From NCBI GenBank assembly GCA_937919685.1, contig CALFOM010000119.1:1-59415 (forward strand): a DNA stretch of 59,415 nucleotides. The letters run 5' to 3'. Within the stretch, counting starts at the first letter, position 1; every line of letters starts with the position of its first letter. The notes below the pieces were generated by a model. That model had not been told where the DNA came from. It was given only the letters and a program-made list of their open reading frames with translations, and did no database searches. This stretch comes from an uncultured Phycisphaera sp. (GTDB lineage Bacteria; Planctomycetota; Phycisphaerae; Phycisphaerales; SM1A02). A program made the translations under genes and the position numbers. This document shows, piece after piece, positions 1 to 59,415 of the stretch.

Positions 1-3000
1 GCCGCGGTGCTTGCCGCGATCGGGAGCATGACGCTCGCCGCCGCCGGGCAGGACGCGGTCTATGACGGCAGCGTCGACAATCTTTTCGGCAACGAAGACA
101 ACTGGACCGCCAACTACCCCACGGTGGATTTTCCTGACTTCGGCGGCCGCAACATCGATATCGCCGGCGGAACCACGATCACGGTCGAGGATCTGATCTT
201 CGGGATCGGCAATCTCACCAACTCGTCGGAAGGCGACGTGGTCTTCGGTGGCACCGGGTCCTTCACCTTCAACGGCGGGTCGATCATCAACCCCGGCACC
301 GGCAGCTTCACCTTCGACATCGACGTGATCGCCGACGGCAGCCTGACCTTCGATCTCACCGGCGGCGGCCTCGTTCAGATCGACGGCAGCTTCACGACCA
401 ACGGCGGCACGATCCTCGCCAACGGCGGCTTCGTTGAGATCAACGGCGACACGACTTCCGGCGAGGGAACCGCCTGGAACGCGAACGACGGCGGATTCAA
501 CTTCAACAGCCTCTTCAATGCGACCGGAGCGCAGACCTTTGCGGGTACCAGCGGTACCGTCGCCGATGACGTCTTCACTTTTGACGATGTGAACTTTCTG
601 GCCGGCGCGGTCGACCTCGCGACGTTCGACGCCGCCACGGTCAGCTTCAACGGCACGACCACTGTCGCCGCGGGCTACGGCTTTAGCCTCGATAACGCCG
701 CCGTGGTCACCTTCAACGACTTCGTCGCAGAAGGCAATCACACCATCGCCTTCGTCGACACCGAGTCCACATTCTCGGTGACCGGGGATGCATCGTTCAT
801 CGACACCGCCATCCTCACGGTCACCGGTGACGGCAACGCCAATTTCTCCGGCGAAGTCACGCTCGGTCAGAACTTTACCGCGAGCCTGACGGATGCCGAC
901 TCCGAACTCACGTTCCGCGGCGATACGATTTTCGAAACGGACACCACGCTCACGGTTCTGGGTCTCGGCACCTTCGAACTCGACGGTACGACAGAACTCC
1001 CCGGGCCGTTTACGCTGTTGGTGAACGATGCCGCCACGGTGAATTGGATTGCGTCCACCACGGTCGACGGCGATTTCACGATCAACACGACCGGTGGCGC
1101 CGGTGACGCGACGGTTAACTTCGGCACCGATGGCGTGATTGCCGGCGGTGGGTTCGCGAACGCGGCAGGTGCCGGCGACCTGACGATCAGCATCACGACC
1201 AACGGAACAGACGACACCGTGAAGTTCGCCGGCGGATTTCTCCGTGATTTCACAGGTACCATCGACGTCACCGATAATTCCGCGGTGACCTTTCAAGGCG
1301 GGGGCTCAGGCGGAAACGGCACGGTGTCGCTCGACCTCAATACAGGCACGGAGGTCACCCTCAACGGCGGTACTGCGGGGGGAACGATCGCCTTCGATCA
1401 GCTGAACGGCGAAGGCGACATCACGCTCACGGGCGATAAGGACATCACGCTCTCCGTCAAGGGCGGCGGCAGCCTTGCCGACCCCGAGACTGGCCTGTTC
1501 ACCGGTGATATCAGTGAGGGCGTCGGTCCCACCGGATCGCTCTCGCTCACCGTCACCGAGGGAACCTTCAACTACGGCGGCCTCGCCAGCTACACCGGCA
1601 ACACCACGATCAGCGGCGGTGGTACTTTCCGCGTCGCCGGCGATGGTCTGACCACCGGGCTTGTCGAGAACACCGATAGCCTTCTCGTCACCGGGGGAAC
1701 GCTCCTGCTTGAGGAGTCCGCCCGCCTGACTGGCAACGGCACGGTTGGACTCGCGGCCGGATCGACCATCGACATCACCGCCGACGCGACCAATGGTGCG
1801 AACCTGCAGTTCGACGACGCGGGAAGCGTCGGCGGCACCATCACGCTCTCCGGCGACCGACTTGCGACTCACAACCTGATCTTCGGCAACTCCACGGTCG
1901 ACGCCACGTCGATCGGGGGATCGATCACCGCATCGGGCAACTCAGGGGCATCCTTCTCCGGTGACATGACTGTCGGCCGGCAGGGCCAGCTGCTGCTCGA
2001 AGACACCGCGATCGCGGAAGTCGGCGGCGACCTCGCCCTCGACGGGCTGATTGACCTCAGCGGTACTTCCGTCGACGGACTCACCGTCGCGGGAGGCGCC
2101 ACGCTCAGCGGCGGTTCCACGATCCAAGCCGCAGGAAACCGTACCCTCACGATCAATGGCGATACCACGATGGCCGCTGGAGCGGGCCTTCTTCTCGAAG
2201 AAGACTCGGTCGCGACTTTTAATAGTGAACTTGATCTCGCGGCCACTGCTGGTGGCACTCAGGCGGCGACGGTGAGCCTCACGGGAGATAGCACGCTCAC
2301 GGTGACCGGCGCGGTGACCGGCGACGGTAATCTCACGCTTTCAGGGGCCGCGATGGCGGACCTCAACGGCGATGCGGCCTTCGCCGTCATTCAGGCTCAG
2401 GACACCTCGAGCGTCGATGTGCAGGGAAACCTCGACCTCACCGGCAATAGCGTCTTCGAGGGCGGCACCACGCTGACGGTTGGTGGCATGCTTGATCTCG
2501 CGGACGGCGCCATGCTCGACCTGCAGGGGACCGACCTTGATGCGATGAACCTCACTGCCACTGGTGGCATCATGGTCAACTCCGGTGCAACGCTCATGGC
2601 CAACGCGAACGTCGACACGAGCGAGCTGACCTACGCGGGTACTTTGGAGGTCGGCGTCAACGGCGATTCTTCGGGCGTTCTCAATCTGAACACCGGCGAC
2701 CTTGTTTCTGACGGGTCCGACGCGATCTTGAACATCAACCTCACCGGCGAGTACGTGAACGACCTCGCCGCCGGCACCTACGGCCAGACGTCGGTGATCA
2801 ACGTCGCAAGTGGCAATGCCGACTTTTCTGACAGCGGCAGCAACCGCCTCTTTGTGAACATCGTCGACGCCGCCTATATCCCCGACGACAAGGACATCAC
2901 CCTTCTCCAGACTTCTAGCAACCGGGTTGGCAACGCCGTCGTGACCACCAGCCAGGACGAATCGATCACCCGAACCTGGACGATCGACCAGATGGATCCT

Positions 3001-4215
3001 CTTTCCATCATGGCCCATTCTGCGGCGGATTATGCGGCACCCCTCGAAGGGACGACCGACTATCTCCGCGGCGTCGAATTGAATTCCCTTCGGCCAGTCG
3101 CGAACCTCAATCCAACCGGTGATGCCGGCATCCTGCTCGGCCAGTTCGACGCACTCGACTCCCTTGCCGCCTACGAGGCCGCCATCGAAGGTGTGGGCCC
3201 GACCACGCAGGTGTCGACGATCCAGCTTGCGGCGAGCACGCAGTACTTCAATGTGCTTCGCAAGGAGATTCGACGTCGATACTCCACCGTCAAGCAGCGC
3301 ACGCCGGCGCCGTTCCGTCTGAGTAACGGCACCGAATACGCCTCTTCGCAGGACGACGCGGTGCAGGCGAAGATCCGACGCAATATTCGTCAACCCGCGA
3401 CGGCCGAAGGGTTCGGCGTCTTCTGGGGTCGCAGTCTCGATACGCCGACCGAGGGTGACATCATCGGCATTTCTGGCAATGAATACGGCGGTCTCGGTGG
3501 CTTCGCCTGGCAGCTTGGAAGTGATTTCGTGGGTGGTGTGAACCTCGGGTACTCCCAGATCAGCGGTGACCTTGACGGCGGTTTCGGCAACACCAGAGTC
3601 GGCACGGTTCGCGGTGGCGGTTTCGTCAGCTGGGCGAATGAGAACGGACTCTTCTTCGACGTTGCCGCCGCTGGGGCGTGGAATCACTACAAGTTCAGTC
3701 GCGTTATTCCGAACACCCAACTGTCCGCCGACTCAGACGCAGACGGATTTCAGCTCGACCTTTCGCTCGGCGGTGGATACCGCATCGAGCTTGACGAGAG
3801 TTGGGCGATTACTCCGGAAGCATCGTTCATGTATTCCTATGTGAACACCGGCAACATCGACGAAGACTCCTCGTCGGCGGCGGCACTCTCGATCTCGCCC
3901 GGCGACTTGAGTTCGGTGATCGGCCGAGTCGGTGGTGGCCTGAGCTGGAGCGCCCTTCCCGGTTTGGTCGTGGACGCCGAACTCGGTTGGCAGGGCAACT
4001 TCAACTTCAACGGCAGCTACGACGTGAGCCTCGCCAACCAGGGCACGAAACTGAACATCGCGGTCGACAACCAGACCATCAACACCGCCTACTACGGTCT
4101 TGGCGTGAACTGGACCCCCACCTACAACGTCAACGTGAGCCTGCAGTACGAGGGTCGCAACGGCGAAGGGCTCAACTCGAACATGTTCTACGGCGGCGTT
4201 TCGATCGGATTCTGA
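1..4215 (+). CDS. Autotransporter (type Va) with beta-strand-repeat passenger, 5' partial
   Basis: The reading frame is already open at base 1. The first residues look like the end of a signal peptide (AAIGSMTLAAAGQDA), so the true start probably lies just left of the window. About 1,100 residues of Gly/Thr/Asp-rich, imperfectly repeated beta-helix sequence follow, including an autotransporter-associated strand-repeat stretch (SYTGNTTISGGGTFRVAG). The last 270 or so residues alternate in a beta-barrel manner, starting near GVFWGRSLD and ending YGGVSIGF with the terminal Phe expected of BAM substrates. The protein should be exported by Sec, insert its C-terminal barrel in the outer membrane and display or release the passenger. 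Few cysteines and low aromatic content fit a secreted beta-helix. The passenger's ligand or function cannot be read from the sequence. A strong terminator follows at 4265. Confidence 0.9.
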   Translation, partial: AAVLAAIGSMTLAAAGQDAVYDGSVDNLFGNEDNWTANYPTVDFPDFGGRNIDIAGGTTITVEDLIFGIGNLTNSSEGDVVFGGTGSFTFNGGSIINPGTGSFTFDIDVIADGSLTFDLTGGGLVQIDGSFTTNGGTILANGGFVEINGDTTSGEGTAWNANDGGFNFNSLFNATGAQTFAGTSGTVADDVFTFDDVNFLAGAVDLATFDAATVSFNGTTTVAAGYGFSLDNAAVVTFNDFVAEGNHTIAFVDTESTFSVTGDASFIDTAILTVTGDGNANFSGEVTLGQNFTASLTDADSELTFRGDTIFETDTTLTVLGLGTFELDGTTELPGPFTLLVNDAATVNWIASTTVDGDFTINTTGGAGDATVNFGTDGVIAGGGFANAAGAGDLTISITTNGTDDTVKFAGGFLRDFTGTIDVTDNSAVTFQGGGSGGNGTVSLDLNTGTEVTLNGGTAGGTIAFDQLNGEGDITLTGDKDITLSVKGGGSLADPETGLFTGDISEGVGPTGSLSLTVTEGTFNYGGLASYTGNTTISGGGTFRVAGDGLTTGLVENTDSLLVTGGTLLLEESARLTGNGTVGLAAGSTIDITADATNGANLQFDDAGSVGGTITLSGDRLATHNLIFGNSTVDATSIGGSITASGNSGASFSGDMTVGRQGQLLLEDTAIAEVGGDLALDGLIDLSGTSVDGLTVAGGATLSGGSTIQAAGNRTLTINGDTTMAAGAGLLLEEDSVATFNSELDLAATAGGTQAATVSLTGDSTLTVTGAVTGDGNLTLSGAAMADLNGDAAFAVIQAQDTSSVDVQGNLDLTGNSVFEGGTTLTVGGMLDLADGAMLDLQGTDLDAMNLTATGGIMVNSGATLMANANVDTSELTYAGTLEVGVNGDSSGVLNLNTGDLVSDGSDAILNINLTGEYVNDLAAGTYGQTSVINVASGNADFSDSGSNRLFVNIVDAAYIPDDKDITLLQTSSNRVGNAVVTTSQDESITRTWTIDQMDPLSIMAHSAADYAAPLEGTTDYLRGVELNSLRPVANLNPTGDAGILLGQFDALDSLAAYEAAIEGVGPTTQVSTIQLAASTQYFNVLRKEIRRRYSTVKQRTPAPFRLSNGTEYASSQDDAVQAKIRRNIRQPATAEGFGVFWGRSLDTPTEGDIIGISGNEYGGLGGFAWQLGSDFVGGVNLGYSQISGDLDGGFGNTRVGTVRGGGFVSWANENGLFFDVAAAGAWNHYKFSRVIPNTQLSADSDADGFQLDLSLGGGYRIELDESWAITPEASFMYSYVNTGNIDEDSSSAAALSISPGDLSSVIGRVGGGLSWSALPGLVVDAELGWQGNFNFNGSYDVSLANQGTKLNIAVDNQTINTAYYGLGVNWTPTYNVNVSLQYEGRNGEGLNSNMFYGGVSIGF

Positions 4216-4264
4216 TCGCCTGACGCTTCTCCGCCCTGTCTCAATGGGGCGGCCTTGAGAAACC

Positions 4265-4310
4265 AGATCGCCCGACCTTCCTTGAGAAAGTCGGGCGATC
4301 TTTCTTTCTT
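4265..4310 (+). terminator. Intrinsic terminator after the autotransporter
   Basis: A perfect 12-bp stem (AGATCGCCCGAC at 4265-4276 with GTCGGGCGATCT at 4290-4301) with a 13-nt loop is followed by TTTCTTTCTT. It lies 50 bp after the autotransporter stop and before nagZ, separating the two transcription units. Confidence 0.9.
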
Positions 4311-4353
4311 GAACATTTGCGTCTGGGCTTCGTGCGAGCGGTAGCATGTCGTC

Positions 4354-5364
4354 ATGAACCAATCGCTTCGATCCCGGGTCGCGAGACTGTTGTGCGTTGG
4401 CTTTCCTGGCAACGCACCCGATGCCGACCTCGCTGGTTTGGTGGCCGACGGCGTGCGAAGCGTGATTTTGTTCGCGCGAAATGCCGGACCGAAGTCCGAG
4501 GTCGCGAAGACCATCGCCGCCGTCAAGCGGCTCTCGCCGGATCCGGTCGGCGATCCGATCCTGGTCTGCGTCGATCAGGAAGGTGGAGACACCGTCCGGT
4601 TCACCGAAGACTTCGATCCACCGCCGCCGATGCGAGAAGTCGGTGCTGCGGGAGTCGAAGCTGCCGCGGCGGTCGGGCGGCGGCTCGCCATGGATCTGCT
4701 TTCGGTCGGAATCGACCTTGATCTCGCGCCGGTGATGGACGTTGACAGCAATCCGGCCAACCCCGTCATCGGTCCGCGATCATTCGGGAACGAACCGGGA
4801 ATCGTCTCGGCCTGTGGCGCCGCGATGATCGACGCGATGCAGTCGCGCGGGCTGGCCGCGTGTGCCAAGCACTTTCCTGGGCACGGAGACACCGACCTCG
4901 ACAGTCATCACGATCTTCCAGTGCTTCGACACGGCATGGAACGCATCCGAGAGGTCGAACTCCCTCCGTTTCGAGCGGCCATTGAAGCCGGCGTCGCAGC
5001 GATCATGACCACTCATGTCGTCTTCGAAGCGATTGATCCCGGCGTCCCCGCCACCATGAGTCGCGCGGCGATCGAAGGGCTTCTCCGTGGTGAACTCGGG
5101 TTCGAGGGCGTGGTGATCTCGGATGATCTGGAGATGGCGGCGATCGCGGAAACAACCGAGATCGGGGAGGCGGCGATCCGGGCGGTCGAGGCAGGGGTGG
5201 ATCTGCTGCTCTGCTGCCATCGTCCAGAGCGACAACGGCGGGTGATCGACGCGCTGGCCGCGGCGGTGGCCGAAGGCCGGCTGACTGAGACCAGAATCGA
5301 CGAATCGATCCGCCGGATCGGACGTCTCTTTGATGCGTTTGTACAACCCCCGGAGTCCGCATGA
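4354..5364 (+). CDS. nagZ: Glycoside hydrolase family 3 beta-N-acetylhexosaminidase
   Basis: 336 residues, the usual size of the single-domain NagZ branch of GH3. The family signature KHFPGHGDTDLDSHHDLP is present and carries the His/Asp loop that acts as the unusual general acid in NagZ. VISDDLEM supplies the catalytic nucleophile Asp. NagZ removes terminal GlcNAc from 1,6-anhydro-muropeptides in the cytoplasm during peptidoglycan recycling, and no signal peptide is seen here. The stop overlaps the start of the downstream M28 peptidase (ATGA at 5361-5364), so the two are probably co-translated. A GH3 enzyme acting on another glycan is possible, but the signature is specific. Confidence 0.92.
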   Translation: MNQSLRSRVARLLCVGFPGNAPDADLAGLVADGVRSVILFARNAGPKSEVAKTIAAVKRLSPDPVGDPILVCVDQEGGDTVRFTEDFDPPPPMREVGAAGVEAAAAVGRRLAMDLLSVGIDLDLAPVMDVDSNPANPVIGPRSFGNEPGIVSACGAAMIDAMQSRGLAACAKHFPGHGDTDLDSHHDLPVLRHGMERIREVELPPFRAAIEAGVAAIMTTHVVFEAIDPGVPATMSRAAIEGLLRGELGFEGVVISDDLEMAAIAETTEIGEAAIRAVEAGVDLLLCCHRPERQRRVIDALAAAVAEGRLTETRIDESIRRIGRLFDAFVQPPESA

Positions 5365-7574
5365 TCCATCCACGACGGCAGTCCTTCCGGTCGAGTCGCA
5401 TCTGTCGGTTCGCCGCCGCCGTTGGAGCGGTTGCGGTCGTTGGAACGACCCAGGGAGCACGCTCCGACGAGCCGCGTGGTTTGGTGCCGCCGGAACCACC
5501 TCAGAACATCCTTGCGTCGGTGATTGCGGCGCCCACCGCGCCAGGTCTTCGAGCGTGGCATGACCTGCTGGGCTCGCAACCGCATGTTGCGGGGGGTGCC
5601 GGGGACGCCGCGGTGATCGCCGCGATTGCCGGTGCCTTCCAAGGCATGGGACTGGAAACCGAGGTCTGGCGTTTCTCCCCTCTGCTCTGTCGGCCGGTCT
5701 CGGCAAGCCTCACGATCATCGAGGGGTCCGGGGCAGCGGGATCGACCGCAGCGCCCAAGGCCGAAGATCTCGGTCGTCGACGCCGTGGGATTATGTCGCT
5801 GTCGTTGCAGGAGGAGGAACTACTCGCCGATCCGGCGACGCGGCATCCAGAACTCGACCGCGGTTGGAACGCCTATTCCGGCAGCGGGGTGGTCGAGGCA
5901 GGCGTGGTCTACGCCAATCGTGGTCGTCGTGAGGACTTCGCCCGACTACGAGAACTCGGCGTGGATTGCACGGGGCGAATCGTCCTGGTTCGTTACGGCG
6001 GAAACTATCGCGGCTTCAAGGTTCGTTTCGCGGAGGAGGCAGGGGCTGCCGGCCTCGTGATCTTCACGGACCCCGGCGACTCGGGTGATGACCGGGGTGC
6101 CACGTGGCCCGACGGCGGATGGGCCAATGACACTTGCATCCAACGCGGATCGATCGTCACGCTTCCGTACAAAGGAGATCCGCTGACGCCATTCGAGCCG
6201 TCGATCCCGGGGACCACCCGCCTCGCCATGGAAGACGTCGCGCTTCCCACGATTCCGGTGCAGCCGATCGGCTACGCCGCGGCGACGCGAATCATGGCGG
6301 CGATGACCGGCCCGGTCGTGGAGGATGCGAGCTGGACGGGCGGCCTCGATGTCCCGTATCGACAGGACGGCGGGGATCTCGAACTCCGGCTGGAAGTGCA
6401 GCAGACGCGTGCGATCATGGAGACCGCCAATGTCCTCGGATCGATTCGGGGATCGGAGTCGCCCGACGACGTGGTCATCGTCGGATGCCATCACGACGCA
6501 TGGGGCTTTGGCGCGGCGGATCCACTGGCCGGGACGATCGTGTTGATGGAGACGGCGAAGGCCTTTGCCACCGCGCTGGAGCAGGGCTTTCGACCGCGTC
6601 GAACTGTGATCTTCGCGGCTTGGGGCGCAGAAGAATTCGGGATCATCGGTTCGAGCGAATGGTGCGAGGCCCAGCGAGACCGACTTGGCGCCAACGGGGT
6701 CGCGTACATCAACCTCGACATGGCGGCGATGGGGACAACCTTCGGGGCGTCGGCATCGCCGTCTCTTCGGTCTGCGGTGATTCGAGCCGCCAGTCTTGTT
6801 GAACAACCGGGAAAGGGTGGCGAAACCGTTCGAGACGTCTGGGCCGGCGATCGGGAATCTCCACGGCTCGGTGACCTCGGTGGCGGGAGTGACCACGTCG
6901 GTTTTCTCTGCCACCTCTGTATTCCCAGCATCTCCCTCGGCGCCGGCGGTAGTGCCGGCACGTCCTACCACTCGAACTACGACACGCTGGCCTGGTATCG
7001 ATCGACCGTTGGGGAGGACTACCTCGGGGCGTTGATGGTGACTCGACTCTGTGCGGCGCTGACCGCCGACCTGGCCGACGCACGCATTCTTCCGATCGAA
7101 CCCGCAGCGATCGCCCGGGATCTGCCATCGCGCCTCGAGGGCATTGGTCGAGCAGCAGAGGCCGCTGGTCTGACGATCGACCTCTCGCCTCTCTACGAGG
7201 ATCTGGTGGCACTGAACCACGCGTTGCTCGCGGCTCAGGATGCTATGGAGGGGGCGTTGGATGATCCGCAGCGGTCGAAGGTGAATACGGCTCTTCGGCT
7301 CCTCGAACGGGCCTGGGGGGAGGATCCGGGGCTTCCCGGTCGGCCTTGGTTCCGGAATGTCTTTGCCACGAGCAATCGAGACAGCGGCTACGGAGCCGTT
7401 GTCCTTCCCTTGTTCAGTGAAGCGATCGTTGATCAGGATCAGGCAGCGCTGGATCGTGCCCTTCGACGTTATCAGAACGCCTTTCGGCGTCTCGCAGCAT
7501 CCGCGAGGGACATTTCGGGCGGCGTCGGTTCCGTCTCAGAGGAGACTTTTGAGGCCGATGCCGGTCAACGCTGA
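5361..7574 (+). CDS. Secreted M28-family zinc metallopeptidase with PA domain (glutamate carboxypeptidase II-like)
   Basis: 737 residues with an N-terminal Arg-rich tail and hydrophobic segment (FAAAVGAVAVVGTTQGARSD) that reads as a signal peptide. A protease-associated segment follows around residues 160-270 (YANRGRREDFARL, GRIVLVRYGGNYRGFK). The M28 core has the metal ligands in order: GCHHDAWGFGAADPLAG, the catalytic WGAEEFGIIGSSEW, YINLDMA, and a late YHSNYDT. The C-terminal region resembles the transferrin-receptor-like dimerization domain of the NAALADase subgroup. It probably trims peptides or acyl-amino acids in the periplasm. ATGA overlap with nagZ suggests one operon, perhaps for cell-wall or peptide recycling, which is inference. 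Confidence 0.88.
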   Translation: MIHPRRQSFRSSRICRFAAAVGAVAVVGTTQGARSDEPRGLVPPEPPQNILASVIAAPTAPGLRAWHDLLGSQPHVAGGAGDAAVIAAIAGAFQGMGLETEVWRFSPLLCRPVSASLTIIEGSGAAGSTAAPKAEDLGRRRRGIMSLSLQEEELLADPATRHPELDRGWNAYSGSGVVEAGVVYANRGRREDFARLRELGVDCTGRIVLVRYGGNYRGFKVRFAEEAGAAGLVIFTDPGDSGDDRGATWPDGGWANDTCIQRGSIVTLPYKGDPLTPFEPSIPGTTRLAMEDVALPTIPVQPIGYAAATRIMAAMTGPVVEDASWTGGLDVPYRQDGGDLELRLEVQQTRAIMETANVLGSIRGSESPDDVVIVGCHHDAWGFGAADPLAGTIVLMETAKAFATALEQGFRPRRTVIFAAWGAEEFGIIGSSEWCEAQRDRLGANGVAYINLDMAAMGTTFGASASPSLRSAVIRAASLVEQPGKGGETVRDVWAGDRESPRLGDLGGGSDHVGFLCHLCIPSISLGAGGSAGTSYHSNYDTLAWYRSTVGEDYLGALMVTRLCAALTADLADARILPIEPAAIARDLPSRLEGIGRAAEAAGLTIDLSPLYEDLVALNHALLAAQDAMEGALDDPQRSKVNTALRLLERAWGEDPGLPGRPWFRNVFATSNRDSGYGAVVLPLFSEAIVDQDQAALDRALRRYQNAFRRLAASARDISGGVGSVSEETFEADAGQR

Positions 7575-7911
7575 GAGGGATCATGTTTAGATAGGCTGGC
7601 GTGCAATCGGTGAGGATTGAAAAAAAACGGCCATATTGACGGGGAAACGAGTGTTTTTGGTGCTATCCTAAAGGACGCGGGATCGATGTTTTGGTCTGAC
7701 CTGTGGGGGGTTTTGAGGTGAACTCAACACCCAAACAGTGACGAAGCATCGGAACCTTTCGTGCTCTGCGACGTCTTAATCACAGACGGAAGAGAGTGGT
7801 ATCTCGATCTTTGCCTCATCTCGCACGGGATGGGTTGGAAGGTCCAGTTCATCCTAAAGATCCCGGTTCGTCCCGAAGACTCACTAGCCTCCATTCGGAA
7901 AGTCCCTCATC
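7575..7911 (+). other. 337-bp intergenic region, probable long 5' leader of the sugar dehydrogenase gene
   Basis: No gene is supported here. An A-rich stretch near 7619-7627 is followed by an extended -10-like element (TGCTATCCT, 7661-7669). If that is the promoter, the following mRNA would have a leader of about 235 nt. The leader contains a small inverted repeat (TTGAG-gtgaa-CTCAA near 7713). No known riboswitch class was recognised. An open frame from 7761 to 8060 has poor coding character and overlaps the next gene. Confidence 0.4.
7661..7669 (+). promoter_or_regulatory. Putative extended -10 promoter element
   Basis: TGC followed by TATCCT matches the TGnTATAAT extended -10 pattern at the right register. 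The only TTGACG upstream (7636) is 22 bp away, too far for a standard -35, so an extended -10 promoter is the simplest reading. It precedes the secreted dehydrogenase gene. Confidence 0.35.
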
Positions 7912-9303
7912 ATGTTGATTCGTCGCAATCTCCTCGCCGCCGTCGCCGTCTTTGCCGGCTTCATGAGCAGTGGCGTGGCGTCCGCTCAGACCCTCTCCAC
8001 AAAGTTGTTTGTGTCGGGGCTCGCGCGCCCGATCTTCATCACTCAGGCACCTGGGGATGACACCCGGCTGTTCATCATCGAGAAGCAGGGTCGGATCAGG
8101 ATCTTCAACACCGAGACCGGATCGTTGAACAGCGATTACTTCCTCAACATCGACTCGATCACCACGGGCGGCACGTCGACCAGCAGCGAGCAGGGACTGC
8201 TCGGGCTGGCATTCCACCCGGACTATCAGAACAATGGTTACTTCTACGTCAACTACACCGCGGTCGCCGGTGGCGGAGACACCGTCATTAGTCGGTACAG
8301 TCGCGGTGCTGACGCGGATCATGCGACGACCTCCGGCGCCCTGACGCTGCTCACGATCAACCAGCCCTATTCAAACCATAACGGCGGCATGATCGCCTTC
8401 GGCCCCAATGACGGTTACCTCTACATCTTTACGGGTGATGGCGGCTCAGGCGGAGATCCCGGTGACCGTGCACAGAACATCTCGAGTTCACTCCTCGGCA
8501 AGACGCTGCGGATCGACGTCGACGGTGGAACTCCGTATTCCATCCCGCTGAGCAACCCCTTCGCGAGCGGCGGTGGCGAGCCGGAAATCTGGGCCTATGG
8601 CCTGCGGAATCCCTGGCGATCGACCTTCGACATGGCCACGGGTGATCTCTACATCGCCGACGTCGGGCAGAACAGTCGCGAAGAGATGGATTTTCAGCCC
8701 GCCCAGTCATCGGGCGGCGAGAACTACGGCTGGCGTTGCATGGAAGGCGCCAGTTGCTACACGAGCTCGAGCGGGTGCACCTGCAACGCATCGAACCTCG
8801 CGGATCCTTTCTACACCTACGGTCACGACTCGGCGGGTGGCTATTCAATCACCGGCGGATACGTCTATCGAGGGTGTGAGATCCCCGAGATCGATGGCAT
8901 GTACTTCTTTGCCGATTACGGCACCGCCAACTTCTGGTCGGCGACCCGGAATCGAAACGGAACCTTCAACGTCCAGAGTCGAACTTCCGAACTTCGGTTC
9001 TCGAGTGACGGTGGCGGAACCCTGAGCAACATCGCGAGTTTCGGTCAGGATCTGCAGGGTGAGATCTACATCTGCTGTCAGTCCCTTGGTCGGATCTACA
9101 AGATCATCCTCGCCAGTGGTGAAACCGACTGCGGACCAGGACCGATCCCCGGCGACTTCAATGATGACGGTCTGGTCAATGGTGCCGACCTCGGCTTCTT
9201 CCTCTCGCAGTGGGGACAGATGGGCGGCCCGGCCGATCTGAACGGTGACAATGTCGTCAATGGAGCCGACGCAGGCATCCTTCTCTCAAATTGGACTGGC
9301 TGA
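7912..9303 (+). CDS. Secreted PQQ-dependent sugar (glucose/sorbosone) dehydrogenase-like protein with C-terminal dockerin-like repeats
   Basis: 463 residues. The signal peptide (MLIRRNLLAAVAVFAGF, cleavage near VASAQT) leads into a six-bladed propeller of the soluble glucose dehydrogenase family. Seen markers are GLARPIFITQAPGDDTRLF, EKQGRIRIF, EQGLLGLAFHPDYQNNG, the His/Asn blade NHNGGMIAFGPNDGYLY and YGLRNPWRSTFD. It would oxidise an aldose-type sugar in the periplasm or outside the cell using PQQ and Ca2+. The last 55 residues hold two EF-hand-like repeats, GDFNDDGLVNGADLGFFLSQW and DLNGDNVVNGADAGILLSNW, resembling the planctomycete dockerin-like C-terminal domain. That module may anchor the protein or scaffold it. 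The true substrate is unknown. Confidence 0.88.
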   Translation: MLIRRNLLAAVAVFAGFMSSGVASAQTLSTKLFVSGLARPIFITQAPGDDTRLFIIEKQGRIRIFNTETGSLNSDYFLNIDSITTGGTSTSSEQGLLGLAFHPDYQNNGYFYVNYTAVAGGGDTVISRYSRGADADHATTSGALTLLTINQPYSNHNGGMIAFGPNDGYLYIFTGDGGSGGDPGDRAQNISSSLLGKTLRIDVDGGTPYSIPLSNPFASGGGEPEIWAYGLRNPWRSTFDMATGDLYIADVGQNSREEMDFQPAQSSGGENYGWRCMEGASCYTSSSGCTCNASNLADPFYTYGHDSAGGYSITGGYVYRGCEIPEIDGMYFFADYGTANFWSATRNRNGTFNVQSRTSELRFSSDGGGTLSNIASFGQDLQGEIYICCQSLGRIYKIILASGETDCGPGPIPGDFNDDGLVNGADLGFFLSQWGQMGGPADLNGDNVVNGADAGILLSNWTG

Positions 9304-9336
9304 GTCCCGTCCGTCCATCGAACATGTGAATTCAAG

Positions 9337-9374
9337 GCGAGCCCGGTCCTGACGACCGGGCTCGCGTTCTTTTC
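9337..9374 (+). terminator. Intrinsic terminator after the sugar dehydrogenase
   Basis: An 11-bp perfect stem (GCGAGCCCGGT at 9337-9347 with ACCGGGCTCGC at 9355-9365) and a 7-nt loop precede GTTCTTTTCT. It lies 34 bp past the stop codon. Confidence 0.88.
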
Positions 9375-9481
9375 TCGGCATGCTCGAATCAGGAGCAGAG
9401 CTTCCGTCGGGAGAAGCTGGTCCGGTCTCTTGGTTCCGAGCGTTGCGCCGTCCGAAGTCGATGAGCATCTACACTATGGGC

Positions 9482-10663
9482 ATGAATGCAAAATACTCCT
9501 TCATTCCCGCGCTCGCCCTTCGTCTCGGGGGAGTTCTTGGTCTGGTGTTGCTCCCGGCCTCGTGCGGTGACGACGCGACAACACCGCCCGCGGTGGGGTC
9601 GACGAATACCACCAACCAGTCGCCGGCCTCGAAGGCCACGACCCCTTCCTCTCCGCCGAGTCAGGCCAGCGCGAGCGGTTCAGAGGACATGCTCGTGCCA
9701 GGGGGGTACCTCAAGATCTCTCCCTCCCTGCTCGACTTCGGGGCGGTGGGTCCGGGGACCGTCCATCCCACAACGTTCCGCATCTCGAACATCGGGACAC
9801 AGGACGTGGTCGTCGAGAGCGTGACGCCCAGTTGTGTTTGCACCACGCTGACTGATCTCAACGGCGTCACCATTCCTGCCGGGGCCACAATCGAGATGGC
9901 CGCTTCTCTGGACGCCCCCAGGCAGCCGGGTGAGAAGGAGGCGAAAGTTTTTCTGCGAATCGTCGGTGTTGAGGGGGTCGCGATGGTGAAGATCAAAGGC
10001 ATGGTGACGTTGCCGATCCAGCCCACTCCGACCTATGCCGATGCCCTCAAAGGTGTGACGGGTGGCGTCATCGATCTTTCGTCTCAAGATGGAAGACCAT
10101 TCTCGGTGGTCGCCTCCAACGGATCTCCGCCGGTCTTCGAAGGTTTCGATCCCGCGACGGATCAGCCACGAAATTCATATCGAGTGAAGTGGTCGATCGC
10201 GGGACTCGCTGGGCCATCGATTCCCAGATGGTGGATCTTCACGACGGATCGGGACGACTGCCCCCTCGTGCCTTGTCGGCTTCGAAACGAGAACACAGGC
10301 GCTCGTCGGGACATGGAGCGAATGACCCGACACTGGATCATCGACGAGGACTTCCTTGATCTGGGCTCAGTTCAGATCGGTCAGCCGATCGATCTGACCT
10401 GCGTCATCAAGCATTACAACCCTCGAGGAGGCGGCGCCGTAGAGCAGTCCAACTGGTGGCAGGTGCTCGGGGTCGGGAGCGCATCGACCGAGTCGCTTCG
10501 CGCAGAATTCAAGGGCGTCGTCCGCCTCAGTGATGAGGAAGCGGAAGTTCGGATCCAGATGACACCGACCGGGCCACCGTCGGACCTGATGGTCGGTTAC
10601 ATCGGTATCAGAACCTCGACCGGGAACGGTCTGCTTGAAGTCGCCGCGAAGGTCGTTCGATGA
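9482..10663 (+). CDS. DUF1573-domain lipoprotein
   Basis: The ATG at 9482 is chosen because it opens directly into a short basic N-terminus and hydrophobic core ending in LLPASC, a lipoprotein-type signal peptide. In-frame ATGs at 9380, 9461 and 9476 would put non-signal sequence in front. A low-complexity Thr/Ser/Pro linker follows. Next comes an immunoglobulin-like DUF1573 module: LLDFGAVGPGTVHPTTFRIS, then NIGTQDVVVESVTPSCVC, the conserved Cys-x-Cys signature. A second related region begins near LDLGSVQIGQPIDLTCVI. Such proteins are abundant in planctomycetes and Bacteroidetes envelopes; their role is unknown. The stop overlaps the next gene by ATGA, so it belongs to the same operon as the phosphoesterase and tsaB. 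Confidence 0.85.
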   Translation: MNAKYSFIPALALRLGGVLGLVLLPASCGDDATTPPAVGSTNTTNQSPASKATTPSSPPSQASASGSEDMLVPGGYLKISPSLLDFGAVGPGTVHPTTFRISNIGTQDVVVESVTPSCVCTTLTDLNGVTIPAGATIEMAASLDAPRQPGEKEAKVFLRIVGVEGVAMVKIKGMVTLPIQPTPTYADALKGVTGGVIDLSSQDGRPFSVVASNGSPPVFEGFDPATDQPRNSYRVKWSIAGLAGPSIPRWWIFTTDRDDCPLVPCRLRNENTGARRDMERMTRHWIIDEDFLDLGSVQIGQPIDLTCVIKHYNPRGGGAVEQSNWWQVLGVGSASTESLRAEFKGVVRLSDEEAEVRIQMTPTGPPSDLMVGYIGIRTSTGNGLLEVAAKVVR

Positions 10664-11550
10664 CCGAGGCCGGTGCGTTCAGCGATCGTCGGGCTGACGA
10701 CGTGGCGGAGTTGTTCCGTGCCGCTACGGATTCCATGCTCTCCGCGCCGAATCGCGAAGGGTGCATTTCGAAGATTCCGTCTCGAGGCCGTTTGCTCGCG
10801 ACCGGTGACCTCCATGACAATCCGATGCACTTCGCCAAGGTGGTATCGCTGGCGGCGCTGGATGCGGATCCGGATCATCATGTGATTCTCCAGGAGCTCA
10901 TCCACGGGGAACGGACCATGAACGGGCTCGACCTCAGCTATCGCATGCTGGTCAAGGTCGCGTTGCTGCTGCTTGAGTATCCGGGGCAGGTGCACGCGCT
11001 TCTGGCGAATCACGAACTGGCGCAGATGGCGGGGCACTCGGTCTCGAAGGGTGGGGGCTGCATGACGACCCGCTTCACCAAGGGGCTCGAGTACGTCTTC
11101 GGTGACGATGCCGACGCCGTCGCGGAAGCGATGGGAGTCTTTGTTCGAGCCCTTCCGCTCGCGGCTCGTACTGACCATGGAATCTTCTGTTCACACTCGT
11201 TGCCCGGACCGGCGATGATGACGCGGTTCGATCTTGACATCATCGATCGAGAGCTCGTTCCCGAGGACTACCTCCCACTCTATGGAAGCGCCTGGATGAT
11301 GGTCTGGGGAAGAGGGCACACGCCCGAACAGATGGAGGCGATCGCCGATCGATGGGGAGTCTCGCTCTTTCTGCTCGGTCATGCGTTCGTGGAGAACGGA
11401 ATCGAAATCAGCGGCCCTCGAACGATCCTGCTCAACACGGATCATGAGCGAGCGGCGGTTCTTCCGATCGATCTGGGGGAGGCACCCCCGACGGTCGAGA
11501 CGGCGATGTTCTCATCGATTCCGCTCGCCGCATTGGGACAAAAGGTATGA
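10660..11550 (+). CDS. Calcineurin-like metallophosphoesterase
   Basis: 296 residues. The first metal motif is ATGDLHDNPMHF (family GDxHG type). A central LLANHELAQ stands for GNHE, and there are later histidine motifs CSHSLPGP and LLGHAFVENG followed by LLNTDHERAA. These match the Ser/Thr-phosphatase/Ap4A-hydrolase-like fold with two metal ions. It has no signal peptide, so it is probably cytoplasmic. The substrate (nucleotide, phosphoprotein or other phosphoester) cannot be deduced. Start and stop both overlap neighbours by ATGA (10660 with the lipoprotein, 11547 with tsaB), indicating translational coupling. Confidence 0.82.
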   Translation: MTEAGAFSDRRADDVAELFRAATDSMLSAPNREGCISKIPSRGRLLATGDLHDNPMHFAKVVSLAALDADPDHHVILQELIHGERTMNGLDLSYRMLVKVALLLLEYPGQVHALLANHELAQMAGHSVSKGGGCMTTRFTKGLEYVFGDDADAVAEAMGVFVRALPLAARTDHGIFCSHSLPGPAMMTRFDLDIIDRELVPEDYLPLYGSAWMMVWGRGHTPEQMEAIADRWGVSLFLLGHAFVENGIEISGPRTILLNTDHERAAVLPIDLGEAPPTVETAMFSSIPLAALGQKV

Positions 11551-12278
11551 GCACGAAGACTGCGGGGACCTCACAGGTTGCGATGCTCCCCATGCTGGCC
11601 ATCGAACTCTCTCAACGCGCTGGAGGCGCCGCCGTTCGAACGACGGACGGAGCGACCTACAACTGTGGATTCGAGGGAGGCCGCCGTGATCGCGATGATG
11701 TCCTTCCGGGAATCGAATCGGCGTTGCGAGAGTCCGGAGTTCGAACCTCGTCCCTTGCCGCAGTGGCAGTCGATGTCGGTCCCGGCGGGTTCACGGGCCT
11801 ACGGATCTCCATCGCCGCTGGGCAGGCGATCGCGGAGGCCGCTTCGGCGGTGGTGATCGCGGTCCCCGCGGCATTGGTCGCGGCCGAGTCGACGCCGAGT
11901 CTCTCGACGAAGAGGGGCGTGATCATCGTGTGCGCCGCCGCCAAAGCCGGAACCGTCTGGTGTACCCAGTTGACTCGCGCGACGGTCGAGGATCCTTGGA
12001 GAATTCTCGGAGAACCGGGAATCGTCGATCGACTGGTCTGTGAGTCGACACCGTCGGCGCTGCTTGCGGATGAGCACGTCGATGCGTCCATGCTCGAGGC
12101 GTTTCGCGGTGCCGGGATTCCCATCGACGAACCTGTCTTCAGGCCGTCCGCCGTGGCGGACATCGCTCTGAGCGGTGGTCGAGACGTTCGGATCTTTTCC
12201 GATCCGTCGATGCTGCTGCCGCTCTATCCCCGAGCGCCAGAGGCGGTCCGCAAGTGGCAGGAACGGCCGAGCCGATAA
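11547..12278 (+). CDS. tsaB: tRNA N6-adenosine threonylcarbamoyltransferase complex subunit TsaB
   Basis: 243 residues, normal for TsaB. The N-terminus has the ASKHA fold start (MLAIELSQRAGGAAVRTTDG) and the strong family block AVDVGPGGFTGLRISIAAGQ. TsaB is the non-catalytic partner of TsaD in making t6A37 on ANN-decoding tRNAs. The first strand reads IELSQ where TsaB usually has IDTS, a mild deviation. The gene overlaps the upstream phosphoesterase by ATGA. The other t6A genes (tsaC, tsaD, tsaE) are not in the window. Confidence 0.9.
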   Translation: MSTKTAGTSQVAMLPMLAIELSQRAGGAAVRTTDGATYNCGFEGGRRDRDDVLPGIESALRESGVRTSSLAAVAVDVGPGGFTGLRISIAAGQAIAEAASAVVIAVPAALVAAESTPSLSTKRGVIIVCAAAKAGTVWCTQLTRATVEDPWRILGEPGIVDRLVCESTPSALLADEHVDASMLEAFRGAGIPIDEPVFRPSAVADIALSGGRDVRIFSDPSMLLPLYPRAPEAVRKWQERPSR

Positions 12279-12408
12279 TCCGCTTCGACCTGGCGCATCC
12301 ATCACATCTTCACTGAATTACCACCTTCAGGCGGTCGATGTCCCTTGGTATGGCCGGCGATACATCGATCAACGTCGATTCCTAGACGCCTGTCAGGAGC
12401 GACGTCGC

Positions 12409-13005
12409 ATGACCGACAAGGACAGAAAACGAGCACTTGCGGAAAAGCAGGTCCTCACCACCGGTGAGGCCGCCGAACTCTGCAACGTCAGCCAGCAGAC
12501 CATCATTCGCTGTTTTGACAGTGGGCGTCTCACTGGTTTTCGCGTTCCGGGTTCTCGTTTTCGCCGTATCCCGAGAACGGAGTTGATCCGCTTTATGCGG
12601 GCCAACGAGATTCCGATGGATCTGCTCGATGATGGTCGAGTCCGAGTGCTGGTCGTCGACGACGATCCCAGCATCGTCCGGATCATCGAGGAAGTCCTGA
12701 GTCGTGAGGAGCGGTTCGAAGTACGCACGGCGCTCACCGGATACGACGCGGGAATGATGACCAGGGAGTTTCGACCGAACATCGTTCTGCTCGATTACAT
12801 GCTTCCGGATGTGAACGGAAACATCGTCTGCGAGCGAATCAAATCCGACCCCGATCTGGCCGACACCAGAATCATCATCATCTCCGGCGTGGTTCAGCAG
12901 GATGAGATCGATCGCCTGCTGGAAGCGGGGGCGGATGCATTCATTCCGAAGCCTTTTCAGGTCGAGGAACTCATCGAGACAATAGACGGGTTGATCGTCG
13001 CCTGA
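12409..13005 (+). CDS. Response regulator with N-terminal excisionase-type HTH and C-terminal receiver
   Basis: 198 residues from ATG 12409; in-frame upstream sequence to 12175 overlaps tsaB and lacks coding character. Residues 14-63 form a MerR/excisionase-like winged HTH (LTTGEAAELCNVSQQTIIRC, then FRVPGSRFRRIPRTEL). Residues 78-198 form a receiver: acidic triad DDD at 84-86, phosphoacceptor Asp129 in VLLDYMLPDVNG, Ser159 in IIIISGV and Lys181 in FIPKPF. This is the reverse of the usual receiver-then-DNA-binding order, a known planctomycete arrangement. It probably binds DNA, with phosphorylation by the kinase encoded next. It lies 130 bp after tsaB, so it may have its own promoter. Confidence 0.88.
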   Translation: MTDKDRKRALAEKQVLTTGEAAELCNVSQQTIIRCFDSGRLTGFRVPGSRFRRIPRTELIRFMRANEIPMDLLDDGRVRVLVVDDDPSIVRIIEEVLSREERFEVRTALTGYDAGMMTREFRPNIVLLDYMLPDVNGNIVCERIKSDPDLADTRIIIISGVVQQDEIDRLLEAGADAFIPKPFQVEELIETIDGLIVA

Positions 13006-13018
13006 AGGACTCGGGCTC

Positions 13019-13772
13019 ATGCGGGATCCATCTTTCGCGGAACGAGTTCGGGCCGCCATCCGAACGATCGAAATGATCCCCGCTCCGCACGCGGCCGCGA
13101 TGCGACTATTCGTGGCCACGTCGTCCTCTCGAACCAACGCCGATGAAGGAGTGGCGATGCCTTTGTCGACGCGGGAATCGAGGAGATCGCCAAGCAGGCG
13201 AAGGTGCTCTCCAGGATCGTTCGAGGCCTTCATCGACATGCGACCGGAGCCGCGATCACGACGGAATCGACCACTTCCGTTCGATTGCTCGAGGCCTGCG
13301 TGGAAGCGGCGCGCTCGGAGATCTCCGAAATGGCCCGAATCGTCGTTCAGGGCGACGAAAGGGAGGTGGAGCTGTGCGTTGACGTCCGGAGAATCACCGA
13401 GATTGCGATTGAAGCGGTTCGCAACGCCTCTGAAGACAAGGAAGACGTGTGTATTCGCATGAGAGGTTCAATTGACCCGCTGGATCGCCGATGGTCTCTT
13501 TGGTTTGAGGATGACGGGCCGGGATTCGGGCGAGCAGCGCTTGAAGACGTGTTTGATCCCTTCTTCAGCCAGAAGACCGCCGGACGGCGGACCGGCCTAT
13601 AGGCCTCGCAGTCGTCCGTCGAATCGTGGAAGCGCATGGAGGCTCGGCCTCGGTGCACAACCGATCCGAAGGGGGGGATGCCTTGTGGTGTCTCTTCCGA
13701 TCCAGAGTACGGATGAAACGGCTCGAACCGCTACGTAAAGCGGACGAGCAGGAGCAGGAGAGTCAACGATGA
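13019..13772 (+). pseudogene. Sensor histidine kinase, disrupted by two frameshifts as sequenced
   Basis: Three reading frames together give one roughly 250-residue kinase. Frame A from ATG 13019 gives MRDPSFAERVRAAIRTIEMI and continues to about 13150. Frame B, from about 13150 to 13600, gives a helical region (EEIAKQAKVLSRIVRGLHRH), an N-box (ITEIAIEAVRNASE), a G1 box (FEDDGPGFG) and FDPFFSQKTAGRRTGL, then a TAG at 13600. Frame C from 13602 resumes exactly with GLAVVRRIVEAHGGSASVHN and ends TGA at 13770-13772, overlapping the next ATG. The pieces complete a HATPase_c domain, so the ancestral gene was intact and coupled to both neighbours. It is either a recent pseudogene or two sequencing errors. 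The second break sits in a perfect palindrome, GGCCTATAGGCC (13594-13605). Confidence 0.72.
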
Positions 13773-14920
13773 ACTTCGAGCCTGAGATGCCCGGCATGAA
13801 CACACAGTCCTCGGATGGAATGAAAAGTTCGCAGTACCGGATACTGGTCTGCGCCTCCCGTCCCGAGACACTGACCCTTGCGGCGCTGCTTGAGGCGGCC
13901 GATCGGACCTATCATTGCACGGTGGCGAACGACATCGAGGAGTTTCGCGGGCGGCTGCTTGCAGACCGTTGCGAAGTGATCCTGATTGCCGCCGACGACG
14001 TCGACTTGAAATTGACCGACGACATCCGTCGTCTCCAGCCTCATGCGTCCATGGTCTTCGCCGCCGCTTCCGTCGGGGTCAAGGATCTGACCAAGGCGAT
14101 GCAGGTGGGCGCTGTCGACTTTCTGGCCGGGACGTTGAGCGCAGAGGATGTCGAGGAACGAATCAGTCTCGCTGCGACCCGGAGCATCGAGCGCGTCGAG
14201 CGAGAGGATCGAATGCACCGGCTTCGCAGTCTGAGCCAACGCATCGATGCCGAATCCGGCGGCATTGAGGGCGCTCAGGACTCGTTGGCGGAAGTGGAAG
14301 CCACGGAATCCTTTGTCGTCGATCCGACCTCCACGTCAGACCACGAGCGTCAACTCGACGAGGTGGCCATGTGCAGCGAGTTCCGCACGCTCATTCGGCA
14401 GGAGCTCGACGTCGAGGACCTTCTTCGCACCGCCCTCGAATATCTGCTGGTCAAGACAGGGCCGACGAACGCCGCCGTCTATCTCGCGGGAGGCGATGAG
14501 TCCTTCGGGCTCGGAGCCTACGTCAACTGTGATCTTCCTCGGAAGACCGTCGAACCCATGCTCAAGCGGCTTTGCGACGAAGCCTGTCCGGCCATATCCG
14601 AGCACGCCGACGTGCTTCGATTCGAGGATGCGGGCGAATTCATCGCCGAGTGCGAACTTGGCTCAGACGTCTCGACGGACATCGAAATGGTCGCTGTTCC
14701 ATGTCACTTCGACGGCGAATGCCTTGCGGTGATGTTCCTCTTCCGAAGTACGGTCGAACCCTTCGAGGACTCCGTCGCTCAGACGCTCGATGCATTGCGG
14801 GAGATCCTCGCGGAGCAACTCGCCACGCTCATTCGCGTCCACAATCGATTGGAGAACGCTTGGCCTGAGGAAGCCGTCGATGAAGAAGACGACCTCGGCT
14901 GGGACGACCTCGCCGCCTGA
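13769..14920 (+). CDS. Pseudo-receiver plus GAF-like signalling protein
   Basis: 383 residues. Residues about 20-130 have receiver-like order (YRILVCASRPETLTLAALLE ... CEVILIAADDVD ... ASMVFAAASVGVKDLTKAM ... GAVDFLAG). The acidic pair, the Thr/Ser switch and the lysine are missing or altered, so phosphorylation is unlikely. A charged helical linker (about 135-200) leads to a GAF-like module (about 205-355; ELDVEDLLRTALEYLLVK, TNAAVYLAGGDE, MVAVPCHFDGECLAVMFL). The tail is very acidic. No output kinase or DNA-binding domain follows. The start overlaps the broken kinase stop by ATGA, and the gene probably belongs to the same signalling cassette as the regulator at 12409. Domain names are from pattern only. 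Confidence 0.65.
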   Translation: MNFEPEMPGMNTQSSDGMKSSQYRILVCASRPETLTLAALLEAADRTYHCTVANDIEEFRGRLLADRCEVILIAADDVDLKLTDDIRRLQPHASMVFAAASVGVKDLTKAMQVGAVDFLAGTLSAEDVEERISLAATRSIERVEREDRMHRLRSLSQRIDAESGGIEGAQDSLAEVEATESFVVDPTSTSDHERQLDEVAMCSEFRTLIRQELDVEDLLRTALEYLLVKTGPTNAAVYLAGGDESFGLGAYVNCDLPRKTVEPMLKRLCDEACPAISEHADVLRFEDAGEFIAECELGSDVSTDIEMVAVPCHFDGECLAVMFLFRSTVEPFEDSVAQTLDALREILAEQLATLIRVHNRLENAWPEEAVDEEDDLGWDDLAA

Positions 14921-14966
14921 GCGACCCGCGGCCGGAATCGTCTCAAGTGAGTTTGGATTGGATGGA

Positions 14967-15653
14967 TCAGGAAACGGCGGTCGGACTCGAGCCTGAAGCG
15001 GGCTGACGGAGAAGCACGGTGACTCCACCGGTCACTCGTTGCCCCTTCGAGACGAGGACCTCGACGCCAGGCCGATCACGAACGATCAACTCGGTGGTGG
15101 AGCCGAACTTAATCATCCCGAATCGATCGCCGCGGCCGACGCGATCACCGGCCGCGAGCGGGCAGACGATTCTCCTCGCGATGGCTCCGGAGACCTGTCG
15201 GACTCCGATCGGCTCCCCATCTTCTGACTTGAAGACGATCAGATTCGATTCATTGACCTTTGCCGATTCCTCGGAACGGGCATCCAGATATCGCCCCGGC
15301 CGATGCGTGATCGAGATGACTTCTGCGTCGCATGGAGCCCGATTGATGTGGACATCCAGCACGCTGAGGAAGATTCGGACCAGGACTGCCGGCTGTCCGT
15401 CGGTCGCTTCATGACTGTCTAGTCGCTCCACCAGACTGATCTTCCCGTCTGCCGGCGAGATCAGATCATGAGGGTCCTGAGTGGCAGGTCGCCTGCCGAG
15501 CGGATCTCGGAAGAAGCCGGCGACTGCGATCCAGCAGATCACGATGGGGATGAGGCTCCACCACAGGCCGACGAGGACCGCAGGGATCGCGATCAAGACC
15601 GCGATCACGGTCGCGATTCCCCATTCGCGTCGGCCATAGCTGCTCAGAAGCAC
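14967..15653 (-). CDS. psd: Phosphatidylserine decarboxylase proenzyme, short (PSD-A) type
   Basis: 228 residues, the size of the short archaeal/planctomycete-type enzyme. Two N-terminal membrane helices (ATVIAVLIAIPAVLVGLWW and neighbouring sequence) are followed by PHDLISPADGKISLVE, the HINRAP block and the self-cleavage region GMIKFGSTTEL. There the Ser of GST becomes the pyruvoyl cofactor; the usual LGST reads FGST. It decarboxylates phosphatidylserine to phosphatidylethanolamine at the membrane. The start is GTG at 15653. The gene follows the HTH membrane protein on the same strand by 61 bp and converges with the GAF protein. No pssA is adjacent. Confidence 0.9.
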   Translation of the reverse strand: MLLSSYGRREWGIATVIAVLIAIPAVLVGLWWSLIPIVICWIAVAGFFRDPLGRRPATQDPHDLISPADGKISLVERLDSHEATDGQPAVLVRIFLSVLDVHINRAPCDAEVISITHRPGRYLDARSEESAKVNESNLIVFKSEDGEPIGVRQVSGAIARRIVCPLAAGDRVGRGDRFGMIKFGSTTELIVRDRPGVEVLVSKGQRVTGGVTVLLRQPASGSSPTAVS

Positions 15654-15714
15654 GGAGCGGTGCCCAATCGAAGTTGACGTCGGTCGGCTCTGGGCAATGC
15701 CCGGACCCGATGGA

Positions 15715-16575
15715 TCACTCGGAAGCCTTGCCGATGAAGAAGCCGAGGAGGCCGAAGATGATGAGCCCGCCGACGAGCCCGCCGAACCAGATCATCATGC
15801 TGCTGGTCATCATTTCCGCGAGTGCGGGAAGAGTGCCGCTGGCACCGACGAAAGCCATCAGGGCGACGAGGCAGAGAGAAGCCACTGCGACGATTCCCAT
15901 GCCGACACCGAGGCCGGACCAGCCGCCGTCGTAGGTCTCGATGATCATTGGAACGCCGCCGATGGGCATGCCGCCACCAAGATTGTTTCCGCCACTCTCT
16001 GCGCCGGCCGCCTCGAAGAGGCCGCTCGAACTTGCGGGGATCGCCGGGTCGTCATCATTGGAGTAGACCTCGTCGAGGAGTTCGGCACCAAGCGAGGTGT
16101 CGTCCGACTCACGGGTGAGGTCGAGCAAGCCGCTTCCACTGCCGACGGTCTCCAGTGAAAGGTCATCATTGAGAAGGTCATCGCCCGAGGCTTCGCTCTC
16201 GAATGCGCTGATACCCGTTCCCATGCCACTTCCAGCAAGGAAACTGTCATCGGCACCGGCGGTGTTGGAATCTTCGAGTCCGATCTCTCCGCTCATCTCG
16301 AGCGAGACTTCGTCGCCGTCGATGCCGGGCGCCGAACCGCTCAGGCCCAGCGAGTCGGCTTCGCCGCTGTCATCGAGATTGATGGACAGGTCGCCGATGT
16401 CGTCGGTGTCGTCGGTCGACGAGATCATCATGTCGATCTGTTCGACGCGGAACATGTCGGCGTTGTCCTGTTTAAAGGACTGGAGTTCGCCGCTCTTTGC
16501 CATGTCCATGAGCTCGTCCACGGACTTCCCGAGCTTGCCAGCGGCCTCTTCGGCCGAATAAAACATCTTCGCCAT
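15715..16575 (-). CDS. Membrane-anchored protein with N-terminal HTH and acidic linker
   Basis: 286 residues from ATG 16575, which has an AGGAG 10 bp upstream; a longer in-frame extension to 16767 would run into mutY and is not protein-like. Residues 1-55 look like an excisionase-type HTH (MFYSAEEAAGKLGKSVDELM, then GELQSFKQDNADMFRVEQID). About 140 residues of Asp/Ser/Gly/Leu-rich, strongly acidic low-complexity sequence follow, then two hydrophobic segments (VGMGIVAVASLCLVALMAFV and MIWFGGLVGGLIIFGLLGFF). The N-terminus is presumably cytoplasmic and tethered to the membrane. Function is unknown; a membrane-bound regulator is an inference. The HTH resembles the one in the regulator at 12409. 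Confidence 0.7.
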   Translation of the reverse strand: MAKMFYSAEEAAGKLGKSVDELMDMAKSGELQSFKQDNADMFRVEQIDMMISSTDDTDDIGDLSINLDDSGEADSLGLSGSAPGIDGDEVSLEMSGEIGLEDSNTAGADDSFLAGSGMGTGISAFESEASGDDLLNDDLSLETVGSGSGLLDLTRESDDTSLGAELLDEVYSNDDDPAIPASSSGLFEAAGAESGGNNLGGGMPIGGVPMIIETYDGGWSGLGVGMGIVAVASLCLVALMAFVGASGTLPALAEMMTSSMMIWFGGLVGGLIIFGLLGFFIGKASE

Positions 16576-16765
16576 CGGATCTGGATCTCCTGGGCCGAAG
16601 GCCCGGTCGTGGTCGAACAGCGGTACGAGGAGGCCGGACCGGCCTACCTTCATACCTTCGAGAATAACGGAGGCTACCCCGAGTCCGAGGCCCCCGCAAG
16701 GCGGGATTCGCAGCCATGTTCCCACGGTTCCCCTCGGGGTCGGGTTCTTGGGCCACAATGCCCTC

Positions 16766-17872
16766 ATGCCTGGTTCACCTGCACAAGCGAGATTCGAGGT
16801 CGGCCTTCCACCGGTCGAACCGTTTCTTGATGCTGAAACGACCGCTCAGGGTCTTGAGAGGTGGTTCCCCAGTCATCGTCGAGACCTCCCATGGCGTCGG
16901 AATCGGACTCCATGGCGAACACTGGTAAGCGAATTGATGCTCCAGCAGACACAGGCCTCGCGGGTCGCCGAACGGTTTGAGTCGTTTGTCGGTCGATTTC
17001 CCGACGCTCGCACGATGGCTGCCGCCGGTGAGAATGTCGTCGTGGCCGCCTGGGAGGGACTGGGCTATTACCGCCGGGCTAGGCTTCTTTATGCGGCTGC
17101 GGTTCGGATCTGCGATGTCCACGATGGAGAGGTGCCTTCTTCGACCGAGGCCCTGCTCGCGTTGCCCGGCATTGGTCGGTACACCGCAGGGTCGATCGCA
17201 TCGATCGCCTTCGACTGCCGAACCCCGATCGTCGACGGCAATGTCATTCGAGTCGTCGCTCGTCTTGAAGCGATCGATGCGGCGGCGGACGATCCCGCTC
17301 TCGTCAAGCGGTGCTGGGAGACCGCCGATGCACTCGTCGGGGCGGCGAAGTCACCCGGAGTCTTGAACGAGAGCCTGATGGAACTCGGGGCGACGGTCTG
17401 CACGCCCAGGCTCCCGTCTTGCGATCGATGCCCCGTGCAAACATGTTGCGCCGCATTCCGGTCCGGTAGGGCGGCGTCGATGCCTCGTCCAAAGAGCCGA
17501 CCGGCTCGACGAATCGTTCATCTCTACCCCGTCGTGCTACGGCGTGACGATCGGGTGCTCCTCCGTCAGCGGCCCCTTCGAGGAATCTGGGCCGGACTCT
17601 GGGAACTTCCATCCGTCGAGTCCGCCGATCCCCTGGAGGTGCCGGCGATCGCTTCAGGCCTCGGGTTCAAGGTCGACGATCTTCGCCAGGTCGAGACCTT
17701 CAAGCGATTGCTCACGCATCGCGAGGTCCACTTTCACGTGTATGAGGCGTCGACGCGGATTCGCCGTGGCCACTGGTGCGATCGAGTGGTCTCCGCCGAG
17801 CTTGCGATGGCGAAACCCATGCGATCTCTGGTGGATCGACGCGTCTGGGCCTCTGATTGGCCCGGCGGTTAG
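16766..17872 (+). CDS. mutY: A/G-specific adenine DNA glycosylase
   Basis: About 368 residues. The HhH-GPD core shows ELMLQQTQASRV with the catalytic Glu, the hairpin LPGIGRYTAGSIASIAF and VDGNVIRVVARL with the catalytic Asp region. The iron-sulfur loop CTPRLPSCDRCPVQTCC fits Cx6Cx2Cx5C for a [4Fe-4S] cluster. A C-terminal NUDIX-like domain (VLLRQRPLRGIWAGLWELPS) recognises 8-oxoG. MutY removes A mispaired with 8-oxoG. ATG 16766 is preferred; an in-frame TTG at 16748 would add six residues. The stop overlaps the convergent pgpH stop. Confidence 0.94.
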   Translation: MPGSPAQARFEVGLPPVEPFLDAETTAQGLERWFPSHRRDLPWRRNRTPWRTLVSELMLQQTQASRVAERFESFVGRFPDARTMAAAGENVVVAAWEGLGYYRRARLLYAAAVRICDVHDGEVPSSTEALLALPGIGRYTAGSIASIAFDCRTPIVDGNVIRVVARLEAIDAAADDPALVKRCWETADALVGAAKSPGVLNESLMELGATVCTPRLPSCDRCPVQTCCAAFRSGRAASMPRPKSRPARRIVHLYPVVLRRDDRVLLRQRPLRGIWAGLWELPSVESADPLEVPAIASGLGFKVDDLRQVETFKRLLTHREVHFHVYEASTRIRRGHWCDRVVSAELAMAKPMRSLVDRRVWASDWPGG

Positions 17873-20298
17873 CTCCCCGTGCCGACGGTCGCGAGTACTC
17901 CGCCCTCGTCGCGTTGATCCCGCTCCTCCCGCGCGCCCGGATAAGAGATTCGAGAGTGGTAGATCGCGCAGAGGCTCTTGATGATCGAGTCCTCGATCAC
18001 TCGCAGGTCCCGAAAAGTCAGGTTCGAATCGTTGAGTTGGCCGTCATCAAGGCGGCGTCGACTCATCTTTCTCACGAGCGATTCGATCCGACTCGGCGTC
18101 GGATCGTTCATAGCGCGAGTGGCGCTTTCGATGCCGTCGCAGAGCAGAAGGATCGCGGCCTCGCGGGTCTTTGGTTTCGGGCCGGGATAGCGAAACTCGA
18201 ATTCGTCGACGGCGCCGCCCTCGTCCGCGGCTTTTTCGCGTGCGGCGTGGAAGAAGTACTCGACGAGCGAGGTGCCGTGATGGCTTTCGATGAAGTGTCG
18301 GAGCACCTTCGGCAGGCCGTACTCTTGAGCGAGTTCGAGACCGTCCTTGACGTGGCCGATGATCACCAGAAGGCTCATCGCCGGGCTGAGTTTGTTGTGC
18401 TTGTTGTTGCCGCCGCCCTGGTTTTCGATGAAGTACTCGGGTTTGTTCAGTTTGCCGACGTCGTGATAAAGACCGCCGACGTAGACCAGACGGCTGTCGG
18501 CACCGATCGCTTCGGAGGCGTTCTCGGCGATCGAGGCGACGGCGAGCGAGTGGTTGTAAGTGCCTGGTGCCCGGGCCTGAAGTTCCCGAAGAAGGGGTTG
18601 TCGGGTGTCCCGAAGTTCTGCGAGGGTGAGTCCGGTCGTGATGCCAAAGAGCTTCTCGATGCTTGGCATGATCCCGAGCATGAAGAACCCGGCGAAGAGC
18701 GTGCCGGCTCCGGCAAAAGCGGCCTGCACCATGACTTGCATGGGAGCACCGGTGGCGTCGAGTGGAATGGCGGCGAGTCCCTGAGCGAGGAACACGACCA
18801 CGGTGGTGATCCCTGAAAGCACCGAGGCCCTGACGAATGTGCCGCGATTCGGAATCTCCTCAAGTTGGAACGCCAAACTTGAACTGACCGCAAGCAGGCC
18901 GATCGCATAGGTGGTGTAACCGCCGATCGCGACCGTGATCGCGACCGAACCGAGCAGGCCGGCGAAGATCGCGATCCGGCGGTCGTAGACCAGCGCCAAG
19001 GTGATGGCGAGAATGGAGATCGCGAGGGCCGCCCCGAAAGGCGTCAGTCGAGGGAACGCGACCGCGAAGAAGGTGCCGAGCGCCGTGCATCCGACGAGCA
19101 GGAGAAGCACCGCAGTCAGCCGTGCCGTGCTTCGCGCGATGCGGGGATAGAACGTGGTTCCATGTCCGGCCAGAAGGATGACCACGACCAGTGAGAGGAA
19201 CATCCAGCCAGCGATCCGACTCCAGGTCCCACGGATTCCGCCTTTCTCAAGTGCGTTGGCGAGCGCCAGCCCGCCAATCTCGATGCGTGACGAATCGAGT
19301 ACGTCCCCGCGTGCGTAGATGACCTCGCCGGCGGCGTGTTCGGTGAACACGTCTGCGACTCGGGCGGCGGCGGCGTTCGCGGCGAGCGTGGTGGCCGCCG
19401 GATCAAAGAGCACGGTCGGACCAGGGCGGTTGATGATCGCGGCGATGATGATCGCGGCGGCATCCGGAGGAAATCCGGAATAGCGGGCGAGTTTGATCAG
19501 CCGCTGACGAACGCCGGTGGTCATTCCATCCGGGACGAGTTCGATTGCCCGCAGCACCGTCACGGCAGTGGATCGATCCGGAACTTCAGAGGTGAGGGCC
19601 CCGCCGCCGGCCGGGGTCGATGTCGTCTCTTCATCTGAGGCATTTGCATCGTCCGCAGGAGCGGGATCGATCGCCGCGAGTTCGATCGGGGCAGGCGGGA
19701 GGACCTTCCGGGTCGACACGGTCGTGAATTTCTGAAACTCAAGCGTCTCCAGCAAAGGCTCGTTCTGCCAGAGGGCATCGACGAATTCGTCCACCGATTC
19801 ACGCCAGGTCGGCGACGGGCCATCGGGGGTCTGGTATCGCTGCAGCACGGAAAGGGACGCGTCGGTGAGTCCGAACTGGTCCTGCAGTCCTGGATCGACG
19901 TCGTCGAGGATCAGGGCAGAACGAACCGCGACCGGCAGCCCCATCAACTTCGCTCGAAGGTCGGCGAGGTAGGTCTGGTCGGCGTTGTAGAACCGTGGTG
20001 CCGCGCGGCGTGCCTCGTCTCGGCGTCGCTGAGTCTCCGCGTTATCAAGCACGCTGAAAGCGAGTGGATTCACGAGGCTGTTCGTGGCGACTTCGCCAGG
20101 CCAAACCCGGGGACGGGTCCGCGCCCAGGTGGTGACCAAGGTCAAGAGCATCGCGGTCGCCACGACGACGAGGATCCCATGAACGAAGAGCGGCTGCCGC
20201 GCGATCTCGCTGACGGTCGGCCCTTTGGGGCGGATCGCAGCCGAGATTCGGCTCCGTCGGGTCGAACGGGGTTTGAAAATGCGGGACAGGATTCCGAT
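17869..20298 (-). CDS. pgpH: 7TM-HD (PgpH/YqfF family) cyclic-di-AMP phosphodiesterase; start codon non-canonical (AUC proposed)
   Basis: The C-terminal HD domain has PGTYNHSLAVASIAENASEA, the metal motif GLYHDVGKLNKPEYF and HHGTSLVEYFFHAA. Seven or so membrane helices precede it, and the N-terminal extracellular 7TMR-HDED-like region starts near residue 75. The family hydrolyses c-di-AMP to pApA. The first usable GTG (20163) falls inside the first membrane helix (LFVHGILVVVVATAML), so translation must begin upstream. The frame is open to a stop at 20388-20386 but contains no ATG, GTG or TTG. An ATC at 20298-20296 lies 8 nt after AGAGGA and gives MGILSRIFKPRSTRRSRISA, a plausible basic tail before helix 1 (809 residues). 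Stop overlaps mutY. Confidence 0.85.
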   Translation of the reverse strand: MGILSRIFKPRSTRRSRISAAIRPKGPTVSEIARQPLFVHGILVVVATAMLLTLVTTWARTRPRVWPGEVATNSLVNPLAFSVLDNAETQRRRDEARRAAPRFYNADQTYLADLRAKLMGLPVAVRSALILDDVDPGLQDQFGLTDASLSVLQRYQTPDGPSPTWRESVDEFVDALWQNEPLLETLEFQKFTTVSTRKVLPPAPIELAAIDPAPADDANASDEETTSTPAGGGALTSEVPDRSTAVTVLRAIELVPDGMTTGVRQRLIKLARYSGFPPDAAAIIIAAIINRPGPTVLFDPAATTLAANAAAARVADVFTEHAAGEVIYARGDVLDSSRIEIGGLALANALEKGGIRGTWSRIAGWMFLSLVVVILLAGHGTTFYPRIARSTARLTAVLLLLVGCTALGTFFAVAFPRLTPFGAALAISILAITLALVYDRRIAIFAGLLGSVAITVAIGGYTTYAIGLLAVSSSLAFQLEEIPNRGTFVRASVLSGITTVVVFLAQGLAAIPLDATGAPMQVMVQAAFAGAGTLFAGFFMLGIMPSIEKLFGITTGLTLAELRDTRQPLLRELQARAPGTYNHSLAVASIAENASEAIGADSRLVYVGGLYHDVGKLNKPEYFIENQGGGNNKHNKLSPAMSLLVIIGHVKDGLELAQEYGLPKVLRHFIESHHGTSLVEYFFHAAREKAADEGGAVDEFEFRYPGPKPKTREAAILLLCDGIESATRAMNDPTPSRIESLVRKMSRRRLDDGQLNDSNLTFRDLRVIEDSIIKSLCAIYHSRISYPGAREERDQRDEGGVLATVGTGS

Positions 20299-20637
20299 TG
20301 CTGCAGTCCTCTTCTCGGTCGATCGAGGTGAAAGATCGGTCGGTTTTCGGCTCGGTCGGATTTTAGCGGAGGGGCGCGGTCGGAATCACCTTTTTGAGAA
20401 TGGTCTGTCCGCAGTCTCCATCACTTGATATCGACTGTTTCCGGAGCCGAAGCAGAGGCGATACGTCCTCTGGCACCCACCAGGCTCGAAATCACCCTGA
20501 ACTCTCCTCCAATTCAGATTATCGGACGACCTAGAGTCAGCGGTCGGCTGGGGGTTCAATGTTTCCCGTTCTGCGGTGAGACGGGTTCCGACGGCGTGGA
20601 CCTTCAGGGCCCGGGCATCGGAGTACCATCGCCGGTG
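20299..20637. other. 339-bp divergent intergenic region between pgpH and a lipoprotein gene
   Basis: It holds the presumed pgpH Shine-Dalgarno (AGAGGA on the minus strand, 20312-20307) and must contain divergent promoters. No convincing -35/-10 pair, RNA gene or terminator was recognised. An open frame on the minus strand (20386-20658) looks non-coding. Confidence 0.45.
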
Positions 20638-21531
20638 ATGCCCCAATCGACTCTTCAAAAACTGATTCTCCGTTCGGCCGCCGGTGGCGTCGTGGCATCC
20701 CTCGCCATGGCCAACGGTGGTTGCAGCAGCAATCGCCCGCCCGCGGCGGCCTCCAATCAGAGCTTCGCCGCATCGGGCGTGACCAGCGCCGCTGGGATCG
20801 ATGATCGGTGGGCTTCGGTTGTTCTCGATGATGCACAGCGGACTGAAGTCATGGACGCCCTTCGCGGCGCCGTGTTCGGCGAGACTGCGCCGCTTTGCGT
20901 CGCCGAGTTCGGCGTGCGTTTTGAGGATGTTCCCCGTGCAATCATGACCGCCGCTCCCACGGTCGAGATGGCACTGATGAAGCAGACCTTCATTCCCGCG
21001 GTCGCTTCGGTGACGTTCCTCGACCCCGGTGGTCAGGAGGCCGTGGCGAGCATCGATCTGCGCCGAATGACGGCACTTTCCAAAGTGGAATATCTGATTC
21101 CCGGTGATGACGTGGCGGAACCTGCTTCAAGGCTGCTTGATTCCATCAATGGTCTGCTCTGGTCGAACGACACCTTCTTCGCGGGATCCACCACGCATCG
21201 GAGGGAATCAGCTCGCGCGGAAGTGGAAGGTGTCCAGGCGGTGCGAATCCTCGAAGCCGCGGTCAAGAAGTCGGGCGGAACTCCTCTCTCTAGTAAATTC
21301 GAACCGGAGAAGTACCAGATCGAACTCATGATGCTCGATGATCAGCCTGCGCGGATCGAGGTTCGACGCGAGCCCGACCCCAAAGTCCTTTCCTGGAAGG
21401 CTTGGGCGGGAACCTTTCCCCTGCCTGAGAAGGCGTCGGCCCTTGGTACGGCGTTCGATGAGGCGCTGCGGGCATGGGGCCGAACGCCGTTGCCAGCAAA
21501 AGTTCGCGACGTCTCGACCGATCAGGAGTGA
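20638..21531 (+). CDS. Hypothetical lipoprotein
   Basis: 297 residues from ATG 20638, chosen because it begins a lipoprotein-type signal (MPQSTLQKLILRSAAGGVVA ... MANGGCSSNRP); the longer in-frame opening to 20425 is not protein-like. Behind the lipidation Cys is a Pro/Ala/Ser linker, then a mixed alpha/beta region with no recognised family signature. It contains VMDALRGAVFGETAPLC, SVTFLDPGGQEAVASIDLRR and a late tryptophan-rich segment. It is probably anchored at the envelope. It is convergent with gatA, with 37 bp between stops. No function is proposed. Confidence 0.6.
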   Translation: MPQSTLQKLILRSAAGGVVASLAMANGGCSSNRPPAAASNQSFAASGVTSAAGIDDRWASVVLDDAQRTEVMDALRGAVFGETAPLCVAEFGVRFEDVPRAIMTAAPTVEMALMKQTFIPAVASVTFLDPGGQEAVASIDLRRMTALSKVEYLIPGDDVAEPASRLLDSINGLLWSNDTFFAGSTTHRRESARAEVEGVQAVRILEAAVKKSGGTPLSSKFEPEKYQIELMMLDDQPARIEVRREPDPKVLSWKAWAGTFPLPEKASALGTAFDEALRAWGRTPLPAKVRDVSTDQE

Positions 21532-21568
21532 TCGGCAAGGCTCCAATCAGACGACGACGGTGACCGAG

Positions 21569-23059
21569 TCAGGCGGATCGGACCAGCGACTCGATGGTGG
21601 ACGCGATTCGAAGTAGGCTCGTCTCGTGGAATGCCGGTGCTTGAAGTTGCAGTCCAATCGGAAGAGCTTCGCCGTTTTCTTCGACCATGCCGCCGGGAAT
21701 AGAGATCGCTGGAATTCCGGCGATGTTCGCGTTGACGGTGTAGACGTCGTTGAGATACATCGAGATTGGTTCGAGTTTGGCGCCGATCTGGAACGCGGGA
21801 TGCGGCGACGTCGGGCCGAGAAGGACGTCGCATTTGGTAAAGGCGGCATCAAACTCTTGCTTGATCAGGCGTCGTACCTGAAGGGCTCGCTTGTAATAGG
21901 CGCCGTAGTATCCAGCGCTCAGAACGTAGGTGCCGAGCATGATTCGCCGCTGTACTTCCGGGCCGAATCCCTCGCTTCTGGTGCGGGCGTAGAGCTCTTC
22001 GAGGCCCTCTCCGGGGCGGGGATCAGCGCGATACCCGTAGCGGATGCCGTCGTATCTCGAGAGGTTGCTGCTCGCTTCCGCCGGTGCGATGACGTAGTAG
22101 GTCGAGATGCCGTAGTCGGTGAGAGGGAGATCAATGTCTATGATCGTCGCGCCGACGGCGCGAAGCGAATCAATGATCCGTTCAAGCCTCTCGGTAACCC
22201 CGGGATGATTCCGAGTCGTGTAGTGCTCGCGTGGAATCCCAACCCGTAAGGAAGCCGGATCGAAAGGGCCGTCCGCCATTGAAGGCTCGACGGGGAGATC
22301 GGAGGTGGTGGCGTCGTTCGAATCAACGCCCGCAAGCACTTCGTAGATCGCTGCGGCATCACGGACGCTTCGAGTGAGCGGTCCGATCTGGTCGAGACTG
22401 GAACCGAAGGCGACCAGCCCAAATCGCGAGATCCGCCCGTAGGTTGGCTTGAACCCGACGCAACCGCAGAAGGCGGCGGGCTGACGGATCGAACCACCGG
22501 TGTCGGAGCCGAGTGCGGCGTCAGCGATCCCTGCTGCGACCGCCACCGCACTTCCGCCGCTCGAGCCACCGGGAACGCGGTTAATCCCGTGGGGATTCCG
22601 CACCGGACCCCAGGCGCAGGTTTCTGTCGAGGAGCCCATTGCGAACTCGTCCATGTTGGTCTTGCCGATCAGGGTGGCGCCGGCGTCAAGGAGTCGGGTG
22701 ATCACGGTCGCGTCGAAGGGAGAGCGGTAGTTCTCGAGCATGCGAGAACCGCAGGTCGTGCGGCCTTCGGTCGTGCAGATATTGTCCTTCACTGCGATGA
22801 CGGATCCTGCCAGCGGGCCAGGGTCCTCACCCGCGGCGAGGCGAGCGTCGACCGATGCCGCGGTTGCTCGGGCGAAGTCGGTGAGGACTTCGTGAAACGC
22901 ATGAAGCGATGGATTGGTGGACTCGGCCGCGGTGAGCATCGACTCAAGTCGGAGGCTCGTGGTCGTCTTGCCGTCTCGAACGCTTTGGACCCTCGTGGTG
23001 AGGTCGTCGCCTGGATCGAAGAACGAACTGGAATTGGGGTCGGTGGAAGGTGTGGTCAT
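21569..23059 (-). CDS. gatA: Aspartyl/glutamyl-tRNA amidotransferase subunit A
   Basis: 496 residues from ATG 23059, which lies 19 bp after the gatC stop; an upstream in-frame extension reads back through gatC and is rejected. The amidase signature triad is present: Lys91 (GSVIAVKDNI), cis-Ser166 (PGGSSGGSAVA) and nucleophile Ser190 (GSDTGGSIRQPA), with the spacing of characterised GatA enzymes. GatA releases ammonia from glutamine for conversion of Glu-tRNAGln or Asp-tRNAAsn in the GatCAB complex. gatB is not in the window. Confidence 0.95.
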   Translation of the reverse strand: MTTPSTDPNSSSFFDPGDDLTTRVQSVRDGKTTTSLRLESMLTAAESTNPSLHAFHEVLTDFARATAASVDARLAAGEDPGPLAGSVIAVKDNICTTEGRTTCGSRMLENYRSPFDATVITRLLDAGATLIGKTNMDEFAMGSSTETCAWGPVRNPHGINRVPGGSSGGSAVAVAAGIADAALGSDTGGSIRQPAAFCGCVGFKPTYGRISRFGLVAFGSSLDQIGPLTRSVRDAAAIYEVLAGVDSNDATTSDLPVEPSMADGPFDPASLRVGIPREHYTTRNHPGVTERLERIIDSLRAVGATIIDIDLPLTDYGISTYYVIAPAEASSNLSRYDGIRYGYRADPRPGEGLEELYARTRSEGFGPEVQRRIMLGTYVLSAGYYGAYYKRALQVRRLIKQEFDAAFTKCDVLLGPTSPHPAFQIGAKLEPISMYLNDVYTVNANIAGIPAISIPGGMVEENGEALPIGLQLQAPAFHETSLLRIASTIESLVRSA

Positions 23060-23078
23060 CGGTTCGATTCGCGAGCGG

Positions 23079-23399
23079 TCAGGCTCCGCCCTCCCCGAGT
23101 ACCTTCGGAACGGCGATGAAGTGGCCTTCGGTCTTTGGTGCCATCGCCAGAAGGACATCTCGATCCAGTGATGGGCCGGGGACATCCTCCGCGAGGCGAT
23201 TCACCGTGTCTTGCGGCTTTGGCATCGGCTCCACACCCTCCACATCGAGGGTCTGAAGATTGGCCACGTGCTGGAGAATAGCCAGTAGGTCTCCCCTGGC
23301 GGAATCGAGCGCATCCGGGTCGAGGGCGAGTCGGGAAAGGGCTGCGACTTTGGCGACGTCTGCAAGAGTCGGAGCGGAATTCGAATCGGAACTTGTCAT
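23079..23399 (-). CDS. gatC: Aspartyl/glutamyl-tRNA amidotransferase subunit C
   Basis: 106 residues, standard for GatC. The N-terminal helical start (LADVAKVAALSRLALDPDAL) and the C-terminal block (NRLAEDVPGPSLDRDVLLAM, then APKTEGHFIAVPKVL) are typical. It wraps around the GatA-GatB interface and stabilises the amidotransferase. It directly precedes gatA on the same strand. The gene is divergent from the RND adaptor gene, with about 150 bp between starts. Confidence 0.94.
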   Translation of the reverse strand: MTSSDSNSAPTLADVAKVAALSRLALDPDALDSARGDLLAILQHVANLQTLDVEGVEPMPKPQDTVNRLAEDVPGPSLDRDVLLAMAPKTEGHFIAVPKVLGEGGA

Positions 23400-23555
23400 G
23401 CAGCGAAGAGTAACGCTCCACGGCGAACTCGGCGGTTGCGGGTACCATTCCGGGTCCGGCCTCGGGGACGATCATTTGTCGGGTATGGCGATTACACGCC
23501 GATGCCAACGGCCTGTTCCTTCGTCGTTGCTCCTTCTCCTCCCGGATTCGTCATC

Positions 23556-24872
23556 GTGACCCAGTTTCGCCGAGATGTCGCCGTTTCAGTCATCACCAGA
23601 GTCTTGGTGTGCGGAGTCGTGATCGCCACCGGAGTCGTGGTTGCGGTGGTCCTGACCAACTCGAGCCCGACTGCCGCTCGGGTGGAGGTCGGCGAACAGA
23701 CGGTCAAGGTGCGGGCGATCAAAGTTCCGCTGGAACCGGTGGTCCGGCAGTGGAGTGGATTCGGAACCGTTCGCGCCCTCAATTCGGCCACGGTTCCCGC
23801 CGAAGTCGTTTCCACGGTGGTGTCGATTCCGGACGGAATCGAGGTCGGCCTCCCGGTCTCGGTGGGGCAGGTGATCGCCCAGTTGCGAGATTACGACTAC
23901 GTCGAAGCCGCCTCGAGGATCACAGAACAACTTGCGGAGGTCGAGGCGGAGGTCGCTCGCCTCGATACCCAGGAACGGGTTCTCGTCGAACGTCGGAGCG
24001 TGGCGACTCGGGATCTCGAACTTTCGGAGGTGGACCTGCAGCGTGTGAAGGACGCCGCGGCCAAGGGTGCCGCGGTCGCCCGGGAGATCGATGCCGCGGA
24101 ACAGCGAAGACTGGTCGCCCGAGGTGCCTTGATCACACTCGAGGAGCTGCAGTCGCTGATGCCGGTGCGGAGAAAGTCGTCCACCGCGAAACGAGATGGT
24201 CTTCTCGCCACGCATCGTCTCGCCCTCGAGCAGGTCGAACGTTGCACTGTCACGGCGCCGATCGCCGGTCTCCTCTCGGAGGTCATGGCCGAGGTTGGCG
24301 AGCAGGTCGTGGTAGGAACTCCGGTGGCCCGCGTTGTCGATCCCGTCCGCCTCGAACTTCAGCTCCGGATTCCCGCATCGTGTCGCGGAAGAGTGAAGGT
24401 GGGCGATCGGGTCGTCGTCAATCGAACCGTGATCGCGGAGCCGATCGAAGCCGAAGTGACCCGGATCTCCCCGATCGACGATGCCGCAACAAGGACGATG
24501 ACGGTCTTCGTCGAAATCGATGGGGGATCGGATCGGATCGTGCCCGGGCTGTTCGTCAGTGGGACGGTCCATGAACAGGAGACGGTGTCCCGCAGCGTCG
24601 TGCCCAGACGATCGGTCCGACATCAACGCATTATGTTGATCGAAGACGGGCGGATCAGAAGCATTCAGGTCGAATCACTGTTTGGAATCGCGGGCGAACG
24701 ACCGAATTCCGGATTGAACGATCGGCAGTGGATGGTGCTGGCGAATCCACTTCCCGAAGGTGCATCGATCGTGGTCGATGGTTCGCGATTGCTTCCCGAC
24801 GGAATCGCGGTCCAGCCTCGGTACGTGAGTGATGATGATACCGACGACGATTCGGTTGGATCCCTGCCGTGA
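23556..24872 (+). CDS. RND efflux periplasmic adaptor (HlyD/MdtA-like membrane fusion protein)
   Basis: 438 residues from GTG 23556, chosen because it opens a basic N-tail and one membrane helix (VLVCGVVIATGVVVAVVLT). An ATG at 23502 is an alternative. The lipoyl half-motifs are SGFGTVRALNSATVPAEVVS and VERCTVTAPIAGLLSEVMAE. Between them is a heptad-rich coiled-coil hairpin (about 120-210). A beta-barrel (VRLELQLRIPASCRGRVKVG) and a membrane-proximal domain follow. The adaptor links the inner-membrane pump to an outer-membrane channel. Its stop overlaps the pump start (GTGA at 24869), so the two are coupled. The very acidic C-terminus (SDDDTDDDS) is unusual. Confidence 0.9.
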   Translation: MTQFRRDVAVSVITRVLVCGVVIATGVVVAVVLTNSSPTAARVEVGEQTVKVRAIKVPLEPVVRQWSGFGTVRALNSATVPAEVVSTVVSIPDGIEVGLPVSVGQVIAQLRDYDYVEAASRITEQLAEVEAEVARLDTQERVLVERRSVATRDLELSEVDLQRVKDAAAKGAAVAREIDAAEQRRLVARGALITLEELQSLMPVRRKSSTAKRDGLLATHRLALEQVERCTVTAPIAGLLSEVMAEVGEQVVVGTPVARVVDPVRLELQLRIPASCRGRVKVGDRVVVNRTVIAEPIEAEVTRISPIDDAATRTMTVFVEIDGGSDRIVPGLFVSGTVHEQETVSRSVVPRRSVRHQRIMLIEDGRIRSIQVESLFGIAGERPNSGLNDRQWMVLANPLPEGASIVVDGSRLLPDGIAVQPRYVSDDDTDDDSVGSLP

Positions 24873-27800
24873 GCCTTCCGTCCTTCGGCGCGCGACGCCC
24901 TGTTCCCGCGAACCTCTTGATGATGACGTTGATTCTCGGTGGGATTTACGCCGGCCTCTCGATGCGCCGAGAGTTCTTCCCGGAGATCGATCCGGAAGCC
25001 GCGAGGGTGGAACTCGTTTATCCAGGGGCGACTCCGAAGGAACTCGAGGAGTCGATGGCCCGCAAGGTCGAGGACGCCATCGGTACGGTTCAGGAAGTTC
25101 GACGGATGGAGTCCACGGTCAGCGAGGGTGCGGGCATCATTGTCGTGAAGTTCGAGGAAGGAACGGATGTCACGAAGGCGATCGCCGATGTCGAACGTTC
25201 CATCGAGCGACTTTCGGATCTTCCGAGTGATGCGGAGCGGATCCGGGTGGTGGAATTCGAACCGAATCTTCCGGTCATCATTCTTACGCTCTTCGGGGAC
25301 ATCGATGAGCGGGTCCTGAAGACCTCAATGCGATCGATGATCGACGATCTGGAATCGCTTCCGGGGATGGGGTCGCTGCAAATCTCGGGGTTGCGGGATT
25401 ATGAGATCAGGGTGGCAGTCGATCCCGATCGTCTGATCGAGAACGCACTTCCGGTGACCGCGGTCGCAGAGGCGATTCGGGCCTGGATGCTCGAACTCCC
25501 CAGCGGTGCGATCCGTGGCCCCGGTGGGAACGTCAACGTTCGGACCATGGGCGTGGAGGAACGGGCGGAGGCGATCGAGTCGATCGTGGTCCGCGCGGGC
25601 GGTGAGGGTGAGATGCTCCGGGTCGGTGATCTCGCGACGGTGCGCGACGGCTTCGCCGACGTCGAGGTGGAAGAGCTGTTCGAGGGGAAGCCGGCGACGA
25701 GCATGACGATCTTTAAGACGGGATCGCAGGATGCCGTTGCAATCGCCCGGATGGCCTACGCCTATGTCGCGGGAAGGCGAGGCGAGCCCTTCACCGGGCC
25801 GGTCTGGGCCCGTCCGATGGGAACTTCGGAATGGCAGGCCTATCAGCTCGGTCTTGATCGGCCGGAGCCACTCGCGGCCGGGCTGGTCGCCCACAACGAT
25901 CTCTCGCGGTTCATTCAGGGGCGGCTCGAGCTGCTCTCGCGGAACGCCGTCCAGGGCGCCGGGTTGGTCTTTCTGGCGCTGCTTCTGGCATTGAATCTCC
26001 GGGTCGCGTTCTGGGTCATGGTGGGCCTGTTCACCGCGATCTGCGGAACCCTTCTGGCCATGACGGCCCTCGGCGTCACCTTGAACCTGCTCACCATGTT
26101 CGGTCTTCTGGTGACGCTTGGGATGCTTACCGACGACGCGATCGTGGTGAGCGAAAACATCACCGCGCGGGGGGGTCTGGGCGAAAGTCCGGTCGATGCC
26201 GCGACTCGTGGAGGGAATCAGGTCTTCTGGCCAGTGGTCGGAACCGTTCTCACCACGATCGTCGCGTTTCTTCCATTGACCTTCATCAGTGGAAGCATCG
26301 GAAAACTACTCGGCGCCCTTCCGATGGTGGTCTTCTGCGCCCTTTCGATCAGCCTTGTCGAATCGATGTTGATTCTTCCATCGCACATGGTCCACGCGCT
26401 CAAGGGCATGGTTCAGAGTCGTGGTACCGGCATCTTCGGTGTCGCGGATCGATTCGCGGAGTGGCGGGACCGAAACGTGGTGGAACCGGCCACGAGGTTC
26501 TACGGTCGCATCGCATCCAAGAGCGTCAAGTACCGGTGGATCGCCGCCTCGATCGCCCTCTGTCTGCTGGCGATCTCGATCGGGATGTATACCGGCGGAC
26601 GGGTTCCGTTCGTCTTCCTGCCGACCGAGGACACCGAGAACGTGGTGGTCGACCTCAAGATGCCGACGGGGACGGAGCTTGCGGCGACCAAACGAATCGC
26701 CTTGAGGATCGAAGCCGCGGCCCGCTCGCAGCCGGAAGTGGAGTTCACCAGCCTCGCATTGGGACGGAGTTTCGATCTCAATACCGGCTTGGCCAATCCT
26801 GGGTCGAGTTCGATCGCGCAGATTTTCTTTGAGCTCTCGCCGATCGAAAGACGAGACCGACCGAGCGCCGAGATCATTGACTCGATCCGGAAGGCGGCAG
26901 GGGATCTCACCGAAGCGGACCAGATCTTCTGGCGGGAGATTGACGGGGGTCCTGGTGGGCCGGACATCACCTTCGAGGTTTCCGGCAACGACCGGGTCGA
27001 GATCGATGCTGCAGTCGAGAAGGTTCAGGCGCTGCTCGCCACCTATGAAGGCGTCTACGGCATCTCTGACGACGACGAAGTTGCCCAGCGTGAGCTCCGC
27101 ATCAAGTTGCTCCCAGGTGCGGCGTCGCTCGGCATCACGGTGGCCGAAGTGGCGCAGCAGGTGCGGGGCGCCGTATACGGCATCGACGCCCACGTCTTCA
27201 GCGAGACTCGAGAAGACATCGACGTGCGGGTCTCTTTCGACGCGGAATTCCGGAGAGATCTCGGAGGCGTCGAGCAGATGTGGATCACGACGCGGGACGG
27301 TCGGTCGATCCCGCTCGCGGAGATCGCGAGGATCGAGGAGTCCGAAGGTCGAGCGACCATCCGGCGAATCGATCGACGGCGAGCAGTCTCGGTCACCGCG
27401 GATGTCGACGCCCTCACGAACCCGGAGCAGGTCGTCGCGTCGATGACTCCGGCCCTGGAAGCGATCCGACTCGAACATCGCGGCACCTCGATCGACAGTG
27501 GCGGTCGACAGCAGGATGTCATCGATGCTTTCGCGTCGCTCCCAATCGCCATGTTGGCGGCGTGCTTGATGATCTACGTCATCCTCGCATGGCTGTTTGC
27601 AAGTTACATCCAGCCCTTCGCGGTAATGCTTGCGATCCCCTTCGCTTTGATCGGCGTGATCTGGGGGCACTGGCTGCTGGGATTCGAACTCACCTTCCTG
27701 AGCCTGATCGGCGTCGTCGCGCTCGCGGGCATCGTGGTGAACAACTCGCTCATTCTCGTTGAGTTTCTCAACAAGAACATCGAAGCGGGGCTTCCGCTCT

Positions 27801-28102
27801 CCGATGCGCTCGTGGATGCGGGGCAGCGCCGGTTGCGTCCCATTCTCCTCACCACGATCACCACGGTGCTCGGGTTGACGCCGTTGATGCTCGAGCAGAG
27901 TTTTCAGGCACGGTTCCTGATCCCGATGGCGATTTCGATCACCTTCGGACTGATGAGCTCGACCTTCCTGACGCTTCTCGTGTTGCCAGCGATTCTGGTC
28001 ATCGTCGACGACTTCAGTGCCGCCGCCCACTGGCTGTGGTTCGGCATGACCCGTGCCGACCGAGCGAAGATGTTTGAGTCGTTCGAAGAGACGTCGGTCT
28101 GA
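24869..28102 (+). CDS. RND-family efflux pump permease (AcrB/MMPL-like, hydrophobe/amphiphile type)
   Basis: 1,077 residues, normal for this family, starting at GTG 24869. Twelve membrane helices are arranged as one N-terminal helix, a large periplasmic loop, a six-helix block, a second loop and the remaining helices. Helix 4 carries TDDAIVVSENITARGG with the proton-relay Asp pair. The N-terminal segment FFPEIDPEAARVELVYPGAT is the classic porter-domain entry. It exports small amphiphilic molecules by proton antiport together with the upstream adaptor. No TolC-like outer-membrane gene is adjacent. The substrate is unknown. It converges with the Nif3-like gene, 9 bp apart. Confidence 0.93.
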   Translation: MSLPSFGARRPVPANLLMMTLILGGIYAGLSMRREFFPEIDPEAARVELVYPGATPKELEESMARKVEDAIGTVQEVRRMESTVSEGAGIIVVKFEEGTDVTKAIADVERSIERLSDLPSDAERIRVVEFEPNLPVIILTLFGDIDERVLKTSMRSMIDDLESLPGMGSLQISGLRDYEIRVAVDPDRLIENALPVTAVAEAIRAWMLELPSGAIRGPGGNVNVRTMGVEERAEAIESIVVRAGGEGEMLRVGDLATVRDGFADVEVEELFEGKPATSMTIFKTGSQDAVAIARMAYAYVAGRRGEPFTGPVWARPMGTSEWQAYQLGLDRPEPLAAGLVAHNDLSRFIQGRLELLSRNAVQGAGLVFLALLLALNLRVAFWVMVGLFTAICGTLLAMTALGVTLNLLTMFGLLVTLGMLTDDAIVVSENITARGGLGESPVDAATRGGNQVFWPVVGTVLTTIVAFLPLTFISGSIGKLLGALPMVVFCALSISLVESMLILPSHMVHALKGMVQSRGTGIFGVADRFAEWRDRNVVEPATRFYGRIASKSVKYRWIAASIALCLLAISIGMYTGGRVPFVFLPTEDTENVVVDLKMPTGTELAATKRIALRIEAAARSQPEVEFTSLALGRSFDLNTGLANPGSSSIAQIFFELSPIERRDRPSAEIIDSIRKAAGDLTEADQIFWREIDGGPGGPDITFEVSGNDRVEIDAAVEKVQALLATYEGVYGISDDDEVAQRELRIKLLPGAASLGITVAEVAQQVRGAVYGIDAHVFSETREDIDVRVSFDAEFRRDLGGVEQMWITTRDGRSIPLAEIARIEESEGRATIRRIDRRRAVSVTADVDALTNPEQVVASMTPALEAIRLEHRGTSIDSGGRQQDVIDAFASLPIAMLAACLMIYVILAWLFASYIQPFAVMLAIPFALIGVIWGHWLLGFELTFLSLIGVVALAGIVVNNSLILVEFLNKNIEAGLPLSDALVDAGQRRLRPILLTTITTVLGLTPLMLEQSFQARFLIPMAISITFGLMSSTFLTLLVLPAILVIVDDFSAAAHWLWFGMTRADRAKMFESFEETSV

Positions 28103-28111
28103 CCCATTCGT

Positions 28112-29236
28112 TCAGGCGGTGCGAAGCGGATCAACGTCCACGCGGCTGATCGAGATATCCGCATTCAGCTCGTCGCGGAGCCTGCGACGAAGAACTTTCA
28201 GCCAGCCTCGCTCGGTGTTGGTGTGACCTGCGAGGATCACGCCACAACCGCGGCTGCTAGCGTGCAATACGTCGTGATGCTTGAGCTCTCCAGTGACGAA
28301 GAGCGTGCATCCTTGATCGATGGCAAGGTCGAGCAGTTCAGCACCGCTCCCCGCACATAATCCGATCACCTCGTGCCGGCGACGTCGATCAACGTCGTGG
28401 TTGGCGAAGCGATCGGTTCCCAAGTGGTCTCGCAATCGCTCGGTGATGGTCTCGACGGTGGCGCCGCGTTCGAGTGCGACCCTTCGGCCTGCCCCGATGG
28501 CCTGATTCGGACGCGCCGCCTGGCGGTAGATTTCGATCGGCGGCTCTTCGTAGGGGTGGAGTGAACGGAGACGTTCGATTGCGGTGGCGAGGTCGCGATC
28601 TCCACAGACCATCTCAAGACGAACTTCTTCGACTCGCTCCAGTCGTCCCCGCTGGCCTCGAACCGGATGCGACTGCTCGCCGCCCCGATACGTGCCTACG
28701 GCCGCGAGTTCGATCGAGCAAAACTCATACTCGCCGATGATGCCGGCCCCGATGGCCGCGAGGCCCTGGCGAATAGGGTCGACCGACTCACGGGGGCCGT
28801 AGGTGATGATCTTGATTTTTTCCGACGCGGGGAGTTCCTCGGCGGGGATCAATGCTCGGCGTTCTCCGTCGCCCACGCCGTCCGCGAGCCAGTCGTTGAC
28901 CCCGTTCGGTGCCGCGTCCGCGGCGGTGTGGGGGGAGTGGATTGCGATGCCCGAGGCGATTGCCCGCAGCAGGATCCGTCCGCCCGCATCCGCGTTGGTG
29001 ATCGTCTTTCTCGGGGAGAAGATTGGGGGGTGGTAGGCGACGATCGCATCAATCTTCTTGCGAACGGCTTCGTCGAGAACCGCTTCGGTCAGATCGATAC
29101 AGAGAAGCACTCGTCGAGCCAGGTCCCCGGTCGACCCGACCAGAAGTCCGACGTTGTCCCAATCCTCGGCGAGCTGAACGGGGGCGATCCGCTGCATGAT
29201 GGCGGTGAGGGCGGCGATGTCAGATGTGGTGGCCAT
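28112..29236 (-). CDS. Nif3/YbgI-family dinuclear-metal protein with CutA-like insert
   Basis: 374 residues. Family blocks are LAEDWDNVGLLVG, AYHPPIF, HSPHTAAD and the C-terminal ILAGHTNTERG, which supply His and Glu ligands for the dinuclear site. Between the two halves (about 145-240) is the inserted alpha/beta domain seen in longer members (GAGIIGEYEFCSIELAAVGT, LRSLHPYEEPPIEIY). These proteins form hexameric toroids; they are often annotated GTP cyclohydrolase I type 2, but the in vivo role is unsettled. It is divergent from phoH, with about 190 bp to the preferred phoH start. Confidence 0.9.
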   Translation of the reverse strand: MATTSDIAALTAIMQRIAPVQLAEDWDNVGLLVGSTGDLARRVLLCIDLTEAVLDEAVRKKIDAIVAYHPPIFSPRKTITNADAGGRILLRAIASGIAIHSPHTAADAAPNGVNDWLADGVGDGERRALIPAEELPASEKIKIITYGPRESVDPIRQGLAAIGAGIIGEYEFCSIELAAVGTYRGGEQSHPVRGQRGRLERVEEVRLEMVCGDRDLATAIERLRSLHPYEEPPIEIYRQAARPNQAIGAGRRVALERGATVETITERLRDHLGTDRFANHDVDRRRRHEVIGLCAGSGAELLDLAIDQGCTLFVTGELKHHDVLHASSRGCGVILAGHTNTERGWLKVLRRRLRDELNADISISRVDVDPLRTA

Positions 29237-29428
29237 AGAGAAGAGCGTAAGCGTTTCGGGAATCTGAGGGAAGGCGGGGCATGTGCCTGATCTTCACACG
29301 ATCCCGGAGACAATTCGCGAGTCGCGGGCTACTCTTCAATGGGGGAGCGTGGCGTACCTCTGCCGGACGGAACCGGCGAGACCGCTTCCCGCGAGACGAA
29401 TTCCAGGCCCAGCACGGAGGATCCTGCC

Positions 29429-30904
29429 TTGAGTGATTCGGCTGAAGCGTCCCCGACCCCGATTCGGACCAGCGAGCCCACGGGAGAAAAACCCGCATCC
29501 GGCGAGTCGGAGAGGAGCAAGATTGCGAAGGACCGCAAGTGCTTCATCCTCGATACCAACGTCCTCCTTCACAATCCGAGTTCGCTCTTCAAATTCGCCG
29601 AGCACGAGGTGGTGATACCACTCACCGTCATCGAGGAACTGGATCGATTCAAGAAGAACAATGATGAGACCGGTCGAAACGCTCGTCAGACGATCCGATC
29701 GCTCGATGAGTTGCGAGGACGGGGACGTCTGTTGGAAGGCGTCGAATGGAATGACCAGGGTGGTTCGGTACGGATCCACTCCTGCGACCGAACCCGGCCG
29801 TTCTCGCTCGATCTCGACGTCGCGGACAATCGGATTCTCGGCGTAGTCAATGAACTTCATGATTCGGGTTGCGAGACAATCTTCATCTCGAAGGACATCA
29901 ACGCCAGGGTGAAGTGTGATGCGCTCGGTATCCGAGCTGAGGACTTCGGCGCTGATCGAGTCGAAGCCGACTGGCTCTATACCGGTTGGGTCACATTGGT
30001 GGTTCCTGGCGCGTTGATCGACGAGCTCTACGACGAGCGGCAGATCCACGTCAGTCAAATCGAGACCTACGCCAGCACCATCGACGACGACGGAAACGTC
30101 CTCTCCAAGCCCGAATTGTTTCCGAATCAGTTCCTCATGCTGGTGGATGAGGGTGACGAATCGCACACCGGGCTGGCGAGGATCCTTGCGGATACCGGGC
30201 ACGTCATTCCGGTGACCGGACCGCGAAAGCCGGTGCAGGGGATCATGGCCCGTAATCTGCAGCAGAAGATGGCCCTTGATCTGCTGCTGGACGATGACGT
30301 TCGACTGGTCACGATGATCGGCCCAGCGGGCTCGGGCAAGACGTTGCTCGCGCTGGCGGCTGGCATGCAGAAACTTCTCAAGGAGGAGCGATACGACAAG
30401 ATCCTGACCGCCCGACCCATCATGCCGCTCGGTCGCGACATCGGCTATCTACCGGGTGACAAGGACGAGAAGCTCGCGATGTGGATGCAACCGATCTTCG
30501 ACAATCTCGCCTACCTGCTCTCCACTCGAGGTGGTCAGTCCAACGACGCGGACAGTCATACTGCGGAGCAACGGCTTGACCAATTACTGGCCACCGGCCG
30601 CGTGATTCTTGAGCCCATCACCTACATCCGCGGCCGATCAATACCTCATCAGTTCATGCTGGTGGACGAAGCGCAAAATCTCTCGCCGCATGAGGTCCGA
30701 ACCATCGTCAGTCGGGTCGGCGAGGGGACGAAGATTATTCTCTGCGGCGACATCGGCCAGATTGACAGCCCCTATCTCGATTCATCGAGTAACGGGTTGA
30801 GCCACGTGATCGAGCGGATGAAGCGTCATCCGATTGCGGGGCACGTCACGCTCGATCGCACGGAGCGGAGCGAATTGGCTTCGATCGCCGCAGAACTTCT
30901 GTAA
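29429..30904 (+). CDS. PhoH family ATPase with N-terminal PIN domain (PhoH2-type)
   Basis: The TTG at 29429 is preferred because GGAGG sits 8 nt upstream; an in-frame ATG at 29339 would add 30 low-complexity residues but lacks a good ribosome site. A Ser/Pro/Glu-rich tail precedes the PIN domain (KCFILDTNVLLHNP; acidic TVIEELDRFKK; ISKDINARVKCDALG). The PhoH P-loop NTPase follows: Walker A MIGPAGSGKTLLALAAG, the PhoH block ARPIMPLGRDIGYLPGD and Walker B FMLVDEAQNLSPHE. PIN-PhoH proteins are proposed sequence-specific RNA helicase-nucleases. No antitoxin-like small gene is seen next to it, so this is the stand-alone form. Confidence 0.92.
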   Translation: MSDSAEASPTPIRTSEPTGEKPASGESERSKIAKDRKCFILDTNVLLHNPSSLFKFAEHEVVIPLTVIEELDRFKKNNDETGRNARQTIRSLDELRGRGRLLEGVEWNDQGGSVRIHSCDRTRPFSLDLDVADNRILGVVNELHDSGCETIFISKDINARVKCDALGIRAEDFGADRVEADWLYTGWVTLVVPGALIDELYDERQIHVSQIETYASTIDDDGNVLSKPELFPNQFLMLVDEGDESHTGLARILADTGHVIPVTGPRKPVQGIMARNLQQKMALDLLLDDDVRLVTMIGPAGSGKTLLALAAGMQKLLKEERYDKILTARPIMPLGRDIGYLPGDKDEKLAMWMQPIFDNLAYLLSTRGGQSNDADSHTAEQRLDQLLATGRVILEPITYIRGRSIPHQFMLVDEAQNLSPHEVRTIVSRVGEGTKIILCGDIGQIDSPYLDSSSNGLSHVIERMKRHPIAGHVTLDRTERSELASIAAELL

Positions 30905-31090
30905 GGCTTGGCCGAGTAGGGGACCAAAGCGGCCCCCGCGAATACCTCATCGACAACGACGCCACAGAGTTCATCACCATCCACGACGGTTGAACCTGCC
31001 CACAGGGGCTTTTCAACAACCCTCGCGGAACAATGCCGGGTATGGAGCCAAACCCACATCCATCGCGGCGTAGGTTAGGCGCGGTGCGAC

Positions 31091-31966
31091 TCAATCGTCT
31101 GAAAGACCAAATGCGTCCCGGTGGGCCTTGGCCCATTCCTGGACTGACGTTGCGGGTCGACCCATGACCGACTGGAAGGTGTCGTTCACCAGTGAAGCAT
31201 TGCCCGCCCGCATCTGCCGGAAGTGGCAGAGAATCAGCAAATCGAGATCCACAGCCGGAACACCGTTTTCGATGAGCATCGCGGCAAAATCATCTTCGAG
31301 CATGTCGACATAGTTGATCTCGCACCCGAATCCCTTGGATAACTCCGCGGCAATCTCCGCGTAGGTCAAGGCGGCGGGGCCGGTGATCTCAAGATTCCGT
31401 TGCGACCATGCCTCCGGCTCCGACTGCAGCGCGTGGGCCGCGACTTCAGCGCAATCGTCGAGGGCCACCATCCCGATACGACCGTCCCCTGCGGATCCGT
31501 ACATGCTGCGTGCCTGTCGAATTCCCTCAATCTGACCAAAGAGGTTTGTCTCCATCACAGTCTGCGGCGACACGAGCGTCCACGTCACGCCTGATTCTCG
31601 CAATGCGTCGATGGACAGCTGATGCTGGGTATCCAGTTGGTCACCTTCATGGCGTACGGCACCGTACAACTTGACCACGTGTGTGAGGCGATGCGCCGCT
31701 GCGGCCTTGATGGCGGTGACTTCGCGACGCCCCAGATCAGAGTGCATCGGGCTGACCAGAAACATGCGTTGGGCCTGTTCCATCACGGCGGAAAGGCTCG
31801 ATGGATCATCGAGATCCGCGACCACCCCGGTCACGGTTCCCCGAGTCAGTTTCTCGGCCCGTTCCCGGCTTCTGGTCATCGCCAGCACCTCAACACCCGA
31901 TCGGGCGAGTATTTCCGTGACGCGGGCGCCAAACATGCCAGTTGCACCAGTGACCAGTACCGCCAT
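31091..31966 (-). CDS. NmrA/SDR-type NAD(P)-binding protein
   Basis: 291 residues. The Rossmann nucleotide-binding motif MAVLVTGATGMFGARVTEIL is at the N-terminus, with a basic residue after strand 2 (AMTRSRERAEKL) suggesting NADPH. There is no SDR Tyr-x-x-x-Lys catalytic pair in the usual place; the second half (TGPAALTYAEIAAELSKGFG) matches NmrA-like and quinone-reductase-2-like proteins. It may be a redox sensor or reductase. A perfect 8-bp inverted repeat lies 34 bp upstream of its start (32000-32018), possibly an operator. The substrate is unknown. Confidence 0.85.
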   Translation of the reverse strand: MAVLVTGATGMFGARVTEILARSGVEVLAMTRSRERAEKLTRGTVTGVVADLDDPSSLSAVMEQAQRMFLVSPMHSDLGRREVTAIKAAAAHRLTHVVKLYGAVRHEGDQLDTQHQLSIDALRESGVTWTLVSPQTVMETNLFGQIEGIRQARSMYGSAGDGRIGMVALDDCAEVAAHALQSEPEAWSQRNLEITGPAALTYAEIAAELSKGFGCEINYVDMLEDDFAAMLIENGVPAVDLDLLILCHFRQMRAGNASLVNDTFQSVMGRPATSVQEWAKAHRDAFGLSDD

Positions 31967-31999
31967 TGGACGCTGCTCCTTTCACCAGATGCTTGTGAA

Positions 32000-32018
32000 A
32001 TCCCTGCCTTGCAGGGAT
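32000..32018. promoter_or_regulatory. Inverted repeat upstream of the NmrA-type gene
   Basis: ATCCCTGC-CTT-GCAGGGAT is a perfect 8-bp palindrome with a 3-bp spacer, 34 bp before the start of the minus-strand NmrA-type gene. It is not followed by a T-run on either strand, so it looks more like a protein-binding site than a terminator. No regulator gene is adjacent. Confidence 0.35.
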
Positions 32019-32263
32019 CAAACACGACGAGAGTCCTCACCGTAAAACGTAACGAGTTCTTGAGGGCCGCCCGTCCACCCCAGCGAGAGCAGCCCAGAGA
32101 AGGCCGAAGAAGGCCGGAGAAGCCCGGAGTGGGGTGGTATTGCTCGTACTTGTGGTTTCCGAGCGATCAGGCCGATATGCTTCGAGGCGATTCGATAATC
32201 GGGCACCTCTCTGGGAGGCCTAGATTTACGCCGTTCAAACTTTTCATGGGAGACCACGCCAGC

Positions 32264-33070
32264 ATGCTCAAGTCAAGCAATCCAGCCTTTGGTGAAGAGA
32301 CGATTCGCAACGCCGACTGGTGGACTGATTCTGCAGTGGCCGAAACCGCTTCGATCTCGGGCATCATCAACAAGACGGGGATGTTCGCATTCGTGCTTGC
32401 CATCGCCGGAGCCGGAGGCTACGCCACGATCCAGGCGAATCCCGGACTGCTCTGGCCGGTGACTCTGATTTCGATGGCGGTCGTCTTCGGATCGTTCTTC
32501 CTGATCCGAGGTAGTGCCCGCATGGCCCGAAATGTCGGGTTTGTCTACTCGGCGTGCCAGGGATTCATGTTGGGCGGGATCGCGGTCATGTTCGAGAACA
32601 TTCTCGCGAGCCGTGAGATCGTGGTTCCCGGCGGAATCGTGCTGCAGGCGTTCCTTGTGACGGCCGGCGTGCTGATCGCGATGCTCGGACTCTTCAAGGC
32701 TGGCATTCTCACCGGTGGCCCGCTCTTCACCCGAGTGGTCATGGTCGCGACGGTCGGCGTGATGGTGGCGATGCTGCTCTCGTTCGTGGTGAGCTTCTTC
32801 GGGGTGAGTGTTCCGTTCATGAACCCTGCCGCCGCGTTCGATGGTGGGAGCTCCGCGTTGATCGGTCTCGGCATCAGTGGCGCACTCCTCCTTTTGGCGT
32901 CGATGTGGCTGATCATCGACTTTCGGCGGGCCGAGGAACTCGTCGCCGCCGGCGCTGCCAAGGAGTCCGAGTGGTATGTGGCGTTCGGTCTCATCGTGAC
33001 CATCGCCTGGATCTATCTCGAAGCCATGCGGCTGATCTTCTACCTCGCCGCGTTCACCAGCAGAGATTGA
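32264..33070 (+). CDS. Bax inhibitor-1/YccA-family membrane protein
   Basis: 268 residues from ATG 32264, where the family-typical N-terminus MLKSSNPAFGEETIRN begins. An in-frame ATG 18 bp upstream is less likely, and the long in-frame opening to 31622 runs antisense to the NmrA-type gene. Seven hydrophobic segments follow, including GMFAFVLAIAGAGGYATIQ, ALIGLGISGALLLLASMWLI and a final helix near IFYLAAFTSRD. Members of this BaxI_1 subgroup are inner-membrane proteins, in some cases pH-dependent Ca2+ leak channels; the bacterial role is not settled. A terminator follows at 33101. Confidence 0.9.
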   Translation: MLKSSNPAFGEETIRNADWWTDSAVAETASISGIINKTGMFAFVLAIAGAGGYATIQANPGLLWPVTLISMAVVFGSFFLIRGSARMARNVGFVYSACQGFMLGGIAVMFENILASREIVVPGGIVLQAFLVTAGVLIAMLGLFKAGILTGGPLFTRVVMVATVGVMVAMLLSFVVSFFGVSVPFMNPAAAFDGGSSALIGLGISGALLLLASMWLIIDFRRAEELVAAGAAKESEWYVAFGLIVTIAWIYLEAMRLIFYLAAFTSRD

Positions 33071-33100
33071 GACTCGATTCTCCGCTTGGTTCTTTGAATG

Positions 33101-33140
33101 AACCCTCCCGAAGCGACCAAGTCGCCGCGGGAGGGTTTAT
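33101..33140. terminator. Terminator between convergent genes
   Basis: A 10-bp stem (AACCCTCCCG at 33101-33110 with CGGGAGGGTT at 33128-33137) and a 17-nt loop are followed by TTTATTC on the plus strand. It lies between the Bax inhibitor gene and the convergent glycosidase stop. The A-rich left flank on the plus strand could support bidirectional use. Confidence 0.75.
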
Positions 33141-33165
33141 TCGTTTTGCGTCGGGGATCGACGGT

Positions 33166-35193
33166 TCAATCGATCGAAACGGCGGAGTCCGATGAGTGGG
33201 CGGGATTCACGGAACCGACGTCTGCCAGTGATCGCAACTCACGTCTTTTGTTGAGGAAGTTGATCCAAGTCGAAAGCACCGTTGCGTGACTCCAAGTAAG
33301 CGGACTGACGGAAAGTGAACGGCCGTCGCGCGGATCGAACTGCTCTGCGAGGATGCCCGAGGGAAGGGCCCGGTCGCGGCACCATCGGAGGTAGGGCACA
33401 GCCTCCTCGAGTGATTTGAGGGTTCGAGCACGGGCGATCAGCCACTTTGCGTACCAGAGCGTGCAGATTGCCCAGGGATTTCCTGGGACTTTCTGATCCT
33501 GTCCGTGTACTACGCGGTGGTAGGGATCATCGGAGTACCGAGCGATGCCGCCGATATCGGTGTGGACCCAGAGTTCGCTACGAATGGTCATCATGTGCTG
33601 TTCAACGCGGGAATCGTCGGGAGGAAGAGCGCCGAAGGCAAAGAGCGCATAGGCCGACGCATCCGCGGTCAGATCCAGCCGGTAGCTTCCATCTTCGAGA
33701 AGGAACGCGCACCTCGCGAATCGCTGGCGTTCGGGACACCACATGTGCCGTAGGAGTGATCCACGCATCCGATCAGCGCCTTCTGCGAATTCGGCGGCTC
33801 GATCGAACTCGCCGAGTTCCCTCGCGAAAGATGCTGCGGCGTCGAGCGCTCCGATGGTGGCGGCGACCGTGAAGAGGTGGACGCCGTGGCGTTCCTCCCA
33901 CAGATCCCAGCTCGGCTTGGGAAGGCCGTTGTGGTCCCGGTACTCGAGCATCCACTTCGCGGGTCGTTCGACCAGTGGCTCGTGGACCTCCTTGAGGAAC
34001 TCGATGTCGCCGGAGAGATCGATGTGCTGCCGCAGCGCCCACGTGACCAGCGCCGTCTCATCCTGCTGAATGGGCAGCGACTTCTTGCCGTCGATGATCC
34101 ACGGATGCCAACTGGAGGCGAGGGTGCCGTTCGGGTTGTACTTGTGAAGGAAGTATCCGTCGGGTTCCACGACTCTTGCCGCGAATCGGAAGAATTCGTG
34201 GCTCACCGCATGTCGGCCGACCAGATCGAGCGCGTTGGCCACCAGCGCGCCATCTCGTGGCCACACGTACGAATAGGTGTCGCCGCCCATATGCGTGATG
34301 TCATAGTCGTTTGCGGCGATGATCCCGCCGCCATCGTCGATCTGAGTTCGCACCACGAGGAGGCTTCGGACAAAGAGATCACGGAGGTCTTCGTCGATCT
34401 CCTCAAGGTCCGGCCGTCGGATGTCGGCGAACAACTTCCAATAGGCCTCCGTGCGGTCGATCATCCGTTGTGGACTTGAAGTTCGGATCCGGTCGTCCAG
34501 ACCGGAAACTTCGCTGTAGGTCCGCCCCGCAGCGAGCCAGTAGACGAGATTGGCCTTGCCGTTCGGTGGAACGGTCAGATTGAAACCGACCGTCGAGTCG
34601 ACGGATCCCTGCGCGATAGGGTTTCGACCCAACAGTCCGTCCTCGGCGTCACGCCAGGTTCCTTCAGCGTCTCCGATCCTCTTCTGGCCGGTCGCCCACT
34701 GATCGATTCCCCAACCATTGTCGTTTCGGCCGTTGATAAGGAAGTAGGTGTCGTCCTTGTAATGGACGAGGCCTTTGGTCCGCGGGTCGTAGTTGACGGT
34801 GTCACCGATCGCCGACTCGTTCACCGAGATGTCATGATGGAAGAAGATGCGAACGTCTCGATCTCGACCTCGCCGATCAAAGACTTCGACGGTTCGGAAG
34901 TAGACCGGGTGAACATGGTCGACAGTGTCGTGGCAGATCAGCTCCAACCCTAGCCTCGGATGCTCGAGGTGAACCTCGGTCACGAGGGTGTCGGGCTTGT
35001 ACCGCATATCCCGAATCCACTCCGAGTCGTCGATCCAGGCGAACTCGCCGTCGGCCCAGACGCCGAATCGCTGGGGATGACCACCAGTGTGATTCGGCAT
35101 GCCGACATGCGGCCAGTAGAGGTCTCGTACGCGATAATGCTCGTCGAAAGCGACGAGCATGCTGCCATTGCCGACAGGGAGGTCACGGGGCAT
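33166..35193 (-). CDS. Glycoside hydrolase family 15 (glucoamylase/trehalase-like)
   Basis: 675 residues, typical for the bacterial GH15 type with an N-terminal beta-sandwich (about 1-260; LYWPHVGMPNHTGGHPQRFG) and a C-terminal (alpha/alpha)6 barrel. Barrel markers are GGDTYSYVWPRDGALVANAL, the acid residue in SWDLWEERHG and the second Glu in GILAEQFDPRDG followed by SPLTWSHATV. No signal peptide is visible, so it is probably cytoplasmic and acts on maltodextrin, trehalose or a related alpha-glucoside. No other glycogen genes are close. The start is ATG 35193. Confidence 0.9.
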   Translation of the reverse strand: MPRDLPVGNGSMLVAFDEHYRVRDLYWPHVGMPNHTGGHPQRFGVWADGEFAWIDDSEWIRDMRYKPDTLVTEVHLEHPRLGLELICHDTVDHVHPVYFRTVEVFDRRGRDRDVRIFFHHDISVNESAIGDTVNYDPRTKGLVHYKDDTYFLINGRNDNGWGIDQWATGQKRIGDAEGTWRDAEDGLLGRNPIAQGSVDSTVGFNLTVPPNGKANLVYWLAAGRTYSEVSGLDDRIRTSSPQRMIDRTEAYWKLFADIRRPDLEEIDEDLRDLFVRSLLVVRTQIDDGGGIIAANDYDITHMGGDTYSYVWPRDGALVANALDLVGRHAVSHEFFRFAARVVEPDGYFLHKYNPNGTLASSWHPWIIDGKKSLPIQQDETALVTWALRQHIDLSGDIEFLKEVHEPLVERPAKWMLEYRDHNGLPKPSWDLWEERHGVHLFTVAATIGALDAAASFARELGEFDRAAEFAEGADRMRGSLLRHMWCPERQRFARCAFLLEDGSYRLDLTADASAYALFAFGALPPDDSRVEQHMMTIRSELWVHTDIGGIARYSDDPYHRVVHGQDQKVPGNPWAICTLWYAKWLIARARTLKSLEEAVPYLRWCRDRALPSGILAEQFDPRDGRSLSVSPLTWSHATVLSTWINFLNKRRELRSLADVGSVNPAHSSDSAVSID

Positions 35194-35303
35194 CTATGGG
35201 CTCTCTTTTGAATCGAGGAGGTTGATCGTCACCTGAAGGAGATCGACCCGACCTCGAGCTCACTGCAGACCGATAGGCTCGAACACGAGGGATCTCTGAA
35301 ACT

Positions 35304-35585
35304 TCAGCTTTTCAGGGCTTCGACGCGACTGGTCATGTCGCCGACCGCCGAGACTCGAACGCCGAAGTTCTCGCCAACTTTCACCGCAGTGCCGGTGCCG
35401 ATGGCCTTGTTGTTGATCAGAATCCGCAGTTCGCCGTTGCTTGCTTGGGGAAACTCGACGATCGCACCGCGCACGAGATGCACCGCTTCGGCCAAGGGCA
35501 TTCGCCTTTGCGAGATTTCCACGATCAAGGGCACTTCGAGCGAGAGGATGGAGTGGAGGTTGGAGGTCATGAGCTTGGCGTTCAT
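35304..35585 (-). CDS. Small SpoA-domain protein, FliN/YscQ-like
   Basis: 93 residues, essentially one SpoA fold: ILSLEVPLIVEISQRRMPLA, then LVRGAIVEFPQASNGELRIL and VKVGENFGVRVSAVGD. These match the C-terminal domain of FliN (flagellar switch C-ring) and YscQ/SctQ proteins. FliN is usually 100-150 residues, so this is a minimal form lacking the N-terminal tail. ATG 35585 is used; an internal ATG at 35570 is possible. No other flagellar or secretion gene lies in the window, so its partner is elsewhere or it is a remnant. Confidence 0.82.
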   Translation of the reverse strand: MNAKLMTSNLHSILSLEVPLIVEISQRRMPLAEAVHLVRGAIVEFPQASNGELRILINNKAIGTGTAVKVGENFGVRVSAVGDMTSRVEALKS

Positions 35586-35916
35586 TCTCGGACGTTGAAT
35601 CTGGATTCCGGCCCTTCCTTCATCGGCTTCGCAAGGGCATCGGGTGTACTCCTGATTCGAACGATCTCGACCACGGGGGCAGCAGGGGTCGTTGAGATCT
35701 ACTCGATGAGCCCGGATGGCCGAAGATCCGAGGTGATTTCGGAGTCCCTGGTTCCGGGTGATCGGGTGGTTTAACGAAGGATCACGTTCCGGCGGCAGTG
35801 TTTCACCGACATCTCGAATTCCGTGACGTGAAGTCTCCGCGAGCCGTGAGCGGATCGAGGTCTGGAGTGGTCAGCGAATGAGGGCAACTCGAGCGGCGAG
35901 TCTGAGGGGGGTGGGG
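35586..35916. other. 331-bp gap between the SpoA protein and fabF
   Basis: It contains one doubtful small plus-strand frame at 35595-35774 (listed separately). The remainder (35775-35916) shows no gene, terminator or promoter that I can support. Confidence 0.4.
35595..35774 (+). CDS. Possible small hypothetical protein (doubtful)
   Basis: From TTG 35595 a 59-residue frame includes GFARASGVLLIRTISTTGAA and ends SEVISESLVPGDRVV. The amino-acid mix is protein-like, with a hydrophobic stretch and few Arg/Pro runs, unlike the usual antisense frames here. There is no clear ribosome site, and an upstream in-frame ATG (35445) overlaps the SpoA gene antisense. It starts 9 bp from the divergent SpoA gene. 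No family is recognised. Confidence 0.22.
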   Translation: MNLDSGPSFIGFARASGVLLIRTISTTGAAGVVEIYSMSPDGRRSEVISESLVPGDRVV

Positions 35917-37176
35917 TCAGTCGCCGCGATATCGGCTAAAGACCAGACTGACGTTGTGACCACCAAAGCCGAAGGAGTTGTTGAGCGCGTATTCGACCTG
36001 TTGCTCGCGGGCAGCATTCGGGACGAAGTCGAGGTCGAAGCCATCGTCGGGATTCTCAAGATTCATCGTCGGGGGCAGGATGCCGTTCTCGAGGGCCTTG
36101 ATGACTGCGACTGATTCAATGCCTCCGGCAGCGCCGAGGGCATGGCCGGTCATCGACTTCGTCGAGCTCATGGCAAGTTTCTTGGCATGGTCGCCGAAGA
36201 CGGATTTCACCGCATAGACCTCGGCAGCGTCGCCGAGGGGGGTGGAGGTTCCGTGGGCGTTGATGTATCCGATCTGTTCCGGGGCGATTTCGGCATCTCG
36301 GAGGGCCCACTTCATGGCCTTGGTCGCACCGATTCCGCTTTCTTCCGGGGCAGCGATGTGGTGCGCGTCGCCGCTGCTGGCGTAACCGATGATTTCGCCG
36401 TAGATCCTCGCGCCCCGTGCCTTGGCGATTTCCAGTTCTTCCAAGATCAGGACGGCCGCACCTTCCGCGAGTACGAATCCGTCTCGATCACGGTCGAAGG
36501 GGCGAGACGCCTCTTCGGGCGCATCGTTCCTGGTCGAAAGTGCCTTCATTGTCCCGAAGGACCCGATGCAGAGTCGGCTTACCGCCGCCTCCGTCCCGCC
36601 GGCGAACATAACGTCCGCGTCACCTCGTTGAATCAACTGGAAGGCGGCTCCGAGCGAATGTCCGCCGGTAGCGCACGCGGTCGCGGTGGCGATATTGGCA
36701 CCGCGAAGGTTGTGTCGGATCGACACGTTTCCGGCGCAGGCGTTGACCATCAGTTTCGGGACGGTAAACGGGCTGATCTTCCTTGGGCTAGATCGTTCGA
36801 GTTTCTGGAGCCCGACTTCGATCGTGATGATGCCACCGATGCCGGAGCCGATCGCGACGCCACGACGATCCGGATCACCGGACGCGAAGTCGATCCCGCA
36901 ATCGTGAGCCGCTTCCTCAGCGGCCACGAGTCCGAGCAGGCTTGCCCGATCCATACGTCTGGCCTCGCGGACGTCCGCCACCTTGGAATAGTCAAAATTC
37001 TTGACTTCTCCGGCGAAGCGGGTGGTCCACTCGTCATCTTGTTCGAACGCGGTGATCGGGCCGATGCCGGTTTTTCCGGACACCATGCCTTCCCACGTCG
37101 AATCGACGTCGAGCCCGAGGTCGGTGACGGCACCGAGACCGGTGATGACGACCCTTCGGAGGGTGATGGTCTTCAT
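35917..37176 (-). CDS. fabF: 3-oxoacyl-[acyl-carrier-protein] synthase II (KAS II)
   Basis: 419 residues from ATG 37176; an ATG five codons upstream (37191) is also in frame. The Cys-His-His triad is visible: nucleophile Cys in TATACATGGHSLGAAFQ, NAHGTSTPLGDAAE and KSMTGHALGAAGG. GFGGHNVSLVF is the usual C-terminal glycine loop. KAS II condenses malonyl-ACP with growing acyl-ACP and helps control unsaturated chain length. It is the last gene of the fabG-acpP-fabF unit, 61 bp after acpP. Confidence 0.96.
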   Translation of the reverse strand: MKTITLRRVVITGLGAVTDLGLDVDSTWEGMVSGKTGIGPITAFEQDDEWTTRFAGEVKNFDYSKVADVREARRMDRASLLGLVAAEEAAHDCGIDFASGDPDRRGVAIGSGIGGIITIEVGLQKLERSSPRKISPFTVPKLMVNACAGNVSIRHNLRGANIATATACATGGHSLGAAFQLIQRGDADVMFAGGTEAAVSRLCIGSFGTMKALSTRNDAPEEASRPFDRDRDGFVLAEGAAVLILEELEIAKARGARIYGEIIGYASSGDAHHIAAPEESGIGATKAMKWALRDAEIAPEQIGYINAHGTSTPLGDAAEVYAVKSVFGDHAKKLAMSSTKSMTGHALGAAGGIESVAVIKALENGILPPTMNLENPDDGFDLDFVPNAAREQQVEYALNNSFGFGGHNVSLVFSRYRGD

Positions 37177-37237
37177 GGGCAGGGGGAGCATTCCGCCTTT
37201 GAATCACCGGAGACTCTCGCCGCCGGTGATCGAAAGG

Positions 37238-37489
37238 TCAGTCAGCCTTGTTCAGGTTCTGCTTGATGAATTCGATCGCTTCGCCGACGGTTTGGATCTT
37301 CTCGGCGTGCTCGTCTGGAATAGAGGTCTCGAACTCGTCCTCGAACTCCATGACGAGTTCGACGGTGTCGAGACTGTCTGCGTTGAGGTCGTTCGTGAAA
37401 CTCGTCGTTCGCGAGATTTCGGCGCGGTCGACGCCCATCTGTTCAGCAACGATATCGATCACTTTGGTTTCGATCTCAGCTTCGGTCAC
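37238..37489 (-). CDS. acpP: Acyl carrier protein
   Basis: 83 residues from GTG 37489, chosen because GGAG lies about 9 nt upstream and the protein then begins [20 protein letters not shown], a standard ACP N-terminus. An ATG 13 codons upstream adds unrelated sequence. The phosphopantetheine site is Ser39 in [21 protein letters not shown] is small, acidic and carries acyl chains through fatty-acid synthesis. A hairpin between fabG and acpP (37554-37572) may modulate the high expression ACP needs. Confidence 0.95.
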
Positions 37490-37553
37490 GGTTCGGTCTC
37501 CAACGAGGCCCTTCCGGGGCCATCGCAATTGATTGGAATGATAGCGGAGGATC

Positions 37554-37572
37554 GCCTCCCCCTGTGGGAGGC
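37554..37572 (-). other. Short hairpin between fabG and acpP
   Basis: A 7-bp stem (GCCTCCC with GGGAGGC, 5-nt loop) lies 65 bp before acpP on the same strand. No T-run follows, so it is not a full terminator. It could be an RNA-processing or stability site that allows more acpP than fabG; that role is inference. Confidence 0.35.
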
Positions 37573-37608
37573 TAGCCTCGATTTTCGGCGCCGGGCGCCG
37601 GGGTGCAG

Positions 37609-38343
37609 TCAGAGCGCGAGACCCCCGTCAACCACCAGGACCTGCCCGGTGACGTAGGAGGCCCCTTCAGAGGCAAGATAGGACACAGCCGCGGAGACAT
37701 CTGTGGTCTCTCCCAGCCGTCGGGTCGCGATTCGCTTGGTCATCTCCTGTTCGAGATGGGGAATCAGGGCTTCGGTCATTTCGGTCTTGATGAATCCCGG
37801 TGCGACCACGTTGGCGGTCACGCCTTTTCCACCCAGTTCCTTGGCCACGGTCTTGGTGAGTCCGATCAGGCCGGCCTTGGCGGCGGAGTAGTTCACCTGA
37901 CCGGGGTTGCCGGTGATTCCGCTCACGGAGCCGATGTTGATGATTCTCCCGTAGCGGCCCTTCATCATCGGACGTGCCGCGGCGCGACAGGCGACGAATG
38001 CCGATCGGAGATTGACGTTCAGGACGTCATCAAAGTCGGCGTCGCTCATGCGAAGGAGCAGGCCGTCGCGGGTAATGCCGGCGTTATTGACCAGCACATC
38101 GAGGCGTCCGGCATTCTCTGCGACCTCTTCGATCAGTTCGCCGAGGGCATTGCCTTGGCTAATGTCGCAGATTCGGAATTCCGCTCGTCCACCTGCTTCG
38201 CCAATCTCCTCCACCAGTGATTCGAGCGGATCCGCGGATCGGGCGATCGCCACCACATGCATGCCGTCTGCAGCGAGTTGAAGGGCGATGGCGCGGCCGA
38301 GGCCGCGGCTGGCGCCGGTGACGATGGCAAGGCGGGTGTCGAT
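37609..38343 (-). CDS. fabG: 3-oxoacyl-[acyl-carrier-protein] reductase; start codon non-canonical (AUC) or a 1-nt indel
   Basis: From ATC 38343 the product is 244 residues, the standard FabG length. The NADPH loop [15 protein letters not shown] is at 9-23, and the catalytic set is Asn111, Ser139 (IINIGSVSG), Tyr152 and Lys156 (NYSAAKAG). FabG reduces 3-oxoacyl-ACP. The first ATG in this frame (38262) would delete the whole NADPH-binding loop. The frame is open up to a stop at 38418-38416 without any ATG, GTG or TTG. GGAG lies 7 nt before the ATC. Alternatively, an ATG at 38356 is out of frame by one base; removing one C of the CCC just after it would give [18 protein letters not shown]. Confidence 0.9.
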
Positions 38344-38430
38344 GAGCGGGCTCCATTGGGAAGAATGCGGCTGGTCAAGAGCCGGAGAAGGCCCGATTCC
38401 TGATGTTCCGGGAAGTCAGGTCGGGTCGGA

Positions 38431-38459
38431 ATTGTACAGATCATCCTGATCCCTGTCGC
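38431..38459 (-). promoter_or_regulatory. Putative sigma70-type promoter for fabG-acpP-fabF
   Basis: On the minus strand GCGACA (38459-38454) is separated by exactly 17 bp from TACAAT (38436-38431). The -10 matches five of six consensus bases and the -35 four of six. Transcription would start near 38424, about 80 nt before the proposed fabG start. Confidence 0.5.
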
Positions 38460-38571
38460 GGGAGCGAGGTTCCCGTCGTGGACGCTCAGGCTGAAACGCT
38501 CTGGAATCTCAGCCCCTCGATGGATGGTCAGGGAGTCCGCCGTGGCGATTCCTCGGCGGGCGGTTCATCCA

Positions 38572-38612
38572 TAAAAACATAAGAAACGCGGCCCCCGTCT
38601 TGGAGGCCGCGT
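38572..38612 (-). terminator. Intrinsic terminator ending the rpmF-plsX-fabH-fabD-lipoprotein unit
   Basis: On the minus strand ACGCGGCC (38612-38605) pairs with GGCCGCGT (38593-38586), followed by a T-rich tail (TTTCTTATGTTTTT). It lies 36 bp after the lipoprotein stop. Confidence 0.8.
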
Positions 38613-38647
38613 CGTGCTCTGTTTGGATGTCCAGCGACTGAAGTCGC

Positions 38648-39478
38648 TCAGTTGCCGCTTGGGGCGAAGCCCGGGTTCGGGTCAATCTTCGGTCCCTTGG
38701 GGCGCTTTCGCTTTCCGGGAGCGTTGCCACCTCCGCCAGGTCCGCCAGCGGGAGTCCCCATGGAACTGCTGCCGGTGTCCTCTTCGGTGAAGTCCTGACT
38801 CGGGATCTCCACGATCTCATCCGGTGCGGTCGCTCTGGCCATCTCTTCGCCGAGGATGTCGAACCACGCGGTGATCCAGTCATCTCCGCTCAGTCGATCC
38901 ATCATGTTCGGGGGCGAGGGCTGTGCATCGAACTCGGCGCCATCTGCGGCGGGATCACCGGTGATCTCATAGGCCCACAGTTGCGGTTCGAACCGGTTGT
39001 CGACCATGAAGACGGCGAGGGCACACTCGCCCACGACGGGGTGATTTGCGGTTCGGACGTCGATGCCGATGATGTTGGACGTCGCGGCTTCCCATTCGCC
39101 CGAAGCGGTCATCTCTTCGAGAATAAAGGCGTCCATCCCCGACAGCATGCCGTCGAGTCGGCCAGCGTCGCCGCGAGCGAATGCGTCAAAGAACCTCAGG
39201 ACGGCAATGCGTCCTGCGTCGTTGTCCGGGGCGAGATCTTCGGACAGGTTGACCCGAGGATCGATGTCGTACCGGGCCATCAAGTCGGCGATCGGCGTCA
39301 CCGTCGGCGCCGGGGGCGGCGGCGGCGGGGCAGGCGCTCGCTTCGCCACGGGGGCAGCTGCAGGCGGTGGGGGCTCGGATCCGCATGCGACGAGTCCGAG
39401 CGACACGGCGGTCAGCGCGGTCAGGTTGGCGAGATCACGAAACATTCGAGTGGTCGAGCGTAGGATCCGGTTGGTCAT
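38648..39478 (-). CDS. Hypothetical lipoprotein in the fatty-acid operon
   Basis: 276 residues from ATG 39478, which has GGAGG 9 nt upstream; ATG 39445 is an alternative. The signal runs through ALTAVSLGLVACGSE, with lipidation at the Cys. A proline/alanine-rich linker follows. The next, mostly alpha-helical, region (VLRFFDAFARGDAGRLDGML, then IIGIDVRTANHPVVGECALA) resembles an NTF2-like or SnoaL-like fold only weakly, so no function is assigned. The C-terminus is Gly/Lys/Pro-rich and basic (GKRKRPKGPKIDPNPG). Its first 44 bp overlap the end of fabD in another frame, so it is probably translated from the fabD mRNA. Confidence 0.65.
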   Translation of the reverse strand: MTNRILRSTTRMFRDLANLTALTAVSLGLVACGSEPPPPAAAPVAKRAPAPPPPPPAPTVTPIADLMARYDIDPRVNLSEDLAPDNDAGRIAVLRFFDAFARGDAGRLDGMLSGMDAFILEEMTASGEWEAATSNIIGIDVRTANHPVVGECALAVFMVDNRFEPQLWAYEITGDPAADGAEFDAQPSPPNMMDRLSGDDWITAWFDILGEEMARATAPDEIVEIPSQDFTEEDTGSSSMGTPAGGPGGGGNAPGKRKRPKGPKIDPNPGFAPSGN

Positions 39479-40412
39479 GGCTGGTGACCTCCACGGTTTT
39501 GTCGATTCGGCGGAAAAGCCCCTTGAGCACCTTGCCGGGGGCCAGTTCATGGATTCTCGGCCGATCAGATTCCGGAAACTCCGAAATCGTACGGACGAGA
39601 TCCAAACAGTTCGATGACCATCGTACCGGGGTCGTCAGTTGTTCGATCAACCGAACCTTGAGAAGTTCCGGATTGTCCGGATCATGTGGCTTCCCGGTGA
39701 CATTGGAGTAGACGATCGTGGAAAGCGGTTGAAAATCGATTTCTTCGAGGGCTTTGGCCATTCCTTGGGCTGCGGGGGCCATCAGGGGGCTGTGGAAGGC
39801 CCCTGCCACGGAAAGCGAAGTCGCTCGGAGCCGCATTTCGCCGGCGGCTGTCACGGCCCGCTCGCAGGCGGTTCTGGATCCGGAAATGACAATCTGACCG
39901 GTCGCATTGAAGTTCGCGGGAACGAGAACGTCGTCTCCTCGGGCGGCGTCACAGACTTCGTTGGCCTGATCTTCATCCGCCCCGATCAGGGCGACCATGC
40001 CGCCGTCTGAGGCTTCGGCGGCTTCCTGCATGAGGCGGCCGCGGGTGGCGACGAGTTTTAGGCCGTCGCGGAATCCGAAGGCCCCTGCAAGGTGGAGCGC
40101 GGTGTATTCGCCAAGCGAGAGTCCAAGGGTGGCGAAAAGGTCGGCGCCTCCCCAGCGATCGAGGAGCCCTTGAAAACTGGCGACCGCAGCCGTGAAGAGT
40201 GCCGGCTGGCTGACATCAGTTCGATTCAAGGATTCGGCCGGCCCGTCGAAACAGAGGCTCGTCAGGGAGCCGTTACCGCCGAGATCCACGACTTCATCGG
40301 CGGCGGCAAAAGTCTGCGCGGCGGCGGGATGGGCTTCCATCCAGCGCTGGCCCATGCCGATGATCTGAGCGCCCTGTCCAGGGCAAAGAAGGACGACGTT
40401 CGGTTTGTGCAT
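39435..40412 (-). CDS. fabD: Malonyl CoA-acyl carrier protein transacylase
   Basis: 325 residues from ATG 40412; an ATG five codons upstream (40427) is in frame, but GGAGAT placed before 40412 favours the shorter form. LCPGQGAQIIGMG is the N-terminal signature. The active Ser99 is in LGLSLGEYTALHLAG (GLSLG instead of the usual GHSLG), and the active His is in SVAGAFHSPLM. FabD loads malonyl onto ACP. It lies in order rpmF-plsX-fabH-fabD, and its 3' end overlaps the following lipoprotein gene. Confidence 0.95.
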   Translation of the reverse strand: MHKPNVVLLCPGQGAQIIGMGQRWMEAHPAAAQTFAAADEVVDLGGNGSLTSLCFDGPAESLNRTDVSQPALFTAAVASFQGLLDRWGGADLFATLGLSLGEYTALHLAGAFGFRDGLKLVATRGRLMQEAAEASDGGMVALIGADEDQANEVCDAARGDDVLVPANFNATGQIVISGSRTACERAVTAAGEMRLRATSLSVAGAFHSPLMAPAAQGMAKALEEIDFQPLSTIVYSNVTGKPHDPDNPELLKVRLIEQLTTPVRWSSNCLDLVRTISEFPESDRPRIHELAPGKVLKGLFRRIDKTVEVTSHDQPDPTLDHSNVS

Positions 40413-40453
40413 GACGGAGATCTCCATCGGTCTTCGGAAGAATCAGCGGCAAG

Positions 40454-40482
40454 ATGATCAATGAGGAATATCGGTTGTTCAA
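40454..40482 (-). promoter_or_regulatory. Weak promoter-like pair ahead of fabD
   Basis: On the minus strand TTGAAC (40482-40477) lies 17 bp before GATCAT (40459-40454). Each hexamer matches four of six consensus bases. It falls in the 143-bp fabH-fabD gap and could be an internal promoter. By chance such a pair is not rare. Confidence 0.25.
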
Positions 40483-40555
40483 GTCTGATCGACCCGCAAG
40501 TTCTTTCGATGGTCGTTCTCGATCGATCCTGCCCTATAGATCCATCGGCGATCGG

Positions 40556-41572
40556 TCAGTGTCGCCAGACCGAACTGGCCCAGGTCATGCCGCCGCCGAA
40601 CGCGACCAGCATCGTGGGTTTCGATTCATCGATGCGACCAGACTTTCTCATCTGATCGAGACACAGGCCGACGGAACCGGCGGAACTGTTCCCGAACTTG
40701 TCGATGTTCACGAACACCTTCTCGCTGGGAAGTCCGAGTTTTTCGACGGCGCTCTCAATAATGCGGGCGTTCGACTGGTGGCAGATGTAGGCGCCGATTT
40801 CATCGGGAGCGAGGCCGGTCTTCTCGAGCGCGTCCTTGATCGCCCTCTGGAAGCGGGTGACCGCGAACTTGTAGACCTCGCGGCCGTTCATTCGCAGGCA
40901 GCCGAGTTTGATGGGGTTTTCTTCATCACCGGGTGCGACATCGATCTCGCGTCGAGGGATGTAGAGCGCCTTCCAGCCGCTACCGTCAGCTTCCATGGTC
41001 TGGTAGATCGAGCCCTTGGTGGGGTCGTCATCCGCCTCGAGAATCGCGGATCCCGCAGCATCGCCGAAGAGGATCGAGACCGAGCGATCGTCGTAGTCGA
41101 TGATCGAGCTCATGCAGTCGCAGCCCACGATCGCGATTCGGTTGGCACGTCCGACTCGGATCAGGCTGTCTGCGAGATTCATGGCGTAGACGAAGCCGCT
41201 GCAAGCGGCCACGACGTCGAAGGCGCCCGCGGGCGTCGCGCCAATCTCGCCGGCGATCCGGCATGCGAGCGAAGGGCATGACATTTCGCCGGTCACCGAA
41301 GCGACGATGACGAGGTCGAGACTGGATCCGTCGACTCCGGCGTCCTCCAGAGCTCGTTGGACTGCGAGGCGGGAGAGGGTCAGCGTGCCCTCGCGGGGCT
41401 TATCGCAGATCCGGCGTTCCTTGATTCCAGTTCGCTGCTGGATCCACTCGTCGCTGGTGTCGACCATGCGGGCCAGATCGTCGTTGGTCAGAATTCCGTC
41501 GGGTACCGCCGAGCCGGTTCCCGCGATTCGCACACCGCGGGTAAATCCCGCAGTCAGGGCGACGTGATTCAT
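40556..41572 (-). CDS. fabH: 3-oxoacyl-[acyl-carrier-protein] synthase III (KAS III)
   Basis: 338 residues. The catalytic Cys is in DVVAACSGFVYAMNLADS, the His in ICHQSNARIIESAVEKLG and the Asn in NIDKFGNSSAGSVGLCLDQM. N-terminal IAGTGSAVPDGILTNDDLAR fits FabH. It condenses acetyl-CoA (or another primer) with malonyl-ACP to start fatty-acid chains. The start overlaps the plsX stop (ATGA at 41572-41569), and the classic plsX-fabH-fabD order is kept. Confidence 0.96.
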   Translation of the reverse strand: MNHVALTAGFTRGVRIAGTGSAVPDGILTNDDLARMVDTSDEWIQQRTGIKERRICDKPREGTLTLSRLAVQRALEDAGVDGSSLDLVIVASVTGEMSCPSLACRIAGEIGATPAGAFDVVAACSGFVYAMNLADSLIRVGRANRIAIVGCDCMSSIIDYDDRSVSILFGDAAGSAILEADDDPTKGSIYQTMEADGSGWKALYIPRREIDVAPGDEENPIKLGCLRMNGREVYKFAVTRFQRAIKDALEKTGLAPDEIGAYICHQSNARIIESAVEKLGLPSEKVFVNIDKFGNSSAGSVGLCLDQMRKSGRIDESKPTMLVAFGGGMTWASSVWRH

Positions 41573-42618
41573 GTCTGGATTTCTTTCCCGGCCTCGTTAC
41601 TGATCGCTGGCTGGCCCACGGTCGCGAGCGCTTCCGTGATCTTCTCGTTGACGCCGCTCAGGACGAATTCCCGGCCTCGGAGAATGGCATTGGTGATGGT
41701 CCGGCCGACCGCCGAGCCGTGGACGATCATGCAGACCCCGTTGACACCCAGCAGCGGAGCCCCGCCGTATTCGTGGTAGTCGTGCTTTTTGTAGAGGCTC
41801 TTGACCACAGGCTCGAATCGCATCGCGAGTTCGGGGTCGATCTCGAAGACCTCGCTGGCGATCGCCTTGAAAATCCCAGCCGACAGACCTTCCGCCAGCT
41901 TGATCATCACGTTTCCGACGATGCCGTCGGTCACGACCACGTCTGCGTCGCCATCGAAGACGCCACGGCCCTCGACATAGCCGATGAAGTTGGTCCCCTC
42001 CGCGTCGCGGAGCATATCCCGAGCGAACTTGAGGTCGGCGGTGCCCTTGGCTTCCTCGCCGCCCACGTTCATCAGGCCGACTCGTGGAGAGTCGATTCCG
42101 AGGATCCGCTGCGCGTAGATCGAACCCATCACGCCGTACTGGGCCAGGTGGTGGGGCTTCGGCTCGATGTTTGCACCGACGTCGAGGAGGACGATCGGAC
42201 CACTGAAGGTCGGAATCGTGACGGCGATCCCCGGACGATGCACGTTGCGAAGCCGCCGCATGTTCATCTGTGCCGCGGTGACGCAGGCGCCAGTGTTGCC
42301 AGCAGAGATCCAGCAGTCGAGACGATTGTCTCCACCCTTGGGTCCGCCCAATCTGGAGAGCAGGGCGATCGAGCTTTTTCGTTTCGTTCGAACCGCCTCT
42401 ACCGGTGATTCGTTCATTCCGATGGTTTCCTCGCACGCGAGGATCTCGATTCGATCGTCGTTGACACCACGCTCGACTAAGGCTTCACGGATCGCCTCTT
42501 CGTCTCCGGCGAGAACGAGTTGGTCAGTGGCTTCGAGGCGATCGAGCGCATCGAAGGAACCTTTGAGAATTTCGTGCGGGGCGTTGTCACCGCCCGTCAC
42601 GTCGACGCCTATCCGCAT
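41569..42618 (-). CDS. plsX: Phosphate acyltransferase
   Basis: 349 residues. MRIGVDVTGGDNAPHEILKG is the PlsX N-terminus; DCWISAGNTGACVTAAQM and VVTDGIVGNVMIKLAEGLSA are conserved blocks. PlsX makes acyl-phosphate from acyl-ACP, feeding PlsY for phosphatidic acid synthesis, so it links the fab genes to phospholipids. It starts 55 bp after rpmF and overlaps fabH by 4 bp. Confidence 0.95.
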   Translation of the reverse strand: MRIGVDVTGGDNAPHEILKGSFDALDRLEATDQLVLAGDEEAIREALVERGVNDDRIEILACEETIGMNESPVEAVRTKRKSSIALLSRLGGPKGGDNRLDCWISAGNTGACVTAAQMNMRRLRNVHRPGIAVTIPTFSGPIVLLDVGANIEPKPHHLAQYGVMGSIYAQRILGIDSPRVGLMNVGGEEAKGTADLKFARDMLRDAEGTNFIGYVEGRGVFDGDADVVVTDGIVGNVMIKLAEGLSAGIFKAIASEVFEIDPELAMRFEPVVKSLYKKHDYHEYGGAPLLGVNGVCMIVHGSAVGRTITNAILRGREFVLSGVNEKITEALATVGQPAISNEAGKEIQT

Positions 42619-42673
42619 AGGGGCAGCGTATCCGTTCCGAACTTAAGAAGTAGTACGAGGCGTCCCGAACCGA

Positions 42674-42859
42674 TCAGGACGACGGCTTGGTCGGCTTTAC
42701 CTGAAGGCCTGGTCGAACATAGCCGCACTCGCGACAAGCATGGTGAGGGCGCTTGGCGGCACCACAATTGGCGCAGAGGACAGTGTGGGTTCGCTCGATC
42801 GCATCATGAGCGCGGCGACGTCGGGTACGACCGGGGGATTGTCTGAGTGATGGGAGCAT
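42674..42859 (-). CDS. rpmF: Large ribosomal subunit protein bL32
   Basis: 61 residues. The basic N-terminus (GRTRRRRAHDAIERTHTVLC) and the zinc ribbon of four cysteines (CANCGAAKRPHHACRECGYV; Cys-x2-Cys ... Cys-x2-Cys) define the zinc-binding form of L32. The rpmF-plsX-fab order is widely conserved and links ribosome and membrane synthesis. The gene diverges from rnhA, with about 140 bp between starts. Confidence 0.93.
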   Translation of the reverse strand: MLPSLRQSPGRTRRRRAHDAIERTHTVLCANCGAAKRPHHACRECGYVRPGLQVKPTKPSS

Positions 42860-42998
42860 CGGCAGTTTTCCTGAGGGGCTCGAAAAGCCGGAATCGGGCT
42901 TCTCATCCCCGCAAAGCGGTCTGAGAGCGAGAATTGGGTAAGGTACGTTGACCCCGATGGGGTGTCAAGGATTCATCACTCTCGGGGCCGGAAGATTC

Positions 42999-43475
42999 AT
43001 GTCGAAACCCGCTTTTAAGTTGTTCACAGACGGCGGCGCGTCACCAAATCCAGGACCGGGAGGATGGGCCTTCATTCTTGCCTCGGGCGACGGTCAGATG
43101 ACCGAGCGATTCGGGGGAGAGGCTGATTCCACCAACAATCGGATGGAGATGACCGCGGTGATTCGCGGTTTTGAGGCTGCCTTGGAGGTTTCGGGTGGGG
43201 TCAAACCAAGCTTGGAGCTCATTGCAGACAGTAAATACGTGCTCCAGGGGCTCCAGGACTGGATGCCGGGGTGGAAGAAACGAGGCTGGATGAAGGCAGG
43301 GAAACCCGCCAAACCGGTGCTCAACGTCGATCTCTGGAAGGAGTTGGATGCACTTTCCCAGCAGTTGGAACTCACTTTTACGTGGGTCCGTGGGCATACG
43401 GGGCATCTCGGCAACGAGCGATGCGACGAACTCGTCAAGGACGGAATCCGCAGTGTGGGCGGGACGGTGTCCTAG
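42999..43475 (+). CDS. rnhA: Ribonuclease HI
   Basis: 158 residues from ATG 42999; upstream in-frame codons to 42948 are unlikely. All four acidic catalytic residues are seen: Asp11 (LFTDGGASPNPGPGG), Glu50 (NNRMEMTA), Asp77 (LIADSKYV) and Asp143 (NERCDEL), plus His133 in WVRGHTGHLGNE. The basic handle PGWKKRGWMKAGKPAKPV is present, as in the E. coli enzyme. It degrades the RNA of RNA-DNA hybrids. Confidence 0.95.
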   Translation: MSKPAFKLFTDGGASPNPGPGGWAFILASGDGQMTERFGGEADSTNNRMEMTAVIRGFEAALEVSGGVKPSLELIADSKYVLQGLQDWMPGWKKRGWMKAGKPAKPVLNVDLWKELDALSQQLELTFTWVRGHTGHLGNERCDELVKDGIRSVGGTVS

Positions 43476-43535
43476 ATGGTGATGAAGATGGGGTTTCGGG
43501 CACCAGAGGAGGGCGGCCTTCGGGCGGTTTGAGCC

Positions 43536-43564
43536 TTGCCCTCTTGGCGGAGTCTCGGTATCCT
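43536..43564 (+). promoter_or_regulatory. Putative sigma70-type promoter of rpsL
   Basis: TTGCCC (43536-43541) and TATCCT (43559-43564) are separated by exactly 17 bp. Transcription would start near 43571, giving a leader of about 80 nt before rpsL. The -10 sequence TATCCT is the same as in the extended -10 at 7664. Confidence 0.55.
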
Positions 43565-43570
43565 TCTCGA

Positions 43571-43613
43571 CTCGACTCGACCTGCTCATTTTCTCGACTC
43601 GCTGCTCATTTTC
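43571..43613 (+). repeat. Imperfect direct repeat in the rpsL leader
   Basis: CTCGACTCGACCTGCTCATTTTC (43571-43593) is followed at once by CTCGACTCGCTGCTCATTTTC (43593-43613). The copies differ by a 2-nt indel. The tandem begins at the predicted transcription start of rpsL. It could be a regulatory leader element or a recent slippage duplication. Confidence 0.6.
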
Positions 43614-43649
43614 CGAGCGTCGTGATCGACCGTCCGACAGAGACCCCGC

Positions 43650-44024
43650 ATGCCGACCATCAACCAGCTCGTTCGCAATCCCCGCCGTCATCAGCCCACC
43701 AAGTCGAAGGTCAAGGACCTTGACGCCTGTCCTCAGCGACGCGGTGTATGCCTTCAGGTTCGAACCGTCACTCCCAAGAAGCCCAACTCGGCGCTTCGCA
43801 AGGTGGCTCGTGTTCGTCTCTCCAACGGCAAGGAAGTCACGGCGTACATCGGTGGCGAAGGACACAACCTGCAGGAGCATTCCATTGTGCTCGTGCGTGG
43901 TGGTCGAGTCCGTGACCTTCCCGGCGTCCGGTACCACGTCGTCCGCGGCTCCCTCGACTGCCTCGGCGTCGATGGTCGTCGGCAGGGCCGATCGAAGTAC
44001 GGCGTGAAGCGCGCCAAGAAGTGA
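43650..44024 (+). CDS. rpsL: Small ribosomal subunit protein uS12
   Basis: 124 residues, standard. [40 protein letters not shown] and [20 protein letters not shown] are near-invariant. The loop residues [10 protein letters not shown] are of the streptomycin-sensitive type, and the Asp before LPGVRYH is the one methylthiolated in E. coli. S12 lies at the decoding centre. rpsG follows 207 bp later, a wider gap than usual. Confidence 0.97.
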
Positions 44025-44231
44025 TTCAACGGGACCATCTGGTCCCACCCCCAGCATTCGACGGATCGCGGCGAACGTCGCGGCGACCGGCGGATGAAAA
44101 ACCAGTTTTTCGGCAAGTAATCGCGACCCCCGAGACCCCGGGAATCACCAAGTCCCAGGTCGCGATGAACGAAGGTTCCGAACCCTCGAAAGAGAGGGCC
44201 CGGAGCGGACGAGCCGGAAGGAGTCCAATTA

Positions 44232-44732
44232 ATGTCCGGTCGTATCACCAAGTCTGACATGCAACTCAAGCCTGATCCCCGCTACGGAGATCTGGTTCTT
44301 TCACGATTCATCAACTGCATGATGCACGGTGGCAATAAGTCCACCGCGATTCGCGTGGTCTACAACGCATTCGACGAGATCCAGAAGCGACTCGACGACG
44401 GCAAGGCTCCGGACCTTCCGGAGACCGCCCTCGAGGTCTTCCATCTGGCACTCGACAACGTCCGGCCGCAGGTCGAAGTCCGATCGAAGCGGGTCGGTGG
44501 CGCGAACTATCAGGTTCCGATGCAGTTGAACCGTCGCCGCCAGCAGTCGCTGACCTTCCGTTGGATCATCGTCTCGGCTCGTGAAGAACGAGGCAAGCCG
44601 ATCCACCTGCGCCTTGCCAAGGAACTCTGGGACGCCGCCCACAACGAAGGCAAGTCGGTCACGACCCGCGAGAACACCCACCGAATGGCCGAAGCGAACC
44701 GTGCCTTCGCCCACTTCGGTCGCAATCGCTGA
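44232..44732 (+). CDS. rpsG: Small ribosomal subunit protein uS7
   Basis: 166 residues, about ten longer than E. coli S7 because of an insertion after the first helices (RLDDGKAPDLPETALEVFHL). DPRYGDLVLSRFINCMMHGG, NVRPQVEVRSKRVGGANYQV and REERGKPIHLRLAKELWDAA are typical. S7 nucleates the 30S head and often represses its own operon. A GGAAGGAG ribosome site precedes the ATG. The gene is followed by a strong terminator rather than fusA and tuf. Confidence 0.96.
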   Translation: MSGRITKSDMQLKPDPRYGDLVLSRFINCMMHGGNKSTAIRVVYNAFDEIQKRLDDGKAPDLPETALEVFHLALDNVRPQVEVRSKRVGGANYQVPMQLNRRRQQSLTFRWIIVSAREERGKPIHLRLAKELWDAAHNEGKSVTTRENTHRMAEANRAFAHFGRNR

Positions 44733-44762
44733 TCGCATCCCGCGATCTCCACGAATATGCCG

Positions 44763-44803
44763 CGGGCCGGATCTTCCACAAGATTCGGCCCGTGTTCTTT
44801 TTT
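44763..44803 (+). terminator. Intrinsic terminator after rpsG
   Basis: A 13-bp stem (CGGGCCGGATCTT at 44763-44775 with AAGATTCGGCCCG at 44780-44792, one G-U pair) and a CCAC loop are followed by TGTTCTTTTTT. It ends the rpsL-rpsG unit. Confidence 0.92.
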
Positions 44804-44820
44804 GCGGATTTGAGATCGGC

Positions 44821-45483
44821 TCATTCCGGCTTCGAATCGTAAGCAGCACGCTCGTGCAGACCGTCGCTTCCGTCGTCGTCTTCGTCGAAGATCTGCACTT
44901 CCAGAGTCTCGGTATCGACTCCTCGGGCCGAGGGGATTTCCCGGATCCGACTCATGACGAATGATGGAGGGCGCATCGCGGCCGCGAGTCGACGTTGGCG
45001 AAGCACGCGTCCATCGGCACTGATTGGATGAGGAGCATCGGGGCCGTCGAGTCGATCGCGGCTTCCTTCGCAGACCACGTAGTGGGGTCGTCGGCCATTC
45101 GCATGCGCGATTCGGATGATCGAGAGATCGCTTCCCGGAGCCGCGTCCTTAAATTGGTTGCCCAGGAGCGCCGCCCGGACCTCGTCGATCAGGTCGCGGC
45201 GGGCCATGAAGGCGACTCGGAGGTAACGATGTGCGGCATCGGTCTCCGCCAGCCGGACTTCCGCACAGGTCGCCGATCCGGTCATGACACCCGATTCAGG
45301 GATCGTCTTCGAGAGAATGGCTTGGATTTCGCGGATCCGAGTTTCGACGAGTTCGACGGCGTTTTGTCGGCGGCGTTCGGAGAGGTTCGCTCCCCAGTCG
45401 GGATGCTTCGGAACCGCATCCGGGAGCGAAGATTTCGACTCGTCCGGTGGTCCGTCGTTACGCTCCGGGTCTTTACGATTCAC
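44821..45483 (-). CDS. Hypothetical protein
   Basis: 220 residues from GTG 45483. The N-terminal 35 residues are charged and proline-rich, then come a helical segment (RRQNAVELVETRIREIQAIL) and a mixed region (YLRVAFMARRDLIDEVRAAL, then SIIRIAHANGRRPHYVVCEG). The end is acidic. It has no signal peptide, membrane helix or recognised motif. The start lies only 17 bp from the divergent Ni-SOD start, and the stop abuts the rpsG terminator. Frame use and composition support a real gene, but the function is unknown. Confidence 0.6.
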   Translation of the reverse strand: MNRKDPERNDGPPDESKSSLPDAVPKHPDWGANLSERRRQNAVELVETRIREIQAILSKTIPESGVMTGSATCAEVRLAETDAAHRYLRVAFMARRDLIDEVRAALLGNQFKDAAPGSDLSIIRIAHANGRRPHYVVCEGSRDRLDGPDAPHPISADGRVLRQRRLAAAMRPPSFVMSRIREIPSARGVDTETLEVQIFDEDDDGSDGLHERAAYDSKPE

Positions 45484-45500
45484 TCGAGGAGATCCCGATC

Positions 45501-46139
45501 ATGAAGAATACTACCCTTGCCGGCATCGTCGCCAGCACCATCGCCGGCGGCCTACTGGCGGTCAACGTACTTGATGCAGCCGCTCCGGACGTCCGGAGCG
45601 TCATCGAAACCGCTCGCGCTTCGGTCGCGGCGTCGTTGTCGGCTCATTGTGAGATTCCCTGTGGAATCTACGACGACCACGCCGAAGTCGAGCGGATGCG
45701 GCTGGACGCGAGGACGATTCAGAAGGCTTCCGCACAGATCGTAGCCTTGTCGAAGGACGTTCCGATCTCGAGCAACGGGGCCCATCTGAACACCATCGCT
45801 CGATGGGCCATGATCAAGGAGGAGCATGGTCGAAAACTCCAAAACACCGTCGCGTGGTATTTCCTGGCTCAGCGGGTAAAGGCGCCTGCGGCTGGCTCGG
45901 GTGATGCGGCTCGAGAGAAGTATCACGGGCAGTTGGCGGCATTCCACCGAATCTCGGTCGGGGCGATGAAGGCGGCTCAGAACCTTGATCCCGCCGCTAC
46001 CGAAGAACTGCTGGCCGCGATCGAAGCGATCGCGCCGTGGTATCCGGCAAACAAGGGGGCCGGGTCTGCGATCCTTCCGGACGATCATCTCGCACTCGAT
46101 GCCGCGGCCGATTCATGGCGTTCCAATCCCGGCGGTTGA
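45501..46139 (+). CDS. sodN: Nickel superoxide dismutase precursor with long leader
   Basis: 212 residues from ATG 45501, with GAGGAG 9 nt upstream. At residues 49-58 is HCEIPCGIYD, the Ni-hook signature HCxxPCGxY. After cleavage the new His1, with Cys2 and Cys6, would bind Ni, and Tyr9 would gate the site. Downstream helices (RLDARTIQKASAQIVALSKD, then MIKEEHGRKLQNTVAWYFLA) match the four-helix bundle. SodN converts superoxide to O2 and H2O2. The leader is 48 residues with a hydrophobic core (LAGIVASTIAGGLLAVNVL), much longer than the about 14-residue Streptomyces propeptide, with LSA before the His. No SodX-like peptidase gene is near. A terminator follows at 46186. Confidence 0.85.
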   Translation: MKNTTLAGIVASTIAGGLLAVNVLDAAAPDVRSVIETARASVAASLSAHCEIPCGIYDDHAEVERMRLDARTIQKASAQIVALSKDVPISSNGAHLNTIARWAMIKEEHGRKLQNTVAWYFLAQRVKAPAAGSGDAAREKYHGQLAAFHRISVGAMKAAQNLDPAATEELLAAIEAIAPWYPANKGAGSAILPDDHLALDAAADSWRSNPGG

Positions 46140-46185
46140 TCTGCCGGATCGACTCAAGGGCCCGAGGAAGACCGAAGAACGAATC

Positions 46186-46223
46186 AACTCCGCCTCGCAT
46201 CATGCGAGGCGGAGTTCTTTCAT
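46186..46223 (+). terminator. Intrinsic terminator after sodN
   Basis: A near-perfect palindrome, AACTCCGCCTCGC (46186-46198) with GCGAGGCGGAGTT (46204-46216), has a 5-nt loop and is followed by CTTTC. It lies 46 bp past the sodN stop and 57 bp before the ThiF-family start. Confidence 0.85.
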
Positions 46224-46272
46224 GCCGAATTTCCATTGGCCGGATTGGGCCTGTGGACGCTACGCTTCGAGC

Positions 46273-47370
46273 ATGTCTTCAGATCCCCGGTATCACCGTC
46301 AGACCCTGCTCCCCGGAATCGGTGAGCGAGGTCAGGAACGACTTCGGGACTCAACGGTGTTGATCGCAGGCTGCGGTGCCTTGGGGACCGTCGCTGCCGA
46401 TCTGCTCTGCCGCGCCGGGGTGGGGACGCTGGTGATTGTGGATCGGGACGTGGTCGAAGCGACAAATCTGCAACGGCAGACACTCTTCACCGAGCGTGAC
46501 GCGGAGCGGGGCATTCCAAAGGCCGAAGCTGCGAGACTTCGATTGGGGCAGGCGAATTCGACGGTGCGGATCCGGGCGTTCGTCGAGGACATCGACGCGG
46601 GCACCGTGGGAGCGGTCGCAGCCGGGTGTGATCTCGTGCTGGACGGACTGGACAACTTCGAGACGAGATATCTCCTCAACGACTACGCGGTCGCAAACGG
46701 CATTCCGTACATCTACGGCGCGGCCGTGGCGACCGAGGGTATGACGATGCCGATCCTTCCCCGCGGAGGACCCGGGGAGGATGCGAGGATTCAATGGGCC
46801 GACAGGGAAGCCACGCCCTGTCTCCGGTGTCTCTTTCCCGAGCCACCGCCGCCCGGAACGACGCCGACCTGCGATACCGCCGGCGTACTGGGAAGCGTGA
46901 CCGCAATGGTCGCGGCTCATCAGGTGTCCCAGGTCATCAAGTTGATCGTGGGTGACATCGCCGCAGTCGATCGGACCTTGAGGTCGTTCGATCTGTGGAC
47001 GAACAAGCATCGAGCGATGGACACATCGGCGGCATCGAACCCCGAGTGCACATGTTGCGTTCATGCCCATTTCGAATTTCTAGATTCCGAAGCCGCGTCG
47101 GCCAGGATGCTCTGCGGCCGAAATGCGGTCCAGCTCCGACCCGGCAGAACTCGGAGCTCGTTCGATCTCGACCGGATCGAGCGAGTACTTGCGGCCCACG
47201 GAGACTTCAAACGGGGAGCGGCGTCGGTGCGAGGCGTTCTGGAGGGTGAGCGGAGCCCCAGCGGCCACCCGGTTTCGATGCTGGTATTCGAGGACGGCCG
47301 GGCGATCGTCGAAGGCGACACGGATCTTGACTGGGCAAGGGGCGTCTTCGATCGTTTCATCGGAAGTTGA
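46273..47370 (+). CDS. ThiF/MoeB-family adenylyltransferase (E1-like)
   Basis: 365 residues from ATG 46273; the long in-frame opening upstream overlaps sodN. The N-terminal RYHRQTLLPGIGERGQERL and nucleotide loop VLIAGCGALGTVAADLL match ThiF/MoeB. DRDVVEATNLQRQTLF and CDLVLDGLDNFETRYLLNDY are the ATP/acceptor blocks. Zinc ligands are CLRCLFPE and CTCC. These enzymes adenylate the C-terminal Gly of MoaD or ThiS-type proteins for sulfur transfer. The tail (about 285-365) is not a clear rhodanese. No ThiS, MoaD or thiG gene is adjacent, so the partner is unresolved. Confidence 0.88.
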   Translation: MSSDPRYHRQTLLPGIGERGQERLRDSTVLIAGCGALGTVAADLLCRAGVGTLVIVDRDVVEATNLQRQTLFTERDAERGIPKAEAARLRLGQANSTVRIRAFVEDIDAGTVGAVAAGCDLVLDGLDNFETRYLLNDYAVANGIPYIYGAAVATEGMTMPILPRGGPGEDARIQWADREATPCLRCLFPEPPPPGTTPTCDTAGVLGSVTAMVAAHQVSQVIKLIVGDIAAVDRTLRSFDLWTNKHRAMDTSAASNPECTCCVHAHFEFLDSEAASARMLCGRNAVQLRPGRTRSSFDLDRIERVLAAHGDFKRGAASVRGVLEGERSPSGHPVSMLVFEDGRAIVEGDTDLDWARGVFDRFIGS

Positions 47371-47499
47371 TCCCGATCTGGGATCTTTGCGATGACGACC
47401 GGTATCATTCACGGTGGAATCACGAGGATTCGCGAGGAATCGACTCATTGTGAGTCCGATTCCATGTTCAAAGTTTGACTACCGGAGTTGAAATTCCAG

Positions 47500-48024
47500 A
47501 TGACGACCGCAACCAGCACTTCACTCGGAACCATTATTTGTCAGTGTTCGACCTACACTTTGGGTTACGCCGAGCAACTTGCCGCTGACATCCCGGCAGA
47601 CCGATGGAATGATCACGGGATGGACGGAATGAACCATCCCGCATTTCTCTACGGGCATCTGGCGATTTACCCCAACAAAGTCTTGGCGGGCTTCCTCGAC
47701 CGTGCCGATCTGGTGGTCCCCTGCCCGTTCGACGAAGCGCCGCTGGAACAGGGTCAGGAATGTCTCGCCGACGCCGCGCTGTATCCAACCAAGGATGTCG
47801 TCATGCCGTACTTCAAGGAACGCTACGAGACGGTCCTTGGCATTCTTCCCGACATCGCCCCTGAGATTTTCGCGATGGCCAATCCGCTCGGTGGTGGTTT
47901 CGCCGAACGACTCCCTACCAGCGGCGCCGCGGTGAACTTCATGATGAACAACCACATCATGATGCATGCCGGTCAGGTCAGTCACTGGCGCCGAGCCATC
48001 GGTCTGGGCTCCTTGAGTTCCTGA
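47500..48024 (+). CDS. DinB-superfamily protein
   Basis: 174 residues from ATG 47500; an upstream in-frame TTG (47488) is less likely. Histidines are spaced as in DinB/YfiT four-helix proteins: NHPAFLYGHLAIYPNK, and NNHIMMHAGQVSHWRRAIGL near the end. This fold binds a divalent metal with three His and occurs in thiol transferases and damage-induced proteins. No thiol (bacillithiol or mycothiol) context is seen. A strong terminator follows at 48063. Confidence 0.8.
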   Translation: MTTATSTSLGTIICQCSTYTLGYAEQLAADIPADRWNDHGMDGMNHPAFLYGHLAIYPNKVLAGFLDRADLVVPCPFDEAPLEQGQECLADAALYPTKDVVMPYFKERYETVLGILPDIAPEIFAMANPLGGGFAERLPTSGAAVNFMMNNHIMMHAGQVSHWRRAIGLGSLSS

Positions 48025-48062
48025 CTTAGTTTCAGTTCCTGAGTCAATGTTTGGATTTTCGC

Positions 48063-48096
48063 ACTCCGAGGGCTCAGAGAGTCCTCGGAGTTTTTT
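48063..48096 (+). terminator. Intrinsic terminator after the DinB-like gene
   Basis: A perfect 9-bp stem (ACTCCGAGG at 48063-48071 with CCTCGGAGT at 48083-48091) and an 11-nt loop run into TTTTTT. Confidence 0.92.
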
Positions 48097-48125
48097 GACG
48101 CCTGTTCACGTGCCGGAGACCGTTC

Positions 48126-50618
48126 ATGAGATCGAACCTCTTCGCCGGATTTCACGCCGTCGCTCTTCGGCTCGTCGCGGTCGGCATCGCGGTGCTGGTC
48201 ATCCGCGACGTGGCGCCTGGCCAAGGCGCTCCCGGAGAGGTCCCCGATCCGATGGGCCTTCGCGAGGTGAACGATCTGCTCGACCGATATCTCGAGGTGG
48301 GTCCTTCAGAGCGGCTGGTGGTCGAGGCGATTCACGACGACTATCTCGCGGATTTCGCCCGGATCCGGGACGACGAGATCGCCGAATTTCTAGAGTTTGG
48401 AAGAGTCCTGCGGGCCCCCGCCGGTCGCGCGGCGACCAACTTCATGCCTTCTCTGGACGCATTGAAGGCCTACGTGGAATCGTGGCGGACTGCTGTCTTG
48501 CTGGTCCATCGCCTCGATGATCGGTTCTTCGCCTCGTTGTCGGCGTCGCTCGGAGACGATCCCACGGCCGGCGTCGAGCGGGCAAGGCTGGTCCGCCGAC
48601 GACGGGCCAATGCGTCGTCAGCCATGGGTGGGGGGATCCTCCCGGATTCGGGCCTCGACGAAGCATTCTGGTTGATCGAGCCGACGGTGGCGGAGGTCGC
48701 CGCGGTGGACGACGTCCTTCGTGGGCTCGAGATGGCGGCGCCCCGACTCGTCGAGTCGATTGCAGAACGATCGGTGGAAGCGGTCTTGGAAGTGGCCCAG
48801 CAACTGTCCGAGGCAGGTTACGGCGACCTCTCCGACGAGGACATGAACGGCGATGGAGCGAGCAGCCCCGATCGCGAGCGGGTTCAGGCAATGATGGAGG
48901 TGATTTCCCAGGTCTATGCCGAGAGTATGGGCAAGGTGCTCGAATCACGGGAGAAGCTCGCGGATCGGGAAGTCGACGCCGCTCGATCGCTGCGAGGCCG
49001 ACTCGATCCGGACCGTTGGGTCTTGGTCAAACGACGCTGGGCGTCTCGGTCGTTTCCGGAGGCGGGTATTCAAGACAGTCCGTTCCGACCGAACGTACCT
49101 CGGATCGCCCGCAAGGTCGTCGAGCTCCTGACCCCGGAATCCGACGACGGTGCTGCGGTCGAGGAGATTCTGACCGGGTGGTATCGAAATGACGACATGA
49201 TCACTGATCGAATGATCGAGGCGGGACGGGCGACCGTAAGAGCCATGCTCGAGGGGATGCTCTCGATGGGCGAGTCGGGATTCGAGGATTCCGTGTTGCC
49301 GCTCGTCGAGTCACGAACCGCCCTTGGGCAGCGGACGATCGAATCACTGCTCGTTCTGCTTCCGGAGGACCTCCGAACGAAGCTGCTTGCCGGCGAGGCG
49401 ATCCCCGTGGACACGGAGGAGTCGCTCCGTCGAATCCCCGGTGAAGGCGTCGTTGTCGCCGCCGATGCGATTCCGCACGAGCATCCACCGTCCGGTCCGA
49501 TCGAAGGATCGTCGCAAGCCGTCAATCCAATTTCGATCGACGAGCTGGGAACGATGCTCGAGATCCTGCGTCTGGACGAGGCCAGCCGAAACATCGCACG
49601 CTCCCTCCACGTTGACTATCTCGACGACTGGTCCAAGGGAGTGACGCCGATCCTCGATCGGGCGGCGGCGCGAACACTCTGGGCCGACGGTGAGGCGTTC
49701 GGTATCGAGGCCTTGGCGCAGTGCGATGATCATCGAGCAGCAGTGGGAACGGCAATCGAACTCGATGATCGTCTGTTCGCGGACTTCGCCGTGGCGTTCG
49801 GAACCGCGATCCCCGATCACGGTCTCGACGCGGTTCGACTCCAGCGAATCTTCGATCGATCCCTCGCTTCGCGACCGCTTCTGAGTGAGTTTCTCACCTC
49901 GGGCCCCGAGCCCGTGGAGGCGAGTCCCTTCGAGATCATCGCGTCGCTCCACTTCGATCCCGCGACCCGGGCCATCGCGGAGGCGGCATTGCTTCCCGCG
50001 ACGGCGGAAATCCTTGCGGCCTACGACGGCATCGATCTGATCCGCCTCGCCCAGGCACGACAAGAAATCGTCGATTCGGTCGATTTGAATAACGCCGAGT
50101 TGGACTACGAAGCGTTCATCCAGGCACGTTTCAATCGGAGAATCCTCGCGAATGCCGAATCCGATCGACGTCGATTGAAGACCGAAACGGCCCTGATTGA
50201 GGTGGTGCTTCCGGCGCTCGCGCATCGGCCCGTCCTTGAACTTCGAATGGAGATGCTCGACCGTGCCCTCCCGATCCAGAGGGAGTCTGCATCGTTGGAC
50301 GTCGTACGGCGAACGTTGCGGCTGCCCGAGCTGGACTCAGCGCGGATGGGGCGGATCGAGGCCGTCCTGCTCGAGCATCTTGTAGAGGAGCAGAAGCTCA
50401 TCGATCGGCTGCAGGTGCTGCGTCTTGAGATGTGGCGCATGCCGGACGTTGTCGCGATCGAAGGGGGCGTTCGGTCGACGTTCGATGCCGAACAGGCTCG
50501 AGGCCAGGAGATCGGGAAGATCGTGTTTCGACGGAATGAACTTCGGGAACGGCTGCGGCAGAGGGTGCTCGCAACGTTGTCTCCCGAGCAGGTCGCTCGG
50601 GTGACCGGCGGCGGGTGA
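48126..50618 (+). CDS. Large secreted or membrane-anchored helical protein with internal duplication
   Basis: 830 residues beginning with a signal-like helix (VALRLVAVGIAVLVIRDVAP). The rest is mostly charged alpha-helix. Two halves share blocks in the same order: LVVEAIHDDYLADF (near 65) with IARSLHVDYLDDW (near 490), LLVHRLDDRFFASLSASLGD (near 125) with TAIELDDRLFADFAVAFGTA (near 542), and a third helical pair near 177 and 601. The spacing between blocks is nearly equal, indicating a roughly 425-residue duplication. The C-terminus (NELRERLRQRVLATLSPEQV) recalls Spy/CpxP-like helices only loosely. It ends 33 bp before glpK and could be co-transcribed. No function is proposed. Confidence 0.7.
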   Translation: MRSNLFAGFHAVALRLVAVGIAVLVIRDVAPGQGAPGEVPDPMGLREVNDLLDRYLEVGPSERLVVEAIHDDYLADFARIRDDEIAEFLEFGRVLRAPAGRAATNFMPSLDALKAYVESWRTAVLLVHRLDDRFFASLSASLGDDPTAGVERARLVRRRRANASSAMGGGILPDSGLDEAFWLIEPTVAEVAAVDDVLRGLEMAAPRLVESIAERSVEAVLEVAQQLSEAGYGDLSDEDMNGDGASSPDRERVQAMMEVISQVYAESMGKVLESREKLADREVDAARSLRGRLDPDRWVLVKRRWASRSFPEAGIQDSPFRPNVPRIARKVVELLTPESDDGAAVEEILTGWYRNDDMITDRMIEAGRATVRAMLEGMLSMGESGFEDSVLPLVESRTALGQRTIESLLVLLPEDLRTKLLAGEAIPVDTEESLRRIPGEGVVVAADAIPHEHPPSGPIEGSSQAVNPISIDELGTMLEILRLDEASRNIARSLHVDYLDDWSKGVTPILDRAAARTLWADGEAFGIEALAQCDDHRAAVGTAIELDDRLFADFAVAFGTAIPDHGLDAVRLQRIFDRSLASRPLLSEFLTSGPEPVEASPFEIIASLHFDPATRAIAEAALLPATAEILAAYDGIDLIRLAQARQEIVDSVDLNNAELDYEAFIQARFNRRILANAESDRRRLKTETALIEVVLPALAHRPVLELRMEMLDRALPIQRESASLDVVRRTLRLPELDSARMGRIEAVLLEHLVEEQKLIDRLQVLRLEMWRMPDVVAIEGGVRSTFDAEQARGQEIGKIVFRRNELRERLRQRVLATLSPEQVARVTGGG

Positions 50619-50651
50619 AATCCGTAGGATGTTCTCCGGAGGATCAACTTG

Positions 50652-52157
50652 ATGTCTAAGCAATACGTTCTGGCGTTTGACGAAGGAACCAGCAGCTGCC
50701 GATCGATCGTCTTTGATTCGGACGGCAGCATAAAGGGTGTCGATCAGACCGAATTCACCCAGTTCTTTCCCCGTCCTGGGCTGGTGGAGCACGACGCCAC
50801 CGAGATCTGGGAAAAGCAACTCGGAACGGCTCGCGCTGCGATCAAGAATGCGGGGATCACCGCCGACGAGATTGCCGCGATCGGCATCACGAATCAACGC
50901 GAGACGATTGTGGTCTGGGATCGGAAGACCGGCGAACCGATCCACCACGCGATCGTGTGGCAGGATCGAAGAACCAGCGAATTCACGGAGAAACTGAAGG
51001 CCGACGGCCATGAACCAGACGTGCAGGCCCGGACCGGGCTGGTGCTCGATCCGTACTTCTCGGGGAGCAAGTTGAAGTGGATCCTCGATGAGGTGCCTGG
51101 CGCCCGCGAGCGGGCGGGGCGCGGTGAACTCGCCGCGGGCACGATCGACTGCTGGCTGGTCTGGAAACTCACCAACGGCGCGGTTCATGCGACCGACCCG
51201 AGCAACGCCTGTCGGACGCTCCTGTGGAACATTCACACGGGCGAATGGGACGAATCCCTCTTGCAGCTCTTCGACGTTCCGCGGGAGATCCTTCCCGATG
51301 TCGTGCCGTCGAGCGCCGTCGTCGGAGAGTCGGCCGCGGATCTTCTCGGGGCATCACTTCCCATCGCGGGCATCGTGGGGGATCAGCAAGCGGCGCTTTT
51401 CGGTCAACTCTGCACGCGAGACGGCATGGTGAAAAACACCTACGGAACCGGGTGCTTCATGCTGATGCACACTGGCACCACGCCGAAACCGAGTCCATCG
51501 CGAATGCTCACCACCGTGGCTTGGCAAATCGGGGACGGTCCGCTTGAATATGCCCTCGAAGGCAGCGTGTTCATCGCCGGAGCGGCCATCCAGTGGCTTC
51601 GTGATGGTCTGAAGATCATCAAGTCGGCGCCTGAAGTCAACGACCTCGCGGGAAGCGTCGCCGACACCGATGGGGTGATGGTCGTCCCAGCGTTCGCAGG
51701 ACTTGGAGCGCCCTACTGGGATCCGAACGCCCGGGGTGCGGTCCTTGGTCTCACGCGGGGTTCGTCAGACGCCCACATCGCATTGGCGACGCTCCGTAGC
51801 CTCGCCTATCGATCCAACGATATTCTCCAGTGCATGACCAAGGACAGCGGCATCGCGATCAAGGAGATTCGAGTCGATGGCGGTGCGTGTGCGAGCGATT
51901 TACTCATGCAGTTCCAGGCGGATCTTCTCGGAGTGCCCGTCCAGCGACCGGTCATGACCGAATCCACGGCGGCTGGCGCGGCCTATATGGCGGGCCTTGC
52001 GACGGGCGTATGGAAAAATCTCGAGGATCTCGAATCGCATCACGAGATCGATCGGGTCTTTGAGCCTGTGATGGACGATGCTGAGCGGAGCAAGCTGGTG
52101 TACTGGTGGAACAAGGCGATCGAGCGGACGCTCGACTGGATGGAGGACGAATCATGA
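50652..52157 (+). CDS. glpK: Glycerol kinase
   Basis: 501 residues from ATG 50652, with GGAGGA 9 nt upstream. The FGGY-kinase N-terminus ([20 protein letters not shown]), the substrate region [12 protein letters not shown], and [14 protein letters not shown] and [15 protein letters not shown] blocks are all present. It phosphorylates glycerol to sn-glycerol-3-phosphate. The stop overlaps the glpD start (ATGA at 52154), so kinase and dehydrogenase are coupled. No glpF transporter is seen in the window. Confidence 0.96.
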
Positions 52158-53731
52158 AGCGTTCCGAGATGATCGATCGCCTTCGTGGCGGGGATTTCGA
52201 GGTTCTGGTGATCGGTGGCGGCGCGACCGGTTTGGGGGTCGCGGTGGACGCGGCGAGCCGCGGGTACCGGACGGCGTTGGTCGAAGCGGAGGATTTCGCG
52301 AAGGCCACGAGCAGCCGGAGTACCAAACTCGTCCACGGCGGTGTCCGCTATCTCGAGCAGATGGACATTTCGTTGGTCACCGAGGCATTGCGGGAGCGTG
52401 GCATCTTCTATCGCAACGCGCCGCACATCGTTCGCGATCTCCCCTTCATCGTTCCCCGATACAAGTGGTGGGAGGGGCCGTTCTACGGCGCGGGTTTGAA
52501 GGCCTACGACCTGCTGGCGGGCAAGTTGAATCTCGCACCGAGCCGCAGCCTGAGTGCTGAAGAGACCATCGCCGAAATTCCCAACGTCGAGACGAAGGGG
52601 CTCCGCGGCGGCGTGCGGTATCACGACGGTCAGTTCGATGATGCTCGAATGGCTGCGGCGCTCGCGATGACTGCGGCCGATCACGGCGCCGCGATCGCCA
52701 CGAGGTGCCGGGTCATCGGGCTTCTCAAGGAAGGTGATCACTGCGTCGGAGTCCGCGTCGTGGACCGCGAAGCCGTTGGAGGCGACGAGGAATTCGAGAT
52801 TCGCGCGAAGGTCGTGATCAACGCCTGTGGCATCTTTGCGGACGAGATCCGCCGCATGGACGAGCCGGAATGCCATTCAGTGATCGAGCCCGCGCAAGGG
52901 GTTCATCTCGTTCTGGATAAGAGCTTCCAACCGTCCGAGACCGCGATCATGGTGCCGCACACCGACGACGGTCGGGTGTTGTTCGTGATTCCATGGCATG
53001 GTCGAGTGGTGGTTGGAACCACCGACACGCCAATGAAGTCGGCGGACCTCGAGCCACGAGCACTGCCGGACGAGGTGGACTTTATTCTTCGCAATGCGAA
53101 TCGATATCTCGCCAGAGATCCGTCTCGCGCGGACGTGAAGTCGGTCTTCGCCGGTCAAAGGCCGCTCGTTCATCCGGGAGGAAACACCGGAAATTCCAAG
53201 GCGATCTCCCGGAATCATGAGGTATTCGTGAGTTCAGCGGGAGTGGTGACGATCGTCGGTGGCAAGTGGACGACCTATCGCAAGATGGCAGAGGACACTC
53301 TCAAGCACGCGATATCCGTGGGCGGACTCGATGAACGTCCGTGTATCACAGAGGAACTCAAGGTTCACGCCGCCCTCGAACGCGATGATCCGAATCTCCC
53401 TGCCCATGATCCTCACCGGATGTACGGGAGTGATTCCGCCCGTATCTTGGAGATCGCAGCAGCGGATCCCGCGCTGGCCGAGCCGATTCACCCGGATCTT
53501 CCGTATACCGGTGCCGAGATCGTCTGGGCGGCGAGGGAGGAAATGGCGCTCGATCTGGACGATGCGCTCTCCCGTCGAACCCGTTCGTTGTTGCTCGATG
53601 CCAGCGCCGCGATCGAGGCGGCGCCTCGGGCGGCTTCGATTCTCGCATCGGAACTTGGACGCGACGCTCAGTGGGAGACTGATCAAGTGCGTTCGTTCAC
53701 GAAACTGGCCAACGGGTATCTACTGTCCTGA
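52154..53731 (+). CDS. glpD: Glycerol-3-phosphate dehydrogenase, FAD-dependent
   Basis: 525 residues from ATG 52154 overlapping the glpK stop; upstream in-frame codons lie within glpK. The FAD-binding N-terminus is [20 protein letters not shown], then [20 protein letters not shown], and later [20 protein letters not shown], a GlpD signature. It oxidises G3P to dihydroxyacetone phosphate and passes electrons to quinone at the membrane. With glpK it makes glycerol a usable carbon source. Confidence 0.96.
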
Positions 53732-53797
53732 GATCGATCACGGGATCGATTCAAGGAAAAACTCGCGCGGATCGTCTTGGGAGCGTTCAACTTGCAG

Positions 53798-55819
53798 ATG
53801 CATTTGAAGATTGGCTGTTTGATTGCGGTGTTCTGCACCGTCGTCGTGGCGACCGCATGCGCCCAGAATTCGCCGTCGGTTCCGGTGACTCCAGAGCAGG
53901 GGCCAGCAGCCGTCGCGCCGACTCCACCCTGGCCGGTGCTTCTTGGCGCGAGGGTGATGCTCTGCGAGCGGAATCGTCCGGTCGCATCTCGCGTTGTGCT
54001 CGTTCCGGATGCGGCGACCTATCTCGAGCAGATCTCGAAATGGTCTCCCCTCGGGCAGTGGCCGGTGCTCTTCGAAGACGATCCAGGGACCTCGCAGTTC
54101 ATTCGCGCGTTTCAGCCTGATGAGATTCTGGTCGTCCCAGCGACCGAGCGTCGTCTGCCCGAGGAACTCGAATCGCGGCAACGACTCGCCACGGCGGTTG
54201 CGAAGATCTCCTTTGGTGCCACCGACCCGCGGATCGGATTCCGGGAGTACTACGAGAAACTCGGCTGGCGTCCACCCGGCTTTGTGGTGACATCCATGGA
54301 CGACCCGGCGTGGACCGCGGGCGTGGCGCTCGCCGCGGGAAGAGGATTGCCGCTGGTCTTCGTGGATGGAGATTTCGGCGGGCCGAACCAAGAACTTCCA
54401 GCGACGAGGCTCCGTGAACTCGAACTCATGATTCGCGACGGCGCTCGGTCCACGGGATACGAATGGTCCGCACTCGGCGATGATCTCGATGCGGTGGCGG
54501 TCTGCCGGTCGCTTCCCGGACGATGCCGAATGGACGTGCCGGTGGCAGCACAGGTAAGACTGCAAGGTCGCGGGCCGGGCGACGGGCCGTACGCCACGAT
54601 GGATGCACTCTGCCGCAACGACGACGGGCAGCGTTGGGGGTATGCGGGTTGGATCTTCGGTGACGAGGGACGAGCCGCGGTGATGGCGATGAGTTCGATC
54701 TTTCTGGACCGTCGGAACATCTGGATGTTCTCCGGCTACGAGAAGGAAGGGCAGTGGAACGTCTATGAAGTGTCGAAGCCGGCGGGGCGCCTCGCCGAAC
54801 TCGGGTACGCCTCGCTCTTCTTCGAGACTGGCGACGCCGATCTCGCGTCTTGGCTGAGGCTCCTTCGGGGGGCGATCCCCGCCGACGTCCTCTTCATGAA
54901 CTCACATGGCTCGCCCACGCTCTTTCATGTCAGCGGGAATCAGCGTGCGTATCCACAGGACATTCCGTTCTCGGAAAAACCGCTTGCGCTCCAGATGATT
55001 CATTCGTTCTCCCTCAAACAACCGGCCACTCCCGACACCGTCGGTGGTCGTTTCCTCGAACGCGGGGTCTATGCGTACGTCGGAAGCGTTGATGAGCCGT
55101 ACTTGAGCGCCTTCATTCCGCCCAGCCTGGTAGTTGAACGGCTCGCGGCAGGCGTCCCATTCTTGCTGGCCGGACGGTACTGGCCTGGGGGAGGCATCAT
55201 GAACGGTGTCTGGAAGATCACGGCGATCGGGGATCCGTTCATGCAGGCGATTCCCCCGCAGTTGCGCGTCATCAAGCCGGCGGTGGATGCGCCTGCCATT
55301 CAGGGTGGGGTCGATCTGCTGGATCTGGCGAAAGCGGCGATGGCGGCAACCAAGACCGACCCGATGCAAGGGGCGGAGGCCATTCGATTGCTCGAATTGC
55401 TTGGGCGGGACAAGATCGCCGTGCAGGTCTGGAAGAACATCGAATCATCGGATGATCAGCCGGCGATCGCGGCGGCGGCCGCGGAAGTGATCGGGTCGTT
55501 GTTCCGCGAGAAGGACTGGCCTGAGTTTCTGGAGGCCTATCGTCGTCTCTCTCGGGAGAATCGCAGCCGCGATTCGCAAGACATGCTCTGGCACCTGGCG
55601 ACGCCGCGTTTGAACAGCATCTCCGATCCCGCCACCATCGCCTTCCTGTCTGCGGAGGTTCGCTCGCCGATGCCCGCGGTGGATCTGGAGCGATTGATGC
55701 CGCACCTCGATCGCGTACTCGGAAGGGGGGCCGGCCGTGCCGCGGTGCAGCGCTGCCTCGAGGATGAGTCGGACGGTTCGTCTCGCAAGGCCTTGCAGGC
55801 GTTGCTCGTGAAGAAGTGA
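53798..55819 (+). CDS. Secreted C25-like (gingipain-fold) protein, catalytic Cys apparently replaced
   Basis: 673 residues from ATG 53798, which opens a signal peptide (MHLKIGCLIAVFCTVVVATA, cleavage near ACAQ). A TTG two codons upstream has the better-placed GGGAG and is an alternative start. A catalytic-like His lies in VLFMNSHGSPTLFHV. The block LQMIHSFSLKQPATPDTVGG, then RFLERGVYAYVGSVDEPYL, and AIGDPF match the order seen in C25/caspase-fold peptidases, where SC-x-G is expected at HSFS. The Cys is thus missing, so it may be inactive or use Ser. A helical-repeat tail (510-673) follows. The family assignment is by pattern only. Confidence 0.6.
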   Translation: MHLKIGCLIAVFCTVVVATACAQNSPSVPVTPEQGPAAVAPTPPWPVLLGARVMLCERNRPVASRVVLVPDAATYLEQISKWSPLGQWPVLFEDDPGTSQFIRAFQPDEILVVPATERRLPEELESRQRLATAVAKISFGATDPRIGFREYYEKLGWRPPGFVVTSMDDPAWTAGVALAAGRGLPLVFVDGDFGGPNQELPATRLRELELMIRDGARSTGYEWSALGDDLDAVAVCRSLPGRCRMDVPVAAQVRLQGRGPGDGPYATMDALCRNDDGQRWGYAGWIFGDEGRAAVMAMSSIFLDRRNIWMFSGYEKEGQWNVYEVSKPAGRLAELGYASLFFETGDADLASWLRLLRGAIPADVLFMNSHGSPTLFHVSGNQRAYPQDIPFSEKPLALQMIHSFSLKQPATPDTVGGRFLERGVYAYVGSVDEPYLSAFIPPSLVVERLAAGVPFLLAGRYWPGGGIMNGVWKITAIGDPFMQAIPPQLRVIKPAVDAPAIQGGVDLLDLAKAAMAATKTDPMQGAEAIRLLELLGRDKIAVQVWKNIESSDDQPAIAAAAAEVIGSLFREKDWPEFLEAYRRLSRENRSRDSQDMLWHLATPRLNSISDPATIAFLSAEVRSPMPAVDLERLMPHLDRVLGRGAGRAAVQRCLEDESDGSSRKALQALLVKK

Positions 55820-55849
55820 CCGATTTGCTCCGCGGGTTGACGGGTGATG

Positions 55850-56812
55850 TCATTCGGTGATGGCCGGCTCTTCCAGCACCTTTGGTTCTGGTGTTTTTCC
55901 CCCGGTCACTCGTTCCCGCAGTCGCCGACGGTGGACTTCGAGCGAAGGTTTGATCGTGGCCAGCAGTTCATCTGCCGCGAGAATTTCGTCGATGGCGGCG
56001 ACCAGTGCGATCAAGCCGTCGAGTGAGGGATGAAGTCGATCAGAGAGAATCAGTGTCGCGGCATCGCTCGCGGTCCAGGTCTGCCCCGCGATCTCGAAAG
56101 CCTCACCCTTGCGAAGTCGCTCGATTAACTCCCGCAATGGGAAGAACCTCGCATTCGGTCGAGCCGCCACCCACGCCCGGATCCGGTCATTCGCACGCTG
56201 TTGTGCTTCTGGAGAAGGAACCTGGCTCTGACGGAGCATTCGACCCACGGCACTGGACATGTCAGGGATGTCACCGACCAGGATCGGGCCTTCGATGCGG
56301 TCGAGTTGGGCGAGCCCAACCTCGAGGAGCGCCAGCCGATCCTCGACGGTCCGAATCCGGGCGTTCTCGACGCCGACGGTTCCGAAGGTGAACCAAAACA
56401 GATAGTCGATCGCGAGCGTCATGTCCGGTTTTGATTGGATCGCCCGATTGACCAGCCGTGTTCCGATTCCCGAGGGATTCGAAAAGAATGCCGCGGTGCC
56501 GAGATCGATCACAACCACCTCCTCGCCGCTGGCGATTCGGAGCAACTTGGCGAGCGATATTCCCGACGGGCTCGAGCCCGGTTCATCTTTCCGAGTGAAG
56601 TAGACCCCGTATCCCGCGGAGGCGCTGGCGCCAATGATGGCAATCCGTGAGATCCGTCGGTTGGGATTCGTGGGATCAGCGGTGTCAGTCTCAACTGCCG
56701 GGGTCGATGGCGAAGCCGCCTGACCCGAAGCGATCGAAACGAGGGAGCCACTGGTGAGCAGCGCGAAGGTCAGAAAAAGATGCGTGAATCGATGGAAAGG
56801 CGATTCGGCCAT
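55850..56812 (-). CDS. Secreted SGNH/GDSL-hydrolase-like protein
   Basis: 320 residues. The signal peptide (LFLTFALLTSGSLVSIASGQ, cut near GQA) leads to block I IAIIGASASAGYGVYF (GxS in place of GDS), a central Asn-poor region (PDMTLAIDYLFWFTFG), GDIPDMSS, and block V DRLHPSLDGL with the Asp-x-x-His pair. Such proteins are esterases acting on acylated sugars or lipids in the envelope. The usual block III Asn is not clear, so activity is uncertain. The stop lies 30 bp from the convergent C25-like stop. Confidence 0.7.
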   Translation of the reverse strand: MAESPFHRFTHLFLTFALLTSGSLVSIASGQAASPSTPAVETDTADPTNPNRRISRIAIIGASASAGYGVYFTRKDEPGSSPSGISLAKLLRIASGEEVVVIDLGTAAFFSNPSGIGTRLVNRAIQSKPDMTLAIDYLFWFTFGTVGVENARIRTVEDRLALLEVGLAQLDRIEGPILVGDIPDMSSAVGRMLRQSQVPSPEAQQRANDRIRAWVAARPNARFFPLRELIERLRKGEAFEIAGQTWTASDAATLILSDRLHPSLDGLIALVAAIDEILAADELLATIKPSLEVHRRRLRERVTGGKTPEPKVLEEPAITE

Positions 56813-56980
56813 TGGAGGCTACTCCGCGTTGATCGTCATTCAGGTCCGGCCTGAGTGTCTGCTTGATACCGCGCGGAACGGTAGACGGGGGCTCGAGACC
56901 TCATCGGTGTGGTCGGTGTGAACCGAGGTGATCTCGTCGAACCACGAACTGTGTCCACTGTTCCTCTGCCGACGGATTCG

Positions 56981-57934
56981 TCAGATCGTCACTTCGAGCC
57001 CGAGGGCCTTGGCCATGGTGGTACCGAGGTCGGCCGGGCTTTCCGCCACGTCGACTCCGCAGGCCTTGAACGCCGCGATTTTCGCATCCGCGGTGTCTTC
57101 GGTACCGCCGATGATGGCTCCGGCATGTCCCATTCGCTTTCCTGGAGGGGCCGTCCGGCCTGCGATGAAGGCCGCCACCGGCTTCTTCGCATGCTCCTTG
57201 ATCCAGTAGGCGGCCTCGATCTCATCGGTGCCGCCGATCTCGCCGATCACGATGATGCCGTCGGTTTCGGGATCACCTTCGAACCGTTCGATGAGATCGA
57301 TGAAACCGGTTCCTCGGACGGGATCGCCGCCGATGCCGACGCAGGTAGTCTGTCCGATCCCGAGCACTGAGGTCTGCCAGACGGCTTCGTAGGTGAGGGT
57401 TCCAGAGCGACTGATCACGCCGACCGCTTTTCCGGTCGATGCATCGGCCTTGGCGGTATGGATGTAGCCGGGCATGATGCCGATCTTGCAGCCACCTTCA
57501 ATGACGGAGTCGGGACCTTCTCCGGAGACTCGTCGGCCAGGCGTGATGACACCCGGGCAGTTGGGACCGATCAGTACCGACCGCGGATACTCGCGGAGGA
57601 TGGCTCTTACTCGCACCATGTCCTGAACCGGAATGCCCTCGGTGATCGCACAGATCACGTGGAGGCCTGCTTCGGCGGCTTCGAGGATCGCGTCGGCCGC
57701 GAACGGCGGCGGCACGAAGATCATCGTGGCGTCGGCCCCGGTCCCGTCGACGGCCTCGCGGACCGTATCGAAGATCGGCAGACCGTTGGCGTCGTGCGTA
57801 CCACCCTTGCCTGGGGTGACTCCGCCCACCATCTGCGTGCCGTAGGCGAGGCAACCCTTGGTGTGGAAGGCTCCAGTGGAGCCGGTGATGCCCTGGCAGA
57901 GGACCTTAGTATTTCCGTCGACGAGAATGGCCAT
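56981..57934 (-). CDS. sucD: Succinyl-CoA synthetase alpha subunit
   Basis: 317 residues. The N-terminal [20 protein letters not shown], CoA-site [20 protein letters not shown], and the phosphohistidine region [20 protein letters not shown] define SucD. It pairs with SucC to make ATP or GTP from succinyl-CoA in the TCA cycle. The beta-subunit gene sucC, normally just upstream, is absent: the neighbour upstream is the divergent purM. The start is ATG 57934. Confidence 0.95.
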
Positions 57935-58090
57935 AGACGTGGAAGGATAGCGGATTCCACGGTCGATTCCGAGTGCCAGAGGCGGGATTTCCGTGAGGCA
58001 GGCATCGGCTCGACTGAGGATCGATCTCCGCGAGGGGGAGAAGTCGTCGCCGGTCCCGGGCGAGCCTCGTCTTCCGTAGAATCGTCCTCC

Positions 58091-59221
58091 ATGTCACCTG
58101 ACCAAGGACCCAGCTCCAGTGCCGCTCCGGACCCTTCCGGATCCTCCGCGTCCACCACGGGCGGGATGACCTACGCTGGAGCCGGCGTCGACATCGATGC
58201 GGGCGACGAAGTGGTGGATCGAATCAAGCCGGTGCTCAAGCGCACGCACGGCCAGCGGGTTATGGGTCTGCACGGGGCGTTCGCGGGCATGTTCCGCCTC
58301 GACTACAACGAGAGTCTCTTCAAGCGAAACTACAAGGATCCGGTACTGGTCGCCTGTACCGATGGCGTCGGCACCAAGGTCATGCTCGCGATCGAGATGA
58401 ACCGGCTCGACACGATCGGCATTGATTGTGTGGCGATGAACGTCAACGATCTGATCGTTCAAGGTGCCGAGCCGCTGTTCTTCCTCGATTACCTCGGGCT
58501 CTCCAAGGTCGATCCCGCGAAGACCGCAGACATCATCGAGAGCGTTGCGAGGGGATGTGAAATCTCGGGTTGCGCCCTGATCGGCGGCGAGTGTTCCGAG
58601 ATGCCCGACATCTACAAGCCGGGCGATTTCGACATTGCAGGCTTCGCGGTCGGCGTGGTTGAACTCGCACGAGCGACGGATTCGACCCGGATCGAATCAG
58701 GCGACGTGGTACTCGGGCTTGCGTCGAGTGGCGTGCACTCGAACGGCTATACGCTGGTTCGACGGATCGTTGAGGCAAAAGGGCTTGATCTCGGCGCGGT
58801 CTACTCGGATCTCGAGTCGAAACGAACGCTCGGAGATCTCCTCCTCGAACCAACTCGTATCTACGTGAAGTCGATCGTCTCCCTGCTCCGCGGCTACACG
58901 GTCAAGAAGGTCATCACCGGTATGGCTCACATCACCGGCGGCGGCCTACCCGGGAATCTCAACCGAGCGTTGCCCGCCGATGTGGACGCCCTCGTTGATC
59001 GAGCGACCTGGACCGTTCCGCCGCTCTTCGGCTTCCTGCAGAAGCACGGCGAGGTTGCCGCCGACGAGATGGACCGCGTCTTTAACATGGGCGTCGGATA
59101 TTGCCTCATCGTGCGACCGACCTTCGCGGATGCCGTGGCTCGGAAGCTTGAGAAATCGGGCGAGACGGTCTTTCGGATGGGCGAGATCGTCGCCGGCTCG
59201 GGCGCCGTTCGCTATCGCTGA
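58091..59221 (+). CDS. purM: Phosphoribosylformylglycinamidine cyclo-ligase (AIR synthetase)
   Basis: 376 residues from ATG 58091; the longer open frame to 57458 runs antisense to sucD. A Ser/Pro-rich 25-residue tail precedes [20 protein letters not shown], the PurM start. [53 protein letters not shown] and [17 protein letters not shown] are diagnostic. It makes AIR from FGAM with ATP in purine synthesis. Other pur genes are not in the window. Confidence 0.96.
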
Positions 59222-59324
59222 ATCGGTCGGTCGAGGCGGGGATCGAGCGACCGTTCTGTTCAACTCGAGAGCCCGAGAGTGGGCTGGTCGTAGATCACCA
59301 GACCGCGTTTCTTGCAGCCTGGTC

Positions 59325-59369
59325 TCTCATGTATCTCATGCATCTCATGTATCTCATGTCTCTCATGAA
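59325..59369 (+). repeat. Five-copy 9-bp tandem repeat (TCTCATGnn)
   Basis: TCTCATGTA, TCTCATGCA, TCTCATGTA, TCTCATGTC and TCTCATGAA run head to tail, with only the last two bases varying. It lies about 100 bp after the purM stop in non-coding sequence. The unit length keeps frame and the tract could vary in copy number by slippage. No gene is seen from 59222 to the window end. Confidence 0.85.
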
Positions 59370-59415
59370 AAGTTGGATCATGGAGTCAGCGAAGCGGCGT
59401 CACTCGCCGCCCGTT

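Follow-up and report, generated by a model that had tools for sequence, protein, structure and literature searches.

A nickel superoxide dismutase with a signal-peptide-like leader and a putative propeptide in an uncultured Phycisphaera species

The stretch of DNA analysed here, called the window, comprises 59,415 nucleotides from an uncultured Phycisphaera sp. and encodes a nickel superoxide dismutase (Ni-SOD). Judged by sequence comparison, this enzyme belongs to an export-type clade with an HC[EQ] hook that is independent of SodX. We infer that the protein is exported and that its leader is cut twice. The Sec pathway would export the precursor, signal peptidase I (LepB) would cut right behind the hydrophobic core, at about residues 20-28, and a further envelope protease would remove the remaining ~20 residues. 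The latter could be an endoprotease or a stepwise aminopeptidase and is probably not a member of family S26. Removal of the propeptide would turn His49 into His1, and nickel is predicted to be bound via the N-terminal amine, the amide of Cys50 and the thiolates of Cys50 and Cys54. The enzyme would remove superoxide outside the cytoplasm, a compartment for which no Cu/Zn-SOD was found in the genome; the cytoplasm itself would be served by an Fe/Mn-SOD without leader. To this reading as a whole we assign a probability of about 0.58.

The available text of PMC12933891 lists the N-terminal amine as a nickel ligand of Ni-SOD, and in peptide mimics, according to the accessible part of PMC5722923, N-terminal acetylation abolished activity; replacement of the His side chain did not. 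SodX is described as the cognate or putative peptidase in the accessible parts of PMC3919588 and PMC4284471.

The open reading frame extends from 45501 to 46139 on the forward strand and encodes 212 amino acids. A ribosome-binding motif, GAGGAG (45486..45491, +), is found 9 nt 5' of the ATG, and GAGGA(G) recurs with equal spacing in all eight genus loci printed. The nickel hook, H-C-x-x-P-C-G-x-Y, is present as HCEIPCGIY (residues 49-57; 45645..45671, +) with His49, Cys50 and Cys54, and opens the four-helix Ni-SOD domain (residues 49-185; 45645..46055, +). The family model PF09055 matches residues 46-185 with 95 bits (cut-off 25; profile positions 3-127 of 127); TIGR02753, the equivalog model of canonical SodN, yields 42.7 bits and stays below its cut-off of 90. 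These matches and the eight genus genomes confirm what the original prediction had said, namely that a Ni-SOD with a 48-residue leader is encoded here. Its estimate of some 164 mature residues, more than in the Streptomyces enzyme, also holds: the chain predicted for a cut before His has 164 residues, about 137 in the domain and about 27 in a variable C-terminal tail (residues 186-212; 46056..46136, +), which is poorly ordered in the model described below. Since the canonical planctomycete copies have domains of 131-138 residues in 13/14 cases and of 146 in one, the extra length is mostly this tail. A wrong start codon is ruled out by the upstream GAGGAG, the gap-free alignment of the leaders of eight genus members and purifying selection. 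A start at the internal TTG (codon 46, directly preceding SA|HC) was dropped, as this position is not occupied by a start codon in L024, a relative of the same genus.

The fold is in line with the family assignment. An AlphaFold2 model based on 90 aligned sequences reached a mean pLDDT of 84.3 and a pTM of 0.68, residues 196-212 of the tail being mostly below pLDDT 50. When this model was compared with known structures by VIA, the top seven ranks were all Ni-SODs (Z 13.6-13.9 over 109-113 residues; 13.9 to 1q0d), and the next fold followed at Z 11.5. Helical bundles generally score high in fold comparison; the gap in Z and the hook therefore count for more than Z itself. Foldseek equally ranked a Ni-SOD first (probability 1.00, E 0.017, target TM 0.76), with no match for the model at E 0.001. 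In the fold alignment model residue 52 falls on Ni-SOD residue 3, which places His49 on His1. PDB sequence searches with the window protein gave no match at E 0.01; when E values up to 10 were admitted, the best hit was a Ni-SOD (E 0.26).

The leader (45501-45644, +; the codon of the hook His begins at 45645) has 48 residues in 8/8 genus genomes examined. A long hydrophobic core had been ascribed to it. Such a core exists at about residues 5-24, and its 10-residue mean hydropathy of 2.05 is signal-peptide-like; the other ~24 residues, however, include D, R and E, so that the description does not hold for the entire leader. It is better divided into a predicted signal peptide (residues 1-26; 45501..45578, +), with its cut expected between residues 20 and 28, and a putative propeptide (about residues 27-48, AAPDVRSVIETARASVAASLSA; 45579..45644, +). 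The core is separated from His by 33 residues when its position is taken from the 10-residue window, and by about 24 when the whole hydrophobic stretch is considered. Across eight genus members dN/dS is lowest in the core (residues 49-185; 0.10), followed by residues 27-48 (0.22), residues 1-26 (0.39) and the tail (0.42), which indicates that the leader is translated and under selection. With a value between those of the mature core and the signal peptide, residues 27-48 must be kept for a reason. AlphaFold2 predicts the propeptide to be helical. An amphipathic nature of this helix was not convincing: when seven sequences were shuffled, a fraction of 0.06 to 0.82 of the shuffled versions had a moment at least as large.

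How Ni-SODs are matured in the phylum can be gauged from 392 planctomycete genomes. Ni-SOD occurs in 55 of them, at 58 places. The canonical HCD type accounts for 14 places and has leaders of 9-20 residues, whose 10-residue hydropathy does not exceed 1.58 (13 measurable). In 13/14 a SodX-type match lies 63-422 bp from the canonical sodN, nine times above and four times below the cut-off; the 14th sodN sits at a contig edge. The SodX model TIGR02754 finds a match at E 1e-5 in 78/392 genomes and exceeds its cut-off in nine, and all nine adjoin a canonical HCD-type sodN; the other weak matches are probably different S26 enzymes. The 44 non-canonical places score 59-130 bits, 43 of them reading as HC[EQ], and inspection by eye of their contigs, some of which are short, disclosed a SodX match in 0/44. 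In three genomes (G156, G224 and G244) the two kinds coexist, one gene being a canonical sodN next to SodX and the other an exported-type Ni-SOD that lacks such a neighbour (L111/L132, L107/L141 and L108/L133, respectively); these are natural within-cell controls. Canonical SodN, as found in Streptomyces and in planctomycetes (L103-L116), shares with the window protein the H-C-x-x-P-C-G hook and the four-helix fold. It differs in having an HCD hook, a short leader without hydrophobic core and the adjoining SodX-type gene, whereas the window enzyme has HCE, 48 leader residues, no SodX and a TIGR02753 score below cut-off. The Glu17/Arg47 pair of Streptomyces, which contacts His1 according to the available text of PMC12933891, aligns with mature positions 18 and 61; these are Met (76/106) and His (100/106) in direct-type rows, and Ala and Gln in the canonical L106.

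The non-canonical type is not confined to planctomycetes. When species genomes of bacteria and archaea were scanned, at least 568 relatives emerged; going by record titles, those among the matches listed include Pseudomonadota, Desulfobacterota, Verrucomicrobiota, Bacteroidota, Gemmatimonadota and Marinimicrobia. The best 80 of the at least 568 relatives were retained. In total, hooks were read in 152 sequences; 145 were distinct, 14 canonical and 131 HC[EQ]. The scan used the patterns HC[EQ][VI]PCGI or YF[LVM][TA]QR[VL]K[AP] and the reading the pattern H[CS]..PC, so that the letters they specify are to some extent conserved by design. A simple rule decided on the start codons, and L099 at least seems over-long. 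A hydrophobic 10-residue stretch (mean at least 1.9) was present in 129 of the 131 HC[EQ] leaders read. In 111 leaders the core lies 1-16 residues before His, and in 106 of these A, S, G or T directly precedes it, so that 106/131 leaders have a site resembling those of signal peptidase immediately in front of the hook. In the other 20 the core is 20-35 residues away, and just 12 of them have a small residue at this position (Fisher p 6e-5 for 106/111 versus 12/20, kinship being ignored). These figures suggest that in the direct-type relatives signal peptidase I alone creates His1, without any SodX. The comparison of leaders that the original prediction had recommended thus bears out signal-peptide-like HC[EQ] leaders without SodX, but it places the window core at a distance from His that makes a direct cut unlikely.

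The direct exported type is, in fact, already in print: a query composed of the signal peptide and His of the Roseiconus lacunae Ni-SOD retrieved many Ni-SODs, as reported in the accessible part of PMC12537917. Direct-type enzymes such as that of R. lacunae (WP_230780104.1) or Ferrimonas futtsuensis (L038) share PF09055 and a signal-peptide-like leader with the window protein and, in the phylum sample, likewise have no SodX match on the contig. In them, however, the hook His directly follows the signal-peptidase-like site, whereas about 20 more residues intervene in the window clade, which also has its own changes within the domain. Secreted metal proteins with an N-terminal His (LPMOs, CopC and DUF4198, as treated in the available text of PMC12537917) resemble direct-type Ni-SOD in that export processing frees a His ligand; compared by description only, their domains and metal sites are unrelated. 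Two of the relatives are extended at the C-terminus. One, an HC[EQ] enzyme (L041:4040-4924, +), is fused to the protein G domain of type II secretion (PF08334, 64 bits), which works outside the cytoplasm and so fits an extracytoplasmic place. The other (L156:48-1466, -) carries some 300 additional residues without a Pfam match above cut-off.

In a quick tree the window protein groups with seven relatives from its genus and six further sequences in a clade of 14 rows (SH-aLRT 100). In 13 of their leaders the core is at least 20 residues away from His, in the remaining one (L018) 16. We scored possible cuts with a home-made profile built from 104 direct-type leaders, a class partly chosen by core distance and a small residue before His; the score accordingly measures likeness to that class, not cleavage. 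In leave-one-out runs the His site came out best in 91/104. In the 14 window-clade leaders it never did, the best site being located 10-28 residues upstream; for the window leader it lies 28 residues upstream of His and the second best 20. Since a single cut by signal peptidase would leave about 20 extra residues on the window protein, it is most economical to assume that these are removed in a second step. The tree neighbours of the clade need no such step, which implies that the segment is not required for Ni-SOD as such. Within the domain, mature position 20 is L in 14/14 window-clade rows versus E in 92/106 direct-type rows, and position 111 is A in 13/14 versus K in 104/106; the two changes possibly reflect a lost salt bridge.

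Can a single enzyme do it all? Signal peptidase I might cut directly at SLSA|HC, or LepB might cut twice, the second time at His. The window residues at -1 and -3 (A and L) are permitted, the direct-type relatives are apparently cut at His, and LepB is the sole S26 ORF found. Moreover, a small residue (A, G or S) precedes His in 12 of the 14 clade members, compared with 54% within the segment; this excess (p 0.015 ignoring kinship; 6/7 lineages, p 0.10) is a slight point in favour of cleavage at His by a LepB-like enzyme and to that extent counts against two steps. Yet the core of the window leader ends at least 24 residues off, as opposed to 1-16 in most export-type leaders, the His-site scores of the window clade are so low that at most 2/104 direct-type leaders match them, and His is preceded by Ile in L021 and by Leu in L018. 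We therefore consider this explanation, and with it cleavage of the window protein by signal peptidase I at LSA|H, unlikely. The original prediction had pointed out that the LSA ending fits signal peptidase I. Cleavage there is not supported, the better-scoring sites lying upstream, and the ending is not diagnostic anyway: VSA, ASA or AEA occurs at the same place in canonical leaders linked to SodX. These canonical endings lend some plausibility to a cytoplasmic or membrane-bound enzyme whose SodX escaped detection or was not assembled, the genome being 97% complete and split into 254 contigs. But no SodX exceeds the cut-off in the window genome and its 60 relatives (0/61; weaker matches in two; 18/61 with Ni-SOD), the same model does detect SodX beside canonical sodN in the phylum, and the window leader is signal-peptide-like, which canonical leaders are not. 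Of all the explanations weighed, it is the least probable.

More unorthodox is the idea that the propeptide is never removed, so that the hook works with an internal His and altered chemistry, or that Ni-SOD function is lost. It could draw on the missing second protease, which did not show up among the sodN neighbours, on the variety of residues before His (the window clade has A, G, S, I and L, a second set of sequences V, L, W, F and R) and on the propeptide being more conserved than the signal peptide (dN/dS 0.22 versus 0.39). The second set consists of ten rows (L143, L102, L151, L152, L153, L044, L065, L041, L059 and L147), mostly planctomycete and five of them from family f38; the core is at least 20 residues away in 6/10, and the residue in front of His, which is V, L, W, F or R, would not be explained by any signal peptidase I site. 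Against the idea, H, C, P, C and G are kept in 24/24 rows of both sets, although the reading pattern required most of these letters, and the hook pattern is readable at 57 of the 58 places of the independent, Pfam-based count in the phylum, the last being a contig-end fragment. Blocked N-termini, too, were inactive in the peptide mimics mentioned (PMC5722923, accessible part). We consider the idea improbable, somewhat more so than a direct cut at His, and judge no differently the narrower version in which both sets keep the propeptide and hold nickel by a hook with an internal His. It may be added that a flavobacterial sequence (L086, Flavobacteriaceae) has some 19-29 extra residues between signal peptide and hook and EELF before His.

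Active-site chemistry with an internal hook His is not known to us from any Ni-SOD. Removal of the propeptide behind a signal peptidase cut stays our preferred reading. Whether the propeptide arose more than once is a different matter. The quick tree needs three changes, and separate origins were considered; the alternative, window clade and second set as one clade, survived the AU test (p-AU 0.76), and the constrained tree even scored higher.

Which protease might complete the maturation? The genome (3.45 Mb) contains a single Ni-SOD and one Fe/Mn-SOD, the likely start of which, MAFTLPDLPY, shows no leader; Cu/Zn-SOD found no match. The search for an S26- or SodX-like peptidase that had been proposed as a check found no SodX and one S26 ORF. 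The latter, 562 residues long with the S26 domain in pieces, is presumably LepB, and it also contains the genome's top TIGR02754 match, which at 12.2 bits is far below the cut-off of 63.25. A Pfam scan of nine window ORFs neighbouring sodN revealed no peptidase, two of the nine being without any family; the absence of an adjacent SodX, as originally predicted, is thereby corroborated. The window also contains an ORF of 830 residues (48126-50618, +) that begins like a signal peptide; Pfam yielded nothing for it at E 0.01. In the window's genus sodN is accompanied by rpsL, rpsG and a ThiF family gene; other clade members have different neighbours. No linked propeptide protease emerged from the ORFs around sodN when the window and 11 related loci were cross-compared (4/12 sources printed). 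A second S26 enzyme was discarded as a candidate, since S26 matches fall into one ORF per genome in 11/11 window-clade genomes, among 37 searched. This points to another envelope protease or stepwise trimming. The original prediction had left the choice between an exported Ni-SOD matured by the Sec pathway and an unlinked protease. By sequence comparison the export-type character without SodX is supported and signal peptidase I at LSA|H is not; an unlinked protease is the better of the two options, the only S26 ORF found being LepB-like.

Searches of open-licence papers brought up none recognisable as treating a Ni-SOD whose signal peptide is followed by a propeptide. In the accessible part of PMC8346466 the cyanobacterial enzyme is called cytoplasmic, and its use is doubted in strains without sodX. 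The absence of SodX should, however, not be taken as inactivity of Ni-SOD. If our reading is true, signal peptidase I followed by a propeptide protease outside family S26 would represent a third route of maturation. The comparison points to a large group spanning several phyla that would expose its nickel ligand by export processing. The propeptide-bearing clade, finally, makes it possible to ask whether Ni-SOD needs its His at the N-terminus and, should this be the case, which envelope protease sets it free.
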